A DNA stretch of 64,000 nucleotides from Thermococcus sibiricus MM 739 (lineage in GTDB: Archaea; Methanobacteriota_B; Thermococci; Thermococcales; Thermococcaceae). A model generated the notes under the pieces. It had not been told where the DNA came from and searched no databases. It saw nothing but the letters and a program-made list of their open reading frames with translations. The position numbers were made by a program, and so were the translations under genes. This document shows, piece by piece, positions 1-64,000 of this stretch. Location of the stretch: assembly GCF_000022545.1 (NCBI RefSeq), contig NC_012883.1, positions 1,418,276 through 1,482,275 of the forward strand. The letters run 5' to 3'. Within the stretch, counting starts at the first letter, position 1, and each line of letters starts with the position of its first letter.

Positions 1-707
1 AATGGGACAACTATCCAAATAATGTACAGGAAGGAAGGACAGTCGTAGGAGATATGGAACCCAACATTGAAATAATTGCCTCTCTAAAACCAGATCTTAT
101 AATTGGACTCAAATATCATCTAAAGTATATAGATCAGCTGGAGAAGATAGCCCCTGTTCTTATAGTAGAGCCTCAGAGTGTAGAAGAGATCTATGAAGCA
201 CTTGAACTCTTGGGAAATGTTACTAACAGGCCAGAACAAGCCCAGGAAGTGATTATTGGCATGAAAAATAAAATAGAAGACATACAGAAAAAAGTAGAGG
301 GTAAAAGAAAACCCAAAGTGTTTTACATTGTATGGGGGGACCCTCTGATGACAGCAGGCAATGGAACTTTCATTGGTGAGCTTATAACTCTTGGTGGAGG
401 AGAGAATATATTTGCTGACACTCAAGGATGGCCCCAGGTTAGTGTTGAGGAAGTCATTGCAAGAAATCCCGAGATAATAATACTCCCTCCAAGTGCAGGT
501 ATAACAGCAAATGAACTATGTAACAGCCCTCTAGCCAATACAGAGGCAGTCAAAAATGGAAGAGTTTACACCCTAAGCAGTGACGACATTGTCGCAAGAC
601 AGAGTCCAAGAATAGTAGAGGGCTTAGAAGAGATCGCCATGCTTTTGTACCCAGAAGAGTTCAATTTAGATGTCCAACCTTTAGTTTGTGAGTCTATTGC
701 AGGTTAA
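1..707 (+). CDS. ABC transporter substrate-binding protein (BtuF/FhuD type), C-terminal part
   Basis: The reading frame is open from the left edge (codons from base 3), so the N-terminus and lipoprotein signal lie outside the window. The visible part has the hallmark of class III periplasmic binding proteins for iron-siderophore or cobalamin uptake: a G-D-M-E-P-N-I-E stretch followed by SLKPDLIIG, then a long helical linker around residues 70-95 and the second lobe (VFYIVWGDPLMTAGNGTF). It ends with the usual ARQSPRIVEGLEEIA helix. In this family the protein captures the ligand outside the membrane and delivers it to an ABC permease. The permease and ATPase genes do not follow on the right, so any transporter operon lies to the left. 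The ligand cannot be told from sequence. Confidence 0.88.
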   Translation, partial: WDNYPNNVQEGRTVVGDMEPNIEIIASLKPDLIIGLKYHLKYIDQLEKIAPVLIVEPQSVEEIYEALELLGNVTNRPEQAQEVIIGMKNKIEDIQKKVEGKRKPKVFYIVWGDPLMTAGNGTFIGELITLGGGENIFADTQGWPQVSVEEVIARNPEIIILPPSAGITANELCNSPLANTEAVKNGRVYTLSSDDIVARQSPRIVEGLEEIAMLLYPEEFNLDVQPLVCESIAG

Positions 708-778
708 CACTTTCTCAACATTTTTCTTTATACAAAGGGTTTTAAAAGTAAGTTGAAGAGTACTATCTTGGTGGAAGG

Positions 779-946
779 ATGGAGAGAAAAAGATTATACC
801 GATTTTTGCTCCCTCTAGTGTTGCTTCTGGCTCTATTGTATACACTTGGCCTTGTGGGAGTAGTCCCTTTCATGGTTAGCTACTACATCACGATTTTTTT
901 AATATTCCTTTTCATTTTCCTTCGATGGGAGGCGAGATTTAGATAA
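779..946 (+). CDS. Small two-helix membrane protein, 55 aa
   Basis: A short open frame starts at ATG, with GGTGG about 5 bases upstream as ribosome binding site. It encodes a basic N-terminus (MERKRLYR), a leucine-rich hydrophobic helix from about residue 9 to 27, a short turn, a second hydrophobic helix from about 33 to 49, and a basic tail (RWEARFR). The positive ends suggest that both termini face the cytoplasm. I do not recognise a family. It stands between the binding-protein gene and the glycosylase gene, each of which has its own spacing, so it may be transcribed alone. Small size keeps the call uncertain. Confidence 0.6.
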   Translation: MERKRLYRFLLPLVLLLALLYTLGLVGVVPFMVSYYITIFLIFLFIFLRWEARFR

Positions 947-1025
947 CCTTTTTGAATTTTATACTAGAACCTTTCATGTCTATGCTACCATCAGAGTTAT
1001 AAGTGCACTTAACGTTTTATTCCAT

Positions 1026-1838
1026 ATGTTGTTACGGTTTGACACTCTTAAGAAATTGGGAGATGTTTACATAAATCCCAAGAATTTTAAGACAATCCCG
1101 CTTGTTTTGAGGAATTGGAAGGATTTTTTATCATTGGATGAAAGGGTTTATGGACTTTACTCCAAGACTATATACAATCCCTCACAAAGATTCTTGGTTA
1201 TAACCCCCAAGGATGAGAAAAAGGGTATTCGCCTTGTGGGGCTTTATAACAAGTTTATAAAAAACCCTACAAAATTTTGCCGTGAAGAGTACTACCAATA
1301 TCAGGTTGAGGTGAAAAGGTTTGAAGGCTTACCATTTGCTAATGGATGGGTCGGTTCACGAATAGTTCTGGTTGGAGAGGCACCAGGAAGAAAAGGATGC
1401 GGTTTAACTGGGATATGCTTTTATAGGGATGCTTCGGGGATGCTTCTTCGAAAGATGCTTTTTTCTCTTGGGGTGAATCCAGATTTTGTCTACATAACGA
1501 ACGTTGTGAAATGTAATCCTCCTGAAAATAAGTTTAAAGGTTTTAGTAAGAAAGAACTATCTCTCTTAGAGAAAGAACTTAAAATAGTACAGCCAAAGGG
1601 GATTTTTGCTATTGGGAGGACCGCATATAAGGCTCTAAAAAAGCTGGGTGTTGATTCCACGTATCTAAGGCATCCAGCGTGGTATTTGCGTAGGGGGATT
1701 AGGGATCCAAGTGATCAGATGCTTATGGAGTATGAAATTATCAGGAAATTCCTAGATAATTCGGAGAATATGCCTCCGACACAATTCTTGCCTGAAAGAA
1801 CCACTCTCCAGAAGAAAAATAGAATGGATAAAATGTAA
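1026..1838 (+). CDS. Uracil-DNA glycosylase superfamily protein (family 4-like)
   Basis: Removes uracil or related deaminated bases from DNA, if active. The superfamily motifs are visible: motif 1 V-G-E-A-P-G near residue 118 and the HPAW motif 2 near residue 217, with the TNVVKCNPPENK strand between them. The first 100 residues are not typical of the short thermophilic family 4 enzymes (about 200 residues), and the glycine- and cysteine-rich stretch after GEAPG (RKGCGLTGICF) departs from the usual GxxFVGxAG loop. I therefore call the superfamily and not a precise subfamily. A TATA-like GTTATAAG lies about 25-30 bases before the ATG and no ribosome binding site is seen, which suggests a leaderless transcript. 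The last 25 residues look unconserved and may reflect a rearranged 3' end. Confidence 0.75.
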   Translation: MLLRFDTLKKLGDVYINPKNFKTIPLVLRNWKDFLSLDERVYGLYSKTIYNPSQRFLVITPKDEKKGIRLVGLYNKFIKNPTKFCREEYYQYQVEVKRFEGLPFANGWVGSRIVLVGEAPGRKGCGLTGICFYRDASGMLLRKMLFSLGVNPDFVYITNVVKCNPPENKFKGFSKKELSLLEKELKIVQPKGIFAIGRTAYKALKKLGVDSTYLRHPAWYLRRGIRDPSDQMLMEYEIIRKFLDNSENMPPTQFLPERTTLQKKNRMDKM

Positions 1839-1993
1839 AAGAGAATCGTGGGCACTATAGAGGCTGCTGGAGTTGTGAAGATCATAACTCATTGTGGAAA
1901 TCTTTTAACAAATAAACTGCTTATTGTTGATCTGGCAAGAGATTCGTTTGAAACAATAGAACTTAACGAACCTTTACTTTTTTCTTTTGAAAA

Positions 1994-2023
1994 CCTCGCC
2001 CTTTAGGGTGGGGAGGAGGTCAG
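1994..2023 (+). mobile_element. IS200/IS605-type end hairpin remnant
   Basis: CCTCGCCC-TTTA-GGGTGGGG forms an 8-bp stem with two G-U pairs, followed directly by AGGAGGTCAG. This hairpin-plus-tail is typical of the right end of IS605-family elements, where it also forms the 3' part of the TnpB-associated RNA. No tnpA or tnpB coding sequence remains in the 200 bases to the left, so this is at most a relic. The 1839-2006 interval upstream is open in the same frame as the glycosylase gene after its TAA but matches nothing I recognise. Confidence 0.45.
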
Positions 2024-2042
2024 ATAAGAAATGAAAAAAGAA

Positions 2043-3275
2043 TTAAGCTCCAAACTTCTCTGTCCTTCCCATTAAATCCATTATCATTGGCACGATGTAT
2101 TTTCCTCTAACTCTTCCAATTCCTCCGCGCATGCACTCTCTTTCACTAAAGGTTTCTCTGTCGTCTGTCCTAACTCCCCCACCAACAATTAACAGAGGAA
2201 CTGGATCGCCACTGTGGTTCTTAACCTCACATGGCGTTGAGTGGTCTCCAGTGATAGCTATTACCGTTTTCTCAAGGTCGATGTTTTCCATTATGTACCC
2301 TATCATCTCATCGGCTTTCTCAATCATCTCTACCTTTTTCATTGGGTTGTTGTCGTGGCCGGCCGCATCGGTTGGCTTGAAGTGGAGGAACACGAAGTCA
2401 TACTCTTCAAGAAGTTCGACAGCTTTTTTGGCTTTGGCCATTGGGTCTGTATTGTACTCGCCGGTTGCTCCTTCTGGTGTGTAAACATCAAAACCTATTG
2501 CTCTCGCAACTCCCTTAACTAAAGCAGTCGCAACAACCGCAGCAGCTTTAACTTTCCATTCCTCGGTAAACTTCATTGGGATGTTTGGATAAGTTCCTGC
2601 TCCTCTAATAAGGAGGTAGTTCGCTACAGGCTTTCCTTCCTTTCTGCGCTTTTCGTTAATTGGATGCCTCTCAAGAACCTCATGTGCTTTTTTGACAAAC
2701 TCTTCAAGGATTTCTGCGACCTTTTTGCTCTCTTCATCGGCATACTCGAATTTGTGTGGTGGCTTTCCAGCCTCGTGGGGGTCGTTCTCTCCAACTTTAT
2801 ACCCATTGGCCATCCCTTTAAGGACAAGAACAGCTCTATGGCCTGTTGCACCTACAAAAATGAACTCCACCGGTAGCTTTACATTCTCTTGGATCGCTTT
2901 TGCAAGTTCATGGGCCTCTTCAGTGCTTATTCTTCCTGCTCTTCTATCAGTTATTATTCCATTTTCAATTGTGGCGAAATTAACTCTAAAGGCCAGATCA
3001 TCCTCATCAAGATCTAAACCTACACCCAAGGCCTCAAAAAATCCCCTTCCTCTATAGGTTTGATATGGATCATACCCAAATATGGCCAAATGAGCGGTAT
3101 CACTTCCAGCAGGTTTTCCGGGAGCTATAGGATCTTGCTGTCCCAAAATCCCCATCTTCGCAAGTTCATCCATGTTTGGAGTGTTTGCATACTCAAGAGG
3201 TGTTTTTCCACCAAGTTCCTTTATGAGCCTGTCTCCAAGTCCGTCGAGAATAATAAGAATCCCCTTCCTTTTCAT
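2043..3275 (-). CDS. apgM: 2,3-bisphosphoglycerate-independent phosphoglycerate mutase, archaeal type
   Basis: Interconverts 3-phosphoglycerate and 2-phosphoglycerate in glycolysis and gluconeogenesis. The 410-residue length and sequence fit the archaeal ApgM family of the alkaline phosphatase superfamily. The N-terminal LIILDGLGD holds the first metal ligand, GSDTAHLAIFGYDP contains the phosphorylated serine, and AAGHDNNP and TGDHSTPCEVKNHSGDPVP near residues 305 and 345 carry the remaining aspartate and histidine metal ligands. It is transcribed alone, with a GGTGATAG ribosome binding site. A motif resembling the Thermococcales glycolytic motif lies just upstream, implying control by the sugar-responsive TrmB-like regulator. 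Confidence 0.96.
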   Translation of the reverse strand: MKRKGILIILDGLGDRLIKELGGKTPLEYANTPNMDELAKMGILGQQDPIAPGKPAGSDTAHLAIFGYDPYQTYRGRGFFEALGVGLDLDEDDLAFRVNFATIENGIITDRRAGRISTEEAHELAKAIQENVKLPVEFIFVGATGHRAVLVLKGMANGYKVGENDPHEAGKPPHKFEYADEESKKVAEILEEFVKKAHEVLERHPINEKRRKEGKPVANYLLIRGAGTYPNIPMKFTEEWKVKAAAVVATALVKGVARAIGFDVYTPEGATGEYNTDPMAKAKKAVELLEEYDFVFLHFKPTDAAGHDNNPMKKVEMIEKADEMIGYIMENIDLEKTVIAITGDHSTPCEVKNHSGDPVPLLIVGGGVRTDDRETFSERECMRGGIGRVRGKYIVPMIMDLMGRTEKFGA

Positions 3276-3279
3276 GATC

Positions 3280-3296
3280 TATCACCTAGGGTGAAT
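3280..3296 (-). promoter_or_regulatory. Thermococcales glycolytic motif-like operator of apgM
   Basis: TATCAC-CTAGG-GTGAAT matches the TATCAC-N5-GTGATA consensus known for Tgr/TrmBL1 sites except at the last two bases. It lies between the AT-rich TATA region (about 3305-3318) and the ATG, a position associated with repression of glycolytic genes. It overlaps the ribosome binding site, so chance resemblance is possible. Confidence 0.5.
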
Positions 3297-3368
3297 ACTA
3301 AAAGAGAATTAAAAACTTTATGAGAAACCTTTTTAATCTTCAAGTTTTTCCCCAATTGAGGTGAAGAC

Positions 3369-3860
3369 ATGAATCACATATGGGCACCATGGCGCATCAA
3401 ATACATAAGATCCCCAAAACACAACGGCTGTATATTTTGTGATTTCCCAAAAGAAAACCATGATGAAGAGAGGTTAATACTTTACAGGGGCAAGCACGCA
3501 TTTATTATCATGAACAATTACCCCTATAATCCAGGCCATGTTATGATTGCTCCTTACAGGCATGTAGGGGAATGGGAAAAACTCACCGATGAGGAGCTTC
3601 TTGATATTATGAAACTTTCCCAGCTCACGATAAAGGTCCTAAAAAGAGCTATGAAACCACAAGGTTTTAATATGGGAGTCAATATTGGCTGTGTAGCCGG
3701 GGCCGGCGTAAAGGATCACGTTCATCTTCATATTGTACCAAGATGGAACGGAGATACAAACTTTATGCCTGTAATAGCCGATACAAAGGTTATTCCGGAA
3801 TCACTTGAGGAAGCATACAAGGAGCTAAAAAAAGCACTGCAGGAGATCTTAAAGGAATAA
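3369..3860 (+). CDS. HIT family (histidine triad) hydrolase
   Basis: A nucleotide phosphoramidate, dinucleoside polyphosphate or AMP-lysine hydrolase of the histidine triad superfamily. The catalytic H-x-H-x-H signature appears as HVHLHIVPRW near residue 118. The start has CIFCDF (two cysteines) which, with histidines downstream, forms the structural zinc site of many archaeal HIT proteins. The length of 163 residues is normal for the family. A GAGGTG ribosome binding site precedes the ATG. It is divergent from apgM and seems monocistronic. Substrate specificity cannot be inferred. Confidence 0.93.
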   Translation: MNHIWAPWRIKYIRSPKHNGCIFCDFPKENHDEERLILYRGKHAFIIMNNYPYNPGHVMIAPYRHVGEWEKLTDEELLDIMKLSQLTIKVLKRAMKPQGFNMGVNIGCVAGAGVKDHVHLHIVPRWNGDTNFMPVIADTKVIPESLEEAYKELKKALQEILKE

Positions 3861-3906
3861 ACCTTCTCCTAAATCTTTTTTATAAAAAAATAGAAATAAA
3901 AATAGC

Positions 3907-5589
3907 TCATTCTTCACCAAGAACAGCCCCTGCTGGTATCGTTCCACCTTTTCCTTTGTATTCCTCTTCTACGATGTATACCGGCACTCTACCATGGGGG
4001 ATACCAACTTTTTTCCCATACCATTCACTCAAGAGGTAGTGAGCGCCTATTAAGAGCAACACTGCTATTGCCAGCAGTAGCCATCCGTTTGTCACGCCAA
4101 GGGCAAACAGCACAAGCATTAAAGCACCAATCGCTGCTGCAGTAACTGCGTAGGGAATTTGGGTGCTTACGTGGTCAATATGGTCACAGCCCGAAAACAT
4201 TGAACTCATAATCGTGGTATCGCTTATTGGAGAGCAGTGATCTCCGAAAACGCCACCTGCAAAGACTGATGCTATGCTCGCGTAAACCACTGACCCAAAG
4301 CTTCCGCTCAGCTGGTAAGCTAGAGGTACCGCAATCGGCATCATTATGGCGAATGTTCCCCAAGAAGTTCCTGTCGTGAATGATATGAACGCTGCTACAA
4401 TGAACACAACCAATGGGACTAACCCGGGTGATAGAACGTTTGATGCGACACTTACAACGTAATCTGCGGTTCCAACAGCATCACATGCACTCTTGATGCT
4501 CCATGCGAGAATGAGGATCATCATTGCGAAGTGCATCTGCTTCATACCAGCAACCACTGTCTCCTCAACTTCTTTGAGGCTCATGATCTTCATTCCAATA
4601 ACGAGTGCCATTGCAACGACGACCATTCCAAATGAACCCCATACAAGAGCCCATGTTGAGTCTGCGTTTGAGAGAACCGCCTGGAATCCCCCCTCTGCAT
4701 AGGTTGCGCTTCCTCCACCGGTGACCCACAGTCCAAGGAATGTCAACGCTACCAAGGTCAGCACGGGGAGTACAAATACCCAAACGCTTTCTTTCCCTTC
4801 AATCGGCATTCCAACGTCAACTTCAGTTGTCATCATTGGCTGCGCGCCATCCCGCAACACTTTACCTTCTTTTCTCGCCCTGTACTCCGCTTTAAGCATT
4901 GGACCATAGTGCTTGTGGGTAATGGCTACGAGGTAAACCAAAATTATCGCCAAGATCGGATAAAACCTGTACGGCCAGCTTGCAAACCATGCTGAATAAG
5001 CACTTATGCTTTCTCCTACGCTTGCTATTGCATCTTTTAGAAGTCCAAGCTCGTATCCTATCCAAGTGGAGACGACCGCCAGAACTGCCACCGGTGCGGC
5101 AGTGGAATCATCGGCATAGGCCAAAAACTCTCTTGAAACCCTTGCTCTGTCAGTTATTGGTCTCATAGTGTTTCCAACGATAATGGTGTTTGTATAATCA
5201 TCAAAGAAGATCAGGGTTCCAAAAATTGCTGCCATAAGGGAAGCAGCTTTACTGGTTCTAATTTTCCTTGTGACGGCCTTTGCTATGGCATTCATTCCGC
5301 CTGCTTTATAAATCAATGCTACACCAGCACCAATCAGGGCATCAAAGAGCAGTATCCTTGTATTCCAGAGATCCGTAACAATTTGTCCGTTTTCTTCCCA
5401 AGCAGAAGCTATGTTGAAGACAATCCACTTCAGAGTTTGTGTAGTTGCACCTACTGGATCCCCCCCTGCCACTAAGAGTCCACCGACCCAAACTCCAAAA
5501 AACAACGCAAAAAGAACTCTTTTTGTCAATATTGCCAGCCCGATAGCTACAAGAGGCGGCAAAAGGGACAATATGCCAAAGTCACCCAT
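3907..5589 (-). CDS. NhaC family Na+/H+ antiporter
   Basis: A polytopic membrane protein of 560 residues with about a dozen hydrophobic segments, expected to exchange sodium and protons or an organic acid pair (some NhaC/MleN relatives exchange malate and lactate). Family features include FFDDYTNTIIVGNTMRPITD near residue 128, DDSTAAPVAVLAVVSTWIGYE near 160, and the FGDHCSPISDTTIMSS motif near 447. The last carries the Asp/His pair shared with NhaC proteins. The ribosome binding site is AGGAGG. A TATA-like stretch (5650-5660) sits about 65 bases upstream. It is a single gene flanked by unrelated genes. Confidence 0.9.
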   Translation of the reverse strand: MGDFGILSLLPPLVAIGLAILTKRVLFALFFGVWVGGLLVAGGDPVGATTQTLKWIVFNIASAWEENGQIVTDLWNTRILLFDALIGAGVALIYKAGGMNAIAKAVTRKIRTSKAASLMAAIFGTLIFFDDYTNTIIVGNTMRPITDRARVSREFLAYADDSTAAPVAVLAVVSTWIGYELGLLKDAIASVGESISAYSAWFASWPYRFYPILAIILVYLVAITHKHYGPMLKAEYRARKEGKVLRDGAQPMMTTEVDVGMPIEGKESVWVFVLPVLTLVALTFLGLWVTGGGSATYAEGGFQAVLSNADSTWALVWGSFGMVVVAMALVIGMKIMSLKEVEETVVAGMKQMHFAMMILILAWSIKSACDAVGTADYVVSVASNVLSPGLVPLVVFIVAAFISFTTGTSWGTFAIMMPIAVPLAYQLSGSFGSVVYASIASVFAGGVFGDHCSPISDTTIMSSMFSGCDHIDHVSTQIPYAVTAAAIGALMLVLFALGVTNGWLLLAIAVLLLIGAHYLLSEWYGKKVGIPHGRVPVYIVEEEYKGKGGTIPAGAVLGEE

Positions 5590-5825
5590 ATTTCAAACCT
5601 CCTTTATTATACTATGTAAAGGATGTATCAAGAAAATTTCACTAATGTTACATATAAAAGTCTTTTCAGAGCTTTTTTTGGCTATTTTTGGGTAGAAAAA
5701 TGCTTCAAAGCTGAGAATAGATCAACATGGATTTTAATAAGGCATTAATGCGACTCTAAGAGGGCAGTTATACAAATATTTTTCTTATTTTAAGGACCAT
5801 TTTTAAAAATTTTATGAAAGAGGAT

Positions 5826-6560
5826 TCACACTTCCATTAACTTTTTCCACTTCTCCTTTGTCATCTTTAAACATCCCGGTGGCATTAACTCTCTTTCCGG
5901 GCAGTAACCTAAAGCTATGCATCTCGGCCCAAGCTTTGCCCATTCTATAATGGGTCTTAATTCATCAATTTTTGCTATCTCCTCAAGCATCTTCCAAGCG
6001 ATGTGGTTAATTTCCCATTGTGCCCTTGCACATGCTCTAAATCCAAGAAAGTGCTTGAGCTCTCTTAGGTTCATTGTTACAACTATTTTGGTTCTCACGG
6101 CCTGTGGTAGAATGAAGCGTGCATCTTCTTGGTGTATACCTTTAGCATAGCTCTCTTCGTAGAGCTTAATAGTCTCTTCCATAAGTTTTTTCCACTTCTC
6201 ATAGAGTTCTGGATCTTTCTTCACACTCTCTGGAATCACAAAGGTTTCTTCGACCTCTTCAGGGTTTATTTTGATGTAGCGCATTGATTGCTGGGTGTAG
6301 CTTGCTAACCTATGGCGAACAAGTTGATGGCTACAAGTTCTAGAACATCCTTCAATAGCGAAGGTAAAAATAGCGTGCTCTAAGATGCTCTCATGTCCAT
6401 AACTAAGAACTCTGGGCAGATGGTTTTCTACATCATCTTTTGTTATTCTTTCGAATGCTTCACTTTCCCACTTGTCCCAATAGCTTATCAAAGCTGCCCA
6501 AGTTATAGTTTCTAAGGGCCTTGGGGTGTAATTTATGAGCTTGACTTTTATGTCCCTCAT
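5826..6560 (-). CDS. thyX: Flavin-dependent thymidylate synthase ThyX
   Basis: Makes dTMP from dUMP using FAD, NADPH and methylene-tetrahydrofolate or an archaeal C1 carrier. The diagnostic ThyX signature reads RHRLASYTQQSMRY near residue 75, followed by PQAVRTKIVVTMNLRELKHFLGFRAC with the folate and FAD binding arginines and the nucleophile region. I chose the internal ATG (MRDIKVKL) because GGTGGGT lies about 6 bases upstream and the longer frame adds 31 unconserved hydrophobic residues. The resulting 244 residues fit the family. It is divergent from argF, with the promoters in the 190-base gap. The window also has thymidine kinase, so both de novo and salvage routes are present. Confidence 0.95.
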   Translation of the reverse strand: MRDIKVKLINYTPRPLETITWAALISYWDKWESEAFERITKDDVENHLPRVLSYGHESILEHAIFTFAIEGCSRTCSHQLVRHRLASYTQQSMRYIKINPEEVEETFVIPESVKKDPELYEKWKKLMEETIKLYEESYAKGIHQEDARFILPQAVRTKIVVTMNLRELKHFLGFRACARAQWEINHIAWKMLEEIAKIDELRPIIEWAKLGPRCIALGYCPERELMPPGCLKMTKEKWKKLMEV

Positions 6561-6750
6561 TATACCCACCGAAAATAAGAGGAACACTTCCCTTATTAGC
6601 ATTGTTGAAAACTTCAGCAAGATATTGACTTGTGGGCATTTACGTTTATCCATTGGTCCTCAGAAAATTTTTGAAAATTTTCGCTGTGAAGTATTTTTTA
6701 ACGACGAAATAGTTATTAAAGAAAATACCAAGGTTTAGACGGTGATGCAC

Positions 6751-7698
6751 ATGGTAGTTAGTCTGGCCGGAAGAGATATACTCTGCCTTCAAGACTTCAC
6801 AAGGGAAGAAATCGAGACAATTCTAAAAACGGCTGAAATGATGAAAATCTGGAACAAAATTGGAAAGCCGCACCGCGTTCTTGAAGGTAAAACACTTGCC
6901 ATGATTTTTCAAAAGCCCTCCACAAGGACAAGAATAAGCTTTGAGGTTGGTATTTACCAGCTTGGTGGATATGGGTTATATCTAAATGCACAAGACCTCC
7001 AATTGAGGAGAGGAGAAACAATAGCTGATACAGCAAGGGTTCTCAGCAGGTATGTGGATGGTATAATGGCCAGAGTTTTTGACCACCAAGACGTCGTTGA
7101 TCTGGCAAAATATGGAAGCGTTCCAGTTATAAATGGCCTTAGTGACTTTTCACACCCATGTCAAGCTTTGGCTGATTACATGACCATAAAAGAGAAGAAA
7201 GGCAGGATTGAAGGTATTAAAGTTGTCTATGTCGGTGATGGAAACAATGTTGCCCACTCCCTAATGATCGCTGGAACAAAGCTCGGAGCAAACGTTGTTG
7301 TTGCTACCCCTGAGGGCTATGAACCTGATGCTAGAGTAATAAAATGGGCCGAAGAGAATGCTGCAGAGAGTGGTGGAAGCTTTGAACTTCTTCATGACCC
7401 AGTGCAGGCTGTAAAAGATGCTGACGTTATTTACACCGACGTTTGGGCCTCAATGGGCCAAGAGGCCGAGGCCGAAGAGAGAAGAAAAGTCTTCATGCCA
7501 TTCCAAGTGAACAAAGACCTCGTAAAACATGCGAAGAAGGATTACATCTTCATGCACTGTCTCCCAGCCCATAGGGGCGAAGAGGTCACCGATGATGTTG
7601 TAGATTCACCAAACAGTGTTGTCTTTGATGAGGCTGAGAACAGATTACACGCCCAAAAAGCCGCAATGGCCCTAATCATGGGTGGAATCAAACTCTGA
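6751..7698 (+). CDS. argF: Ornithine carbamoyltransferase
   Basis: Transfers the carbamoyl group from carbamoyl phosphate to ornithine, giving citrulline for arginine synthesis. In Thermococcales the enzyme also channels with carbamate-kinase-like carbamoyl phosphate synthetase. The carbamoyl-phosphate motif is seen as KPSTRTRISFE near residue 50, followed by the DFSHPCQALAD and HCLPAHRGEEV motifs that hold the ornithine-binding and catalytic Cys-Leu-Pro loop. MVVSLAGRDILCL is the start conserved in Pyrococcus, and GGTGATG just before it is the ribosome binding site, so the two in-frame upstream starts are not used. The length of 315 residues is normal. A T-rich run follows the stop. Confidence 0.97.
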   Translation: MVVSLAGRDILCLQDFTREEIETILKTAEMMKIWNKIGKPHRVLEGKTLAMIFQKPSTRTRISFEVGIYQLGGYGLYLNAQDLQLRRGETIADTARVLSRYVDGIMARVFDHQDVVDLAKYGSVPVINGLSDFSHPCQALADYMTIKEKKGRIEGIKVVYVGDGNNVAHSLMIAGTKLGANVVVATPEGYEPDARVIKWAEENAAESGGSFELLHDPVQAVKDADVIYTDVWASMGQEAEAEERRKVFMPFQVNKDLVKHAKKDYIFMHCLPAHRGEEVTDDVVDSPNSVVFDEAENRLHAQKAAMALIMGGIKL

Positions 7699-7724
7699 TC
7701 TCCTTTTTTCTTTAAAATTTTAAA
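7699..7724. terminator. Convergent T-rich/A-rich terminator region
   Basis: Between the stop codons of argF and the HAD gene lies TCTCC followed by T6 and CTTTAAAATTTTAAATT. It has T-runs on both strands, as expected for archaeal factor-independent termination. Assignment is from composition and convergent gene orientation only. Confidence 0.4.
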
Positions 7725-8414
7725 TTAAAAGCATTGGAGGACTTCCAGCAAGTCTTTTGTGTTTTTGACAACAAAGCCCTTTTCGTGTATCTGTTCAACT
7801 TTTTCTGTCTCTGGATCTATCCAGCATGCATGCATTCCGGTATTCAGTGCCCCCTCAAAGTCCTCTGCTTTTGTGTCACCAATGTGGATTGCTTCCTCTG
7901 GGGGAACGTTAAAATATCTCAACGGAGCTAGAAAGGCCTCTTTCATTGGTTTGTAGGCTTTGATCTCATCTGAATAAAACTGCTTGGTTATGTAATCCGC
8001 TAATCCAAATTTTTCCAAGATAAGTCTTGTATATGTTGAGGGCCAGAACATCACGTTGCCGGTTGTTGTTATTATGTATTTTCCGTGCAGCTTTTTTAGA
8101 GTTTCTTTAACCTCCGGAAGTACTATCCTCTCGTCAACACTCAAAGTGGCTTTTGCCACTGCTCTTTTCACTATCTCAACGTCAACCTCCAAGGCTCTTG
8201 CGAGAAGCTCCTGACTTTCTTCCAAGGCTTTTTCTGGGTCTCCACTGCGAGATTTTCTTATCTTCTTTATTTCTTCCCTTGTTTTGATAGTTTTTTCCGC
8301 AATTTCTTCCTCAGGAACCTTCAAAAGTTCTGAGAGAGCCTTTACTAAATTTTCGATCATGACATTTATGTCTAGAAGGGTGTTCCAGACATCAAAAGAG
8401 ATCAGCCTTATCAT
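7725..8414 (-). CDS. HAD family hydrolase
   Basis: A haloacid-dehalogenase superfamily phosphatase or related hydrolase, 229 residues. Motif I is FDVWNTLLD at the N-terminus (nucleophile Asp with second Asp replaced by Asn, as W-N-T), motif II is the threonine in IITTTGN near residue 120, motif III is the lysine in KAYKPMKEAF near residue 157, and motif IV is HIGDTKAEDFEGA near residue 180. A helical cap is inserted between motifs I and II. The start ATG (MIRLISFD) is chosen because AAGGTG lies six bases upstream. A longer open frame extends through the tRNA-Gln gene and cannot be coding there. The substrate is unknown. Confidence 0.9.
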   Translation of the reverse strand: MIRLISFDVWNTLLDINVMIENLVKALSELLKVPEEEIAEKTIKTREEIKKIRKSRSGDPEKALEESQELLARALEVDVEIVKRAVAKATLSVDERIVLPEVKETLKKLHGKYIITTTGNVMFWPSTYTRLILEKFGLADYITKQFYSDEIKAYKPMKEAFLAPLRYFNVPPEEAIHIGDTKAEDFEGALNTGMHACWIDPETEKVEQIHEKGFVVKNTKDLLEVLQCF

Positions 8415-8489
8415 TGTCATCACCTTAGAGAAATTGGAGATGGTTATTAATAAAAGTAATGTGAAGAAGTTGCTCTGGAGCCGGGGATT

Positions 8490-8565
8490 TGGTAGCCCCG
8501 CGGGGATTCGAACCCCGGTCACGGGATCCAAAGTCCCGTATGCTTGGCCGCTACACCACGGGGCT
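8490..8565 (-). tRNA. tRNA-Gln (anticodon TTG)
   Basis: Reading the minus strand gives a 7-bp acceptor stem (AGCCCCG with CGGGGCT), a D arm with TGGTGTAGCGGCCAA, an anticodon stem CGGGA/TCCCG enclosing the loop CTTTGGA (anticodon TTG), and a T arm CCGGG-GTTCGAAT-CCCCG. The discriminator base is A, and the 3' CCA is encoded in the DNA. No intron is seen. Confidence 0.96.
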
Positions 8566-8590
8566 GCGCCCGATGTTAAGTCAAGTAAGG

Positions 8591-8603
8591 GATTTATAAA
8601 TTT
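8591..8603 (-). promoter_or_regulatory. TATA box of tRNA-Gln
   Basis: On the minus strand AAATTTATAAATC lies about 25-38 bases before the first base of the mature tRNA, matching the spacing of archaeal box A to a start at or near the tRNA 5' end. Confidence 0.7.
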
Positions 8604-8757
8604 TATCCCATTTGGGATTAGGTCACCCATCTCGCTCCGAAGAACAAGGCCTTCAAAAGAAAAATATTGAATAAACGAAAAATTGAAAGAGTTTCTATCC
8701 ATAACAGCTTCAAGATCAATTATAAAAGCATCTGACAGAGATGGTTAGAACAAAAAG

Positions 8758-9441
8758 CTAAAATATAATCTCCTCTTCCCATGCCCCAACGGAAACCTTT
8801 GATAATACCCTATCAAAGTCACTCTCACCTGTATATACAAATCCACAGGTATGACACTTTAAGTAACCGTCTTCAACACTCAACTCAGAAAAACAAACTG
8901 GACAGCGGTATTCGTTCCTCTCAAGGTCCCCAAATATCTCATCCCGCATAACCAGTATTTTTAGATCGTTCTCCCAATCTTCATGAACCATTCCCCAGTA
9001 GGGGGTGGAGATTGGGTAATAGTCTTCAAGTATCAGTGGGTTCACCCCTATGCTTCTAATTCCCGGAGGCAATTTCTGGGCCGGCTCAATAGAAACAACG
9101 AAATGATCATAAAATTCAAGGTATTGTGATCTTATACCCACTCCAGAGCCAATCCTCTTCTTAAACGGATAAACCTGAATAAAAAGTAAGTCATTTGCTG
9201 GTTCAAAATACGCTGAAATTCCTACATCGTTTTTCTTAAAGAAGTAGGTATAGTTATCACCAATCTCCTCCCCAACACGAGAGAATCCAAGTTTCTTCAT
9301 TGCCCTTTCAATGAAAGAAGGCTTTGGAATAGACTTACGAATAATCAGATGTTCACCTACCCAACCCGCCAGGGCCATAGAGTACCCCACATAAAACTGT
9401 TTCTGGATTCTAAGGTATGCAACACTTGGCACTAATTTCAT
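8758..9441 (-). CDS. Uncharacterised protein with C-terminal zinc ribbon
   Basis: I do not recognise the family by name. The first 170 residues form a mixed alpha/beta region with no catalytic motif I can identify. The C-terminal part holds C-P-V-C and C-H-T-C-G-F about 15 residues apart, a classic rubredoxin-like zinc ribbon, and then an acidic tail. Such an arrangement suits a nucleic-acid or protein-binding role but does not prove one. The internal ATG (MKLVPS) is my start choice. The upstream ribosome binding site is weak, so this is unsure. The gene lies next to the PolD large subunit gene in the same orientation, with 59 bases between them, and could be co-transcribed. Confidence 0.72.
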   Translation of the reverse strand: MKLVPSVAYLRIQKQFYVGYSMALAGWVGEHLIIRKSIPKPSFIERAMKKLGFSRVGEEIGDNYTYFFKKNDVGISAYFEPANDLLFIQVYPFKKRIGSGVGIRSQYLEFYDHFVVSIEPAQKLPPGIRSIGVNPLILEDYYPISTPYWGMVHEDWENDLKILVMRDEIFGDLERNEYRCPVCFSELSVEDGYLKCHTCGFVYTGESDFDRVLSKVSVGAWEEEIIF

Positions 9442-9509
9442 CACTATCAAAAAAGATAAGGTGATTTAACTATTTATCTTTTTTGTTTATGTGAAGAAAC
9501 ATTTGAGGG

Positions 9510-12500
9510 TTATGAGAAAAAGTCCTCCAAGTTAATAACTTTTTTAGACTGTTTCTTCTTTTTAGGCTTTTGAATTTCTTCTTTTTCACCTTTTTTCCTC
9601 TTAATCTGCCGCTCTTTTACTGATGACTGTTTTTTCTCGGTCTTTTTCCATTTACCATTTTCTTTAAGCTCATCAAGATACCCATTGCCCTTCACTGTCC
9701 TTCCAGTCCTTTCCGCTATCATCCTATCACATATATCCCTATGGTTTAGGGCAAGGAGGGTTCTCTGGGTTTCCGGGAAAACGTTCTGAAAGAGGCTTTT
9801 GATATCTTTCTCGGTAACACATATCCTTTGCCTTGTATAGTCAATTACATTGTATTTAGCTACAAGCATTTTTGCTGTAGGCAGATACTTTTCAATAGCC
9901 CCTTTTGAAACTGTTAACACGATTTTCCCGCCACACTTTGTGCATTTACCCCTTAAGGGCGGCCTTCTATATTTGGTGTTACATTTCACACATCTAAACT
10001 CCTGTCTTGTAAAACTTCTCAGGTTTCCTCTTAGATCGGGGACTATGTGTGAATTTATTATGGTCTCTGCAACGTGATGTTCATTCACGGCCCTTATTCT
10101 CTCAGCTAAGGCCAGTTGGTGGCTAACCTTATCCACCATATCTCCCAACTGCTTGTAAAGGCTCATTTTCGGGCCGAGTGCTATGTCATCGGTATCATGA
10201 GTGAACTTCAACCCCTCATACATCTCCGGCTTTCCTAAACGATCCTCAACTCTCTCAATGACTCCAACGACTTCCTTTGGTGACTTAAGCTCGTAGGTTG
10301 CCCTATAAAACTCTAAGGGATAGTATCTAACTACGTCCATATTATGGACTTCACTGTCAACTTCCCTGGGATCTAAACGGGTGGTAACCACCAAAGGAGC
10401 GTCCATTTTGCCTCCACGCTTTTCTGGGAGATAGTAGCGCGAGAAGTTGAGCAGGGCATCTAAGAGGAGCATTACAGAATCCTCATCGCCATCACATTGA
10501 TGTGTCACAATATTTTCATTTATTAGGACATTGTGGTAGTTTTTAGCATTTAATGAGAACACAAAGTCACCAGTCGGTTTGACGAATTCTATCTTTTTAA
10601 TAGTAATCTTGAGTGGTTTTGAATCTGATTCATCAATTACAACCATTATATCACTTTCTTTTACTTCAAAAGCTCTTTTCTTGAAGAATTTTCCATTTTC
10701 ATAAACGAGTACTGGATGATCTATAGTCGTCTCGAAACTCCTTCCAAGTTCAAGCTCGAACCGGATTAAGTGATCTGTAATAGGGGCCTTTATAACATCC
10801 TCGATATCTGTTAGGACAACTTTACCTGTCTCAGGATCAAAGGAATATACTTTAATGTCAGCCTTTGGTTTTTTCCTCACATAAACCATATTCTCATAGT
10901 GTTCATCTTCAAATAACTCATATAATTCCTTAAGCGTTATCCTCTGTGGAAATCCATCAATCTGCACCAATATCCTGGTTTCTCCCGGGAAGCAATTCCT
11001 CCTCTTTGCTGCGTGATAGTATGGGTGGGCATACCCCACAAGGGCATCAACAAAGCCAATAATTCTTCCAATAATTCCAGCTGAGGTGTGAGGGGCCAAA
11101 CCTATAACCAAATGACCAATAAGATCTTCCATTTTCTCAACGTTGTAGAACCTCGGCAGTCCATAAACTTTATCAAGGAGATCATCTACAAACTTTGCTA
11201 CTTTAACAAGATACCTGCCGGCTTCCTTTGAGAGTATTATATCCTGAACTTTGAGCTCAAGAATTTGGTCTCCACTTACAAGCGGCTTTCCTTCGAAGTC
11301 GTGAGTGTATCCCAGTTCCTTAAGTTTCTCTATACTGACTCCTATCTCTTTGGGTTTGAAGTGAGTTATTGGAGCATCTGTTGCATCAAACCTTATAGTG
11401 CCATCTTTGAAGACATAAACATCGTTCCTCGCCCTTAATATTCCCTTTTCGAGGGGTTCTGCTATCTTGTGGGCAGAACTCATACCCATTACGCCTTTGA
11501 GTTTATCAAGAGTGTAGATCCCAACATTTTGCATGGCACTGTTCAAGAGTTCAGAAGGGCTTATCCTTCTCCTCTTGTATGGTTTCATTTCGATGTCACA
11601 TTTCGGACATCTGGTGTCTAATATAGATTCAAAACCACACTTGGGACAGTGGTAGAGGAGTTTTGCTTCCTCTCCGCATTCAGGGCATGTTGGGAATATA
11701 TCCACGTGACCACAGCTGGTACACTTGAAATGTGCAATTTCAACATCAGATGTTTTCCCCTCTTGAGCAGCTTTGTAGATGTCTCTTGAATTGCCTCCGG
11801 CCAAACCAATGGGGAAAAGAACATGAACAGGAGGCTTCATTTTTCTTTCTTTTGCCTTTTCGGGCCTTCCCATTCTACTCCCAATCCAACTTATTCCCCT
11901 ATCCCTTAACTTAATATCACTTATCTCATTTATGAGGTCAATAGGGGTGTGGAATTCTTTAAACTCAATCTTCTTCTCCAGGTTAGCTAGGGGGGTTAAA
12001 ACGGCAGCAGCCCAGGGATAATCTACAATCACGGTATCTCCTTCTATAATATGTTCAACTCCAAGGAGTTCCAAATAACGTTTTGCACCCCCTAATGTCT
12101 CCAGACTTATTTCAAGTCTCTTTGCATATCTAAAGCCCCTGTACTCACCCCACTCAATTGTGGCATTCACAAGAGCATTCTGAAGTTTTATGAGCTCTTC
12201 TACTGTGAGAGTATTCCAATACAAAGTATAGTACGGATGAAGAGGTATTTTTAGTATATTTGATAGGTGAAGGGCCTCTTCAATAGTAGGCTTAGTTACA
12301 AGAGGATCATAAAGGAGCTTTGCTAGGGTTTCCGGCTCAATATCCAAATAATCAGCGGCTTCCTCCACAGAATCCCTCTCATTTTCCTGAAATGGCCTCA
12401 ATTCAAGTTCATAAACATCATTGACAGTCTCTACAAGCTCCTGAATCCACCATTCTTCCACATAGTTGGCCGGCAGAAGCGTTTGATTGTTCTCAACGAA

Positions 12501-13838
12501 ATCTCCAAACGCTATTAAAGCATCCCCCAAGTATAATATCTCCTCTACTCGGTCTTTAAGCTCAAGGGCCTTGTGATAATCATCAACCCTCACAACACTC
12601 CCATCTTTCAACTTAACTATAGGGCCCTCAATTGTACTTGCAGGTGTAACGATACATCCTTTTCCAGGCCTTTCCGTTTTCATTTGAGTTCCCACTGCCA
12701 AGAACTCGTCCACCATTATCATAACCGCAGGATTTATTGACCATGTTGCAAACCCGCTAACCCTGCTCCTTCCATAGCGAAGTCTAAATCCCCCATTGGT
12801 GGAGGGTTCCGCAAATAACGGTCTTCCCCCAATAATCTCTTTTGTATACTTTGCATTCGGGGATATGGTCGCCTTAAGCTTTTCATAGAGTTCATGATAA
12901 AAGCCTTTTTTGATTTTTGTTGTTTCTCCTACAGCTGTTTCAGTTTTACTCTCCTCCAATGCTTTTTCTTCCTTTTCATCACTCTTACCTTTCTCTTTGG
13001 CCTCAACAAATTCTTTTAACCATTCCCAACCATCTATCCCCATTTTGTCAATGTACTTAACTAGCTTGTTCGCTTTCTGTAGAACACCCTCGGCAATTAC
13101 TAAAATTGCTCCGCCTCTCAGATAATTTGTTTCTACTCCCGGAACATTTCTATGACTAACCTCAACATTGTCCGTAGTTTCTCCCGTAATCTCTATTGGT
13201 ATATTTCTAACAGCTAAACGAACCTCATCTGGAGAAGGATAATATTGGAGTCTGGTAACCGCCCTGTGATAAAGATCAATCTCCTCTACATACCTTTCTA
13301 CATGCTCCTCTGTGAGTTTGAACCTATCCAAACCAAGTTTTTTCCTTACATAATCTCCAACAAGAACACTAAGGGCCTGAGCAGTGCCACCACTACTTCT
13401 GATAGGGCCTGCATAATAAACAGCTAGATAATTCGTGCCATCCTCATTTTTCTTTATTTTAACGTCAGCTATTCCTTCCAAGGGGGCAGAAACAATACCC
13501 TCTGTAAGAATGGCTAAAGCTGTTCTAACACATTGATCAGCGAGCTGTTCTTTGTTTTCAAACTTCTTAAACTTTCCTTCTATTATCTCATCAACGACTT
13601 TGAGGGCAGCAAGTTCTTTACCGTATTCTTTTACAAGAGATCTAATTCTTTCAGCAACACCTTTGGGGCCCACAAGACTCTCAACTCTTCCAGCCATATC
13701 TGTTGCTTGAGGAACTTCAATTTCTTGTGTGGGATCTTTCCCCTGAGAACGAGCCTTTTCAGCTATTTCGTACGCTTTATCAATCTCTCTCTGCAAGAAT
13801 TCAAAATATTTTTTCATTTCTTCACTGTAAATTTCCAT
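9510..13838 (-). CDS. polC: DNA polymerase D large subunit DP2, with intein
   Basis: Catalytic subunit of the euryarchaeal replicative family-D polymerase, which extends primers with the small exonuclease subunit encoded just upstream. Of the 1442 codons, 166 belong to an intein, leaving a 1276-residue mature protein, close to the usual 1260-1270. The catalytic aspartates lie in the QCDGDEDS motif created by splicing. Two cysteine clusters are visible: CTSCGHVDIFPTCPECG with CPKCGF and CPKCDI near residues 705-750, and FRCVKCNTKYRRPPLRGKC near 1290. The C-terminal tail is lysine-rich and ends with a short NLEDFF peptide resembling a PCNA-interacting motif. It follows the DP1 gene by 11 bases, in one operon with orc1/cdc6. 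Confidence 0.97.
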   Translation of the reverse strand: MEIYSEEMKKYFEFLQREIDKAYEIAEKARSQGKDPTQEIEVPQATDMAGRVESLVGPKGVAERIRSLVKEYGKELAALKVVDEIIEGKFKKFENKEQLADQCVRTALAILTEGIVSAPLEGIADVKIKKNEDGTNYLAVYYAGPIRSSGGTAQALSVLVGDYVRKKLGLDRFKLTEEHVERYVEEIDLYHRAVTRLQYYPSPDEVRLAVRNIPIEITGETTDNVEVSHRNVPGVETNYLRGGAILVIAEGVLQKANKLVKYIDKMGIDGWEWLKEFVEAKEKGKSDEKEEKALEESKTETAVGETTKIKKGFYHELYEKLKATISPNAKYTKEIIGGRPLFAEPSTNGGFRLRYGRSRVSGFATWSINPAVMIMVDEFLAVGTQMKTERPGKGCIVTPASTIEGPIVKLKDGSVVRVDDYHKALELKDRVEEILYLGDALIAFGDFVENNQTLLPANYVEEWWIQELVETVNDVYELELRPFQENERDSVEEAADYLDIEPETLAKLLYDPLVTKPTIEEALHLSNILKIPLHPYYTLYWNTLTVEELIKLQNALVNATIEWGEYRGFRYAKRLEISLETLGGAKRYLELLGVEHIIEGDTVIVDYPWAAAVLTPLANLEKKIEFKEFHTPIDLINEISDIKLRDRGISWIGSRMGRPEKAKERKMKPPVHVLFPIGLAGGNSRDIYKAAQEGKTSDVEIAHFKCTSCGHVDIFPTCPECGEEAKLLYHCPKCGFESILDTRCPKCDIEMKPYKRRRISPSELLNSAMQNVGIYTLDKLKGVMGMSSAHKIAEPLEKGILRARNDVYVFKDGTIRFDATDAPITHFKPKEIGVSIEKLKELGYTHDFEGKPLVSGDQILELKVQDIILSKEAGRYLVKVAKFVDDLLDKVYGLPRFYNVEKMEDLIGHLVIGLAPHTSAGIIGRIIGFVDALVGYAHPYYHAAKRRNCFPGETRILVQIDGFPQRITLKELYELFEDEHYENMVYVRKKPKADIKVYSFDPETGKVVLTDIEDVIKAPITDHLIRFELELGRSFETTIDHPVLVYENGKFFKKRAFEVKESDIMVVIDESDSKPLKITIKKIEFVKPTGDFVFSLNAKNYHNVLINENIVTHQCDGDEDSVMLLLDALLNFSRYYLPEKRGGKMDAPLVVTTRLDPREVDSEVHNMDVVRYYPLEFYRATYELKSPKEVVGVIERVEDRLGKPEMYEGLKFTHDTDDIALGPKMSLYKQLGDMVDKVSHQLALAERIRAVNEHHVAETIINSHIVPDLRGNLRSFTRQEFRCVKCNTKYRRPPLRGKCTKCGGKIVLTVSKGAIEKYLPTAKMLVAKYNVIDYTRQRICVTEKDIKSLFQNVFPETQRTLLALNHRDICDRMIAERTGRTVKGNGYLDELKENGKWKKTEKKQSSVKERQIKRKKGEKEEIQKPKKKKQSKKVINLEDFFS
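10497..10994 (-). mobile_element. Mini-intein in PolD large subunit
   Basis: In-frame insertion of exactly 166 codons at residues 949-1114 of the precursor, between AAKRRN and CDGDEDS in the polymerase active site. It begins CFPGETRILV (block A), has TTIDHPV (block B with the TxxH histidine), and ends NENIVTHQ followed by the extein Cys. There is no LAGLIDADG endonuclease between blocks B and F, so it is a mini-intein. The last residue is Gln, not the usual Asn, as known for Pyrococcus PolII inteins. Confidence 0.95.
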
Positions 13839-13849
13839 GTTATTTCACC

Positions 13850-15832
13850 TCAAACGTCACACCATTTTGTAAAATCAACTATCATCCTCAGTTTAGCAGT
13901 CTCTACATCTATAATTGGAACTTTTGCTGGTGTAGGAACTATGTTAACCATTTTCTGGAATTCAGTCTGGGCTTGCCATGTACCAGAATTTATTAAAAAA
14001 ACACCCCTATAGATCTGATAATCAAGAACATGAACGTGGCCCATCTGTACTAAATCGGGAACGCTTTCGATTACAAGCAGATCTTCAGAATCTGGGGCTA
14101 TAGGGACTTTTCCTCCAAAAGTAGGTGCAACATGCCTAAGCTTTAAAAGTTCCACCATGGGCTTTACCGGCTGATGGTGACTCATGTTAGGAACATAGCT
14201 AACTACATCTTCTATCCCCCTACCATGGACGATTAAAAATTCTCTACCATGAAGGTCAATTACAGCAGGGTTGCTTATTATAACGGCGTTCTTTAACTCA
14301 TAGAGGGGTTTGGCATAATCCCTATAAAATTCCGGTTGGGGCAAAGCCATTCTTGCAGCATCGTGGTTTCCAGGACCAATAAACATGGTTATATGGTCGG
14401 GAACATTTGAGAGAAGATTTGCAAGGGCCTCATACTGATCAAAAATGTCCGGAATACTGAGTTCATTATATTGGCCCGGATATATACCAATTCCATCAAC
14501 AACATCTCCAGCAATTATGAGATATTTTATTCTGCTAACAATTTCCTCCTCAGCTTTACTGTTTACATGACCATTGAGCCATTCTATGAACTTCATAAAT
14601 GCCTTCTCACAGAACTTATCGCTCCCTACGTGAATATCACTTATCAAAGCGGCGTACACCTTCTCCTCAAGTGGTGGCTTTTCTTTTTTGTAGAGGGGAA
14701 CATCTGGAAGATATATTCTGTCTGCAAAAAAGATCCCTCTCTTTGAATATCTCCCCCTAAACGCAACGACACTGTCAGGCATTATTTCAAATGCCTTTTT
14801 GTAATCTTCCCTGTCCCTTCCGATAAACACCTTCATTATCCCGCTGTTATCTTCCACCTCAAACATATAACCATTCCTAGTCTCCCTTTTGGAGTTTACA
14901 AGGCCAATTATCGTTATATCGCCTTCCGGGTTAATATAACTAAGCTTCCCAATGTCAATAACCCCAGAGACCTCGGGATTTTCCCGGAGGATCTTTCTCA
15001 TCTTTTTCAACCTGCTTTTGAAATAATTCTCGTAGACTTTTACTATAATCTCCCCTTCTTTGGTAGTACTACTTCTTGCCTTTGGGGGGGTAACCTTAAC
15101 ATTCCTAACATCGAATTTGATATTATACTTCGACTCTATAGACTTTGCAATAAACTCAAAGCCCTCTTTTGGAGTAACTTTAAAATCAGCATAAACAGAA
15201 TAAGTCTTTTTCTCCTCCGGGATCTCTTCCTCCTCAGCAACTATAGGAACCCCATACTCCTCAAAAATAATTTTCCTTTCCACTTCCCCATCCTCACCAT
15301 TTTCTTCTTCACTGCTTTCACTCTCAAAGTTCTCTATAATTTCCTCTTGAGGAGCTTCAATAGGTTCTTCAACTTCTGGTGGGACTCCTTCAGGTATTTC
15401 CAAACTTTCTTCCTCTCCAATCTCCTCAAGAACCTGTGCTTTTTCCACAACTTCGGTTTCTTCAGAAATGGTTGAAGTTTTAGATGATTCTTCAACGCTT
15501 TCTTCCACTATCTCAGTGGCTGTTTCAACTGCACCAACAGTGCCTGAGGTTTCTAGGGCCCTTTGTTCAGCTTCCTCTGTAATTCCCTCTGCTTTCTCAC
15601 TCTTCTCTACAAACAAAAACTTTTCTAAATGATTGGGTTGAGATATAATACCTTTGGATTTTAAAAATTCCTCAGCTGTAATCTGATCAATTACAAACGT
15701 TCCTCTTGCTTTTGCAAATTTAATTAGCTCCGGAAGAGCAAAATCCTTATTATAGTGCTCCGATAAAAGAAAATATGCTGGGGGAGTTATTAGGTAATTG
15801 TTTGATATTAACCCCCTCACCAGTTCATCCAT
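13850..15832 (-). CDS. polB: DNA polymerase D small subunit DP1 (3'-5' exonuclease)
   Basis: Proofreading and scaffold subunit of PolD. After an N-terminal domain (about residues 1-75) comes a long acidic, Glu-rich low-complexity linker (about 75-215), an OB-fold region (about 270-370), and an Mre11-like calcineurin phosphoesterase domain. Metal-binding motifs seen are ISDIHVGSD near 394, AGDVVDG near 443, GPGNHDAAR near 488, IVHGRG near 545 and MGHVHVL near 608. At 660 residues it is somewhat longer than its relatives, mainly because of the acidic linker. Its start overlaps the orc1/cdc6 stop by 8 bases, so the two are translationally coupled, and DP2 follows directly. Confidence 0.96.
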   Translation of the reverse strand: MDELVRGLISNNYLITPPAYFLLSEHYNKDFALPELIKFAKARGTFVIDQITAEEFLKSKGIISQPNHLEKFLFVEKSEKAEGITEEAEQRALETSGTVGAVETATEIVEESVEESSKTSTISEETEVVEKAQVLEEIGEEESLEIPEGVPPEVEEPIEAPQEEIIENFESESSEEENGEDGEVERKIIFEEYGVPIVAEEEEIPEEKKTYSVYADFKVTPKEGFEFIAKSIESKYNIKFDVRNVKVTPPKARSSTTKEGEIIVKVYENYFKSRLKKMRKILRENPEVSGVIDIGKLSYINPEGDITIIGLVNSKRETRNGYMFEVEDNSGIMKVFIGRDREDYKKAFEIMPDSVVAFRGRYSKRGIFFADRIYLPDVPLYKKEKPPLEEKVYAALISDIHVGSDKFCEKAFMKFIEWLNGHVNSKAEEEIVSRIKYLIIAGDVVDGIGIYPGQYNELSIPDIFDQYEALANLLSNVPDHITMFIGPGNHDAARMALPQPEFYRDYAKPLYELKNAVIISNPAVIDLHGREFLIVHGRGIEDVVSYVPNMSHHQPVKPMVELLKLRHVAPTFGGKVPIAPDSEDLLVIESVPDLVQMGHVHVLDYQIYRGVFLINSGTWQAQTEFQKMVNIVPTPAKVPIIDVETAKLRMIVDFTKWCDV

Positions 15833-17087
15833 AAAACAACCTCCTCTGGTTGAGCATGCTCACTGAAATTAATGGCCTCAATGTTTCTTCAAAGCGGTAT
15901 ATGTTTTTAACTTTATAGGGTGTTATATTAAGCCTTATTTCTTTTGTCCTTCCATAGCGACCCTTACTCACAACTTTGGCATTTACTATACCTAACATGT
16001 CAAGTTCATTTATCAAATCACTTATTCTTCTCTGAGTTAGGGGTTCCAAATCTAAATATTCACAAAGCTCCCTGTAAATGGAATAGACATCCCCGGTATT
16101 CGCTGGCAACTCTCCATTCTCATCAAGTAAGACTATTGCATACAAAAGGATTTTCGAATGCAGGGGCAGGGTTTTTATAACTTCCTCCATAGTATCCTGT
16201 TCTATTTTCTCCTGGGCCTTCCATACATGTTTTTCTGTAACTTTGGGAGACATTTCTCTCTCTGCTATCTCTCCACTGACTCTGAGGAGATCAAGAGCCC
16301 TTCTTGCATCTCCATGCTCTCTGGCAGCCAAAGCTGAACAAAGTGGAACAACAGCATCATCTAAAACTCCATCATAAAAGGCCTCTTGGGCCCTTTGCAT
16401 CAAGATATCTCTCAGCTGGTTGGCATCATACGGTGGGAACACTACCTCCTCCTCACTTAAACTTGATAACACCCTTGGATCTAGATATTCCTTAAATCGT
16501 AGATCGTTAGATATTCCTATAATGCTTACCTTCGCGTTTTTAAGTTCTGTATTTATTCTTGTAAGACTGTAAAGGACATCATCGCCACTTTTTTTAACAA
16601 GCTTATCTATTTCGTCCAGAACTATTATCAAAAAGCGTTCTTTCATATCCACAGCTTTCTTTAGCTGCGCATAAACCTCATCAGTGGGCCACCCAACAAG
16701 TGGGACTTCTACCCCGCTTTCTTCTCTGAAATAATTGACTATATTGGCCAGCACTCTATACTGAGTGTCTATTATCTCACAGTTGAGATAAATGACATCC
16801 ACAGGTATATCATATTTTTGAGAGATTTTTATCAAATCCTCTGTTACATACCTCACAGTAACCGTCTTTCCAGTTCCCGTCTTGCCATATACAAAGATGT
16901 TGGAGGGGGTTTCTCCCCTTAAAACTGGAACTAGAATATGCACAAGGGTCTCTACTTGTTCTCGTCTGTGCGGGAGCTCTTTAGGAGTATAACTATGTCT
17001 CAATACGTCTTTGTTCTTGAATATTCTCTCATTATTCATGTACTTTTCAAAAAGTGAATTAAGATCAGTTTGTCCCTCTTGCAGCAT
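15825..17087 (-). CDS. cdc6: Orc1/Cdc6 replication initiator
   Basis: AAA+ initiator that binds origin recognition boxes and loads MCM helicase. The Walker A motif reads VYGKTGTGKTVT near residue 66, and Walker B is LIIVLDEIDKL near 155. Sensor 1 (GISNDLRF) and sensor 2 (GDARRALDLLR) follow. A C-terminal winged helix (about 330-420) with ITPYKVKNIYRFEETL supplies origin DNA contacts. The length of 420 residues is standard for Thermococcales, which have one such gene. A GGAGGG ribosome binding site stands 5 bases before the ATG. It heads the operon with both PolD subunits, and its upstream gap holds origin-like repeats, suggesting autoregulated initiation. Confidence 0.97.
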   Translation of the reverse strand: MLQEGQTDLNSLFEKYMNNERIFKNKDVLRHSYTPKELPHRREQVETLVHILVPVLRGETPSNIFVYGKTGTGKTVTVRYVTEDLIKISQKYDIPVDVIYLNCEIIDTQYRVLANIVNYFREESGVEVPLVGWPTDEVYAQLKKAVDMKERFLIIVLDEIDKLVKKSGDDVLYSLTRINTELKNAKVSIIGISNDLRFKEYLDPRVLSSLSEEEVVFPPYDANQLRDILMQRAQEAFYDGVLDDAVVPLCSALAAREHGDARRALDLLRVSGEIAEREMSPKVTEKHVWKAQEKIEQDTMEEVIKTLPLHSKILLYAIVLLDENGELPANTGDVYSIYRELCEYLDLEPLTQRRISDLINELDMLGIVNAKVVSKGRYGRTKEIRLNITPYKVKNIYRFEETLRPLISVSMLNQRRLFYG

Positions 17088-17379
17088 TTTCGTCCCTCCA
17101 TTGGAAATCTGTTGGTATTTATCAATTTGACCTAGTTTTATTGTTTACATAATTATTATAGTACATTTAGTGCATTTTTATAACTCCTGTCGCACATTTT
17201 ATCTTTATGATTTTAACATCTTTTAAAAAGATTTCCATCGGAAGCAGTTGATCCAGTGGAAATGCATTCTGTAAATTATGAGAAAGAGTATATATGCTTT
17301 GTTGAGCAGATTTATGATTAAAATCGAAGGGGTCTTTAAAAGAGTTTAGACTTCAAAAAGAGTTAAAAATAAAGAAGGA
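17088..17379. other. Candidate replication origin (oriC) next to cdc6
   Basis: A 292-base AT-rich gap contains three dyads resembling mini origin recognition boxes: TCCATTGGAA (17097-17106), TCCATCGGAA (17234-17243) and TCCAGTGGAA (17252-17261). The last sits in GTTGATCCAGTGGAAATG and is the best match to the archaeal ORB core. Between the first and second lies an AT-rich stretch (about 17130-17230) that could serve as unwinding element. In Pyrococcus the single origin lies beside cdc6, which supports the call. Confidence 0.62.
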
Positions 17380-18705
17380 TCACTGAAGCATCCCTTCGAG
17401 TTTTCTGACATATTCAGTGCTTCTTTTTATGTCTGAGAAATAACCCTCTGCTTTTTCTATATGTTCTCTCTTGACTTCCCCACCAGTAGCTAAGACACTG
17501 GCCGGAGCCAAGAGCTGAACCGCATATCTTAAACTTGTTTTTTCTCCCAATTCAGCAATATAATCTATTGCATCCTCTGAAATCTCTATTCCCTCCTCTA
17601 TGGCCCTTATTTTCACAATTTCCTTAATCTCTTCTCTCTTATATGGTTCCGTGTTTATTATTAGTAATCTATCTAGCATATCTATTGGGATTCCATGCGG
17701 AGCCTCTAAATCTGTTCCCCTTATTTTTGTAACTCCTCTGTTAGTTGCCAATATTAGAATGGGAGACAATTCATTCTCCATTGCTCTAGCCAGGAATGAA
17801 AAAGCCTCAATGTCAAGCATATGACATTCATCTATAAAGAGAACTCCGGGGACAAGTACAGCCTTACCTTCTTCTACCCATTGCTTTACAGTTTCATCAA
17901 CTTTTTCCCTTATTTCATCTGTTATCTCCAGTCCTCCACCAAAGAATACACTAAATATCCCTCCTGCACGGCTATTTACTAGGTCTAAATCAGATAGACT
18001 AACAGTGTAAGTGAATTCTTTTATCTTGAGAACTGGGCCACTGGGCACTTCTACAACCTTCTTAAAGAATAAACCTTCTTCCCCCTTCGTTGTCCCTAAT
18101 TTTGAGACCCTTCCAGTTTCGGCATCAAGCTGGACTACATCCCCCTCTTCAATTCCCATCTCCAAAAGCTGGTACGCTATCTCTCTACCTGCCCTAATAG
18201 TCTTTTCATCATCTTTTGTCTTGAGCGTTATTGTTACAGATTCGGGAACTTCTACATAGGGGTTGAAGGGATGCTTGGTCTTATTAATTTGAATCCTCTC
18301 TACTTTCCCCTCATAAACTCGCCTTTCCTCACTTATTCTAACACCGATTGCTCTCCTCAAAGCTTGTTTTAGAAATTCTGTTTTCTTAATCTCTGCAGAG
18401 TAGATCTCACTTCCCGAAATTTGAACAAATGGAACATCCTCCCCAAGTTCCTTTGCAATTCCCATTGCAATTGCAGTTTTTCCACTACCCGTCGGGCCCA
18501 CCAATAAAATTCCCTTACCCGCTAACTTCCCTTTTTTTATCAGTTTGACTGCAATTCCTGCAGCTTCTCTAGCCTTCGTTTGCCCGACCATGCCATCTGC
18601 TACAAACTTTGCTTTCCCATTTTCATCTAAACCAAGCCCACGTATGTGAGAATGGCTTCCTATCCTTTCAAATCTGCGGGCTGCAACTTCCTCGATCAAC
18701 GGCAT
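17380..18705 (-). CDS. TIP49/RuvB-like AAA+ ATPase
   Basis: Archaeal homologue of the eukaryotic RuvBL1/RuvBL2 (Rvb) helicase-like ATPases, which form hexameric rings in chromatin remodelling, snoRNP assembly and repair. Visible are HSHIRGLGLDE near the N-terminus, Walker A LLVGPTGSGKTAIA near residue 70, an OB-fold insertion (about 125-240) characteristic of TIP49, Walker B GVLFIDECHMLD near 290, sensor 1 LATNRG and the LLIINTEPY region. The length of 441 residues fits. Archaeal functions are poorly known. Its proximity to gar1 (divergent, 244 bases away) is notable because RuvBL proteins assist box H/ACA RNP assembly in eukaryotes. Confidence 0.93.
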   Translation of the reverse strand: MPLIEEVAARRFERIGSHSHIRGLGLDENGKAKFVADGMVGQTKAREAAGIAVKLIKKGKLAGKGILLVGPTGSGKTAIAMGIAKELGEDVPFVQISGSEIYSAEIKKTEFLKQALRRAIGVRISEERRVYEGKVERIQINKTKHPFNPYVEVPESVTITLKTKDDEKTIRAGREIAYQLLEMGIEEGDVVQLDAETGRVSKLGTTKGEEGLFFKKVVEVPSGPVLKIKEFTYTVSLSDLDLVNSRAGGIFSVFFGGGLEITDEIREKVDETVKQWVEEGKAVLVPGVLFIDECHMLDIEAFSFLARAMENELSPILILATNRGVTKIRGTDLEAPHGIPIDMLDRLLIINTEPYKREEIKEIVKIRAIEEGIEISEDAIDYIAELGEKTSLRYAVQLLAPASVLATGGEVKREHIEKAEGYFSDIKRSTEYVRKLEGMLQ

Positions 18706-18949
18706 TGTATCACCTCCCTATAAGACTTTTAGAAACTATTGGTATTTAAAATACATATCTTTTAAAAAGTTATCCCCTTAATATGCAGGACCTCCAATAT
18801 GCTCCTTCATCATGCTATAGAAATCTACAAGAAAAGTACCTAATACTTAAAAAGTTTTCCCGAAGATTTTACTATCTATAATAGTTAGTAGAAAAGTTTA
18901 AAAAGAAATAAACAAATACATTTAAAAGATTTTCGATTGGGGTGGGGCT

Positions 18950-19264
18950 ATGAAACGTTTGGGCAAAGTTTCTACTTATGCAAAGCAGGGATTCCTAATT
19001 CTTCGTTCAACATCCATACCAGCATTGAATGATCGGGTGGTAGATAAGAATCTTCAGGTTATTGGGATAGTCAAAGATGTTTTCGGTCCGGTTGAATCTC
19101 CATATGTGGCCATAAAGCCACGTATCAAGAATCCGGAAAAATATATTGGAGAGGTTCTTTATATTGATAAAAGGAGAAATAAAAAACCCTCTTCTGCTTC
19201 TAAAAAGTCCAAAAAAATAAAGGAAGGTGCTAAACGTCGCCCTGCCCCCCAAAAGAGGGGGTGA
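18950..19264 (+). CDS. gar1: H/ACA ribonucleoprotein subunit Gar1
   Basis: Component of the pseudouridylation guide RNP with Cbf5, Nop10 and L7Ae. The Gar1 beta-barrel core is seen in LGKVSTYAKQGFLILRS and the conserved IGIVKDVFGPVESPYVAIKP stretch (about residues 42-62), followed by a basic tail rich in Lys and Ser. Length is 104 residues, normal for archaeal Gar1. GGGGTGG is the ribosome binding site. The stop is 6 bases before the TFB start, so gar1 and tfb form an operon, an arrangement known in Thermococcales. Confidence 0.94.
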   Translation: MKRLGKVSTYAKQGFLILRSTSIPALNDRVVDKNLQVIGIVKDVFGPVESPYVAIKPRIKNPEKYIGEVLYIDKRRNKKPSSASKKSKKIKEGAKRRPAPQKRG

Positions 19265-19270
19265 GAATTT

Positions 19271-20191
19271 TTGACTCAATTAGGTGGTATTAAAAGATGC
19301 CCGGTTTGTGGTTCGGAAAATTTAATTTATGACCCTAGCAGGGCAGAGATTGTTTGTTCCCAATGTGGTTATGTGCTAGACGAGGAGATAATGGATCTTG
19401 GGCCTGAATGGAGGGCCTTTGAACCGGGGCAAAGGGAAAAGCGTTCTAGAGTAGGGGCACCTGAAACTATAATGCTCCATGACAAAGGACTCTCAACAGA
19501 TATAGACTGGAGAAACAGAGACATCCATGGGAATGATATATCAGGAAGTACTAGAACCAAAATGTATCGATTGAGAATGTGGCAGAGAAGAATGAGAATA
19601 AGCGATGCCATAGACAGGAACCTAGCTTTTGCTTTAAGTGAATTAGATAGAATGGGCTCCCAAATAGGACTTCCCAGAAATATAAGGGAAATTGCTGCCC
19701 TTCTTTATAGGAAAGCGGTCATTAACAGATTAGTAAGGGGTAGATCGATAGAAGGTATGGTTTCGGCATGCCTGTATGCTGCATGCAGAATAGCCAATGC
19801 TCCAAGAACTCTTGACGAAATAGAAGATTTTTCAAAAGTAGATAAAAAAGAAATTGGCAGAAGTTATCGATATCTCGTTAGAGAACTAAACCTCAAACTT
19901 AGACCTACAAATCCAGTGGATTATGTTGTAAGATTTGGTGACCAGCTTGGTGTGACAGAAAAGACCAAGAGACGAGCAATGAGGATAGTAAATCAAGCAA
20001 TCAAAATGGGCCTTACCAGTGGAAAAGGGCCTACTGGCATAGCTGCAGCTGCAATATACATTGCCAGCCTTCTTGAAGGAGAGAAAATGACACAAAGAGA
20101 AGTTGCTGAAGTCGCAAGGGTAACCGAGGTTACTGTGAGAAACAGATACAAAGAGCTTGTGGATAAACTTAATATACGAATACCCACGTGA
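19271..20191 (+). CDS. tfb: Transcription initiation factor B (TFB)
   Basis: Binds TBP and the BRE element and recruits RNA polymerase. The zinc ribbon has C10-x2-C13 and C29-x2-C32. A B-finger/linker follows with [11 protein letters not shown], and then come two cyclin repeats (about residues 110-200 and 205-300). The second repeat ends in the helix-turn-helix [19 protein letters not shown], which contacts the BRE. The start is TTG, preceded at 5 bases by GGGGGTGAG. The length of 306 residues fits TFB1-type factors. It is co-transcribed with gar1 and probably with the following phosphodiesterase, whose start lies 16 bases downstream. Confidence 0.97.
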
Positions 20192-20207
20192 AATATTGGG
20201 GAAAAAC

Positions 20208-20723
20208 GTGAAGCTCGGAATATTGGGTGATACCCACTATCCAGATAAAACTTCCCATTTGCCTGATTTAATTTTTAATGTTTTTAAAAGTGAGAAAGTG
20301 GATCTAATCCTACATACAGGGGATCTTACTGCTCCCGAGGTCTTAGAGCGCCTTACAGAGATTTCTCCAACTATAGCCGTGAAAGGTAACCTTGATCAAA
20401 CCACTCTACCGGAAGAAAAGATTTTAGAGATTAACAACCTCAAAATAGGCCTTATACATGGCCACCAGTTTCTGAGTTTAGATGAACAAATATTAAAGTA
20501 TAAAGCCCTAGAAATGGGAGTGGACATCCTTATCTTTGGACATACCCATCGGTTCTTTTATAATAAATATGAATATATGGGAAAAGAAGTGATACTTTTC
20601 AACCCCGGTTCTCCAACTGTTCCAAGGATGAGCGACCCCACTTTTGTCGTAGGAGAGATTACAGAAAGAAAATTCAAGTTCAGAATATTCAAACCATGGG
20701 AAACACAATGGAAACATCCATAA
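20208..20723 (+). CDS. YfcE/MJ0936-type metallophosphoesterase
   Basis: Predicted metal-dependent phosphodiesterase of the calcineurin superfamily. Motifs in order: GDTHYPD, HTGDLT, GNLDQ, IHGHQF and FGHTHRF, which supply the two-metal site. The length of about 171 residues matches YfcE/MJ0936. I place the start at GTG (VKLGILGDTHY) because the open frame upstream overlaps the end of tfb and is unconserved. The ribosome binding site (TTGGGG) is moderate. Family members hydrolyse bis-p-nitrophenyl phosphate and possibly 2',3'-cAMP in vitro. The natural substrate is not known. Confidence 0.92.
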   Translation: MKLGILGDTHYPDKTSHLPDLIFNVFKSEKVDLILHTGDLTAPEVLERLTEISPTIAVKGNLDQTTLPEEKILEINNLKIGLIHGHQFLSLDEQILKYKALEMGVDILIFGHTHRFFYNKYEYMGKEVILFNPGSPTVPRMSDPTFVVGEITERKFKFRIFKPWETQWKHP

Positions 20724-20750
20724 TAGAAAAGACAAAAGAAAGAAAAATTA

Positions 20751-20954
20751 TCAAGCCTTGATAGCGAGCTTGATGTCCTCTGCCTTGACGGTCTTTCTGC
20801 CGGCGTGCTTTGCAAGGTCAACTGCTTTCTTAGCTATTTCCATAGCCTTCTCCTCAAGGTGCTCAGCAAGAACCTTGGCAGCTTCCTCACTAACTCTTGG
20901 TGCACCAGCCTTTCTAACTAACCTATCAATTGGGGCAATTGGCAACTCAGCCAT
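20751..20954 (-). CDS. Archaeal histone
   Basis: Histone-fold DNA-packaging protein of 67 residues with the usual three helices and no tails. [18 protein letters not shown] begins the fold, and the C-terminus reads [16 protein letters not shown], both nearly invariant in Thermococcales histones. The ATG is chosen because GGAGGTG stands 6 bases before it. Histone-type AT-to-GC-rich codon choice marks it as highly expressed. It has its own strong promoter upstream. The sequence most resembles the HpyA-type histones, but paralogue identity cannot be fixed here. Confidence 0.97.
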
Positions 20955-21011
20955 ACCCAACACCTCCTAAAGTTGTCTAAATTGGTATTTGCATTTTATT
21001 TTATGAAAGAA

Positions 21012-21030
21012 GTTATATATAAACCTTTCG
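21012..21030 (-). promoter_or_regulatory. BRE and TATA box of histone gene
   Basis: On the minus strand CGAAAG (BRE) is followed by GTTTATATATAAC (box A), a near-consensus archaeal promoter about 60 bases before the histone ATG. It implies transcription start around 20990 and a leader of about 35 bases containing the ribosome binding site. Confidence 0.8.
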
Positions 21031-21342
21031 GAAAAGAGGCTATTTTAGACAAATAATCTGCTAGCTAACATACATTTGAGGATGACTAAAATATCTCGCC
21101 AGTTGTTGAAGAGAGTGAGAAATTTTATAATGTATAGTCCCCACACTCTGGAAATAGAGGAATCCTCATAGTTGGTGATTTGGTTTATATTAAGCAAATA
21201 AAGATTTTATTTTTGTTAAGACCAACAGCAAACCAATTTGCCCTTTAAGACCAAATAAAAGAATCCTGACTTTCCACATATTTGCCCCGTAATAGTTATA
21301 TTCTCTCCCGTTGATTTTATTTCAAATGATGAGGTGGTAAAA
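21031..21342. other. Intergenic region upstream of RuBisCO
   Basis: About 310 bases without a gene. A weak TATA-like TAGTTATATT at about 21291-21300 is placed suitably for RuBisCO transcription, and GAGGTGG at 21331-21337 is its ribosome binding site. No RNA gene, repeat or further open frame is seen. Confidence 0.5.
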
Positions 21343-22677
21343 ATGCCAGAAAAGTTTGATAAGATATATGACTACTATGTTGACAAGAACTATGAGCCAA
21401 ATTTTAAAAGAGATATAGTAGCAGTTTTCAGAATAACCCCCACAGATGGTTACACCATAGAGCAAGCTGCCGGCGCTGTGGCAGCTGAAAGCTCTACTGG
21501 GACATGGACTACTCTCTATCCATGGTATGAAGAAGAAAGGTGGAGCGATCTTTCAGCTAAAGCCTATTACTTCCATGATATGGGAGATGGGAGCTGGATA
21601 GTAAGAGTAGCCTATCCTGCACACGCTTTTGAAGAGTGGAATCTCCCCGGCCTGCTTGCATCAATAGCCGGTAACGTTTTTGGAATGAAGAGAGTAAAAG
21701 GACTAAGGCTTGAAGATCTTTACCTACCTGAAATAGTACTCAGAGATTTTAGCGGGCCCAACAAAGGGATTAAAGGTGTAAGAGAAACACTCGAAATCAA
21801 AGATAGGCCCATTTATGGTGTGGTTCCTAAGCCAAAGGTTGGATATTCTCCAGAAGAATTGGAAAAGCTTTCTTATGAACTTCTTTCAGCAGGGGCCGAT
21901 TACATAAAAGACGATGAGAATTTAACAGGGCCATGGTACAACCGCTTTGAAGAAAGGGCCGACGTAATGGCAAGAGTTATAGATAGAGTGGAAGCAGAAA
22001 CTGGAGAAAAGAAAACATGGTTCGCTAACATAACAGCTGATATCAGAGAAATGGAAAACAGACTTGAAATTCTAGCTGAATACGGCCTACCTCACGCCAT
22101 GGTCGATGTTGTAATAGTTGGATGGGCCAGCCTAGAGTACATACGAGATTTAGCAGAAGACTATGACATTGCCTTACACGCCCATCGGGCTATGCATGCC
22201 ACCTTCACAAGAAACCACTACCATGGAATATCGATGTTCGTTCTTGCAAAGCTTTACAGGATTATAGGCCTTGACCAGCTCCACGTTGGAACTGCCGGAG
22301 CTGGAAAGCTCGAAGGTGAAAAGTGGGACGTAATCCAAAACGCAAGAATCCTAAGAGAAGAGCACTACAAGCCAGATAAGAATGATGTTTTCCATCTAGA
22401 TCAGAAGTTCTATCACATTAAACCTGCTTTCCCAACAAGCTCTGGTGGACTTCACCCAGGGAACCTGCCCCAAGTCATAAATGCTCTTGGAAGTGATATT
22501 GTACTTCAACTAGGCGGGGGAACTTTGGGACACCCAGATGGACCAGCTGCTGGAGCTAAAGCCGTTAGACAGGCATTGGATGCAATCATGCAGGGGATTT
22601 CATTAGATGAGTACGCCAAAACTCACAAAGAGCTGGCAAGGGCTCTCGAAAAATGGGGTCATGTGACTCCAGTTTGA
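21343..22677 (+). CDS. rbcL: Ribulose-1,5-bisphosphate carboxylase, form III
   Basis: Archaeal RuBisCO of the AMP/nucleoside degradation pathway, converting ribulose-1,5-bisphosphate, CO2 and water to two 3-phosphoglycerates. The carbamylated lysine and metal ligands are in GADYIKDDENL near residue 185. The N-terminal active-site region includes AAESSTGTWTT, and the C-terminal half shows HAHRAMHATFTRN, the phosphate-binding SSGGLHPGNLP and GGGTLGHPDG. The 444-residue length equals that of Thermococcus enzymes. The ATG follows GAGGTGG by 5 bases, and the in-frame GTG within that motif is not the start. AMP phosphorylase and ribose-1,5-bisphosphate isomerase, its known partners, are not in the window. 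The product 3-phosphoglycerate would feed ApgM. Confidence 0.98.
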   Translation: MPEKFDKIYDYYVDKNYEPNFKRDIVAVFRITPTDGYTIEQAAGAVAAESSTGTWTTLYPWYEEERWSDLSAKAYYFHDMGDGSWIVRVAYPAHAFEEWNLPGLLASIAGNVFGMKRVKGLRLEDLYLPEIVLRDFSGPNKGIKGVRETLEIKDRPIYGVVPKPKVGYSPEELEKLSYELLSAGADYIKDDENLTGPWYNRFEERADVMARVIDRVEAETGEKKTWFANITADIREMENRLEILAEYGLPHAMVDVVIVGWASLEYIRDLAEDYDIALHAHRAMHATFTRNHYHGISMFVLAKLYRIIGLDQLHVGTAGAGKLEGEKWDVIQNARILREEHYKPDKNDVFHLDQKFYHIKPAFPTSSGGLHPGNLPQVINALGSDIVLQLGGGTLGHPDGPAAGAKAVRQALDAIMQGISLDEYAKTHKELARALEKWGHVTPV

Positions 22678-22712
22678 CAAACTTTTCCTTTTCTTTTTGT
22701 CTTTTATTCTAT
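22678..22712 (+). terminator. T-rich terminator after RuBisCO
   Basis: CTTTTCCTTTTCTTTTTGTCTTTT immediately after the stop (written here as TTTTC repeats) resembles the oligo-T terminators of Thermococcales. Composition-based call. Confidence 0.45.
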
Positions 22713-22768
22713 AGCTTCCTCCCAAAGCCATTTATTCTCTTTTAGTCATCTTAAAAATGGTGAAGTTC

Positions 22769-23347
22769 ATGCATCCAGAGGGATTCTTAGAAGTTATCAC
22801 GGGTCCAATGTTCGCCGGAAAAACAAGCGAACTCATTAAGAGGATTGAAAGACAAATATTCGCAAAGAGAAAAGCAGCTCTTTTCAAACCCTCAATAGAT
22901 AACCGCTACAGTGAAGATAAACTCGTGGCCCACAATGGATTAAGCTATGAGGCCTTTGTTATCCCAACCACAGAAGAAGGAGTAAAAATGATATACCAAA
23001 AGACAAAGAAAGAGGGGTTCGAAGTTATAGGAATTGATGAAGTCCAATTCTTCCCGATGTCAATAGTTGAAATTCTCGATAAGCTGGCTGACGAGGGCAT
23101 TTACGTGATCGCATCTGGTCTGAACTTAGACTTCAAGGGAGACGCCTTTGAGGTTACAAAAGAACTCCTAGCAATGGCCGACAATATAGTGTACTTAACA
23201 GCCATATGCAGCGTTTGTGGAAGAGAGGCCACAAGAACTCAAAGACTTATAAATGGAAAACCTGCACCGAGAGATTCACCAAGGATACTCGTGGGCGGCA
23301 TGGAGGCCTATGAGGCCCGCTGCAGGAAGCATCACATAGTACCTTAG
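22769..23347 (+). CDS. tdk: Thymidine kinase
   Basis: Type II thymidine kinase phosphorylating thymidine with ATP for salvage. The P-loop is [12 protein letters not shown] near residue 11, Walker B is GIDEVQFF near 85, the lasso and zinc site include [13 protein letters not shown] near 150 with a second Cys/His pair near the C-terminus (CRKHH). The ATG chosen (MHPEGFLEV) matches the family start and has GGTGAAG about 6 bases upstream. The earlier in-frame ATG encloses that ribosome binding site. The length of 192 residues is normal. It converges on the next gene, overlapping its 3' end by 4 bases. Confidence 0.96.
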
Positions 23348-23790
23348 ACTACATCGAAGCTTATTTCAAGGAGTTCTTTGACTTTCCTAAACCTCACCTT
23401 CCTGATTTTTATTTGCCCTATTTCTCCGGTAGTTTTTGTGTGCTCTTTGTTACATGCATTAATATTCCAGTCCTCAATAACAACAACTTTAAGAGTTCTT
23501 ATCTCTTCAGGAATTGGAAAAAGGTCGTACATGTCTTCTCCAAACCTGCTCTCTGCCTCTTCTCTTGGAAGCTCATGCACTTTGATTGGAGCATTTTCCT
23601 CGATCTTCCTATTAGCAAACTCTTCAATCATTGCAATCTCCTCTTTCGTGGGCTTTCGGTTGAACTTAATGGTTAACCTACCATGATTCCCGTTAACATA
23701 AACAGCAGCAGTCCATTTTGCTTCTTCACCTAAAACTTTAACAACTGCTCCTTTTAACACATGCAAGGCAGTGTGGGTTTTAACCTCCAT
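23344..23790 (-). CDS. AlaX-like alanyl-tRNA editing protein, short form
   Basis: Trans-editing hydrolase domain that clears serine or glycine from mis-charged tRNA-Ala. It is related to the editing domain of alanyl-tRNA synthetase and matches the short AlaX group. The zinc/catalytic H-x3-H pair is HTALH at residues 6-10 and the second pair is C-N-K-E-H near residue 113. Length is 148 residues, with no glycine-rich AlaX-M/L extension. It lies 13 bases downstream of asd in the same direction and is probably the last gene of the threonine operon transcript, though functionally separate. Confidence 0.88.
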
Positions 23791-23803
23791 TTACACTCCT
23801 CCT

Positions 23804-24811
23804 TCATAGGATTCCACATACATGCGCCAGTTCAGCGTTTAAGATTGAGCCACCAGCAGCCCCTCTAATTAGGTTATGGCCCAATGTGATATATTTAAAT
23901 TTCCCTTCTTCAATTTTCTCCATCCTCCCAAAGGTAACTGTCATTCCTCCGCCAAAGTCCCTATGAAATTTGGGTTGAGGGATTTCCTTATAAAGGAGCG
24001 GCTTTGCATATGACGGAAGCTTAAGGGATCCCAAAGGATCAAAAGATTCAAATGATTTCTTAAGCTCCTCAACAGTTGGATCCTCCTCAAGTTCAACAAA
24101 CACTGCCTCAGTATGCCCGTGTGAAACTGGAACCCTTGTTGTTATTACCGAGATTTCAAAGCTTGCTGGGGTTATTTTGTTATTCTCGAGTTTTCCAAGT
24201 ATTTTCCTTGACTCGTTCTCGACCTTCCACTCCTCTTTTTCAATGTATGGAATCACATTATCAAAAATCTGCATGGCCGAAAGTCCACTAAATCCCGCTC
24301 CAGAAATGGCCTGCATAGTCACTACGTTAACTCTCTGTATTCCAAACTTTGAAAGGGCCTTGAGTGAAATCACCAAAATCGCCGTAGAACAGTTTGGATT
24401 CGTGACTATGAAACCTTCCCAACCGCGTTTTTCCCTCTGCGCTTCAACTAAACTTAAATGTTCTCCGTTTACCTCGGGAACCAAAATGGGAACGTCTCCC
24501 TCATATCGGTGTGAGGAGGCATTGGAAAATACTGGAATTTTCTCTGCAAGCTTTTCTTCAACATTTCCAGCAATTGAAGACGGAAGGGCCGAAAAGACTA
24601 GATCCACATTTCCATCAAACTCTTCTAGGCTTTCTATCCTCATCTCTCCTATCTCCTCAGATACCTCCCACGTAGCTAGTTCTCTAAACTTCCTCCCTTT
24701 CGATCTCTGAGAAGCTATGAGGTATTTCACATCGAACCAAGGATGGTTCTCCAAGAGTCTTACAAAGCTCTGGCCCACCAATCCTGTCGCTCCTAAAATT
24801 GCTACCTCCAT
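23804..24811 (-). CDS. asd: Aspartate-semialdehyde dehydrogenase
   Basis: Reduces aspartyl phosphate to aspartate semialdehyde with NADPH, the second step towards threonine, methionine and lysine. The Rossmann motif is AILGATGLVGQSFV at the N-terminus, the catalytic cysteine sits in TNPNCSTA near residue 140, and the histidine in SHGHTEAVF near 233 belongs to the archaeal/yeast-type family. Length 335 residues is normal. Its start codon shares a base with the threonine synthase stop, a sign of translational coupling in the lysC-thrB-thrC-asd operon. Confidence 0.96.
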   Translation of the reverse strand: MEVAILGATGLVGQSFVRLLENHPWFDVKYLIASQRSKGRKFRELATWEVSEEIGEMRIESLEEFDGNVDLVFSALPSSIAGNVEEKLAEKIPVFSNASSHRYEGDVPILVPEVNGEHLSLVEAQREKRGWEGFIVTNPNCSTAILVISLKALSKFGIQRVNVVTMQAISGAGFSGLSAMQIFDNVIPYIEKEEWKVENESRKILGKLENNKITPASFEISVITTRVPVSHGHTEAVFVELEEDPTVEELKKSFESFDPLGSLKLPSYAKPLLYKEIPQPKFHRDFGGGMTVTFGRMEKIEEGKFKYITLGHNLIRGAAGGSILNAELAHVCGIL

Positions 24812-25983
24812 TAAAGAACCTCCTTGAATGCCTCTAAGCTTGGCTCTATTGGCTCTGGAAGCTCAAAACCCTCAAGGATTATGTTCGGATCCTTCAAGCC
24901 GTGTCCTGTCGTTATCAGAACCACACTCTCATCTTCTTCGATTTCATTCCTTAGCTTCATTAACCCGGCAAGAGAGGAAGCAGATGCTGGCTCAACAAAT
25001 ATTCCTTCCTTTGATGCAAGCATTTTCTGAGCTTTCAATATTTCTTCGTCAGTCACACTTTCTAAAACCCCTCCAGACTCTTCAACGACCCGCCAAGCTT
25101 TTGGCCAGTTGGCTGGATTCCCAATCCGTATAGCGGTTGCAATTGTCTCAGGCTTTTCAAGAGGTTTGAAGTCTCTTCTCTCCTTCCAAGCTCTAGCCAG
25201 GGGCGATGCTCCCTCAGCCTGAATTCCAATCATTTTAGGGAGTTTATCTATAAAACCGGCTTCGTAAAGCTCTCTAAATCCTTTCCAAATTGCCGAGATG
25301 TTTCCTGCATTTCCCACGGGCAGAATAACCTTATCGGGAACAAACCCCAGTTGATCAAAGATCTCAAAAGCTATGGTTTTTTGTCCTTCAAGACGGAAGG
25401 GATTTATGGAATTGAGCATGTAAACACCCAACTCACTGCTGGCTTCCACCACGACATTTAACGCATCATCAAAGTTCCCCCTAACTGGAACAACCTTCGC
25501 ACCATAAACTATTGCCTGTGCAAGCTTTCCTAATGCAATTTTCCCACTTGGGACTAAAACATAAGCTTTTATATTTGATTTGGCAGCATAGGCCGCTAAA
25601 GATGCTGAGGTATTCCCTGTAGAGGCACAGATCACCTTATCCATACCAAGCTCCAGGGCCTTGCTAACCCCCACAGTCATCCCCCTATCCTTAAAAGAGC
25701 CCGTTGGATTGGCGCCTTCGTTTTTCACGTAGAGTTCTTTCATTCCAAGCTCAGTTTGCAAGTTTTCTAAGCGGTAAATGGGTGTTCCACCTTCATTAAG
25801 TGAAACCCTTTTTTCAACCGGAATGAAGCTCTCGTATTTCCACAATGTCATGTTTTTACCATCGAAGACGTTTTCAACTTTATCTAAATCAACAAGGACT
25901 TCAAGCAACCCACCACATTCACACCTGTACCTAACTTCCTTTGGATTATATTCCTTTCCACACTCTATACATTTCAAAATCAT
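24811..25983 (-). CDS. thrC: Threonine synthase
   Basis: PLP-dependent conversion of O-phosphohomoserine to threonine. A zinc-ribbon-like N-terminus (C4, C7, C20, C22) precedes the fold type II catalytic domain. The PLP lysine is in the GSFKDRGMT motif near residue 97, with STGNTSASLAAYA near 122 and the glycine-rich phosphate loop PVGNAGNISA near 228. The 390-residue length fits the short archaeal/bacterial ThrC group. It overlaps thrB by 4 bases and asd by 1 base within the operon. Confidence 0.96.
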   Translation of the reverse strand: MILKCIECGKEYNPKEVRYRCECGGLLEVLVDLDKVENVFDGKNMTLWKYESFIPVEKRVSLNEGGTPIYRLENLQTELGMKELYVKNEGANPTGSFKDRGMTVGVSKALELGMDKVICASTGNTSASLAAYAAKSNIKAYVLVPSGKIALGKLAQAIVYGAKVVPVRGNFDDALNVVVEASSELGVYMLNSINPFRLEGQKTIAFEIFDQLGFVPDKVILPVGNAGNISAIWKGFRELYEAGFIDKLPKMIGIQAEGASPLARAWKERRDFKPLEKPETIATAIRIGNPANWPKAWRVVEESGGVLESVTDEEILKAQKMLASKEGIFVEPASASSLAGLMKLRNEIEEDESVVLITTGHGLKDPNIILEGFELPEPIEPSLEAFKEVL

Positions 25984-26855
25984 TCTGCTCCTCCTCCTAC
26001 TTTGCTAATAAAGTATTCAGCATTAATTCTCTCCTCTTCAAAAGCTCCTACAATTGCCCTTCCAATCTCATCAAGGTTTTCACCTAAAGCAAATACTGCT
26101 GGTCCCGAGCCAGAAATAGACACTCCATAGGCCCCGTTCTCTAATGCAGCTTTCCTAATCTTGTCGAACCAAGGTATTAGGGGTTTCCTATAAGGCATTG
26201 CCAAATAATCATCCAGCAACTTTCCGACTTCTTCTATATCACCATTTTCTAAAGCTAAAACCAGAGAACTTGCTAGAGCCAGATTTCTTACTGCATCACT
26301 TAATGGGACATGTTTTGGCAGAACTTCTCTGGCCCTTTTAGTGCTTACTTCCACTTCTGGCAGTATTACAACCAACTTGAGCTTTGCATCTATCTTGAAT
26401 ACTTCAAGAGGAAATAGGGATTTCAAGACCACGAACCCTCCAAAAAGGGCTGGAACTATGTTATCACCGTGAGGACTTCCAGATGCAACCTTTTCCCCTT
26501 CTAAAGCTGCTCTTAAGATGATCTCTTTATCATCTATATCCAAAAGCCTCGCAACTGCTAAAGCTCCTCCCAAAGCAGAGGCTCCGGAACTACCAAGCCC
26601 ACTTTTTGGTCTTATTCCTTTCTTAATCTTCATTTTAAAGCCACTCTCAACTCCTGCTTGTCTTAAGAGGGATAAAGCTGAAACAGAGGCCACATTTTTA
26701 TCCGGCTCCTCTGGAACCTTGTAACCCTCAACTTTTACTTCAATCTCATCGCTTAGCTTAACCCTGATGAAATCCCTCGGCTTTTCTAAGCAAAGACCAA
26801 AGACATCAAATCCTGGCCCAAAGTTTGCTATCGTTGCTGGAACTGAGACTCTCAT
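25980..26855 (-). CDS. thrB: Homoserine kinase
   Basis: GHMP-family kinase phosphorylating homoserine for threonine synthesis. The substrate motif is seen in SVPATIANFGPGFDVFGL at the N-terminus, the GHMP ATP loop is PKSGLGSSGASALGGALA near residue 87, and motif 3 is GVSISGSGPAVFAL near 250. The 291-residue length is normal. It overlaps both neighbours by 4 bases (ATGA-type junctions), so aspartate kinase, ThrB and ThrC are coupled. No homoserine dehydrogenase gene is in the window, so that step is encoded elsewhere. Confidence 0.96.
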   Translation of the reverse strand: MRVSVPATIANFGPGFDVFGLCLEKPRDFIRVKLSDEIEVKVEGYKVPEEPDKNVASVSALSLLRQAGVESGFKMKIKKGIRPKSGLGSSGASALGGALAVARLLDIDDKEIILRAALEGEKVASGSPHGDNIVPALFGGFVVLKSLFPLEVFKIDAKLKLVVILPEVEVSTKRAREVLPKHVPLSDAVRNLALASSLVLALENGDIEEVGKLLDDYLAMPYRKPLIPWFDKIRKAALENGAYGVSISGSGPAVFALGENLDEIGRAIVGAFEEERINAEYFISKVGGGAE

Positions 26856-27907
26856 TGGAAAATCACCTCGTGTATGGCATTTAAAGTATTTTCAAGCTCT
26901 TCCCTTTTTACAAGAAAGCAAATCCAATTTCTGCCCCTCTTGTAGATCTGAGCATTGATGTTCACTTCGCTTACTCCAACAACCCCTATGCTTGCAAGGT
27001 TCTCATTGATGATTTTGTAGGTCAATATTGGCATTCCGGCATTTATTTTTGAAATAAGCGTCCCTAAGTGCTGATTATTTGTTTTCCCCAGAATTATAGG
27101 TATTTTTCCCTTTACCGGTTCAACAGCCCTTTCATGCAAGGCCTTCATCCCAAGCATTGAAGCAGTCGAAACTTCTTCATAAGATGCAAAGGGGATTAGC
27201 TTAGCATCTCTGACTATCTTAGGATCAGCTGTGTAGATTCCCTTAACATCGCTCATGATCAAAACTGCCCTAGCATTCAAGAGACGTCCTAAAACTGAGG
27301 CAGTGTAGTCACTCCCTCCCCTTCCCAGTGTAGTTCTGAAGCCATTAAAATTCCCGAGAAACCCCGTAATAACAGGAACTCTACCCCTCTTTAGTATTTC
27401 CTCCACTATCCAAATCTTATCTTTTGTTTTCTTTAAGTCAACTTTAGCGTTACCGAAACTCCCGTTTGTTTCTATTAGATAAAAAGCATCAACTGGAGTG
27501 CTTTTGATTCCCTCATCTTCCAAGGCCTTTGAAAAAAGTTTTACTGACAATCTCTCTCCGAATGACAAGACGTGGTCTATGTATGCTTTCCTGCTTGGGA
27601 ATGCTTTTTCATTTCTCAGGATGAATTTAAGTTCTCTGATCTCATTTTCAATGCTCAATTCGATTCCAAGCCTTTCAATTGTTCTCAAGTATATTTCTTC
27701 GAACTCTTTGAGAAACTCTGGGCTTTTACTTTCTGCTAGCTTCAATAGTAAGTCTGTAACGCCTTTTAATGCGGACAGAACAATTACAACTTCATTCCCT
27801 TCATAGAGCTTTTGAACAAGTCTTAAAGCTTCACTAAAAGAGTCCCTAACTGAACTTCCTCCAAATTTAATAACCACCCTCGACTTAGCGGAGAGTTTGT
27901 AAACCAC
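26852..27907 (-). CDS. lysC: Aspartate kinase
   Basis: First step of the aspartate amino acid pathway. The kinase motif VVIKFGGSSV is at residues 11-20, followed by FGERLS near 122, FLGNFNGFRTTLGRGGSDYTAS near 190 and ALHERAVEPV near 258. At 351 residues it is shorter than enzymes with two full ACT domains, and about 65 residues after 285 (GVVGVSEVNIN) may make only one ACT-like unit. The ORF start is GTG and no good ribosome binding site fits it exactly. Initiation a few codons later cannot be excluded. It leads the threonine operon. The 326-base upstream gap should contain the promoter. Confidence 0.93.
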   Translation of the reverse strand: MVYKLSAKSRVVIKFGGSSVRDSFSEALRLVQKLYEGNEVVIVLSALKGVTDLLLKLAESKSPEFLKEFEEIYLRTIERLGIELSIENEIRELKFILRNEKAFPSRKAYIDHVLSFGERLSVKLFSKALEDEGIKSTPVDAFYLIETNGSFGNAKVDLKKTKDKIWIVEEILKRGRVPVITGFLGNFNGFRTTLGRGGSDYTASVLGRLLNARAVLIMSDVKGIYTADPKIVRDAKLIPFASYEEVSTASMLGMKALHERAVEPVKGKIPIILGKTNNQHLGTLISKINAGMPILTYKIINENLASIGVVGVSEVNINAQIYKRGRNWICFLVKREELENTLNAIHEVIFQ

Positions 27908-28233
27908 CGATAGTGCATCACCTTATCTGTAGGGTTTTGATATCCATATAAATCTTTTCGAAAATTTTTTGTTTTTCTGTCAAAATTTGCAAACTTCGCT
28001 TGAAGATAATTGTCAAGATGACATATTTTGATGCAAAATCTCTAAAATATTTCAACTAAATGCGGTTTAAAATACCATAATGATAAGCTAGCCAGCTTTT
28101 CCTAACCAAAAATTTAAATAGTAATAAAGAGTTTTCAAAGGTTGGTGATGGTGATGTCCCGCCAATATCTGTAACCCCAATTCCAATTGGAAAAGATGAA
28201 TTAGCTGTTTTTAGAAAACTATTTTTAAGGGCC

Positions 28234-28470
28234 TTGAATGAAAATCAAATATTGATCCTAAAGAGCATAAATGGGAAACATAGATCCTTGAACGCTTTTT
28301 TGGAGGAAATAAGCAAAGATACTAGAAAGCCAATTTCAACATTAAAGCTCAATGCCAAGATCTTGAAGAAGCTTGGTTTAATTGATTATGGTGAAAAAAA
28401 CCATCCAAAACCCATTGAACTGACAAAACATGGCCGACTTGTTCTAAAAATTCTTGGGGTGGTAGAATGA
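28234..28470 (+). CDS. Small winged-helix protein, possibly a decayed regulator
   Basis: A 78-residue frame from TTG encodes a winged helix-turn-helix (NENQILILKSI, then STLKLNAKILKKLGLIDYG, then a wing ending PIELTKHGRLVLKIL), so DNA binding is likely. The same frame is open upstream to 28087 and reads like coding sequence (PISVTPIPIGKDELAVFRKLF), but it has no ATG, GTG or TTG. The ATGs with a GGTGATGG ribosome binding site at 28148 and 28154 lie in a different frame. A one-base indel near 28155-28165 would restore a longer protein. Its stop overlaps the next gene by 4 bases. Together they look like a decaying two-gene unit. Confidence 0.5.
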   Translation: MNENQILILKSINGKHRSLNAFLEEISKDTRKPISTLKLNAKILKKLGLIDYGEKNHPKPIELTKHGRLVLKILGVVE

Positions 28471-28796
28471 GTGAAAGCTTAGTTCAATTAGTCTTAAGTA
28501 ACAAGCTCAAAGAAATGCTTTCAGAAGTGAACAACTTCCACCTCAACTCCTCTATAACGTGCCTTGAGATCTTAAAAGCGGTAATAGCAAAGAAAGGAGA
28601 AAATGACGTGATAATCCTGAGTAAAGGTCACTCAGCTCCGGCATTTTATGTAATCCTTTCGGAACTTGGACTTTTAAGTGAAGAAGAACTGAAAAGTTTT
28701 ACCAAAATGGCAAAACTTTCAAAGCTTATCCAACTATCAATAACTACTTATCCTGAAGGGCAAGGCTTTCAAAAGAAAGATGTAAGGGTCAATTAA
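28467..28796 (+). pseudogene. Truncated transketolase N-terminal subunit-like fragment
   Basis: The first 85 residues resemble the start of archaeal split transketolase: a helical N-terminus, SSITCLEILKAVI and DVIILSKGHSAPAFYVILSELGLLSEEEL, the conserved KGHxxPA(L/F)Y thiamine-diphosphate region. After about residue 85 the similarity stops and the frame ends at 109 residues, where a full N-terminal subunit has about 270. No C-terminal partner follows. In other Thermococcales split transketolase genes sit with aromatic amino acid genes. That context is missing here, so I read this as a remnant. Confidence 0.6.
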
Positions 28797-28912
28797 AGCT
28801 AGGGTTAGAGGAACTAGGGCCCTGATTTCAATACTTCGTCTTTTAATTGTATTTTAAGTTGCATTGTAAAAAGAGTATTTAAAATAAGGAAGCTAACACC
28901 TCCCATGAAAAA

Positions 28913-30253
28913 TTAGAGAATAACAGCAATAATTATGGAGTTAACGTTTGTCCTCGTTGGCCCTGTTAATAACAAAGCATTAACTTCTTTCAATGCTTCG
29001 TATGCATTGTGAGCTTTAAGAAACTCTTCCACATCAATATCTCTCTTCTTCAAAGTTTCCAGTGTATAAGAGTCCACTAAACCTCCTGCTGCATCCGTTG
29101 GGCCATCCGTGCCATCCGTGTCCATTGCCAAAACCGCAACTCCCTTAAGGCCCGCTATTTTTCTTGCTATGCTTAAAGCGAACTCCTGATTCGGCCCCCC
29201 AAGACCGGGTTCACCCTCTATCGTTACCGTTGTCTCCCCACCGGCTATTAAAACACAAGGTCTCTTAAAGGGCCTTTCTCTGTGATATATTTCCTCAATA
29301 ATAGAACCAAAGGCTATGGCAACCTCTCTCGCTTCCCCTTCTAATGTGGTCGTTAAAATGTAAGCATTTAATCCCAATTCCTCCGCTTTTCTCTTTGCCG
29401 CTTCGCAGGCAAGAGAATTGCTCGCGATAAGGAAGTTGTGCACATTGGGTAAATCCTCTTTTAGCGTTTCTTCCCTCTCTCCTTCAATGCCAAGTTCTAT
29501 GTGCCTCTTAACACTCTGGGGTAGCTTTTCCCAAACGTTGTAGAGCTTTAGGAGCCTATAAGCATCTTGAAAAGTTGTTGGGTCCTTTACAGTTGGCCCG
29601 GAGGCTATTGCTTCGAGAGGATCGCCCACCACATCGGAGAGAACTAAGCTTATTAAAGTCCCTTTAACGAGTTTTGCCAATTTTCCACCTTTGACTTTTG
29701 AGATATGCTTTCTAACGGTGTTAATTTCATAGATCTTAGCACCACTTTTGAGGAGGAGCTCATTTGTTTTCATCTTGTCCTCCAGGCTTATTCCATCCTC
29801 GGGGAGCATGAAGAGCGCCGAACCACCACCCGAGATCAGCACTAGGAGAATATCATTTTCCCCGACTTTCTTGGCAAGTTCAACCCCCAAATGGGCCCCT
29901 TTCATTGAGCTTTCATCCGGAATTGGGTGGCCGGCTTCAATCACCTTAATCTTTTTAAGTGGCAATGAGTACCCGTACTTTGTAACCGCAATTCCCTCAG
30001 CTATTTTATCATCTAGGATCTCCTCAACTGCCTGGGCCATAGAACAAGCGGCCTTCCCAAAGGCCAAGACGTAGATTTTTCCCTTTATAGGGAACTCCCT
30101 TTCTTTAATGATAAGCCTATTATCTTCCACTTTTAGGGCCCTTTTGATGGCCTCATATGGGTCAGCGCTTTTTATGGTCTCTTCCATGAGATTGAGGGCA
30201 ATTTCTTTAGATTTAATATCACCCTGGGACAAAAGCTCCTCTCGATTTATCAT
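28913..30253 (-). CDS. Glycerate 2-kinase (MOFRL family)
   Basis: Phosphorylates D-glycerate, giving 2-phosphoglycerate, which enters the same pool used by ApgM. Family signs are FGKAACSMAQAVEEIL near residue 65, ISGGGSALFMLPEDG near 140, SDVVGDPLEAIASGPT near 205 and the C-terminal MOFRL domain with AGGETTVTIEGEPGLGGPNQE and MDTDGTDGPTDAAGGLVD. The start ATG (MINREELL) is chosen from GGTGAG 4 bases upstream rather than the GTG inside that motif. Length 446 residues fits. It is transcribed alone, convergent with the transketolase fragment. Confidence 0.94.
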   Translation of the reverse strand: MINREELLSQGDIKSKEIALNLMEETIKSADPYEAIKRALKVEDNRLIIKEREFPIKGKIYVLAFGKAACSMAQAVEEILDDKIAEGIAVTKYGYSLPLKKIKVIEAGHPIPDESSMKGAHLGVELAKKVGENDILLVLISGGGSALFMLPEDGISLEDKMKTNELLLKSGAKIYEINTVRKHISKVKGGKLAKLVKGTLISLVLSDVVGDPLEAIASGPTVKDPTTFQDAYRLLKLYNVWEKLPQSVKRHIELGIEGEREETLKEDLPNVHNFLIASNSLACEAAKRKAEELGLNAYILTTTLEGEAREVAIAFGSIIEEIYHRERPFKRPCVLIAGGETTVTIEGEPGLGGPNQEFALSIARKIAGLKGVAVLAMDTDGTDGPTDAAGGLVDSYTLETLKKRDIDVEEFLKAHNAYEALKEVNALLLTGPTRTNVNSIIIAVIL

Positions 30254-30299
30254 AAGACTCACCAGAACTAATTGTCCTTACATGTTATAAAAGTTAAAG

Positions 30300-30719
30300 C
30301 TAATCATCCACGATTATCTCAACAACAACCCTTTGCTCTGGATTCCTCAGCTTTTTCACAAGCTCTCTTTTAATATCCCTTGCGGCCTTATTGGCCCTTA
30401 TTGCCAGAGTTCTACCATCAACATATTCACTCTTCCTTATCACCATAGAGATCTCGTTCTCAAAAGTCAATCTCTCATCGCCAACGGCCTCCAATTCATC
30501 AACAATGCCATCCGCTGTTATTCTGATTTTGACCTTTCTTCCACTCTTCAAAGCCTCTTTTATCTCATCGCTTAATTCCTTCAGGCCTTTGTTTGCTTTT
30601 ACACATATAATACAGTCCCCTCGAGGAGTCAGGTAATCCTCTTTAGTTATCTCCAGTGTAGACCGATGTGTTGCCTTCACGTTTTCATGTCCATAACAGG
30701 TAACCCTTTCCCTGAGCAT
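30300..30719 (-). CDS. DUF371 family protein
   Basis: An archaeal conserved protein of 139 residues with no known function. The family hallmark is the start ERVTCYGHENVKATHRSTLE, followed by DYLTPRGDCIICVKANKG, where the GDCIV/I motif is strongly conserved. The rest is a beta-rich region ending with alternating charged residues. No signal or membrane segment is present. It is divergent from ribosomal protein S17e and follows glycerate kinase in reverse order with 46 bases between, so it may lead a two-gene transcript. Confidence 0.85.
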   Translation of the reverse strand: MLRERVTCYGHENVKATHRSTLEITKEDYLTPRGDCIICVKANKGLKELSDEIKEALKSGRKVKIRITADGIVDELEAVGDERLTFENEISMVIRKSEYVDGRTLAIRANKAARDIKRELVKKLRNPEQRVVVEIIVDD

Positions 30720-30824
30720 GTATAATCCTTAAAGGGAAGCTTTATAAATTTGGTTGGGAAAAGTTTAAAACAGCCTCACTTGATTTGGGAGTGGAACAAC
30801 TCAAGATTATCGGAGGGATGAGGA

Positions 30825-31028
30825 ATGGGAAATATCAAACAAGGTTTCATTAAGAGAACCGCGAGAGAACTATTTGATAGATATCCAAATGAATTCACAA
30901 GAGACTTCGAGCACAACAAGAAGAAAGTTGAGGAACTCACAAACATTACCAGCAAAACTATGCGAAACAGAATAGCGGGATATGTTACAAGGCTCGTAAG
31001 GCTTAAAGAAGAAGGAAAAATCCTTTAA
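30825..31028 (+). CDS. 30S ribosomal protein S17e
   Basis: Small archaeal and eukaryotic ribosomal protein, 67 residues. It begins [21 protein letters not shown] and contains the typical [16 protein letters not shown] and [16 protein letters not shown] helices. A strong GGAGGGATGAGG ribosome binding site directly precedes the ATG. A TATA-like AAGTTTAAAAC lies about 55-60 bases upstream. Its 3' end overlaps the convergent regulator gene by 4 bases. Confidence 0.97.
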
Positions 31029-31630
31029 ATGCAGAACTCCTTCTTTATCCTTTTTAGCTCTTCAATAAGCTCTCTTGGTAGTATTTCTTCGAATTCTTCT
31101 AAAAGCTCATCAAAGTGATCTTCACTTTCCTTGGCAACTCTCATCATGAGATTTCGCATATAAGTTTCAGCCAACATTCTAACTTCCTCAAGCTCACTCT
31201 TCATCTTCATGTACTCTTCTATTCTTTCCTCGATTTCATTTAAGAAATCTGCAAGTTCCTTAACCTTGATCTCCACGGGCCCTCTGGACTTTATGAGCTG
31301 CTTTACTTCCTCATACTCTTTAGTGGTCCTTGGGGCCTTTGGCTCATACATTTCCGTTCCAAATGAATAGGGAGTCAAAAGAACCTCCAGCCTAATGCCG
31401 CGCTTGATTTGATAATACTTTCTCGGCCTTCCTCTCGGGATTTTCTCCACCCTTCCCTCTATCAACCCCGCTCCTTCTAGAATTCGCAAATGTTCAAGAA
31501 CCGCTTTCTGGCCCACATTAAGTTCTTTAGAAAGCTCACTAATAAAATAAGGCCTTTTCGTAAGTAACAATAATATCCTCCTCCTTGTTTCATTTCCAAG
31601 GACATCCAGTAATCTTCCATGCTCTTCCAT
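31025..31630 (-). CDS. ArsR-like winged-helix transcription regulator with coiled coil
   Basis: The N-terminal 75 residues form an ArsR/HTH_20 domain: [43 protein letters not shown], then a wing [16 protein letters not shown]. The rest is a charged helical, probably coiled-coil, segment (about 110-200) for dimerisation. There is no CxxC redox motif, so it is not the sulfur regulator SurR. The start ATG follows a GGTGGGAG ribosome binding site. It is divergent from an MBL hydrolase across a 144-base gap and could regulate it and itself. The ligand is unknown. Confidence 0.88.
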
Positions 31631-31774
31631 TCTCTCCCACCCCACCAGTAACCATGATATTTTATTTTCCTAATCTAACCTAATGTAAATAAAATTCATA
31701 CTTAAATCTTATGGTGCATTATGAGCAAAAACCACTTTAAGAATAAAGTCCAATGCAAAAATGGTGATTTCATT

Positions 31775-32404
31775 ATGAAAGTTATAGGAGACATTCACCT
31801 TGTGGACAATACCTTTGCAAACGTGTACCTAATAGTTAGGAAGGATAAGATTATAGCCATAGATGCGGGCCTGCCAGAGGAATATGAAAAGGTTCTGGAG
31901 TATATAGACTCTCTTAGAAGGTTTCCAGAGGAAGTTGAGACTATAATCGTTACCCACGCTCACTATGATCATGTGGGTTCTCTGAAAGACCTTAAAGACG
32001 CTACCGGGGCTAATGTAGCGGCCCATGAAGAGGAAATTCCTTATTTGACCGGAGAAAAGACCTTCAGGAGAACGATTAACCCAGTGGAAGTGGAAATAAG
32101 TCTAAAAGATGGTGACGAGATTCATGGGTTGAAAGTTATTCATTCTCCAGGACATACGCCGGGGAGCATTTGTTTGCTGGACTTGGAGACCAAAGCACTC
32201 TTTGTTGGCGATCTGGTTATGGAAGAGAACGGGAAGTTGAAGGAGATTCCTCACCAGTATTCTTTAGATCCAATGAAGAACAGAGAAGCGATAAGAAGGC
32301 TTTTGGATGTTGATTTTGTGCACTTGTTGCCGAGTCACGGCCAGCCGATCTTGAACGAGGGGAAGGAGAAGTTGAGGGAGTTAGTGGGGAGACTTGAAGG
32401 ATAA
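31775..32404 (+). CDS. Metallo-beta-lactamase fold hydrolase
   Basis: Cytoplasmic MBL-superfamily hydrolase of the glyoxalase II-like group, 209 residues. The metal motif is THAHYDHVG near residue 60. The downstream histidine is in SPGHTPGS near 127, the aspartate in FVGDLVME near 150, and the last histidine in LLPSHGQPI near 190. The internal ATG (MKVIGDIHLV) is chosen because GGTGAT stands 6 bases before it, while the upstream extension looks unconserved. The substrate is unknown (a thioester such as lactoylglutathione is not expected in this organism). It is divergent from the ArsR-like regulator. Confidence 0.9.
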   Translation: MKVIGDIHLVDNTFANVYLIVRKDKIIAIDAGLPEEYEKVLEYIDSLRRFPEEVETIIVTHAHYDHVGSLKDLKDATGANVAAHEEEIPYLTGEKTFRRTINPVEVEISLKDGDEIHGLKVIHSPGHTPGSICLLDLETKALFVGDLVMEENGKLKEIPHQYSLDPMKNREAIRRLLDVDFVHLLPSHGQPILNEGKEKLRELVGRLEG

Positions 32405-32512
32405 TATGCACCACATTTATATTTTAACTCTATATTAACGTAAATAATTTAATTTTTATATACGTAAAAACAAGATCTAAACAATGCACAAAAATAATCA
32501 AGAAGTTTGAGA

Positions 32513-32526
32513 TAAAATTATATAGG
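32513..32526 (+). promoter_or_regulatory. TATA box of the hsdR operon
   Basis: AAAATTATATAGG lies about 35-40 bases before the hsdR ATG, and no ribosome binding site is visible. Transcription should start within about 15 bases of the ATG, giving an almost leaderless message for the defence operon. Confidence 0.55.
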
Positions 32527-32557
32527 TTGTTTAACCATTAAATGTACGGGTTGTTAC

Positions 32558-35083
32558 ATGACTTACGCGAATTATAGTGAAGCGGATACCCGTGCTAAAC
32601 TTATTGACCCCAAGCTTCATGATGCCGGGTGGAATGAAAACAGAATAAAGAGAGAGTATGTTATTTCGTTAGGTAGAATATTGAACAATGATGGGAGTAG
32701 GACTTCTCCAAAAAGGGCTGATTACGTTCTCTTTTACCCAGACATTCAAGGACACATTATAGCGGTTGTAGAAGCAAAAAAAGCCAGTGAAGATCCTTAT
32801 AAAGGCCTAGAACAGGCAAAAAGATATGCAAAGACTCTTGACGCCCCTTTCGCATACTCTACCAATGGATTGAAAATAGTAGAATATGACTTCCTCACAA
32901 AACAGAGTAATGAATTTAGTGAATTTCCTGAACCAGAAAACCTATGGGAAAGATATGTCAAGCGAAGAGGGTTAGATGAAGCAATAAAACGAAGTGAGAA
33001 AAACCCACTAGAGGTTCCATATTATATTAGGGACAAAAAACCACGTTATTATCAAGACGTTGCAGTAAGAAGAGCACTTGAAGAAATTCTATTGGGAAGA
33101 AAACGCCTTTTACTAACAATGGCGACTGGAAGTGGAAAAACGTATGTAGCATTCCAAATAGCCTGGAAGCTTCGCAAAAGTAACTTTTTGAAAAAGATAC
33201 TTTTTATTGTGGATAGGGTCTATCTCAGAAATCAAGCTTACAATGCTTTTGAGGCCTTTGGAAATAGCCGCTGGGAACTTAAGGGAGACAACTTTAATTT
33301 TGCCAAAGATGTATATTTTGCCACATATCAGACTCTTTACTCCGAGAAAAATGGCAAACGAGTTTATCAGTACTTTGATCCAGATTATTTCGATCTTGTA
33401 ATAATAGATGAATGTCATCGTTCAGGATGGAATAGATGGCATGATATTCTAGGTTATTTTAATAATGCTATACACCTAGGGCTCACTGCAACTCCAAAGA
33501 GAAGTGATAACGTCGATGTGTATAAATACTTCGGAGATCCGGTTTATGAATACAAACTTGCTCAAGGAATAGAAGATGGCTATCTCGCTCCTCCCGAAGA
33601 GATAATCCGAGTCTATACAAACATTGATAAAGAAGGCAAAATAACATTCAAAGAGTTGAGAAGTGCTGGAGTAAAGCTGGAAATACCTGAAGAGGCAGAG
33701 TTAAAGGAATACTACACTGCAGAAGAGTTTGAGAAGAGCATAATTTTACCAGATAGAACGAAGGCAATCGTCAACTGGATAGCTCAGTTCTTGGAAAGTA
33801 CAAATCCTTTTGCTAAAACAGTTGTATTCTGCCCAACACAAAGACATGCCAGAGAGGTAGCAGCACTCCTTAACAATCATTTCAACAATAAATTCAACGT
33901 TGATAACTACGCTTATCCTATAATATCTGATGACCCCGAGGCCCATCAAGTCTTAAAAAACAGTTTTGCCAGTAATGATGAAATATTCCCTGTCGTCGCA
34001 ACAACTGTAGACGTTTTGAGCACAGGGATAGATGTGCCCCCAATAAAAAACATAATATTTCTGAAACATATTGGCTCAAAAGTTGAATTCCATCAGATCA
34101 TAGGAAGGGCCTCAAGACTTGCTGAGAATATGAGAAAGTTCACCTTTAGAGTGATAGACTTCACAGGCGCAACAAGACTTTTCGACAAGTGGGATATCCC
34201 AGATTATCAAGCAAAACCAAACCAACCAACTGACTGGTATCTAAATCTCCTTATAGTTGATGATGAAACCCTAGATCCAATAAAAGGAGCCGATGTTGTC
34301 GTTCATGTCAAGCCAGGAAGTCCTGTTCATATCATAGGGGGCGACGATGGCATAATTTTCCTTAGTAATGTTCCTAGAGAGGCAGTTTTTGTTGATATCC
34401 GTGCAAGAGGCTACAAACCAAAGAAAACATATGTCTCTACATTCCCAAGGCCTGATAAACAGGCAACAATCACATTACTGAAGTTGAGACCCGAAAACAA
34501 GCCCCCCATAACTGTTAGCGGCCTTAAAGTTTACATTGAAGAAGAAAACCGAGTAAAGATTGAAGTTAAAGGTAATAAAATCTTAGATGCAGAGTATGTG
34601 AAATACTCCCAAGAACAAGTCAGAAAGAGAGTTGCAAGCCTCGAAGACCTTAAAAAGATATGGCTAAATCGCCAAGTAAGGCTTAGGTTTAAGGAAGAAC
34701 TGAAAAAAGCAGGAATTGATCTAAAAATGATATCTCTTATCAAGAAGGTCTCTGAAGCTGATGAATTTGACCTTCTAGCAAATCTTCTATTCCAAGCCCC
34801 TATTGTCTCCAGGGATGAAAGAGCAAAACTCTTTATGGAAGTGAAAAAGGAGTTTCTTGATAGATTTGGTGAGAGGGGTAGGGAAATTATCCTCGATCTC
34901 ATAGATCACTACCGCCTCTACGGGTTAAGTGAAATAGAAGACCCGAAGGTCTTTAATCTACCAAACTTCCAAATTTATGGAGGACTTAAAGGCATCGCCA
35001 GAATCTTTGGGGGTGCAAGAGGATTAAAAAAGATCTTAGAAGAAATTGAAAAAGGACTTTATGCAGATTTAATGGGGGGATAA
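32558..35083 (+). CDS. hsdR: Type I restriction enzyme, R subunit (EcoEI-like)
   Basis: DNA-translocating endonuclease subunit of a type I restriction system. The N-terminal PD-(D/E)xK nuclease has RADYVLFY and the catalytic VVEAKKA near residue 70. Then come SF2 helicase motifs: TMATGSGKTYVAF near 185 (motif I), VIIDECHRSGW near 282 (motif II), LGLTATPKR near 307 (motif III), TTVDVLSTGIDVP near 483 (motif V) and QIIGRASR near 512 (motif VI). The C-terminal half includes an immunoglobulin-like beta segment (about 565-640) and a helical HsdM-binding end. At 841 residues it fits the EcoEI/HsdR group. It leads hsdM by 3 bases and is intact. Confidence 0.96.
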   Translation: MTYANYSEADTRAKLIDPKLHDAGWNENRIKREYVISLGRILNNDGSRTSPKRADYVLFYPDIQGHIIAVVEAKKASEDPYKGLEQAKRYAKTLDAPFAYSTNGLKIVEYDFLTKQSNEFSEFPEPENLWERYVKRRGLDEAIKRSEKNPLEVPYYIRDKKPRYYQDVAVRRALEEILLGRKRLLLTMATGSGKTYVAFQIAWKLRKSNFLKKILFIVDRVYLRNQAYNAFEAFGNSRWELKGDNFNFAKDVYFATYQTLYSEKNGKRVYQYFDPDYFDLVIIDECHRSGWNRWHDILGYFNNAIHLGLTATPKRSDNVDVYKYFGDPVYEYKLAQGIEDGYLAPPEEIIRVYTNIDKEGKITFKELRSAGVKLEIPEEAELKEYYTAEEFEKSIILPDRTKAIVNWIAQFLESTNPFAKTVVFCPTQRHAREVAALLNNHFNNKFNVDNYAYPIISDDPEAHQVLKNSFASNDEIFPVVATTVDVLSTGIDVPPIKNIIFLKHIGSKVEFHQIIGRASRLAENMRKFTFRVIDFTGATRLFDKWDIPDYQAKPNQPTDWYLNLLIVDDETLDPIKGADVVVHVKPGSPVHIIGGDDGIIFLSNVPREAVFVDIRARGYKPKKTYVSTFPRPDKQATITLLKLRPENKPPITVSGLKVYIEEENRVKIEVKGNKILDAEYVKYSQEQVRKRVASLEDLKKIWLNRQVRLRFKEELKKAGIDLKMISLIKKVSEADEFDLLANLLFQAPIVSRDERAKLFMEVKKEFLDRFGERGREIILDLIDHYRLYGLSEIEDPKVFNLPNFQIYGGLKGIARIFGGARGLKKILEEIEKGLYADLMGG

Positions 35084-35086
35084 AAT

Positions 35087-36583
35087 ATGGAGAGACAAAC
35101 GCTTGCCAGTAAAATTGAGCATATTTATGAAATTATGCGTGCTGAAGGCCTCACCATACTCGATTATGTTGAACAGCTTTCTTGGATGCTTTTTCTTAAG
35201 ATTTTGAGCGATAGGGAAGAAGAAAGAAAATTAGAAGCAGAAGTAAAGGGCGAAAAATACGTCCCTATAATTAAGGAGGAATACCTTTTCCACAATTGGC
35301 CAAAACGTTTTGGTGTTGATAGCCTCAAGAAGGTTAAGGATGTTAAGACGTTCTATGATTTTATCACCAATGAACTCTGGCCATACTTAAGTTCCCTTGG
35401 AGGCACTGACGAACTCAACAAGATAGGTGAAATCTTCTCCAATGTTACGGTTAAGGTACATGATCCCCACAACCTCCTTGAGATATTCCAAAACATTGAG
35501 GATATTCACAAAGATGATGAAGACACCCACATAATGTCCCAGCTCTATGAAGAGACTCTTATGTTAATGGGCCGCGAAGGCGGAGCTGCAGGGGAGTACT
35601 ACACTCCCAGGCCCATCGTAAGGTTCATGGTGAAGGTCGTAGACCCAAGAATAGGACAAACTGTCTTTGATCCATTTTGTGGCTCGGGTGGTTTCCTTGT
35701 TGAAGCGTATAACCATATGTATGAGCAAGCAAAAACAGCAGAGGATCTCAGGAAACTTGATAAGGCCTTTTATGGCCAAGAACTAAAGACCCAAGCGTAC
35801 TTAATAGCCAACATGAACACTCTCCTCCACAATGTTAATGCAAAACTTGTTAAAACCGACACCTTTAGTGAAGATCTACACAATCCTGGAGAGCTTTATG
35901 ATGTGATCCTAACTAACCCTCCTTTCGGTGGAAAAATAAAGGAATCAAATCTTCAAAATCTCATAGTCAAAACTCGATCAACAGAGCTTGCAGCCTTACA
36001 ACACGTTATGAAAAAAGCAAAGCCTGGAGGGAAAGTTGGAATAGTTCTCCCAGATGGCGTCCTCTCTAACGTCACTAAAGCTTACGTAAAGGTAAGGAAG
36101 GAGCTCCTCGAAAAGAACAATGTTTTTGCCATCGTAAGTCTCCCACAGGGCGTCTTCGCCAACATATCACCCAAAGGTGGGAGTGGGCCCAAAACGAGCC
36201 TGCTGTTCTTCGAACGAGGAAAGCCCACAAGAGAGGTATGGTACTACGAGCTCATCCCGCCCAACGGGAAGAACTACACGAGGGCCAATCCGATAAAGGA
36301 CGAGGATTTAAGTGATGCACTCAAAAAGTTTGAGGCCTGGAAGAAGTACCTCGAAACCGATGACGAGGAGTGGAAAAAGAAGGCCCTCTCCGAGAACTCG
36401 TGGGTAGTAAGTGTTGAGGAGATAAAGGAGATGGACTACGATCTGAGCGCAAGAAATCCAAACAGAAAGCTGATGATAGAGTATCCCGCACCCGAGAAGA
36501 TTATAGCGGGCCTTGAGGAAAAGGAGAGGAAGATAAGCGAGCTCCTGGGCGAGATAAAGTCAATCCTCGGTGAGAAGCCATGA
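35087..36583 (+). CDS. hsdM: Type I restriction system methyltransferase, M subunit
   Basis: N6-adenine DNA methyltransferase subunit. After the helical N-terminal domain (residues 1-150) comes GEYYTPRPIVRFMVK near 165, the SAM motif I FDPFCGSGGFLVEAY near 192, and catalytic motif IV TNPPFGGK near 282. The C-terminal helical tail contacts HsdS. Length 498 residues is normal. Base composition changes inside the gene: the 5' half resembles the AT-rich neighbourhood, while from about 36050 to the end codons become GC-rich (CTC, GAG, AAG, CCC), a sign of mosaic origin. It overlaps hsdS by 4 bases (ATGA). Confidence 0.96.
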   Translation: MERQTLASKIEHIYEIMRAEGLTILDYVEQLSWMLFLKILSDREEERKLEAEVKGEKYVPIIKEEYLFHNWPKRFGVDSLKKVKDVKTFYDFITNELWPYLSSLGGTDELNKIGEIFSNVTVKVHDPHNLLEIFQNIEDIHKDDEDTHIMSQLYEETLMLMGREGGAAGEYYTPRPIVRFMVKVVDPRIGQTVFDPFCGSGGFLVEAYNHMYEQAKTAEDLRKLDKAFYGQELKTQAYLIANMNTLLHNVNAKLVKTDTFSEDLHNPGELYDVILTNPPFGGKIKESNLQNLIVKTRSTELAALQHVMKKAKPGGKVGIVLPDGVLSNVTKAYVKVRKELLEKNNVFAIVSLPQGVFANISPKGGSGPKTSLLFFERGKPTREVWYYELIPPNGKNYTRANPIKDEDLSDALKKFEAWKKYLETDDEEWKKKALSENSWVVSVEEIKEMDYDLSARNPNRKLMIEYPAPEKIIAGLEEKERKISELLGEIKSILGEKP

Positions 36584-37884
36584 AGGAGAAGCCCCTTACC
36601 GCGTTCCTCAGCTCTGAAAAGGCTGCCGAGAAGAAGCCGGAGAAGCCAGCGAAGAAGGGGAAAGTTAAAGGGCCGTGGGAGCTGCCGGAAGGGTGGAGGT
36701 GGGTAAGGCTGGGAGATATTGCCGAATTAAAAGCTGGAGGCACACCTAGTCGTAGAGTTAAAGAATATTGGGAAAATGGAACTATTCCTTGGGTGAAAAT
36801 TTCGGATATTCCGGATTCAGGGCTTGTTGAAAAAACTGAGGAGAAAATAACCGAGCTTGGACTGAAAAATTCAAGTGCAAAACTTCTTTCTCCAGGCACA
36901 ATTCTGTTTTCAATTTTCGCTACTATAAGCAAGGTTGGCATACTAAAGATACCTGCGGCTACTAACCAGGCGATAGTTGGAATTATTCCAAAAATTTCCA
37001 TTGATCGAGGCTATCTCTTTTACTCGCTTAAATACTTCGGACAAGAATTGGTATACCAAGGAAGAGGCGGGGTCCAGGATAATATAAACATGCGTATACT
37101 CTCCAAACTAAAAATCCCCCTTCCGCCCATCGAAGAACAAAAACGCATTGTTGCCAAGCTTGACGAGGTGCACAGGCGCCTTGAGGAGGCAAAGCGCCTT
37201 GCGAGGGAAGCTAGGGAGGAAGCGGAAAGGCTGATGGCCTCAGCGCTCCACGAGGTCTTCTCAAAGGCGGAGGAGAAGGGATGGGAGTGGACAACTATTG
37301 GCAAAGTCTCAAGGGAAATGAAACCCGGATTTGCAAGGAACAAAAAGCACATTAGTAGGGACGGGGTTCCTCATCTGCGTCCCAATAATGTAGATGTCGG
37401 TCGTTTGAATCTAAAAAAGATCGTGAAAGTCACACTTGATGACAAAATTAACATCGAGGAGTACTATTTGAAGAAAGGAGATGTGCTTTTCAATAACACC
37501 AACAGTTTTGAGCTTGTTGGGAGAGCTGCGATAGTTCCTGAAGATTTGAAGTATGGTTATAGCAACCATATAACAAGAATTCGAGTCAAAAAAGAAGTTA
37601 TACTACCAGAATGGCTTACATTGGCGATTAATTACTTGTGGATGCAAGGATATTTTCGGGAAGTTTGTACTAGGTGGGTCGGCCAGGCGGGGGTTAATAT
37701 GAATACCCTAGCGAAAACACGTATTCCCCTCCCGTCCCTCGAAGAACAAAAACGCATCGTCTCATACCTCGACTCAATACAAGAGCGCGCCCAAAAGCTC
37801 GTCAAGCTCTACGAGGAGAGAGAAAAGGAGCTTGAGAAGCTCTTCCCCGCGATACTCGACAAAGCTTTTAGAGGGGAGCTGTGA
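36580..37884 (+). CDS. hsdS: Type I restriction system specificity subunit
   Basis: Recognises the bipartite DNA target for HsdM and HsdR. It has two target recognition domains, each starting near a tryptophan-rich strand (WELPEGWRWVRLGDIAEL near residue 30; GWEWTTIGKVSREM near 225). Each ends with PPIEEQKRIVAKLDEV or PSLEEQKRIVSYLDSI and a long coiled-coil spacer. An unusual Lys/Pro/Ala-rich N-terminal extension of about 25 residues precedes the first domain. The recognition domains are AT-rich, whereas the conserved spacers are GC-rich, as expected from domain swapping. The start ATG overlaps the hsdM stop, and the stop overlaps the next gene's start. Confidence 0.95.
   Translation: MKEKPLTAFLSSEKAAEKKPEKPAKKGKVKGPWELPEGWRWVRLGDIAELKAGGTPSRRVKEYWENGTIPWVKISDIPDSGLVEKTEEKITELGLKNSSAKLLSPGTILFSIFATISKVGILKIPAATNQAIVGIIPKISIDRGYLFYSLKYFGQELVYQGRGGVQDNINMRILSKLKIPLPPIEEQKRIVAKLDEVHRRLEEAKRLAREAREEAERLMASALHEVFSKAEEKGWEWTTIGKVSREMKPGFARNKKHISRDGVPHLRPNNVDVGRLNLKKIVKVTLDDKINIEEYYLKKGDVLFNNTNSFELVGRAAIVPEDLKYGYSNHITRIRVKKEVILPEWLTLAINYLWMQGYFREVCTRWVGQAGVNMNTLAKTRIPLPSLEEQKRIVSYLDSIQERAQKLVKLYEEREKELEKLFPAILDKAFRGEL
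37131..37148 (+). repeat. Direct repeat in hsdS, copy 1
   Basis: CGAAGAACAAAAACGCAT is identical to a second copy 609 bases downstream. The flanking 18 bases on the left are also similar (both CCCC-rich). It encodes EEQKRI after each recognition domain and could mediate recombination. Confidence 0.85.
37740..37757 (+). repeat. Direct repeat in hsdS, copy 2
   Basis: Second identical copy of CGAAGAACAAAAACGCAT, at the end of the second recognition domain. Recombination between the copies would delete or exchange the second domain. Confidence 0.85.
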
Positions 37885-38999
37885 TGAACCCTCATGCCGA
37901 ACCTAAATATGAGGATCCTCTCTTGAGCATTATTGATATTTGGGCTAATAAGGTTATTGAGTCAGAAGATCAATATTCGGAAATAACAAAATTATTTGCC
38001 ATTTTATACAAACAGACTAAGGATACAGAGTCTTATTTTACCACTCGAGTACCTTATCCCGCCAATGAAAGATACGATATGAAAGATATTCTTTACTCTC
38101 TTGTAGTCAAGGATTATTCTCAATTACAAATACATATACCACAGATTCGAAACAATTATTACAAATTACTAGAAAGAAGTCACTTTAGACGTCTCGATAA
38201 GCTTATCGAGTTGCTCAAAGAGGGATTATTCTTTGAGGTGATTATTCGTAAGCGAAATATTGCCCCGTCATTACTTAATGAAGACTTAGTAAATAGAATT
38301 ATTGAAGCATTAGATACTTGGAACCGAAAAGATTACTCTACCATTATAAAACTCTTCAAATCGACATTTTCATCTCAGATAGCCGAAAACCATGAAAATC
38401 TCAATCTCGATGAGTTTGATGAGATTGAATTAGCTCTGTTATCACATTTGTTTTTTGAAAAATATGTAACTTCTGGGGATCACGTAGCTTTGTATAACCA
38501 TTACAAGAGCATTGAAGCGTTAATAAATATGTTAAAAGAGTCCTCAAATATAATAAATGCTCCCAGCGAAAAAACCTTAAGGATGTTATTTAAAATTGCT
38601 ACAATTCTTAATCTAACTGGTTATTCTAACTCTCTATCTCTTCCTAACGAAGAAAGACTAAAATATCTTAACTCAATGCTTGTGTTACCCCCCTTAAGAT
38701 CCATTTTCGAAGAGAAAGTAAAAGATGCCATAAAAATAGGATTTGAAATTAAAAAAATACCCGGTGTAGGGTGGGATCTTGAAAGCCCTGTAAAGATGAA
38801 AATGCCCCTATATCTTGGAATTGTTATTCTAATGATACTGTCCTCAATCCCCATTTTTGTAAATGAAAATATTCTAAGTATCAAGCTATCGTGGAAGTTT
38901 TATGTATTTTATTACACGATATGGGTAATTTTAATGCATAAAACGTTTAGACTATCTGAAGATATTATCAAAGAACTCTGGGGGGATAAACATGAATAA
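37884..38999 (+). CDS. Unknown AT-rich operon protein with C-terminal membrane hairpin
   Basis: I do not recognise a family. The first 310 residues are mainly helical and charged, with no nuclease, NTPase or toxin motif that I can identify. Two hydrophobic helices follow near residues 312-330 (YLGIVILMILSSIPIFV) and 340-358 (FYVFYYTIWVILM), then a short charged tail, so the large N-terminal part should be cytoplasmic and membrane-anchored. The ATG overlaps the hsdS stop (TGATG), and its 3' end overlaps the next gene by 8 bases, so it is coupled to both. Strong AT bias suggests recent transfer. By analogy with membrane effectors of archaeal short Argonaute systems, it may be an effector for the next gene. 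Confidence 0.75.
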   Translation: MNPHAEPKYEDPLLSIIDIWANKVIESEDQYSEITKLFAILYKQTKDTESYFTTRVPYPANERYDMKDILYSLVVKDYSQLQIHIPQIRNNYYKLLERSHFRRLDKLIELLKEGLFFEVIIRKRNIAPSLLNEDLVNRIIEALDTWNRKDYSTIIKLFKSTFSSQIAENHENLNLDEFDEIELALLSHLFFEKYVTSGDHVALYNHYKSIEALINMLKESSNIINAPSEKTLRMLFKIATILNLTGYSNSLSLPNEERLKYLNSMLVLPPLRSIFEEKVKDAIKIGFEIKKIPGVGWDLESPVKMKMPLYLGIVILMILSSIPIFVNENILSIKLSWKFYVFYYTIWVILMHKTFRLSEDIIKELWGDKHE

Positions 39000-40347
39000 T
39001 AAATTTAATACTAGTTTATATATCGCCCATGTGGAGGCAGAGAAATTTCCAAATCTCCACAATCTAAGAGTCTCAATATTCGACACTATAAAACAAAAAG
39101 AAGACCAACTAACCCCAAAAGGTTTTGTGCTTTATGAAAACGAGATGAATGTTAGTTTTTATGAATCATATGTTGGACGAATAATGGTCTCGTACAAAGT
39201 GAATTTCATCCCAAAGGATAGGATCATACTTTTGTCATTTTATCCAAGATCAAGCACCGATAGCCATGACAAAGACCCAAAATACTGGGGAAAATTAAAC
39301 AATCTGAACATAGGTAAAAGAGTGTTAGAGTTCACCGATGTCCTTGGAGATGTATTTGAAGTTGCTATTGAAGATTATGGTGTCTTAAAATTCAAAAGAA
39401 TATTTTATACAAATCACATTGATATCTCTAACTGGAATGTGCTTCTATTTGATAGGATTAGATATCCTCTTGACCAAATACTGAAAAATTGGAGAACAGT
39501 GTATGAACACATACTCGATGATGCTAAAAAAACCAAATATATTTTTGTGCTTTTCTCAAGTATCCCATTTAGTAAAGAGGTAGATCCTAAAACCAAAGAA
39601 TCTGGTATAAAAGCGATTGAGAGTTTAAAACAAGAACTACAGAGACTTGGAGAAGTTCATGGCCCTTATAACCTACTTAATTTCAAATACATCCTCGAGG
39701 GATATCCCAAAGAGACCAAACTGATAGCAATATTCATTGAAAATGACGAAGTAATATCAAGTGTTTATAAGAACTTTAAAAAATATTTGGATATCAAAAA
39801 CATTCCGAGTCAGTTCATATCTATAAATACGGTTAATCAGAAGTTTACATACCCTAAAGTCAAACTAAACTTTCTTTTAGAGACGCTAAGTAAAATCAGG
39901 GATAAGAAACCAATTTCTTTAGAACCCACGCTCAGTGTTTCCTTAATTGACGGTATTCTCTGCCTATCAGATGTGAAAGATGCAAGTAAAATACCCCGAC
40001 AGCGGTTATTTGGAGCACTTTTTATGTATACCTTGTCTAACAAGTATGAAGAAATCCATATTTATGAAGACATAAACTACAGAATTAGTAAAGGAGGACA
40101 TATTGTATTCGAACTAGATAGTTTATCTCGTCTTGCTGAATATGTATCACTCCTTGGTGGACTTGAAAATTTGAAGATTGATATTTTTCTGACACGACCC
40201 TGGAAAGAAGGAGATATTCAAAAATTCATAGAAAAATTATCTGAAAAAGGTTACGACGTAAACCGGGTATATTATATCTCCACACTACGGGCAAGGTCAA
40301 CGGATGAAGCAATATTAAACAATCCACTAAAGCAGAACAACGTATAA
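38992..40347 (+). CDS. Argonaute-like MID-PIWI protein, interrupted by an in-frame stop
   Basis: The 451-codon product looks like a divergent prokaryotic Argonaute. Residues 245-305 resemble a MID domain: IAIFIEND, then Y259-x3-K263, PSQF with Q274, and NFLLETLSKI with K301. This reproduces the Y-K-Q-K set and approximate spacing that binds guide 5'-phosphates in Argonautes. A PIWI-like region begins at PTLSVSLID (about 312), with IHIYED (D360) at the position of the second catalytic Asp. The frame stops at TAA and then continues open for 112 codons with PIWI-like C-terminal sequence. An N-terminal part of about 150 residues is unassigned, and there is no PAZ domain. It overlaps the membrane-protein gene by 8 bases. 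Alternative: another Rossmann-like defence protein. Confidence 0.6.
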   Translation: MNNKFNTSLYIAHVEAEKFPNLHNLRVSIFDTIKQKEDQLTPKGFVLYENEMNVSFYESYVGRIMVSYKVNFIPKDRIILLSFYPRSSTDSHDKDPKYWGKLNNLNIGKRVLEFTDVLGDVFEVAIEDYGVLKFKRIFYTNHIDISNWNVLLFDRIRYPLDQILKNWRTVYEHILDDAKKTKYIFVLFSSIPFSKEVDPKTKESGIKAIESLKQELQRLGEVHGPYNLLNFKYILEGYPKETKLIAIFIENDEVISSVYKNFKKYLDIKNIPSQFISINTVNQKFTYPKVKLNFLLETLSKIRDKKPISLEPTLSVSLIDGILCLSDVKDASKIPRQRLFGALFMYTLSNKYEEIHIYEDINYRISKGGHIVFELDSLSRLAEYVSLLGGLENLKIDIFLTRPWKEGDIQKFIEKLSEKGYDVNRVYYISTLRARSTDEAILNNPLKQNNV

Positions 40348-40686
40348 TATAAGATACCTAACAGTTTCAGATCAGAAATAAATGAGTTTTGGCATTTTTA
40401 CCACATACTAAGTGAACATGTTGCAGTAGTTAGGACAAGTACTCAACTTCGGATATACCCCACTTTATTCAACATTTATTTAGAATTAGTATGGCCAGAA
40501 ACTGCATCTCTTTCAAAAGATGACATAGAAAAAATTATATGGTTCACCAAAAAAAGACTATATCGTTTTCAGGAGTTCTTTGTTACGAAAGTGCCAGAAC
40601 CAATTTGGATTTTTAAAAATCTTAGAAAAATATATTTGGGTGAGATTACAGAGACAGTAAGGATTCCTCTTCGTTTAATGATCTAA
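40348..40686 (+). pseudogene. 3' remainder of the Argonaute-like gene after the TAA
   Basis: The same reading frame as the preceding gene stays open for 112 codons up to TAA at 40684-40686. The translation continues sensibly: SEHVAVVRTSTQLRIYPTLF, then a predicted helix LSKDDIEKIIWFTKKRLYRF and a final VPEPIWIFKNLRKIYLGE. This matches the order of the PIWI C-terminus (GTxxP strand, helix, then R-x-P-x-P-hydrophobic-A helix). Its position just before a GAGGTGA ribosome binding site for the EVE gene shows that the operon was built with this segment as coding sequence. The intact protein would be about 564 residues. Confidence 0.6.
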
Positions 40687-40699
40687 GAGGTGACTTTTC

Positions 40700-41134
40700 A
40701 TGGCATATTGGCTCTGCATTACGAATCGTGACAATTGGAAGGTTATTAAAGAGAAGAACGTCTGGGGTGTGCCGAAGAGGCATAAGAATACAATTGCCAA
40801 AGTTAAGCCCGGCGATAAGCTCCTCATCTATGTGAAACAAGAGCGCAAGGACAAGCAAATTCTTGAGCCGAAGATTGTTGGAATTTTTGAGGTTGTTAGT
40901 GAGCCTTATGAAGACTCAAAGAGGATTTTCAAAAGCCCACCACACAGCAATGAGACTTACCCCTTGAGGGTCAAAATCAAACCCGTGAAACTTGGTGAAG
41001 TTGACTTCAAGCCATTAATTCCAAAGCTGAGGTTCATCACTAACAAAAAGAAGTGGAGCGGCCACTTAATGGGCAAAGCCATGAGAGAAATCCCAGAAGA
41101 GGACTATAAGCTAATCAAGAAACTACTTCGATAA
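40700..41134 (+). CDS. EVE domain protein
   Basis: A 144-residue PUA-like EVE domain, a family thought to read modified bases in DNA or RNA and often found near restriction genes. Family features are [30 protein letters not shown] at the N-terminus (with W-G-V), [13 protein letters not shown] near residue 35, [14 protein letters not shown] near 58 and the C-terminal [27 protein letters not shown] precedes the ATG by 6 bases. It is 13 bases after the end of the interrupted Argonaute-like frame, hence probably in the same operon. Its codon use is less AT-rich than the two genes before it. Confidence 0.9.
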
Positions 41135-41310
41135 TCTCTTACGAACCTCAAATGTGAGGGATGGCAAGTAATTAGTAAATTCCCATTTTTTGTTTATGTC
41201 ATGCTCGGAGCAGCCTTTGATTTAACCACTGTAACCTATCCGCCCTAAAAGAGGCTTTCGAAAGAAAAATGTAACTATCGATAAGTTTCTCAGGAGGGTT
41301 TTTCCACAAA

Positions 41311-41321
41311 ATTTATATATT
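41311..41321 (+). promoter_or_regulatory. TATA box of the AAA ATPase gene
   Basis: ATTTATATATT lies about 35-45 bases before the chosen ATG. Transcription would begin inside the palindrome that follows, giving a very short leader. Confidence 0.65.
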
Positions 41322-41324
41322 TAA

Positions 41325-41351
41325 GGACATACCCCATTATGGGGTGTGTCC
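41325..41351. promoter_or_regulatory. Palindromic operator upstream of AAA ATPase
   Basis: A 27-base palindrome with core ACCCCATTATGGGGT flanked by GGACA on the left and TGTCC on the right; 12 of 13 base pairs match. It covers the predicted transcription start, so a bound protein should block initiation. A second copy of the core lies just after the gene. Confidence 0.7.
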
Positions 41352-41355
41352 ACAA

Positions 41356-42444
41356 ATGTTGTTTGATGTACACCCAAAGACATCAATTACTGAGCTTTTT
41401 GGGAGAAGGGCAGAGTACCTTAGCTTCATAGAAGCTGTGGAGAAACGTAGAAATTTCTTCATAATTACCGGTCCTCGTAGAATAGGGAAAACGAGCTTTC
41501 TCTATGCCAGCCTCAATGAGCTTGAAAAAGAATATGGAATCCCATATGCAGTGGTGGATGCAAGGGCCGCAACTTCCATCAACTCCAAGTATCCTCAGAG
41601 AATTATATCTGAGCGGCTCTACAAGGCCCTCGTGAGCAGAGGTTTTGTAGGAGGAGTAGTTTCAAAGATAAAGGGTATAAAAATCGGAGGGATCGAGATA
41701 GAGACTGATGAGCACAACATTGACATAGTGGATATACTCTCAGCAATAAACGAGGGGAACGAGCTGGCCATAATAGCCTTTGATGAGGCTCAATACCTCA
41801 GGTTTTCAAATGAAGATTTAACAAAGCTTTTTGCATGGGTGCTTGACTCCTTACCCAACGTGATTCTTGTTTTCACAGGATCTCAGGTGGGAGTTTTGGA
41901 GAACTTTCTGCGCCTTGAAGATGGAAAGGCCCCTCTCTTTGGTAGATACGAAGTAAGGATAAATCTTCCTAGATTCAACCCTTCCGAGAGTTTAGAGTTC
42001 TTGAGAAGAGGATTTGAAGAGTACAGTATAAGAGTGAACGAGAGAGAGCTGTTACCTGTAGTGAACACTCTAGATGGAGTTCCCGGGTGGTTGGTGCACT
42101 ATGGAGCCCGCAGGATCGATGGACTCACCCACGATGAGGCCATTGAGAGAGTCCTTAATGAGGCCATGAAATATGTAGAAACAGAGTTTGAAGAGCTAGA
42201 CAAGCTATCTCCCAGATACAAGATCATTATGAGAATTGTCGCACGCCTGAGTGAGGGAAGAGGACACGCAAGATGGGATAGAATAAAGAACCTTGCAGAG
42301 GAAGAACTGGAAGAAAACATTGACGAGAAATCTATGAGGAAGTACCTCTCAAAGCTTGTGGATTATGGATTCCTAGAGACCATCGGATACGGAAAGTACC
42401 GGATACCAGATCCCGTTATGTACCGGGTCTTCAGGAGGATGTGA
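41356..42444 (+). CDS. Archaeal AAA ATPase (ATPase domain 2 / DUF234 type)
   Basis: Member of the STAND-like archaeal ATPase family abundant in Thermococcales. Walker A is FIITGPRRIGKTSFL near residue 38, Walker B is LAIIAFDEAQYLRF near 140, sensor 1 is VLVFTGSQVG near 173, and a C-terminal winged helix (about 275-362) includes SMRKYLSKLVDYGFLETIGYGKYRIPD. The ATG is 4 bases after the palindrome. An in-frame GTG 12 bases earlier lies inside it and is less likely. The gene is bracketed by two ACCCCATTATGGGG palindromes, which suggests that the protein or a partner binds them. Cellular role unknown. A defence or mobile-element link is often suspected. Confidence 0.88.
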   Translation: MLFDVHPKTSITELFGRRAEYLSFIEAVEKRRNFFIITGPRRIGKTSFLYASLNELEKEYGIPYAVVDARAATSINSKYPQRIISERLYKALVSRGFVGGVVSKIKGIKIGGIEIETDEHNIDIVDILSAINEGNELAIIAFDEAQYLRFSNEDLTKLFAWVLDSLPNVILVFTGSQVGVLENFLRLEDGKAPLFGRYEVRINLPRFNPSESLEFLRRGFEEYSIRVNERELLPVVNTLDGVPGWLVHYGARRIDGLTHDEAIERVLNEAMKYVETEFEELDKLSPRYKIIMRIVARLSEGRGHARWDRIKNLAEEELEENIDEKSMRKYLSKLVDYGFLETIGYGKYRIPDPVMYRVFRRM

Positions 42445-42455
42445 CAAATCATAAA

Positions 42456-42480
42456 GAGGTACCCCATTATGGGGCCCCTC
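42456..42480. promoter_or_regulatory. Second palindrome downstream of AAA ATPase
   Basis: The same ACCCCATTATGGGG core as upstream of the gene, here with different outer arms GAGG and CCTC that again pair with each other (10 of 12 pairs). It lies in the 50-base gap between two convergent genes, so it may act as terminator, binding site or element boundary. Confidence 0.65.
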
Positions 42481-42494
42481 TAGTAAACCAAGGA

Positions 42495-43682
42495 TCATTT
42501 CCTAAAAACCCTCGCCACCAGCACCAAACCCAGGATAAGCCCGGGGCCGCAGATAGTCCCTGTTTGCTGTGAGGTAGTATCTGATGGTGTGGTGGTTTGA
42601 GAAAGTTCAACTTGACCTGAGGGAAGCTTAAGCTCAAAGGGCTGGCCAACGCACCTAAGCAAAAGTGGATTATCGCTCTCATCATAAGCAATCCATGAGT
42701 ATTTTCCTCCCTTTTCATACCAGCCTATGTGGGAGTTGTAACCTGATTTCCCTTTCTCCGCAACCTCAACGATTGCTTCAATGTCTTCATCGCTTATGTT
42801 TATTATTCCCTTCTCCTTCAACCATTCGAGCTCTACCCTCAGGGCCTCCTTAAAATTGAAGGAATATGGATCAACAACACCCACGGGAGCGTTTGTGGTC
42901 TCGGTTTTAAACTCTATTTCCTCAAAAGCACATGCTATGCCGAGCTCTTCAAAAAGAGCCTTCAAATCGGCTATATCCCCTTCACTTGGCTTCTCTTTTC
43001 CATAATCTGCTATGTAAACTTCGGCAAGCGGGGGCTTAATGACCTTTGAGGGGTCAACCCCGTAATCCTTCAAGCACTTCTCGAAATCCGAATTGGGCTT
43101 CCACGTGCAGAGCCCGTTATAACAGCCACATTGAGTTAACCTCAAGCAATTATACCACTCCCTGTACACACATGGGGTTACGATTTCCTTTGCAACTTCC
43201 TTTGGAGCACAAACTTCTCCAGAACAGCCTCCCGTTGCACAATCTGAATCGCTCTCGCACTCATCACCTTTCCTAGAGCTTATCTGCACAAATAAACTCC
43301 TCTTCCTGAAGGTATAGTCTTCAACATCCCACCCCAGGGCCTTAATCTGCTCCAAACTTTGGTTAGAAATTAACAAAGGTGTTTCAAAAGATGTGTAGGC
43401 ATACTTAGATTCAAAGCTTTTCGCAGGTATTTGTATTCTAACCAACAGAGAAGAATCAACTTCCTTCAAAATAACGGCCACTCTATCATCGTAGTGAGAA
43501 CGATATATTATGCTTCCATTTTCAATTATTACATTTTTAGCGTCCTTCAAGGAGGTTAGATCATGTTGGATGCCCGGTTTGTTTAGACGAACCTCCAAAG
43601 CCAGGGAATCCATCGGGTTATAACATGCACTAACCAGAGGTGCAATCAATAAAAGCAATGCCAAAACAATCACTCGCTTCAT
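42495..43682 (-). CDS. Heavy-Cys/CGP-CTERM surface protein
   Basis: Exported, membrane-anchored protein typical of Thermococcales. It has a signal peptide (KRVIVLALLLLIAPLVSAC), a globular N-domain, and a cysteine-rich segment near residues 137-205 (C-x5-C-x4-C-x3-C, then C-x6-C, C-G-C, C-x9-C). A second domain follows, and after a Thr/Ser/Gln-rich stretch it ends with the CGP-CTERM signal TICGPGLILGLVLVARVFRK. The C-G-P motif with hydrophobic helix and basic end is thought to mark anchoring or processing by a dedicated system. Function of the globular part is unknown. It is convergent with the AAA ATPase gene. Confidence 0.9.
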   Translation of the reverse strand: MKRVIVLALLLLIAPLVSACYNPMDSLALEVRLNKPGIQHDLTSLKDAKNVIIENGSIIYRSHYDDRVAVILKEVDSSLLVRIQIPAKSFESKYAYTSFETPLLISNQSLEQIKALGWDVEDYTFRKRSLFVQISSRKGDECESDSDCATGGCSGEVCAPKEVAKEIVTPCVYREWYNCLRLTQCGCYNGLCTWKPNSDFEKCLKDYGVDPSKVIKPPLAEVYIADYGKEKPSEGDIADLKALFEELGIACAFEEIEFKTETTNAPVGVVDPYSFNFKEALRVELEWLKEKGIINISDEDIEAIVEVAEKGKSGYNSHIGWYEKGGKYSWIAYDESDNPLLLRCVGQPFELKLPSGQVELSQTTTPSDTTSQQTGTICGPGLILGLVLVARVFRK

Positions 43683-43752
43683 GTTATCATCCCTCTACTA
43701 ATTTTTGCTTCAAAGTATATACCTCTATCGAAAGGTTCAAGGTGAGTTGAAG

Positions 43753-44013
43753 CTATCCTCCCGCCGCAACAGGCATTATTACAATCTTATCCATGTCCTT
43801 GAGTTTGGCTTTAACTCCACCAAGAAACTCCGCTGAACGGCCGTTTATTAAAATAACAATGTTCCGCTTATCCCACTCTATTTTGATCTTTCTTTCAAGC
43901 TCTAACTTTTTTAAAAGATCACCTAACGTAGAGTTTTCTTCCAGAAAAACCCAGAATTCTAGCCTTTCTATACCCTCTGCTACCTGAGCTATCAGCTTAA
44001 CGAACACCTTCAT
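43753..44013 (-). CDS. MoaD/ThiS-like ubiquitin-fold protein
   Basis: An 86-residue beta-grasp protein ending in Ala-Ala-Gly-Gly, the C-terminus needed for adenylation and thiocarboxylation by MoeB-type enzymes. Such proteins donate sulfur to molybdopterin dithiolene, the ligand of tungsten in AORs. The internal ATG (MKVFVKLIAQ) is chosen because GGTGAG stands just upstream and the longer frame would overlap the AOR gene with unconserved residues. It follows the AOR gene by 28 bases on the same strand. This pairing supports a role in tungstopterin supply for that enzyme. Confidence 0.9.
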   Translation of the reverse strand: MKVFVKLIAQVAEGIERLEFWVFLEENSTLGDLLKKLELERKIKIEWDKRNIVILINGRSAEFLGGVKAKLKDMDKIVIMPVAAGG

Positions 44014-44041
44014 TCTCTCACCCAAAAAATTTAAAAGAGGA

Positions 44042-45880
44042 TTAAAGCTTTTCTGCAACTTCATCCAGTTCTAACTCTCTGAGCTTCTCCCTTGTGGGAA
44101 CGCCGTTTTCATCCCAGCCCCTGACTTTGTAGTAGTCCTTAAGGAGAATCTCCTCCTCAAAGATCTGGCCTTTTGAAGGTTCCCTCAATACAGGCTCTTT
44201 AACAATCCTCTCCGGCATTTTGTCGTACTTACCATCAATACCTTCCCTAATATTGATGGCCCTTTCAAGGTTGAATATTCTTTCCCCAGCAAGCCAGAGG
44301 TGTTTCGGATCCTTAAACTCTTCAATACCTGTTGCTGCATAGAGCATCTTTGCATACATGTCAATGGTTACCATCTCCATGTTGAAGGGGAATATACAGA
44401 ATATGGCAGTCTCTGCAATCGCCGTCTCATCTTGGACGTACTTCGTTATCTCACCCTTACCTTCGGTGGCAAATGGATCAGCCTTTCTTGGGATCCCCAT
44501 TATCTCAAACTTGTTCCATCCGATACAGTGGCTTGCACCTATTGGGGATGTGGCAAAGTTCAAACCATGGGCCTTAGCAGACCTTGGATCGTATGCAGGG
44601 AATTCAAGGCCTTTAACATGGATAGCATACTTCTCGGCGCCTCTACCAATTTTCTCAGCAGCCTTTCTTGTTCCTTCTGCAAGTAAATCGCCTATACCTA
44701 TTCTTAGGGCTATTCTCTTAACCAGTTCAGGAATAATATCTGGATCTCCCCATCTAAGTTCAAGGCCGTCAGTTTCGCTCTTTCCGATAATTCCCTTTTC
44801 GTAGAGTTCAATTGCAAATCCTATTGCAACACCTGTAGAAATTGTGTCGAGGCCATAAAAGTCGCAAAGCATGTTGGCATAGACTATTGTCTCTACATTT
44901 ATGTTGCCCAGGTTTCCTCCAAACGACCAGTGGGTCTCATATTCTGGAAAGTCCCATACTGTTCCTGCATAGGGCCCTTTGGTGAGTTTAAACACCTTTC
45001 CACATCTTATCATGCAGCCCCAGCAACCGCTGTGCTTTACCACGTACTGAGAGAGAATTTCCGGTTGGAATATTTCCGCACCATAGAGCTCCTTCTGCTT
45101 GAAATTATACGTGGGGAAATGTCCAAGGGTATAGAATGGATATACAGCAAAGTTTGTTCCAAGATTGTGGAACCCTTCAAACGCAGGGTTACTCTTATAT
45201 GACTCCACCTGTTCCTTAAAAGCATCATCAAAGGCTTTTTCGTCGTAAACCTCTGGTCTTTTGCTTCCTTTTACTACGATAGCCTTGAGATTCTTTGATC
45301 CCATTACAGCACCGCCACCGCCTCTAGCGGCGGTTCTAAAGTCACCATCTGTCACAATTGCTGAGAATTTTACTAGGTTTTCTCCAGCAGGCCCTATCAT
45401 GACCATGTGGGCATTTTTGTCCGTCTCTTCCTTAAGAAACTCTCTTGTGGCTAAAGTGTTCATTCCCCATATTCTCTCTGCATCTCTAAATTCCACGTTC
45501 TCATCATTTATGTAAACATAGGTGGGTTTCTCAGCCTTTCCCTCAACTATTATTGCTTCATAGCCTGCGAACTTAAGTTCTGCACCAAAGAAACCGCCCC
45601 CTACACTTCTAAAGTATGTTCCTGTAAGTGGAGATTTAAACTGGGCCATCCACCTTGATGCAGATTGAACTTTTGTACCGGTTAACGGACCTACAGTGAG
45701 AACCAGTTTGTTTTCAGGGCTTAGAGGGCAAATTCCCGGCTTTAGTTCATCCCACAAAATCTTGGCTCCAATTCCTCTTCCGCCTATAAATTTTTTGAGA
45801 ACTTCCTCTTTTAATGGTTCTACCGTGGCTTTTTTGTTCGTCAAATCTATTCTCAATATTTTTCCCATATATCCATACAT
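44042..45880 (-). CDS. Tungsten-containing aldehyde:ferredoxin oxidoreductase family protein (first copy)
   Basis: AOR-family enzyme oxidising an aldehyde to a carboxylic acid with ferredoxin. The N-terminal pterin-binding domain has MYGYMGKILRIDLT, GAELKFAGYEAIIVEGKAEKP near residue 105 and AVMGSKNLKAIVVKG near 195. The 4Fe-4S cysteines are in HSGCWGCMIRCGK near 290 and the fourth in AETAIFCIFPF near 500. The second pterin motif is YDPRSAKAHGLNFATSPIGASHC. Length 612 residues is standard. The ATG is preferred over an in-frame GTG 9 bases earlier that lies within the GAGTGAT ribosome binding site. Subfamily (AOR, FOR, GAPOR, WOR4 or WOR5) is not decided. It forms an operon with the MoaD-like gene. 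Confidence 0.93.
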   Translation of the reverse strand: MYGYMGKILRIDLTNKKATVEPLKEEVLKKFIGGRGIGAKILWDELKPGICPLSPENKLVLTVGPLTGTKVQSASRWMAQFKSPLTGTYFRSVGGGFFGAELKFAGYEAIIVEGKAEKPTYVYINDENVEFRDAERIWGMNTLATREFLKEETDKNAHMVMIGPAGENLVKFSAIVTDGDFRTAARGGGGAVMGSKNLKAIVVKGSKRPEVYDEKAFDDAFKEQVESYKSNPAFEGFHNLGTNFAVYPFYTLGHFPTYNFKQKELYGAEIFQPEILSQYVVKHSGCWGCMIRCGKVFKLTKGPYAGTVWDFPEYETHWSFGGNLGNINVETIVYANMLCDFYGLDTISTGVAIGFAIELYEKGIIGKSETDGLELRWGDPDIIPELVKRIALRIGIGDLLAEGTRKAAEKIGRGAEKYAIHVKGLEFPAYDPRSAKAHGLNFATSPIGASHCIGWNKFEIMGIPRKADPFATEGKGEITKYVQDETAIAETAIFCIFPFNMEMVTIDMYAKMLYAATGIEEFKDPKHLWLAGERIFNLERAINIREGIDGKYDKMPERIVKEPVLREPSKGQIFEEEILLKDYYKVRGWDENGVPTREKLRELELDEVAEKL

Positions 45881-46003
45881 AGAGATCACTCATGGTAGAA
45901 TTTAATTTCATTAGATATAAACTTTACCCAAGTAAAATATTTAGACGAAAATGAGGAAATAAATACCCAAAATTTCTTGCAAATTTACAAGAATTTTGAG
46001 AAA

Positions 46004-46516
46004 TTATTTTTTCCTAATTCTTGCAGTCGCATAGTCATCGGGGGGATGAATTATTTCCACAATATATTCCTCTCTGGGGATTTCATCTACCATTCGTTTA
46101 ACCCCCGGAAATTCATAATTATGAACAAAAACCACCGTATGTTTTCCCATTAGTTTTCTACAGTTCTCCCAGTCGCTTTTTGCAGTTTCATAAGATTTTC
46201 CACCATCAATGAATATTAAATCCATTATTGGGAGCTCATCCACATGCTGGGGGAGAGTGACCCTAGAATCTCCTCTAAACAGCTTAAATTTACATCCTGT
46301 TTCTTCAAGCTTTTTGTAGATCCTCTGGTATAACCATTCATCCTCAAAATAATCAAACCCATAGTACTCTATCTCTTCTGGAGAGAAGTTTTCTTTTGCC
46401 GCTTCAATCATGCTTCGAGCATTTTCTCCATCGTATACACCGATCTCCATCAACCTTTTGCATTTGTTTCTTTTTATGTGATCATTCAAAAATGCATGAT
46501 AACCAAATCCAAGCAT
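46004..46516 (-). CDS. SAM-dependent methyltransferase-like protein (class I, Methyltransf_24 type)
   Basis: A 170-residue Rossmann-like protein with the class I motif MEIGVYDGENARSMI near residue 22 and the DLIFIDGGKSYETAKSDWE segment near 100, typical of the Methyltransf_24 group, where the second Asp binds metal or substrate. The glycine motif (E-x-G-x-x-x-G) is present. No target can be inferred. It is alone on the minus strand between the AOR gene and the promoter of the formamidase gene. The upstream 228 bases up to the formamidase gene are AT-rich and hold candidate operators. Confidence 0.78.
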   Translation of the reverse strand: MLGFGYHAFLNDHIKRNKCKRLMEIGVYDGENARSMIEAAKENFSPEEIEYYGFDYFEDEWLYQRIYKKLEETGCKFKLFRGDSRVTLPQHVDELPIMDLIFIDGGKSYETAKSDWENCRKLMGKHTVVFVHNYEFPGVKRMVDEIPREEYIVEIIHPPDDYATARIRKK

Positions 46517-46652
46517 TTATTCCACCCAATTATATCAAATATTCATAATATAAAATATTAGTGACATTGTGTTTGATAGATAATTTCCTAAAAGATAAGG
46601 ATATAACGTTTTGATGATTAAGTCATCTTAATTATACCAAATAGATAAGAAC

Positions 46653-46675
46653 ATTGAAATTTAGACAATTTCAAA
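46653..46675. promoter_or_regulatory. TTGAAATT/AATTTCAA inverted repeat upstream of formamidase gene
   Basis: ATTGAAATT and AATTTCAAA are separated by 5 bases. The same arm sequence recurs around the TATA box of the second AOR gene (51562-51592), suggesting a shared regulator. It lies about 50 bases upstream of the predicted TATA box. Confidence 0.45.
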
Positions 46676-46700
46676 CTAACACTTTGTCAAATATACATAA

Positions 46701-46711
46701 TGTTTTTATAC
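46701..46711 (+). promoter_or_regulatory. TATA box of formamidase gene
   Basis: TGTTTTTATAC, about 35-40 bases before the ATG, fits archaeal box A. Transcription would begin inside the palindrome that follows. Confidence 0.55.
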
Positions 46712-46717
46712 ACCATT

Positions 46718-46737
46718 CACCAAACTAACGTTTGGTG
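46718..46737. promoter_or_regulatory. Palindromic operator overlapping formamidase start region
   Basis: CACCAAACTAACGTTTGGTG has perfect 8-base arms (CACCAAAC/GTTTGGTG) around a 4-base centre. It lies between the TATA box and the ATG and includes the GGTGAT ribosome binding site at its right end. CAAACTAAC is repeated at 46672-46680. A repressor bound here would block transcription. Confidence 0.6.
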
Positions 46738-46744
46738 ATTTGCA

Positions 46745-48046
46745 ATGGTTTTCGAAGAAGAGATTTTTAATGATCTGCAAACAAACGGAATTATTGGGCC
46801 GCACTCCAAAATGCTTGGGCCTGTGGCAGATGGGGGAAGAATAATCTTCGTTACAGCGCCCGGATGCTGGGGTCCAATGATAACACCAACCCTCAGAGGA
46901 GGTCACGAGGTCAATGTTCCTGTTGCTGTAGAGGGGGCAAAAGTCAGTGATGGACTGGTAATGAAGATAAAGAGCATAAAAGTTCTCTCCAAAGCGGCCT
47001 CTTCAGGAGTAGATACCGTCAGAGAGGGGGCCTTTGTTGGCGATCCCTTTGTGGCCAAAAAGTGTCCCACATGTAACGAACCATGGCCCGAATTTGAAGT
47101 AGTTGGGATTGGAGAAGATGCTGTACGCTGCAAGCACTGCGGGTCCCCAGCTTCACCATTTAAGATGGTCAATGGTTATACAATGGTCTTTGACCATAAT
47201 TTAGGGGTTGGAGTTACAGTAAATAAAGAAACCGCTGAGATGATAGCCAAAGATGCCTGGGAATGGCATTCTCTACCCAAGAACTCAAAACAAGTGCCAA
47301 TTCTAATATTTGCGAAAGCTGATATAGTTGGAGTTCCCTCAAGAATAATACCATTCTTAGGCCAGTTTGGAACTGTACCTGCAGTAAATATTCCTGACTC
47401 CCACAACGCTGGAGATTTTGGTTCCTTCTTGATAGATGCCCCACATCCATATGCAATAACAAAAGAAGAATACGATACAAAGCTTACCGATGGGCATTTG
47501 GACATTGACGCAGTTAAAGAAGGTGCAATTATAATAGCTCCAGTAAAAGTCGATGGCGGTGGTGTTTACGCTGGAGACGCCCATGCAATGCAAGGAGATG
47601 GGGAAGTTGCAGGACACACGACAGATGTAAGTGCTGAAAGTGAAATAGAAGTCTCAGTTATTAAGAACCTCAATCTAGACGGCCCACTATTGCTACCACT
47701 AGAAGAGGATCTACCGCCCTTGGCCAAACCTTGGAGAAAGGACGAATGGGAAAGAGTACAAACCTTAGCTAAAAAGTTTGGAATCGAACCGGAGCCAGTT
47801 GCCCCAATACAGATAATAGGATCTGGGCCCACAATAAATGAAGCTGCCATGAGAGGTTTCGAAAGGGCCGCAAAGCTCTTTGGAATGAGTATTGAAGAAG
47901 TTAAAAATAGGGTCACCATAAGTGGAGCCGTGGAGATTGGTAGACTTCCAGGAATAGTGCAGGTTTCAATGCAAGTACCCTTGGATATCCTCGAGAAGAT
48001 AGGAATAGACGAATTAGTTGTGAAACATTACAAATTGTCCTTCTAA
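46745..48046 (+). CDS. Acetamidase/formamidase family protein with zinc-ribbon insert
   Basis: Member of the FmdA/AmdA amidohydrolase family, which hydrolyses formamide, acetamide or related amides to ammonia and an acid. Typical motifs are GCWGPMITPTLRGGHEVNVPVAVEGAKVSDGLVMKI written here in parts: GPMITP, GHEVNVPV and GAKVSDGLV, then GDAHAMQGDGEVAGH near residue 276, the metal site. An insertion near 107-132 carries C107-x2-C110 and C129-x2-C132, a zinc-ribbon-like element. Length 433 residues. It has its own promoter with a palindromic operator and starts the plus-strand catabolic island. Whether the substrate is a simple amide or a pathway intermediate is unknown. Confidence 0.9.
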   Translation: MVFEEEIFNDLQTNGIIGPHSKMLGPVADGGRIIFVTAPGCWGPMITPTLRGGHEVNVPVAVEGAKVSDGLVMKIKSIKVLSKAASSGVDTVREGAFVGDPFVAKKCPTCNEPWPEFEVVGIGEDAVRCKHCGSPASPFKMVNGYTMVFDHNLGVGVTVNKETAEMIAKDAWEWHSLPKNSKQVPILIFAKADIVGVPSRIIPFLGQFGTVPAVNIPDSHNAGDFGSFLIDAPHPYAITKEEYDTKLTDGHLDIDAVKEGAIIIAPVKVDGGGVYAGDAHAMQGDGEVAGHTTDVSAESEIEVSVIKNLNLDGPLLLPLEEDLPPLAKPWRKDEWERVQTLAKKFGIEPEPVAPIQIIGSGPTINEAAMRGFERAAKLFGMSIEEVKNRVTISGAVEIGRLPGIVQVSMQVPLDILEKIGIDELVVKHYKLSF

Positions 48047-48318
48047 TTCAAATTCTTTTCTTTAAAATTTTAAATATTGTTACAAAATAGCGTAATACTA
48101 AAACTTCTAAAAAAAATCATCCGAAAATTGTAAACCAATGTTACATCTAATTCCCTGAATTAAGAGATTTCGAAGAAACAAATAGCACTTTTTGTTTTAA
48201 AAACATAAAATTTTATTGAAATAAATACAAATAATAATGAGTAAAAATAAAGAAAAATTACAAGGATATACACAAAATATATAAAGGAGTAACATATAAT
48301 AATTAAAGGTGATTTGTT

Positions 48319-48846
48319 ATGGCAGTTGTAAAGCAAAGAATTCCTCTTTGGATAGCGACCCCTATTACTGTAGCGGTAGCAACTCCCTTTGCAACAAGAC
48401 TGGGGACTTGGGGTCTCCCCGTGTGGATTAGCTTTATTGTTTGGGCTGAGTATTTTGTGCTCGGAGCAAATATGGAAGCATTGAAAATGATTGGCTACGG
48501 TTTCCTCTATGGTTGTCTTATGACCGCCTTTTGGCTAGCGTCCTCAGTTGCATTAACTTCTGCAATGGCCTTTGATATAGCATTTATCATCACGAACTTC
48601 ATTTGGATTGGTCTCATAGTCTATAGTTTCAAGAATCCCAGTCTAGGTAAGGCAGTTTTACCAATATTCAACGGGGTTTCTATGACACTTGCTGTGTATT
48701 TCACTGGAGCTTTGCCACCAGTAGAAGTAGGCGCGTACAGTGCCACTTTTGTTGCAGCCTTCTGGACATTAATAGCAGGATACTTCGGTGCGTTCTTGGG
48801 ATGGTTTAACGTCACAATAACATTTCCGTACACGGCTGAAGAATGA
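48319..48846 (+). CDS. DUF1097 family membrane protein
   Basis: A 175-residue integral membrane protein with about five or six hydrophobic helices: PLWIATPITVAVATPF, LPVWISFIVWAEYFVLGA, ALKMIGYGFLYGCLMTAFWLA (in parts), FDIAFIITNFIWIGLIVY, and two C-terminal segments. The PVWISFIVWAEYF region and the alternation of helices match DUF1097, a family of unknown function that may be a channel or transporter. GGTGAT precedes the ATG at 6-7 bases. The 272-base gap before it is very AT-rich and has its own promoter-like TATATAAAGG (48278-48287). Its place in the island suggests import or export of the substrate. Confidence 0.8.
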   Translation: MAVVKQRIPLWIATPITVAVATPFATRLGTWGLPVWISFIVWAEYFVLGANMEALKMIGYGFLYGCLMTAFWLASSVALTSAMAFDIAFIITNFIWIGLIVYSFKNPSLGKAVLPIFNGVSMTLAVYFTGALPPVEVGAYSATFVAAFWTLIAGYFGAFLGWFNVTITFPYTAEE

Positions 48847-49046
48847 AGCCTTTGATCTTTTTTTCTATTTTCTAAGTATAACATAAATTGTTACCATTCT
48901 CAAAGATAGATCGTAAATATCATAAATGCTTTTTTCATATTTTTACAATATTGGATTTTTTCTATAACAATTTGTGTGTAAAAAGCTTTAAAAAGTTTGA
49001 TATATTACATATAATTAATGTATTTAAATACAAGAAGGTGATACTC

Positions 49047-50093
49047 ATGTCAAGTTTCGAAAAGTCCAAGAAAAATATTTTGTGGTTTGAAGAAATAAAC
49101 AAAGATGATTTAAATATAGTAGGTGGGAAAGGTGCAAACCTCGGAGAACTAGTATCTATAGGAGTTAGAGTTCCTGAAGGGTTTGTAGTAACCTCCACCG
49201 CTTTCAAAGAGTTTATGCGTGAAAGTGGTATTTGGGACGAACTCCAAACTCTCTTAGATAAAACAAAAAATATAACCAAGGTTTCAGAAATACAAGAAAC
49301 CGCTAAAAGAATACAAAACATGATAATATCTGCCCACCTAAACAAAGACCTAGAAAGAGAGATTATAGAAGCATATGAAAAACTCTGTGAAATAAAAAAT
49401 GAGAAGAACACAAAAGTAGCAATAAGAAGTTCAGCCACTGCTGAAGATTTGCCAAGTGCCAGTTTTGCAGGTATGCAAGATACTTACCTATATGTATCCA
49501 CCCCAGAAAGTGTAATTGAACACGTGAAGAAATGCTGGGCAAGCCTTTATACTCCAAGGGCCATTGTATACAGAAATCAGATGGATATTCCTCATAGAAA
49601 TGTATACATGGCAGTGGTTGTCCAAGCCATGGTCCGTTCTAAGGCTGCGGGTGTTATGTTTACTGTGAATCCTATCACTGGCAATGAAAATGAGATAGTA
49701 ATTGAAGGAACTTGGGGATTAGGAGAGGCTGTTGTGAGCGGCAGGGTTATCCCAGATCACTTTGTTGTAGATAAGAACACTAAAAAGGTTCTAAAGAAAC
49801 AACTAGCTGAAAAAGATATAAGAATGGATTGGGACCCCTCTACAGGAACAGTAAAGGAACTTCCCGTATTCCCGCAATTTAGGAAGCGGCCTTCATTAAG
49901 TACAGCAGAAATAGAAGTACTTGTGGACTATGCCCTAAAAATTGAAAAACATTATGGTATATTTATGGATATTGAATGGGCCATAGATAAATATGAGGGA
50001 TTTCCAGAAAAAATTAAAATTGTCCAAGCTAGAGCAGAAACTGTCTGGAATGTTAAAAAAGGAAAGCTCGAAACATCGGAAAGTGCGGTCTAA
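49047..50093 (+). CDS. PEP synthase-like ATP-grasp subunit (phenylphosphate synthase subunit 2-like)
   Basis: A stand-alone N-terminal half of PEP synthase, the ATP-grasp domain that uses ATP to phosphorylate a catalytic histidine. Seen are GGKGANLGEL near residue 25, AIRSSATAEDLPSASFAGMQ near 125, VVQAMVRSKAAGVMFTVNP near 200, EGTWGLGEAVVSG near 227 and the closing IVQARAETVW. There is no phosphohistidine or PEP-binding domain. The 348 residues (about 40 kDa) equal subunit 2 of bacterial phenylphosphate synthase. I chose ATG with AAGGTGAT upstream rather than an upstream extension through AT-rich non-coding sequence. Its partner is inferred to be the phosphohistidine protein 11.7 kb downstream. 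Confidence 0.88.
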   Translation: MSSFEKSKKNILWFEEINKDDLNIVGGKGANLGELVSIGVRVPEGFVVTSTAFKEFMRESGIWDELQTLLDKTKNITKVSEIQETAKRIQNMIISAHLNKDLEREIIEAYEKLCEIKNEKNTKVAIRSSATAEDLPSASFAGMQDTYLYVSTPESVIEHVKKCWASLYTPRAIVYRNQMDIPHRNVYMAVVVQAMVRSKAAGVMFTVNPITGNENEIVIEGTWGLGEAVVSGRVIPDHFVVDKNTKKVLKKQLAEKDIRMDWDPSTGTVKELPVFPQFRKRPSLSTAEIEVLVDYALKIEKHYGIFMDIEWAIDKYEGFPEKIKIVQARAETVWNVKKGKLETSESAV

Positions 50094-50108
50094 AGTGAGG
50101 TGTAGGTA

Positions 50109-50399
50109 GTGAAGTTAACTTTAACGTATGGTGGACCATTTTATGAAAAAACAAAGAAACATAAAGAAATAATAGAACTAGACAAGAATTCCATAACCGT
50201 CCAAGAGTTAGTTAAGTTCCTATTTGAACAATATCCTGAACTAGCACAGTTCTTTGAAAACAATCCAGAAAAGATCTTTGAATTCTCAACTATCATTGTA
50301 AGAGGACGTGTGTTAATACCTCAGGATCTACCACGAGTCCATTTAAGTGATGGAGAAGAAGTATTCTTCCTACCGGTAGTTCACGGAGGGATTATTTAA
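50109..50399 (+). CDS. ThiS/MoaD-like ubiquitin-fold protein with extended C-terminus
   Basis: A 96-residue beta-grasp protein starting at GTG, with GAGGTG about 7 bases upstream. The fold is shown by LTLTYGGPFYEKT, ITVQELVKFLFEQYPELAQFF and the final strand LSDGEEVFFLPVVHGG. Unlike typical MoaD, the di-glycine is followed by two isoleucines (GGII), so activation would need trimming, or the protein acts only by binding. It lies 15 bases after the ATP-grasp gene. A role in tungstopterin synthesis for the two AORs downstream is plausible, or else sulfur transfer to a substrate. Confidence 0.85.
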   Translation: MKLTLTYGGPFYEKTKKHKEIIELDKNSITVQELVKFLFEQYPELAQFFENNPEKIFEFSTIIVRGRVLIPQDLPRVHLSDGEEVFFLPVVHGGII

Positions 50400-50619
50400 T
50401 TTCACCACTATTGAAAATGTTAGACTCAATTTCCAGTATAACATGTTATGATCCTTAACCTATCTCCTATTCACCCCCAATATAGATATGTATCAAAATG
50501 TTTTGTATTTTTCAAATTTATCTCCAATATGATACCATTGGTACTACAAAATTCAACCAAAAAGGTTAAATACTTCCATGAAATATATCAACTGAGTAAC
50601 TACTTTGGAGGTGGCATGT

Positions 50620-51429
50620 TTGTTTTGGGATAGAGAAAAATATCAATTGATTGATTTAACATTACCAATACAACCTTTTATGCCCGATATTGTTGGGCAT
50701 GTGAAAATGGCCAAGTGGAACCACGAACAAGGTGCTAGACTCAATTCAGTGCCTACAGGAATAGACCCCATAGACTTCCCGCCTGGACCGCCATTCTATG
50801 AGTACCACTCACAGGCTTGGGAAGAACTCACTTTAACTACCCACATTGGGACACATCTAGATGCTCCCTGGCACTTCTTCCCAACAACCGAAAATGGGAA
50901 AATGAAGGCCAAAACCATTGATGAGGTCCCCCTAGAATGGTGTATTGGAAATGGTGTAGTTTTAGACGTGCGACATGTTGGGCCTGGAGGATTAATAACT
51001 GAGGACGACGTTAAAGAGGCATTGAAGAAAATCAACTACAAAATACAACCATGGGATATAGTCCTAATCCAGACCGGATGGGACAAGAAATGGGGAACGA
51101 AAGAATATTTTGAAAATCATCCAGGAATGAGCAGAGAAGCAACTCTCTACTTGATTGAACAAGGAGTAAAAGTGATGGGAATTGATGCATTCGGATTCGA
51201 TAGAGCATTTAAAGTGATGGGTGAAGAATACAAGAGAACAGGCGATAAAAATGTCCTATGGCCGGCCCACAATGTAGGAAGAGAAAAGGAGTATCTCCAC
51301 TTGGAGAGGCTAGCAAACTTAGACAAAATACCAAAACCAACAGGTTTCACTGTAGTTGTCTTCCCAATAAAGATCGAAGGCGCAAGTGCTGGCTGGGTTA
51401 GGGCTGTTGCAATTGTCGAAAAGGAATGA
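50620..51429 (+). CDS. Cyclase family protein (kynurenine formamidase-like metal hydrolase)
   Basis: Metal-dependent hydrolase of the Cyclase family (PF04199), whose members open cyclic or N-formyl amides such as isatin or N-formylkynurenine. The metal motif THIGTHLDAPWHF near residue 85 is intact. It is followed by VVLDVRHVG, ILIQTGW-like VLIQTGWDKKW near 155, and GIDAFGFDRA near 188, where the usual GIDTxSxD is varied. I place the start at TTG (FWDREKYQLIDLTLPIQ) because GGAGGTG lies 6 bases before it. Earlier in-frame TTG and GTG codons overlap that ribosome binding site. It is between the ThiS-like and AOR genes. Substrate unknown. Confidence 0.9.
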   Translation: MFWDREKYQLIDLTLPIQPFMPDIVGHVKMAKWNHEQGARLNSVPTGIDPIDFPPGPPFYEYHSQAWEELTLTTHIGTHLDAPWHFFPTTENGKMKAKTIDEVPLEWCIGNGVVLDVRHVGPGGLITEDDVKEALKKINYKIQPWDIVLIQTGWDKKWGTKEYFENHPGMSREATLYLIEQGVKVMGIDAFGFDRAFKVMGEEYKRTGDKNVLWPAHNVGREKEYLHLERLANLDKIPKPTGFTVVVFPIKIEGASAGWVRAVAIVEKE

Positions 51430-51561
51430 AAAGAGTACCAGTTTTTTCTTTTTAATTTCATTTGTGTTATATTATGGGGGGATTATATTGTATAGAAAAT
51501 CCGGTTTTTCTTTACACAATGTTATATTTCCTTTCCTAATGTATATACCAAAAAGCTTAAG

Positions 51562-51592
51562 AATTTCAATTTATATACCACATATTGAAATT
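51562..51592. promoter_or_regulatory. Inverted repeat enclosing the TATA box of the second AOR gene
   Basis: AATTTCAAT (51562-51570) and ATTGAAATT (51584-51592) are perfect inverted arms separated by 13 bases that contain the TATA box TTATATA (51571-51577). A protein dimer on this site would cover the box A directly. GGAGG at 51600-51604 is the ribosome binding site. Confidence 0.6.
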
Positions 51593-51611
51593 TTTAATGG
51601 AGGAATGATAT

Positions 51612-53531
51612 ATGAGTAAACAAATTAAAGGTGGGTATGCAGGAAAGACCCTCTGGGTTGATTTGTCTAAAAACAAGATTCTGATAAAAGACCTCGACCC
51701 TGAACTTGCTGTGAACTATATCGGTGGACGTGGATTTGTTGCAAAGCTTCTTTTTGACCTAGTAGACCCTGAAAAAGATCCCCTGGATCCTCAAAATCCT
51801 CTGGTATTTGCTACTGGTCCTCTATCGGGAATAGCCCCTGCTTCAGGTAGATTTACTGTAGGGGCCAGATCTCCAGCTACTGGGATTCATGGAGATTCTA
51901 ACTCTGGTGGAGACTTTGCTATGGAATTAAAGCATGCAGGTTATGACTTCATAGTGGTTACTGGAAGAGCAGAAGAACCAGTTTACATCTCTATTCAGGA
52001 TGAAAACGTTGAAATTAAAAGTGCTAAGGATCTCTGGGGTTTAACAACCCACGAAACTTTTGATCGCCTTAGGGAGAAAGAAGGAGATAGAAACATAAAA
52101 GCTGTAACAATTGGGCCCGCTGGAGAAAATTTAGTTGCAACTGCAGCTGTAATAGAGACTGAGAGCCGTGCCGCCGCTAGAGCCGGAATGGGTGCGGTTA
52201 TGGGCTCCAAAAACTTGAAAGCAATTTCCGTGAGAGGAACAAAAGACATTAAAATTGCAAATTATGAAGCTTGGAAAGAAGCATTTGAAGAACTTCTGCA
52301 AGTGTTTTTGGACGATCCCATGACATCTCAAGTGGGGAGATTATTAGGTTCCAACTTCCTTCATAGAGTCCATTCTTCTCATGGCACACTAATCGTAGAA
52401 AACGGTCATCGTGGATATGCAACCGAAGAGGAACTTGAAAAGGTAAGTGCAGAGAGTATACTAAAATATCACGTCAAGGGGAGATCCTGTTATCTCTGTC
52501 CGATAGCCTGTACAAGATCAGTGTACATGGAAAGCGAAAAATATGGAGTAATAAAAGGCAGAGGCCCAGAATATTATTCAATGCAGTCTCTTACCTATAG
52601 GGCCGGTGGATGGGATACAGAAGCTGGTATATACCTGAACAAACTTTGTGACGCATATGGAATTGATGCAACAACATTACCATCTAACATTGCCTTTGCA
52701 ATAGACCTGTATGAAAACGGAATAATAACAAAAGAACAGGTTGGAGGGTTAGAGCTCACTTGGGGGAACTTTGATGCTATGGAAGAGATCATCAAAAGTG
52801 TAGCCTACAGAAAGGGCAAGATCGGTGAACTATTTGCAAAAAGTACAAAGGAACTAATAAAAGAGTTTGGACCTGAGAGCGAGTGGTATGCATTAGAGGT
52901 GAAAGGACTAACAATGCCTTCAAACGATCCAAGAGCTGGAAATGTGTATAATATGAGATACGCTATCGCTACCAGAGGCGCTGATCACTTGAGAGTTTCC
53001 GTATTAAGCAGTGGAAGGTCTTTAAAATGGGATGAATTGCCAGAGTACGAAGCGATGGAAGTATTTGTTCGCTTTGAGACATATGTAACGTTGGTAAACC
53101 TTTTCAATGTTTGTAATTGGGCCTATTCTTCCTACACATCTACACCTGAAATAGCAGAAATAAAAGAAAAAGGGATGTTTAAGGTATACAACGCTGCTAC
53201 TGGCCTTAACTTAACTCCAGAAGATTTTGCCAAAGCTGCACATAGAACCATTATAACTGAAAGAGCTGAGAACGTTAGGTACGGTCTTCGCAGAGAACAC
53301 GACTACCTCCCAAGAAGAGTTTTCGAAGAACCCTTGCCCGTAAATGAGAAAGGGGATACTAAGATCTTCCCACGTGAAAAATTTGAAAAACTGCTTGATG
53401 CATATTATGCACTCAGAGGCCTTGATCCAAAAACAACAGTGCCCAAACCTTCAGTTCTGAGAGAGCTAGGACTCTCCAAAATTGAGGAAGATCTCAAACT
53501 AAGGGGTCTTATTAAGGAGGGAGAACAATGA
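51612..53531 (+). CDS. Tungsten-containing aldehyde:ferredoxin oxidoreductase family protein (second copy)
   Basis: AOR family, 639 residues. N-terminal motifs are GYAGKTLWVDLSKN, GGRGFVAKLL, FAMELKHAGYDFIVVTGRAEEP near residue 105 and AVMGSKNLKAISVRG near 198. The 4Fe-4S ligands are in RSCYLCPIACTRS near 296 and in LFNVCNWAYSS near 510. The second pterin contact is SNDPRAGNVYNMRYAIATRGADHLR near 435 (written in parts by family homology). It has its own promoter with an inverted repeat around the TATA box. The stop overlaps the ferredoxin gene by 4 bases, so the pair should form an oxidoreductase with a dedicated electron carrier. Physiological aldehyde or oxo-substrate unknown. Confidence 0.93.
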   Translation: MSKQIKGGYAGKTLWVDLSKNKILIKDLDPELAVNYIGGRGFVAKLLFDLVDPEKDPLDPQNPLVFATGPLSGIAPASGRFTVGARSPATGIHGDSNSGGDFAMELKHAGYDFIVVTGRAEEPVYISIQDENVEIKSAKDLWGLTTHETFDRLREKEGDRNIKAVTIGPAGENLVATAAVIETESRAAARAGMGAVMGSKNLKAISVRGTKDIKIANYEAWKEAFEELLQVFLDDPMTSQVGRLLGSNFLHRVHSSHGTLIVENGHRGYATEEELEKVSAESILKYHVKGRSCYLCPIACTRSVYMESEKYGVIKGRGPEYYSMQSLTYRAGGWDTEAGIYLNKLCDAYGIDATTLPSNIAFAIDLYENGIITKEQVGGLELTWGNFDAMEEIIKSVAYRKGKIGELFAKSTKELIKEFGPESEWYALEVKGLTMPSNDPRAGNVYNMRYAIATRGADHLRVSVLSSGRSLKWDELPEYEAMEVFVRFETYVTLVNLFNVCNWAYSSYTSTPEIAEIKEKGMFKVYNAATGLNLTPEDFAKAAHRTIITERAENVRYGLRREHDYLPRRVFEEPLPVNEKGDTKIFPREKFEKLLDAYYALRGLDPKTTVPKPSVLRELGLSKIEEDLKLRGLIKEGEQ

Positions 53532-54010
53532 AAGGAATGTTAGTTTTTTATCCGGAAAAATGCTCTGGATGTAATATATGCTCTACAGTATGCTCAGCAT
53601 ATCACTTAGGTGTTGTAAATCCTGACAGAAGTAGGATTAGAGTTCTAAGAAAAGAACAAGAAAACTTAGATGTTGTAAATGTGTGCGTTCAGTGTGAGGA
53701 GAAATTCTGCATTCAAGCTTGTCCCTTTGATGCACTATCCGTAAATCCAGAAACAGGAGCTACTGTTGTAGATCATGAGAAATGTACTCGTTGTAGACTC
53801 TGTATAAAAGCTTGCCCATACAACGGCATTATCCTAGACCCAATGCTTAACCAGATCAAAATATGTGATTTATGTGATGGGGATCCCCAGTGCGCTAAGT
53901 ACTGCCCTACAGAAGCTATTCAATTCGTGCACTCACTAGCCAGCAAAGTGGCCCACGAACAGAACAGAACAATAATCACACTTACGAAGGAAATTATTGA
54001 AGACCCTTGA
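53528..54010 (+). CDS. Polyferredoxin-type 4Fe-4S protein (AOR electron-transfer subunit)
   Basis: A 160-residue iron-sulfur protein with four cysteine groups: CSGCNICSTVC, CVQCEEKFCIQACP, CTRCRLCIKACP and CDLCDGDPQCAKYCP. Together they give 16 cysteines, enough for four 4Fe-4S clusters, as in HycB/AorO-type subunits. It overlaps the preceding AOR gene by 4 bases (ATGA) and lies 43 bases before the third AOR gene, so it probably carries electrons for one or both. In anaerobes, comparable pairs form the core of W-dependent oxidoreductases including benzoyl-CoA reductase BamBC. No membrane segment. Confidence 0.94.
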   Translation: MKGMLVFYPEKCSGCNICSTVCSAYHLGVVNPDRSRIRVLRKEQENLDVVNVCVQCEEKFCIQACPFDALSVNPETGATVVDHEKCTRCRLCIKACPYNGIILDPMLNQIKICDLCDGDPQCAKYCPTEAIQFVHSLASKVAHEQNRTIITLTKEIIEDP

Positions 54011-54053
54011 TATTTTAACTTTTGTTTTTTAATTCATTAATGAGGTGAAGAAA

Positions 54054-55859
54054 ATGGAATGGTTTGGATATACTGGGAAAATACTAAATGTTGATTTGAG
54101 TGAGAACAAACTCGAGATTTTAGAGGCTAACCCTGAAGTCTACGATAAATACATGGGTGGAGCTGGATACGCTGTCCATGTAATACACAAGGAACTTAAA
54201 AAAATTAAAAGTCCTGAAGATGAATCCAACATAATGGTTTTTGCTGTTGGACCTTTAACTATCGACGGAATTCCAAATGGAGGAAGGGTTACCGTTGGTT
54301 CCATCTCCCCAGAGACTGGAGTATGGGGTGAAACTCATATTGGAACCAGATTTGCAATAGAGATGAAAAAAGCAGGATTTGATGCGATAATAGTGAAAGG
54401 GAAGGCCGAGAAGCCTGTATATCTCTACCTCAACGATGGAGAAGCAGAGATCAGAGACGCAAGCAAATACTGGGGAAAAGATATACATGAAACTATAAAC
54501 TCTCTCAGAAGCGATCTGAATGATCCGACCGTGAAGGCCCTAGCAATAGGACCCGCTGGAGAAAAGAAGGTCAAGATTTCTATCATAGCAAATGAAGAAG
54601 GATTCGGCGGAAGATGTGGTCTTGGTGCAGTGATGGGATCCAAGAATCTTAAAGCTATAGTAGCAAAAGGAACACAGAAAATACCTGTAGCTCATCCAGA
54701 GGAACTAAAAGAATTCCTCAAAGATCTTGTAAAGAAACTAACAAAAGGTGGAACCGGACTAAGAAACTATGGAAGTGCTGGAGGGGTAAAAGCATATCAT
54801 GCGCTTGGAAACTTACCCATTAGAAACTTCCTTTGGGGCAAATGGGACGATGAAAAAGTCGCCAAAATCAGTGGAGACACCATGACAGAAAAATATCTCA
54901 AGAGTCCCTTTGCATGTACTCTGTGTCCAATTGCATGTAAAAGACTTGTAGAAGTCAAAAATGGAAAGTACTTTAAAGAATTCACCGGGCTAGGGCCGGA
55001 ATATGAGACAGTGGGGCTTTTAGGATCAAACCTGTTATTAGATGACTTAGAGGCAATCATTAAGGCAAACAACATATGTGATAGACTAGGATTGGACACC
55101 ATTTCAGCAGGAAATGTCATTGGATTCCTATTTGATGCAGCTGAAAAGGGAATAGTCGATAAGAACATTGAAGGCCTAAACCTAGAGTGGGGAGACGCAG
55201 AAACAGTTCATAAATTGCTCGAAAAAATTGCATACAGAGAAGGTATTGGAGATATCCTAGCGGAAGGCGTTAGGAAGGCCGCTCAAAAGCTAGGCGCACC
55301 GGAACTCGCAGTAGAAATAAAAGGCCTAGAAATGCCCGCCCACGATGGTAGGGCCTACTGGTCTCATGGGTTAAGCTATGCAACTATGAACCGTGGAGCA
55401 GATCATTTAGGATGGCCCCACATGCCATTCAAGGGAGTTTCTGTACCCGAGCTTGGTATAACTGCCTTTGAAAACAGGTATATAGACGGTGACGAATTGA
55501 TCGAGACTGTTATAAAAATGCAAAACCTGATGATAATCTACGACTCGTTGATTCTCTGTAAGTATGCGTTTTCCGCTGGTTTGACTGTAACAGACATAAT
55601 AAAACTCCTCTACTTTGTCACAGGAAAAGAATACACTCCCGAGAAACTGATGGAAATCGGAAACAGAATATGGAAGACACAGAGAAAGATAAACAATGAA
55701 TTGGGATTAACCTCCAAAGATGACAAACTACCCCCAAGGATGGCATTACCCCATGCCAACAGAGATGACACCAAAGTACCGCCTGTAGAAAAGTGGCTAC
55801 CAAGATACTATGAATTAAGAGGAATAAATCCAGATGGAACAGTAGATAAAATCGATTAG
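54054..55859 (+). CDS. Tungsten-containing aldehyde:ferredoxin oxidoreductase family protein (third copy)
   Basis: Third AOR-family protein, 601 residues from the ATG selected by GAGGTG 6 bases upstream (the in-frame GTG is inside that motif). It shows MEWFGYTGKILNVDLSEN, RFAIEMKKAGFDAIIVKGKAEKP near residue 100 in parts, GLGAVMGSKNLKAIVAKG near 195, FACTLCPIACKRL near 285 and SLILCKYAFSAG near 500 for the 4Fe-4S cluster. PAHDGRAYWSHGLSYATMNRGADH contains the second pterin contacts (cited in short blocks: HDGRAYWSHGL, NRGADH). It differs clearly from the second copy, so the two are not a recent duplication. It leads into DUF169 and the downstream genes. Confidence 0.93.
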   Translation: MEWFGYTGKILNVDLSENKLEILEANPEVYDKYMGGAGYAVHVIHKELKKIKSPEDESNIMVFAVGPLTIDGIPNGGRVTVGSISPETGVWGETHIGTRFAIEMKKAGFDAIIVKGKAEKPVYLYLNDGEAEIRDASKYWGKDIHETINSLRSDLNDPTVKALAIGPAGEKKVKISIIANEEGFGGRCGLGAVMGSKNLKAIVAKGTQKIPVAHPEELKEFLKDLVKKLTKGGTGLRNYGSAGGVKAYHALGNLPIRNFLWGKWDDEKVAKISGDTMTEKYLKSPFACTLCPIACKRLVEVKNGKYFKEFTGLGPEYETVGLLGSNLLLDDLEAIIKANNICDRLGLDTISAGNVIGFLFDAAEKGIVDKNIEGLNLEWGDAETVHKLLEKIAYREGIGDILAEGVRKAAQKLGAPELAVEIKGLEMPAHDGRAYWSHGLSYATMNRGADHLGWPHMPFKGVSVPELGITAFENRYIDGDELIETVIKMQNLMIIYDSLILCKYAFSAGLTVTDIIKLLYFVTGKEYTPEKLMEIGNRIWKTQRKINNELGLTSKDDKLPPRMALPHANRDDTKVPPVEKWLPRYYELRGINPDGTVDKID

Positions 55860-55892
55860 TCTTTCAATTTTTATTTATTGGAGATGAAACAA

Positions 55893-56654
55893 ATGGAGAT
55901 ACAAGAAATCTCAGACGAAATTGAATATCGAATTAAGCCTAAAGGAGCCCCTATAGCTTTCAAAATGGTCGAGGAGGATAAGATTCCCGAGTACAAAAAT
56001 ATTAAAAAAATGAGACGAAAACTTACTTTATGTCAAGTACTGAAACTTGTGGCAATACATGAAAAAACTTACAGAGTTGATAGTAAAAGCCTAGCTGGAT
56101 GTGTTTTTGGACCCTATATTCTTGGATTTGAAGAACTTCCTGAAAAACTAAAAGCAAAATGGCTTTCAGGCAAGGAATATACCGAAGAAGGGTATGAAAA
56201 AATGATACAAGATATCGTTCATCTTCCCCAGGGAAAATACCAAGAAGCTATTTTTGGACCATTGAAAGATTTCCACGAACTCAAAATAGATCCTGACGGA
56301 ATCATACTCATTGTCAACCCCACTCAGGCATATTTACTTCTGGGTGGCTACTATGACTCGGAGTTCAAAAAACCCTATTCTAATTTTAACGGTCACGCCG
56401 CATGTGAAATCGTGGCAACATTGACTCTAGGAAATCATCCATGGCTAAACATCCCATGTGGGGGAGCAAGAGCCATGGCCCATGTCCAAGACGATGAGAT
56501 ATGGCTGGGAATGGACGTTGAGGAGTTAGAAAAAGCCTTGACAAGACTGAAAAAAATTGGAGCAAAGTATCCTCCTCAAGTATACCCACTACTCACAGCT
56601 GGCCCTCATCCACGTCATCCATGGACAAAGCTACTTGGAAAAGATGAAGATTAA
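55893..56654 (+). CDS. DUF169 family protein
   Basis: Conserved prokaryotic family of unknown function, often near redox enzymes. Typical features are an early R-K-L-T-L-C-Q (residues about 40-46) at the RxCQ/xLC position, SLAGCVFGPYILGF near 67, the ALGP-like AIFGPLKDF near 118, ILIVNPTQAYLLLGGYY near 138, GHAACEIVATL near 168, IPCGGARAMAHVQDDEIWLGMDVEEL near 188 in parts. The two conserved Cys (GHAxCE and PCGGAR) may bind metal or cofactor. ATG (MEIQEI) is chosen from GGAGATG 6 bases upstream. It stands 33 bases after the third AOR gene, in the same operon. Confidence 0.87.
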   Translation: MEIQEISDEIEYRIKPKGAPIAFKMVEEDKIPEYKNIKKMRRKLTLCQVLKLVAIHEKTYRVDSKSLAGCVFGPYILGFEELPEKLKAKWLSGKEYTEEGYEKMIQDIVHLPQGKYQEAIFGPLKDFHELKIDPDGIILIVNPTQAYLLLGGYYDSEFKKPYSNFNGHAACEIVATLTLGNHPWLNIPCGGARAMAHVQDDEIWLGMDVEELEKALTRLKKIGAKYPPQVYPLLTAGPHPRHPWTKLLGKDED

Positions 56655-56677
56655 ATTGTATTATGGAGGTGGTAAGG

Positions 56678-57919
56678 TTGGATTTGCCAAACAAAGAAAA
56701 ATGGGATACTGAAAGATATTGGTTAACTCCCTACAATTGGATTGATGAAGTGCGCTCCAAGATAAGCCCTCCAGAAAGAGTGGTACTCCATGATGCCACA
56801 ATAAGAGAAGGACAACAGATGCCTGGAGTGGCATTCAAGAGAGATGAGATAGTAATGATTGCAAAGGCCCTAGATGAACTCGGCATAGACAGAATAGAAT
56901 TAATCCCATTCCTATCTAAGGATGATGAAGAAGCCGCAAAAGAATTAGTTGATATGGGCCTTAATGCAAAACTTCTCTCTTTCGTAAGCTGGAAAAAGGA
57001 AGACACGGACTTGGCCCTAAAACTAGATTTAGAGGGCGTTGTTCTAGATTTCGTTGGAAATCCATGGCAAGGAAAAGTATTCTGGAATTTGAAGCCAGAA
57101 GAAATAATCGAACGTGGAGTTAATGCTGCATTATATGCAAAAGACCATGGCCTTTATGTAGTTGCAATGCCTTGGGATGACTTCAAAGCCCCCTTAGATT
57201 TTGTAGAGCAGAATGTGAAGGCGTTAACAGAGGCCCATGTGGACAGGATTACTATATGTGATACCTATGGAGACGCCCTTCCATGGGCAATGGAATACGT
57301 TATGAAGCGCCTTAAGAAAGCAGCTGACAAAACACCATTAGAGTTGCACATACACAATGACTTTGGTCTAGCGACTGCTGGGGCCCTAGTTGCCGTAGCC
57401 TCTGGAGTAGAAGGTCTCCATGTGACCGTGAACGGTCTTGGAGAGAGAGTTGGCCTGTTGTCTCTTGAAGAGATAGCAGTTGCATTGGAGTTTCTACTAG
57501 GAGTAAAGACCAACATAAACTTAGAAAAACTATACGAGATCTCAAAAATCGTTGAAGAAATATCAAAAGTAAAAGTTGCAGTGAACAAGCCCATTGTTGG
57601 TGCAAACCAGTTCAAATACACAGCAGGGTGGATTACCTGGATGCACAGGAAGGCAAGAGAAGCCGGCAAACTTACAGGTATGCTACCATTTATGCCAGAG
57701 GCCGTAGGGAGACAATTGGATTATGTGGTCTCAAAGGGAAGTGGAGCCTCATTTGTGGCAGAGAAACTAGCTGAGCTTGGAATTACTGTAGAAGACCCAG
57801 AAAAAATGAAGATAATAGCTCGCAAAGTCAAGGAGACTGCCAATACTCTAAAAAGCACTGTACCTGATTCCTTGTTAATAAAAATAGCAAGAGAAGTTTT
57901 AGAAAAGGAGGGAAAATAG
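56678..57919 (+). CDS. DRE-TIM metallolyase (HMG-CoA lyase/isopropylmalate synthase-like)
   Basis: TIM-barrel metal enzyme of the DRE family that makes or breaks a C-C bond next to a carboxylate, as in isopropylmalate synthase, HMG-CoA lyase and oxovalerate aldolase. The signature is LHDATIREGQQMPG near residue 37 (D, R and E), the metal HxH is LHIHNDFGLATAG near 225, and VTVNGLGERVGLLSLEE near 250 is the family GxGER(A/V)G motif. A C-terminal domain of about 110 residues has no LeuA regulatory repeat. TTG start is set by GGAGGTGG 5 bases upstream. It follows DUF169 by 23 bases and abuts the next gene exactly. Exact reaction unknown. Confidence 0.9.
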   Translation: MDLPNKEKWDTERYWLTPYNWIDEVRSKISPPERVVLHDATIREGQQMPGVAFKRDEIVMIAKALDELGIDRIELIPFLSKDDEEAAKELVDMGLNAKLLSFVSWKKEDTDLALKLDLEGVVLDFVGNPWQGKVFWNLKPEEIIERGVNAALYAKDHGLYVVAMPWDDFKAPLDFVEQNVKALTEAHVDRITICDTYGDALPWAMEYVMKRLKKAADKTPLELHIHNDFGLATAGALVAVASGVEGLHVTVNGLGERVGLLSLEEIAVALEFLLGVKTNINLEKLYEISKIVEEISKVKVAVNKPIVGANQFKYTAGWITWMHRKAREAGKLTGMLPFMPEAVGRQLDYVVSKGSGASFVAEKLAELGITVEDPEKMKIIARKVKETANTLKSTVPDSLLIKIAREVLEKEGK

Positions 57920-58810
57920 ATGGAAGTTAAAATTCGTGAATTTGAAACTGCAGGAGTTAGATTAAGAGTAGATATAATATCAAAGAGCCAAGAGGATTTA
58001 ATTGGGGATCTAAGCTTTATTCAGTATAGATTAGGGGGGTTAAAGGAAGCCCAAGATACAAAAGAACCGCAACCAGATATAGTCTGGTATGCAGATACGG
58101 AAAAAATAGATGTCAGCTACAACCCCAATGGAAAAGTTTTGATGTTATACGGACAACTGCCCCCAGGAGACATACAGAAGCTAATGCTCGCAATGCTTGT
58201 TAGGAAACTTCAAGAAAATGGCATATACAACTTCCACTCCACAGCTGTAAATTACAAGGGAAAGAATATACTCTTCATGGCAGGAGAAGAAAACCATGGA
58301 AAGACTATGAGTTTGATTGAAGCCATTAGAAGGGGAGGAGCAATTATCGGGACAGAAAGCGTCTTGGTTAATGAGAACCTAGAGGTAGTAGAAGGGAGCA
58401 AAGATGTTTTCATAACAAAGAGAGTGAAAGGAACAGAAAGATCAGACTTACCTCCCGCCACTCATGGAGTTTGGAAATTCTTTGATGAACTTCCAGAGTG
58501 GAAGTGGGTAGAAGAATTCGGAAAGCTGGACTTAATAATAATTCCAGATATTGACGGCAATTTTGACACATTTGTCACAAAACTAGATACATACGAGAAA
58601 ATGTATCAAACTTTCATATGCCTGACAGAGACCTATTTCATGGCCCATTACATGCTTTCCAGTAAGAGACCATTCCCACTCATAGACTACGAAGAACTAA
58701 GAGAAAAAAGATTGAAATTCGTTAAGAAGGTTGCGGATGAGCTTGATATATACCTCATCCGTGCAAAGAACCCCCAGATTATTATGGATGAGATTGAAAA
58801 AATTATTTGA
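57920..58810 (+). CDS. HPr kinase/PEPCK-like P-loop protein
   Basis: A 296-residue protein with an unusual P-loop GEENHGKT (residues 122-129) after NFHSTAVNYKGKNILFMA. The His in the loop and the preceding SSAV-like HSTAV segment resemble the HPr kinase/PEP carboxykinase-like fold, where N-terminal beta strands lead to the nucleotide site. RGGAIIGTESVLVN near 140 corresponds to the DD(E/V)-type strand of that family with changed residues. A role as phosphotransferase in the island is possible but unproven; no HPr/PTS is expected in Thermococcales. ATG abuts the stop of the aldolase gene, and GGAGG lies inside its end. Confidence 0.6.
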   Translation: MEVKIREFETAGVRLRVDIISKSQEDLIGDLSFIQYRLGGLKEAQDTKEPQPDIVWYADTEKIDVSYNPNGKVLMLYGQLPPGDIQKLMLAMLVRKLQENGIYNFHSTAVNYKGKNILFMAGEENHGKTMSLIEAIRRGGAIIGTESVLVNENLEVVEGSKDVFITKRVKGTERSDLPPATHGVWKFFDELPEWKWVEEFGKLDLIIIPDIDGNFDTFVTKLDTYEKMYQTFICLTETYFMAHYMLSSKRPFPLIDYEELREKRLKFVKKVADELDIYLIRAKNPQIIMDEIEKII

Positions 58811-58824
58811 AGGAGGTATGTGAT

Positions 58825-59226
58825 ATGGCAGCTATAAAAATTTGGGAAGTCCCTGGAGTAACCGTTCCAAAACCAAATGAAAGAGTGCTAAAAGTGCTCT
58901 TTTCCCCAAATGTAGGAAACAAGGAGCTTACACTACTGGTATCTCTAATATACCCACACAGTACTACCGGACTTCACACCCACGATGTGGACGAATACAT
59001 GTATATTGCCTCAGGCCACGGTGTAGCAATCTCCGAAGATGGAGAAGAAGTAGAAGTTCACCCCGATATGCTAGTATACGCCCCAGCAGGAGTTAAGCAT
59101 GAAATGAAAAACACCAGCGATGAGACACTTAAACTAATTTGTGTATACGTTCCAGCCCTTAGAGCATCAGGATATTTTGAAGAAGCAGAAAAGAAAGCTA
59201 AGGAATTCCTTAGCGACAAAATCTGA
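58825..59226 (+). CDS. Cupin domain protein
   Basis: Single-domain cupin of 133 residues. Motif 1 is PHSTTGLHTHDVDEYMYIASG near residue 45 (cited as GLHTHDVDEYMYI), giving the two His and one Glu metal ligands. Motif 2 is the APAGVKHEMKNTSDE region near 87 with the last His. Such proteins bind a metal and act as isomerases, decarboxylases or sensors. ATG is chosen from GGAGGT about 8 bases upstream. The short upstream extension overlaps the previous stop. It is the last gene of the plus-strand run before the converging malate dehydrogenase gene. Confidence 0.9.
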   Translation: MAAIKIWEVPGVTVPKPNERVLKVLFSPNVGNKELTLLVSLIYPHSTTGLHTHDVDEYMYIASGHGVAISEDGEEVEVHPDMLVYAPAGVKHEMKNTSDETLKLICVYVPALRASGYFEEAEKKAKEFLSDKI

Positions 59227-59244
59227 TCCCTTATTTTTTCTTTC

Positions 59245-60132
59245 TTAGTATCCGAGTTCTTTTAATCTTTCTTTTAATAATTTAACCGAATTTCTTAAGT
59301 TTTCCATATCTTGTGGATCAAGGGGATACTCGACAATCTTCTCCACACCATTTTTACCAATGATAGCAGGAACACCTACTGAAACATCACTAAAGCCAAA
59401 CTCTCCTTTTAATATTACACTAGCAGGCATTTCCTCCTTAGTATTGTTTAGAACAGCGTTTATCATTCTATAAGCTGCTATTGCAGGCCCATAAAATGTG
59501 GCTCCTTTTCTTTTTATTACTTCAGCAGCGACAAACCTAACCTCAGATAGAACCTTCTCCAACTCTGGAACATTTTCAGCGTCTATGAGGGTCCTTGAAA
59601 TAAACATGCTATCTCCATGCTCTCCAAGAATCCAAGCTTTATTTATATTTTTAACCCCTAATTCATGAAGGGTTCTCTTAAGACGCATCGAATCCAACAT
59701 ATTACCCATTCCAAAAACTTCATTCCTCGATTTTCCACTTTCTTTCCACATTACATAGGTCATTAGATCAACAGGATTTGTTATTACCAGTATCTTGCTT
59801 TCAGGGGAACTTTCCATTATTTTCCTCGCTACATCCTTGATAATACCTGCATTTTTCATTGCCAAATCCAATCTACTCATGCCAGGCTTTCTCGCAGAGC
59901 CAGCTGTCACAACTACTATATCACTTCCTTCAAGAATGGAATAGTCACTCCCCCCCACGATTTCTGGATATTTCCCAAGGCCCGCTGCTGCATGAGCCAA
60001 GTCCATAGCTTCGCCGATTGCTAAATTCTCCATGATATCTACAAGCGCGATCTCCTCCACATCTAATTGCTGGAGACACGTGAATGCTATTGTTGACCCA
60101 ACTCTCCCCGCACCTACAAAGCCAATCTTCAT
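59245..60132 (-). CDS. mdh: Malate dehydrogenase (LDH/MDH superfamily)
   Basis: NAD(P)-dependent interconversion of malate and oxaloacetate. The dinucleotide motif is GFVGAGRVGSTIA at the N-terminus, the specificity loop reads ARKPGMSRLDL near residue 80 with Arg at the LDH Gln102 position (malate rather than lactate), the catalytic Asp/Arg are in DSMRLKRTL near 140, and the catalytic His is in GEHGDSMF near 173. Length 295 residues. The internal ATG (MKIGFVGAG) is chosen because GTGAGGTGG lies just upstream. It sits on the opposite strand within the catabolic island and shares a divergent promoter region with the Tm-1-like gene. Confidence 0.95.
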   Translation of the reverse strand: MKIGFVGAGRVGSTIAFTCLQQLDVEEIALVDIMENLAIGEAMDLAHAAAGLGKYPEIVGGSDYSILEGSDIVVVTAGSARKPGMSRLDLAMKNAGIIKDVARKIMESSPESKILVITNPVDLMTYVMWKESGKSRNEVFGMGNMLDSMRLKRTLHELGVKNINKAWILGEHGDSMFISRTLIDAENVPELEKVLSEVRFVAAEVIKRKGATFYGPAIAAYRMINAVLNNTKEEMPASVILKGEFGFSDVSVGVPAIIGKNGVEKIVEYPLDPQDMENLRNSVKLLKERLKELGY

Positions 60133-60243
60133 TTTAGCCACCTCACTTTGTTCTTTGACAAAATTAAAATACAAAGAAAAGTATTTAAAGGTTTCTTAAT
60201 AACATATTTTTGATATTATTTTATTACAGAGGTGACAAATGTT

Positions 60244-61680
60244 ATGGAAATGAATAGGACAACGGTATGTATTATGGGTACATTTGATACAAAAGGCATT
60301 GAGGCCAAATATCTGAAAGAGAAAATAGAACTTTATGGTGGAACACCTTTTCTAATTGATATTTCTCTTAGGAAATACAACCCCACTATAATAACCCCTG
60401 ATGTCCCCAACCATATCGTAGCTCAGGAAGGAGGTAGTACAATTGAAGAAGTCTCTAAGAAAAATCGAAAAGAGGCCCAAGAGATCATGATTAAAGGTGC
60501 AGTGAAAATACTGAGTAACCTCTTAACTGAAAAGAAGCTAGGAGGTATTATCGCATTTGGAGGATCTGTAGGAAGTGGGATGGCTACTAGAATATTAAAA
60601 ACGCTGCCCCTATTTGTTCCCAAATACTTGATAAGTACTTTACCCCAAGAAGTCTCCCCTATAATAGTCGGGAGTGACATTAAGGTATGGTGGTCTATTT
60701 CAGATATGGCGGGTGGAAATAAGATAAATAGCATAGAAGCCACTGTCCTTAATCAAATTGCAGCAGCCATTATGGGAGAGTTAAAGGCTAAGCCTGTAGA
60801 TATCCCCAAAAAACCTATTATCGTAGCAACACAATTTGGAACTACTACTCCCCATTTGCTGATGAGCAAGGAAATCATAGAAAACAAAGGTTTTGAAGTA
60901 ATTTCTTTTCATGCAGTAGGTCTCTCAGGCGGCTATACTATGGAAGAATTCATTAGAAGTGAAGAAAGAGTAGTCGGAGTTTATGATCTAACTACCCACG
61001 AAATAGTGGACGAAATTGCTGGTGGGATTTTAATAGCAAGTCATGAGGGAAGATTAAGGCTTAGAGCAGCCATTGAAAGAAAACTCCCCTACATAATACT
61101 CCCTGGTGGACTTGATCAAGTTGTTTTTGGACCGCCAGAGACTATTCCCAAAAAATATAGAAAACGCTTTTTTTATGAACACAGTAAAGGAATGGTAACT
61201 CTAATGCGATCAAATGAAGAGGAAATGTACCGCTCTGGAAAGCTAATTGCAGAACGGATTAACGATGCCGAGAGTCCTGTAATAATCATAATACCAATAC
61301 ACGGATTCAGTGCTTATGACAAAAATCCTCTTCTCCCAAACTCTTCCGGAGTGTATTGTCAAGTGATTAAAAATGGCAAACTAGAGATGACTGATATACC
61401 ATGGTGGGATCCTTCTGCAGATATGATGTTATGGAAAGGAATACAGGACCATGTAGATTTAACAAACCCAAATGTCACTATCATACCAGTAGATGCCCAT
61501 ATTAATGATCCAGAGCTTGTACATTTTGTTATACAGATACTGATCAAAGCCATAAAAGGTACATGGAAAAAAGGAACCTTGACTTACAATAAGTTATATG
61601 TAGGGGCCCCATATCTTAAGTTTCGAACATTGATATCATACTATAACGACTATTTTAAGGTGACGAATAATAAAAAATGA
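60244..61680 (+). CDS. Tm-1-like/UPF0261 ATP-binding domain protein
   Basis: Homologue of the N-terminal part of the plant Tm-1 protein and of the bacterial UPF0261 family. It begins with the characteristic VCIMGTFDTKGIEAKYLK, has GGIIAFGGSVGSGMATRILKTLP near residue 105 (cited as FGGSVGSGMATRI), STLPQEVSPIIVGSDI near 135, GAGILIASHEGRLR-type GGILIASHEGRLR near 262, and PGGLDQVVFGPPETIP near 288. Family members bind nucleotide at these glycine loops. The enzymatic role is unclear. Length 478 residues from ATG, with GAGGTG 9 bases upstream (an in-frame GTG inside that motif is less likely). It opens the right part of the island, divergent from mdh. Confidence 0.88.
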   Translation: MEMNRTTVCIMGTFDTKGIEAKYLKEKIELYGGTPFLIDISLRKYNPTIITPDVPNHIVAQEGGSTIEEVSKKNRKEAQEIMIKGAVKILSNLLTEKKLGGIIAFGGSVGSGMATRILKTLPLFVPKYLISTLPQEVSPIIVGSDIKVWWSISDMAGGNKINSIEATVLNQIAAAIMGELKAKPVDIPKKPIIVATQFGTTTPHLLMSKEIIENKGFEVISFHAVGLSGGYTMEEFIRSEERVVGVYDLTTHEIVDEIAGGILIASHEGRLRLRAAIERKLPYIILPGGLDQVVFGPPETIPKKYRKRFFYEHSKGMVTLMRSNEEEMYRSGKLIAERINDAESPVIIIIPIHGFSAYDKNPLLPNSSGVYCQVIKNGKLEMTDIPWWDPSADMMLWKGIQDHVDLTNPNVTIIPVDAHINDPELVHFVIQILIKAIKGTWKKGTLTYNKLYVGAPYLKFRTLISYYNDYFKVTNNKK

Positions 61681-61793
61681 TACATAAAGTTCAATTTTAG
61701 ATTTGACTTGTGTATAAAATACATATACCATAAACTATTTAAGTGTAAAGTGTGTTATTAATAATTGCAGAATAGCACTTGGAGGTGCATGTA

Positions 61794-63617
61794 ATGGGAT
61801 TGTTTTCTAAGAAGGAGGAAAAAAAGGAGGAATATGCCCTCGGTTCCAAAGTTATTGAAAGGTTCCTAGGGGACGACTATTTCCCAGTAAAATGGGGCGA
61901 AGATTGGGACAAAGAACTAAATGTAGAATGGGTAACTGTTTTGAAGGAACATGAAAAGGATTTACACTGGTGGAGGAGTGATCTACACAACCCGCATCCA
62001 GCCTTGCCCATAATGGAGCTCTTTACTTGGTGGGATGCAAAACTCATAAAGAGTTGTGAATATATGTACAGGAGATTTTGGTCTCCTACTGGAAGAGCGT
62101 GGACCGGAAAAATAGTTAATGGGTATGCCTATACTACTGTAATTCCACGTACTGACCCTGACGAGCTAAGAATTTCTGGAAAATACTTTATGAAAATATT
62201 ACCAGTATATAGCGACATCTTCTTAGATCAATGGAAGAAGAGATATCTTCCCGAAATCAAAAAGAACCTAGAATTCATATTTAACTATCCTTATGAAGAG
62301 GCCTCATTAGGAGAGATGATGTGGCTCTTAGAAGAAATGGTGGATATCTATGACAGACATTGGAAGCTTCACTGGATTCTAAACTTCGCTCAATTTGCAT
62401 CGTTCCTGTTCTTCAAAGAAACAGTTCGCCAAATTCTTGGAGATGAAAAGTATAACACTCCTGAGGTTCAGGACTTAATTGCTAGGGTATTGGTCTCTAC
62501 AGATGACGTTAACTGGGATTCTTTGAAGGTATTATATGATATTAAAGAAATGATTAAAGCCAACGCAACTGTAAGAGAACTATTTGAATCCGCAAAAACT
62601 GATGAAGAAGTTTGGGAAGAACTACAAAAGCTAGAAGAAGGTAAAGAGATATACGAGAAGATAGTTCAATTCTTAAAAGAGTACGGAAGAAAATCACTGT
62701 ATGTGTATGAGTATGACCTCCCAACCTGGGAAGAGTACCCAGCAACTGTTATTGCCCAACTAAGAACCTACCTTTCAATGGACTACGACTTCTACGCAGA
62801 CAAAGAATGGATTGCCACAGACCAACAAGAGGCCATTGAAAAATTAATGGAAATGATACCAGAAGATAAGAAAGAAGTAGTAAAAGAGCAAATGGAGAGA
62901 GCTATAAAAATGGCACCGTTAACACCCAACCACCACTTCTATATCGACCAACAAACAAATGCTGCTGCTAAATACGTACTTAGAGAACTAGGAAGGAAGT
63001 TCGTAAAAGAAGGATTGCTAGAAGAGCCCTATGATATACTCTATCTAAAGTATGATGAGATAAGAACCCTATTCGCAGATCCTGCAGAAATTGATGCCAA
63101 AGCCCTAGTAGAACAAAGAAAAGCCGAAAGAGAAAAAGCCAACAAGCTTGTCCCTGCTCCCTATGTGGGAACAATTACAGAATGGTCAATCAAAGACGAG
63201 CCATACAAGCAGGGCCTCTGGGGATGGAGCTTTGAGAAATTACAAGAAGAGAAAGAGGCATATGAAGCTGCAAAGACCGGTAAAGTCAAACTCATAAAAG
63301 GCCTTGCGGCTGGAGCACCAAAAGTCGTAGAGGGAGTTGTTAAGGTAGTAGAAGGACCGCATGAATTTGACAAAGTCGAAGAAGGAGATATTCTCGTCTG
63401 TGACATAACAAGCCCAGCATGGATTTCAGTATATCCAAAGGTAAAAGGAGTCATCACAAACAGTGGAGGACTTTCATCACACCCAGCAATAGTTTCAAGA
63501 GAATTCGGTATCCCATGTATAGTAGGCACCAGAATTGCCACCAAGATGCTCAAAGACGGCATGAAAGTGCGCTTGGATGGAGTAAAAGGTATAGCGACTA
63601 TTCTGGAAGATGAATGA
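61794..63617 (+). CDS. PEP-utilising enzyme, phosphohistidine subunit (phenylphosphate synthase subunit 1-like)
   Basis: A 607-residue (about 70 kDa) protein whose last 80 residues are the swivelling phosphohistidine domain of PEP synthase: GVITNSGGLSSHPAIVSRE with His 563, then FGIPCIVGTRIATKML. The first 500 residues are Trp- and acid-rich (LHWWRSDLHNPHPALP) and unlike the ATP-grasp or PEP-binding barrel. No C-terminal PEP domain exists, so the phosphate should pass to another acceptor. This order and size equal subunit 1 of phenylphosphate synthase of Thauera, whose reactive His is at about 569. ATG is set by GGAGGTG 6 bases upstream. ATP would be bound by the separate ATP-grasp protein of the same island. 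Confidence 0.85.
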   Translation: MGLFSKKEEKKEEYALGSKVIERFLGDDYFPVKWGEDWDKELNVEWVTVLKEHEKDLHWWRSDLHNPHPALPIMELFTWWDAKLIKSCEYMYRRFWSPTGRAWTGKIVNGYAYTTVIPRTDPDELRISGKYFMKILPVYSDIFLDQWKKRYLPEIKKNLEFIFNYPYEEASLGEMMWLLEEMVDIYDRHWKLHWILNFAQFASFLFFKETVRQILGDEKYNTPEVQDLIARVLVSTDDVNWDSLKVLYDIKEMIKANATVRELFESAKTDEEVWEELQKLEEGKEIYEKIVQFLKEYGRKSLYVYEYDLPTWEEYPATVIAQLRTYLSMDYDFYADKEWIATDQQEAIEKLMEMIPEDKKEVVKEQMERAIKMAPLTPNHHFYIDQQTNAAAKYVLRELGRKFVKEGLLEEPYDILYLKYDEIRTLFADPAEIDAKALVEQRKAEREKANKLVPAPYVGTITEWSIKDEPYKQGLWGWSFEKLQEEKEAYEAAKTGKVKLIKGLAAGAPKVVEGVVKVVEGPHEFDKVEEGDILVCDITSPAWISVYPKVKGVITNSGGLSSHPAIVSREFGIPCIVGTRIATKMLKDGMKVRLDGVKGIATILEDE

Positions 63618-63669
63618 TTTTTTAAATTTTAATTTTTATTTACTTTTACAGTTTTAGGAGGTTTCTAAA

Positions 63670-64000
63670 ATGTATGTCAAAAGAGACAAAGAGCATATAG
63701 TAGTAAAACTAGAAAAAAATGAAGATCTTGTAGAAAAACTGACCCAATTGGCACAAGAAGAAAACATAAAAGCGGGCATGATAGTTTCAGGCATTGGAAT
63801 GTTAAGAGATCCTGAGATAGGTTATTACACTGGCACAGGTTATGAACAAAAGAAACTTGAAGGGGTCTATGAACTCGTCTCAATAACCGGGTACCTCCAA
63901 GAGACTACCCCAAGAGTCCATATCCACATAAGCATTGCTGATAAAAACAATAAAGTATATGGAGGACACTTACTTAGTGGAAAATGCGACCCTTATGCAA
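63670..64000 (+). CDS. PPC/DUF296 domain protein, N-terminal part
   Basis: The frame begins at ATG with AGGAGG 8 bases upstream and runs off the window after 110 codons, so about the last 30 residues are missing. It is a PPC domain (DUF296), known as a trimeric fold of uncertain function in prokaryotes and as part of plant AT-hook proteins. Characteristic are MIVSGIGMLRDPEIGYY near residue 37, SITGYLQ near 72 and the putative metal ligands RVHIHISIAD followed by VYGGHLLSG. It follows the phosphohistidine gene by 52 bases and is probably part of the same operon. Confidence 0.9.
   Translation, partial: MYVKRDKEHIVVKLEKNEDLVEKLTQLAQEENIKAGMIVSGIGMLRDPEIGYYTGTGYEQKKLEGVYELVSITGYLQETTPRVHIHISIADKNNKVYGGHLLSGKCDPYA

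Follow-up and report, generated by a model that had tools for sequence, protein, structure and literature searches.

The question raised by this locus is why a single ATPase gene should lie between two palindromes that share one core, and whether these palindromes regulate the gene, mark the ends of a mobile unit, or both. The window, i.e. the whole stretch of 64,000 nucleotides of Thermococcus sibiricus MM 739 that was analysed, holds the 14-base core at positions 41331-41344 and again, unchanged, at positions 42461-42474; that the two copies have the same core had been stated in the first-pass annotation. ACCCCATTATGGGG is present in exactly two copies in the 1.85 Mb genome, both of which flank one gene for an AAA+/winged-helix ATPase. 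For the first-pass annotation, many unlinked copies in the genome would have counted against its proposal; a genome-wide count over 1,845,800 bases gave zero copies of CCCCATWATGGGG beyond the two that flank the ATPase gene. At the G+C content of the window, about 0.007 copies of a 14-mer core are expected by chance, and chance was rejected as the origin of the pair on the basis of this expectation, of the uniqueness of the pair in the genome and of the shuffle tests described below. G+C-rich palindromes of the 6+1+6 form number only three in the 64 kb; two are the ATPase-flanking pair, and the third, of 13 bases, sits within a long coding frame, a 1442-aa ORF (9510-13838) that we take to be the DNA polymerase II large subunit with an apparent intein. 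The features of the locus are as follows (a solo site being a single palindrome at which left flank meets right flank and the ATPase is absent):

41312-41320, plus strand: TATA-like box TTTATATAT, read upstream of the ATPase gene; its aligned counterpart in G082, a relative with a solo site, is AATTTATAT
41325-41351, unstranded: upstream palindrome GGACATACCCCATTATGGGGTGTGTCC, putative operator and left unit boundary; 12 of 13 pairs matched
41356-42444, plus strand: ATPase gene, AAA+ (PF01637) with a C-terminal winged helix; 362 aa from the likelier ATG
42456-42480, unstranded: downstream palindrome GAGGTACCCCATTATGGGGCCCCTC, a direct repeat of the core and putative right unit boundary; 10 of 12 pairs matched
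42475-42482, unstranded: right-hand flank CCCCTCTA, retained at the G082 solo site

The TATA-like box ends four bases before the upstream palindrome, so that transcription would be expected to start within the palindrome; the first-pass annotation, which had placed the upstream copy over the predicted start of transcription, agrees with this position. The listed GTG start at 41344, which would give a protein of 366 aa, falls inside the palindrome. The ATG at 41356, which opens the sequence MLFDV..., is the likelier start, since in one related clade a stop codon immediately precedes that ATG. Directly upstream of the ATPase gene, positions 40700-41134 code for an EVE-domain protein that has close homologues elsewhere in many Thermococcales genomes, and two genes before the ATPase there is a 451-aa protein (38992-40347) that has no Pfam match and in PADLOC resembles prokaryotic Argonaute only weakly (E 0.00058).

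The upstream palindrome is found in all eight genomes with a window-type ATPase, its outer arm being weakened in G003, and the second copy in seven of the eight, G003 being the one without it. In the window's downstream palindrome the outer arms GAGG and CCTC are paired, with two unpaired positions inside them. It had been proposed that the outer arms, although different in the two copies, each pair with their own partner, and that this points to selection for a palindrome. The pairing holds for both copies in the window itself but, among the seven genomes with both copies, the downstream arm is paired only in the window and in G083; in the other five the left arm reads GGAC (or AGAC) and the right arm CCTCT or TCTCT, and the argument for selection thus fails for the downstream copy. 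This bears on the view that the palindrome is an RNA hairpin, or a terminator or insulator for convergent genes, as had also been suggested. The next gene downstream in the window is indeed convergent, its frame ending 15 bases after the palindrome. However, the upstream copy lies at a promoter, the outer arms are unpaired in five of the seven downstream copies, solo copies remain where the gene is gone, the palindromes enclose the ATPase in neighbourhoods that share nothing, and a search of positions 41200-42600 against Rfam gave no match, on which an RNA element was rejected. An insulator is unsupported, and a hairpin is the least probable of the explanations weighed here.

The ATPase scores 66 bits against PF01637 (curated cut-off 33.2), and the Walker A and B residues G43, G48, K49, D147 and E148 are invariant across 30 homologues. 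An AlphaFold2 model (mean pLDDT 88) shows a winged-helix region at residues 291-365 with helices and strands; the MCM_C Pfam score is slightly below cut-off in this protein and above it in two relatives. Full-length sequence matches were obtained to two solved proteins, 2fna (E 1e-33) and 2qen (E 3e-43), which the model also matches in fold (Z 35.1 and 37.3, respectively). The closest distinct fold is that of Orc1/Cdc6 (1w5t, Aeropyrum ORC2, Z 22.9; 2qby, DNA-bound, Z 19.4), followed by plant and animal STAND ATPases (Z about 19-21) and TnsC (Z about 15.7). Pfam, the full-length solved homologues and the fold comparison of the model gave no recombinase, transposase or nuclease domain in the ATPase. 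Homologues are present in 84 of 94 Thermococcales genomes, and at E<=1e-40, among 115 genomes of the phylum, the family is confined to the six genera of the window's own family. Among 72,556 plasmid and 50,697 phage records no homologue was found, so that no vehicle for the unit is known from these records; a plasmid or phage vehicle was rejected on this ground.

If the palindrome belongs to the ATPase, it should accompany other members of the family. From the matches we chose 84 distinct homologue genes and read the flanks of 80, four being left out with an incomplete gene or flank; a non-redundant set of 44 genes, under 85% protein identity, was scored by comparison with 99 dinucleotide shuffles of 70 bases, with 80 neighbouring genes as controls. 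A palindrome at p<=0.05 lies upstream of 32 of the 44 homologues, as against 6 of the 80 control genes (Fisher p=5e-14), and downstream of just 7 of the 44; several clades nevertheless have a second copy past the stop codon. The upstream and downstream stretches of the same gene match each other (score >=12) in 14/44 cases, compared to 17/300 crossed pairs (p=2e-6). The letters of the palindrome vary by clade, being CCCCATWATGGGG in the first type and CCCCCTTTTNGGGGG, CACCAGTWACTGGTG or CTTACCCC/GGGGTAAG in others, with tandem AACTTGC...GCAAGTT and GGTACC-centred types in further clades. Pairs of the first two types enclose ATPase genes, the sole other cargo being in G040. A third type (CAAGTWACTTG...) was found in 28 of the 94 genomes, with seven sites that have no ATPase nearby and one with a 31-residue remnant only (flanks compared by eye, in two genomes). 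The autoregulation suggested by the first-pass annotation, with the palindrome as a putative protein site, is supported by the position of the upstream copy and by the clade-specific palindromes that precede most family members.

The match between palindrome and ATPase clade, together with brackets that hold only ATPase genes (bar one segment in G040), ties the site to the ATPase. It also speaks against the idea that the unit is a passenger, moved in trans through the palindrome by a site-specific recombinase or transposase that has gone unrecognised, with the ATPase outside the reaction. The lack of a catalytic recombination domain in the ATPase would fit such a passenger, as would the direct-repeat layout of the sites, which resembles attL and attR around an integrated element; we nonetheless consider it quite improbable.

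The core of the window palindrome was matched in 24 of the 94 genomes. Eight of these have an occupied window-type site (G000, G001, G003, G019, G023, G047, G064 and G083). At ten solo sites the left flank meets the right flank at one palindrome; nine were found by the core (G014, G017, G026, G031, G034, G039, G040, G043 and G068) and the tenth, in G082, through searches with the flanks. At the G014 solo site the left side matches only the left arm of the downstream copy. Left-only remnants, with 17-26 ATPase codons, are present in G016, G038 and G040, and ten further matches have the core alone in common and are otherwise unrelated. In G082 the promoter side and the right side of the window meet at a single palindrome, joined at CCCATTATGGG, and its flanks are identical to those of the occupied sister G083 at 298/300 positions on the left and 284/300 on the right. 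G082 and G083 are draft assemblies; an assembly artefact was rejected, since solo sites also occur in the single-contig genomes G013, G014, G021, G031 and G034. Window-type sites are spread over three or more neighbourhoods without detectable mutual similarity, represented by the window, G083 and G082, by G001, G019 and G068, and by G023, G047 and G064 with their solo relatives.

Other arrangements were seen around these sites. In G040 (L161, 1912-3557), window-type palindromes enclose a 26-codon ATPase remnant and a DUF4143-type AAA_14 ATPase, and about 170 bases of the left flank are repeated. In G082 (L149, 1067-2720), the EVE gene is separated from the solo palindrome by an insert of 2.5 kb, in which a gene for an AbiEii toxin (E 5.8e-23) is accompanied by a partner gene; in G023 the occupied site is followed by an AbiEi-like gene. 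In G074 (L150), of the same genus, about 0.9 kb of unrelated DNA lies between the EVE and convergent genes, and both palindrome and ATPase are absent.

At the locus of the window itself, the ATPase and its neighbour seem to have been inherited together by vertical descent, silent identity between G000 and G083 being 0.85 for the ATPase and 0.87 for the neighbour (p=0.83), with no apparent sign of recent movement; the mobility of the unit is thus inferred from relatives.

The relatives are most informative at a second locus, beside a gene for an M20 peptidase that is single-copy in 88 of the 94 genomes. The second-type palindrome, CCACCAGTWACTGGTG, is present in 33 of the 94, and the state of the site was read in 61 genomes of one genus (outside the genus, 9 of 33 were sampled). 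Eleven are occupied, 12 have a perfect solo palindrome, eight an altered one (six recognised by a shorter pattern, two by eye) and 16 no trace; three have broken or partial ATPases (G054, G056 and G067), three are doubtful (G016, G018 and G060), four have a different ATPase beside the palindrome, and four yielded no M20 gene. The ATPase and M20 genes of G043 are on separate contigs. In many comparisons the match between solo and occupied flanks stops only a few bases short of the palindrome. The flanks of G025 and G063 are identical at 277/296 and 272/296 positions. Strong selection on the solo palindromes is unsupported, several having drifted.

On an M20 tree of 22 genomes (10 occupied and 12 solo), the state of the site needs eight changes, no fewer than with shuffled labels, and at least five are forced by well-supported branches. 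The solo genome G013 is nested among two occupied ones, G040 and G017, which suggests a loss. For the occupied G025 the sister genome is the solo G063, but the ATPase of G025 falls with those of G023 and G062; the M20 data reject this grouping (AU p=0.017), and the conflict reads as a gain. The grouping of the ATPases of G030, G032 and G069 is not rejected by the M20 data (p=0.19).

The second-type locus, with its differing ATPases, is an insertion hotspot. Another ATPase type adjoins the palindrome in G042, G048, G061 and G068 (L183, L186, L256 and L257); in G061 and G068 it has the reverse of the usual orientation. In G034 (L180, about 1515-1560) a short promoter remnant of a different ATPase gene, which is kept in G045, adjoins the solo palindrome, as if this second ATPase gene had been removed too.

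We also measured identity between genomes at fourfold silent sites. The ATPase is clearly more similar than M20 in 7 of 45 pairs; the other 38, which serve as the baseline, have the ATPase above M20 by at most 0.04, or lower. Values for the ATPase and M20 are 0.75 and 0.49 in G023-G062, 0.78 and 0.59 in G025-G062, and 0.69 and 0.46 in G030-G069; for G030-G032 the ATPase is at 0.88 (144/164), with 0.52 (70/134) for the left neighbour and 0.55 (142/259) for the right. Fits of one change point, made separately for each side and given relative to the gene, placed the steps in G030-G032 at -53 (support -91 to -14) and +43 (-98 to +44), in G030-G069 at -33 and -19, and in G032-G069 at -40 and, loosely, at +245 (-51 to +464). 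In G025-G062 the left step is at -51 (-56 to +4), and the right boundary is not fittable because the right flanks are unrelated; the left side of G023-G062 is uninformative. For the window type, the ATPases of G023 and G064 have a silent identity of 0.87, against 0.45 for M20, and the shared stretch takes in about 130 bases to the left and 60 to the right of the palindrome. Among relatives at the second locus, the comparisons show transfer between species, with an identity step near the palindromes. A sharp step favours exchange at the palindrome over recombination in the flanks; one pair contradicts this, and informative pairs are few.

Most of these observations have to be set against a plainer account, in which the palindromes are an autoregulatory operator only (the second copy serving for looping), solo sites arise by deletion between short repeats, and gains by homologous recombination in the flanks after DNA uptake. 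It accommodates the location of the palindrome where transcription would begin and its family-wide occurrence upstream of the gene, the vertical inheritance at the window locus and the drift of solo palindromes (six altered by pattern, two by eye), as expected of unselected scars. Deletion between direct repeats would leave exactly one copy, as found, and in G017-G040 high identity continues for 682 bases on the left side, the pattern expected of ordinary recombination. Against it, the step is best placed no more than about 100 bases from the gene end in two pairs, G030-G032 and G030-G069, as it is for the left side of G025-G062 and of G032-G069; both neighbour genes in G030-G032 are at background silent identity; the repeated core has just 13-25 bases; and at the second locus clean solos (12 perfect and 8 altered) exceed broken or partial genes (3). 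We give operator, short-repeat deletion and ordinary recombination, taken together, somewhat less than an even chance, and this account stays close behind the best reading.

The reading that we prefer, with a probability of about 0.5, is that the palindrome is both the operator of the ATPase and the boundary at which a one-gene unit is gained or lost, the unit being a direct-repeat arrangement of promoter, palindrome, ATPase and palindrome. Autoregulation and a mobile-unit boundary, which the first-pass annotation had listed as alternatives, are each reasonable and may be two sides of one phenomenon; the boundary draws support from relatives, through solo sites, gain and loss, and identity steps. 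The main new result is the precise presence or absence of the ATPase at the palindrome, which the comparisons demonstrate along with the bracketing, the clade-specific upstream palindromes, the exact solo sites and the repeated switching of state. The palindrome is clade-specific and sits at the expected transcription start, and the protein carries a winged helix; most probably, therefore, the ATPase uses this helix to bind its palindrome and acts as a repressor of the promoter in front of its gene, and the palindrome repeated after the gene would mark where the unit comes and goes. An occupied site would then have two direct copies and an empty one a single copy, the DNA outside the palindromes being unchanged: loss would leave one palindrome, and gain into a solo palindrome would produce two again. 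Bound ATPase may hold both ends together, while a host or other trans-acting enzyme would carry out strand exchange. More tentatively, and in our view rather unlikely, these units could form a minimal class of mobile element, in which an Orc-like ATPase directs site-specific insertion and excision at solo palindromes, relying on host enzymes in place of a recombinase encoded by the unit; the operator would also be the attachment site, and every clade would have evolved a palindrome of its own.

A large archaeal ATPase family that is structurally solved and functionally blank would gain a testable role, as DNA-binding proteins with a candidate site beside each gene, and the solo-palindrome alleles of related genomes, several of them single-contig, are natural empty controls. 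If the ATPase drives movement, genes would have a means of mobility that needs no recombinase; otherwise, the sites still offer a clear case of single-gene turnover between species at fixed places.

In titles, abstract openings and some passages (PMC3124441, PMC5495485, PMC4158269, PMC5760070, PMC4599002 and PMC8219681) we found no description of palindromic bracketing or mobility of PF01637/SSO1545/PAB2304-type ATPases, nor, in titles and abstract openings, of palindrome-bracketed or palindrome-bounded ATPases in general, most subscription journals lying outside this scope. The window ATPase is alike in full-length sequence and fold to the SSO1545/PAB2304-type archaeal AAA+ ATPases (2fna and 2qen; PF01637). 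With Orc1/Cdc6 it has in common an AAA+ domain plus a winged helix, a similarity of fold only. Archaeal Orc1/Cdc6 proteins bind dyad DNA boxes. Orc1-2 is reported to work as a promoter regulator (PMC9738581). In contrast to Orc1/Cdc6 and its origin boxes, no origin or plasmid replicon was seen at the window locus, and the sites flank the gene and come and go with it. STAND NTPases (NLR, CED-4) are related in fold, and no sensor or effector domain was seen in the window ATPase. The PADLOC candidate PDC-S27 is a weak match (E 1.3e-10), and AbiE genes lie near some sites. TnsC-type transposition ATPases are AAA+ proteins that load on DNA, with the distant fold match given above; unlike in TnsC systems, no transposase partners were seen beside the window gene. 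Integron cassettes, IS200/IS605 elements and homing genes likewise combine a small gene, one or more palindromic ends and precise presence or absence. The unit described here differs from them in that it encodes no integrase, transposase or endonuclease, and from DDE and Y1 transposons and insertion sequences in general in that it encodes no transposase, Pfam giving the ATPase and winged helix only. Unlike homing endonuclease genes, it has no nuclease domain, and the palindrome is duplicated around the ATPase gene, not split; and unlike integron cassettes, its cargo is nearly always the cognate ATPase, with one other cargo, in G040.
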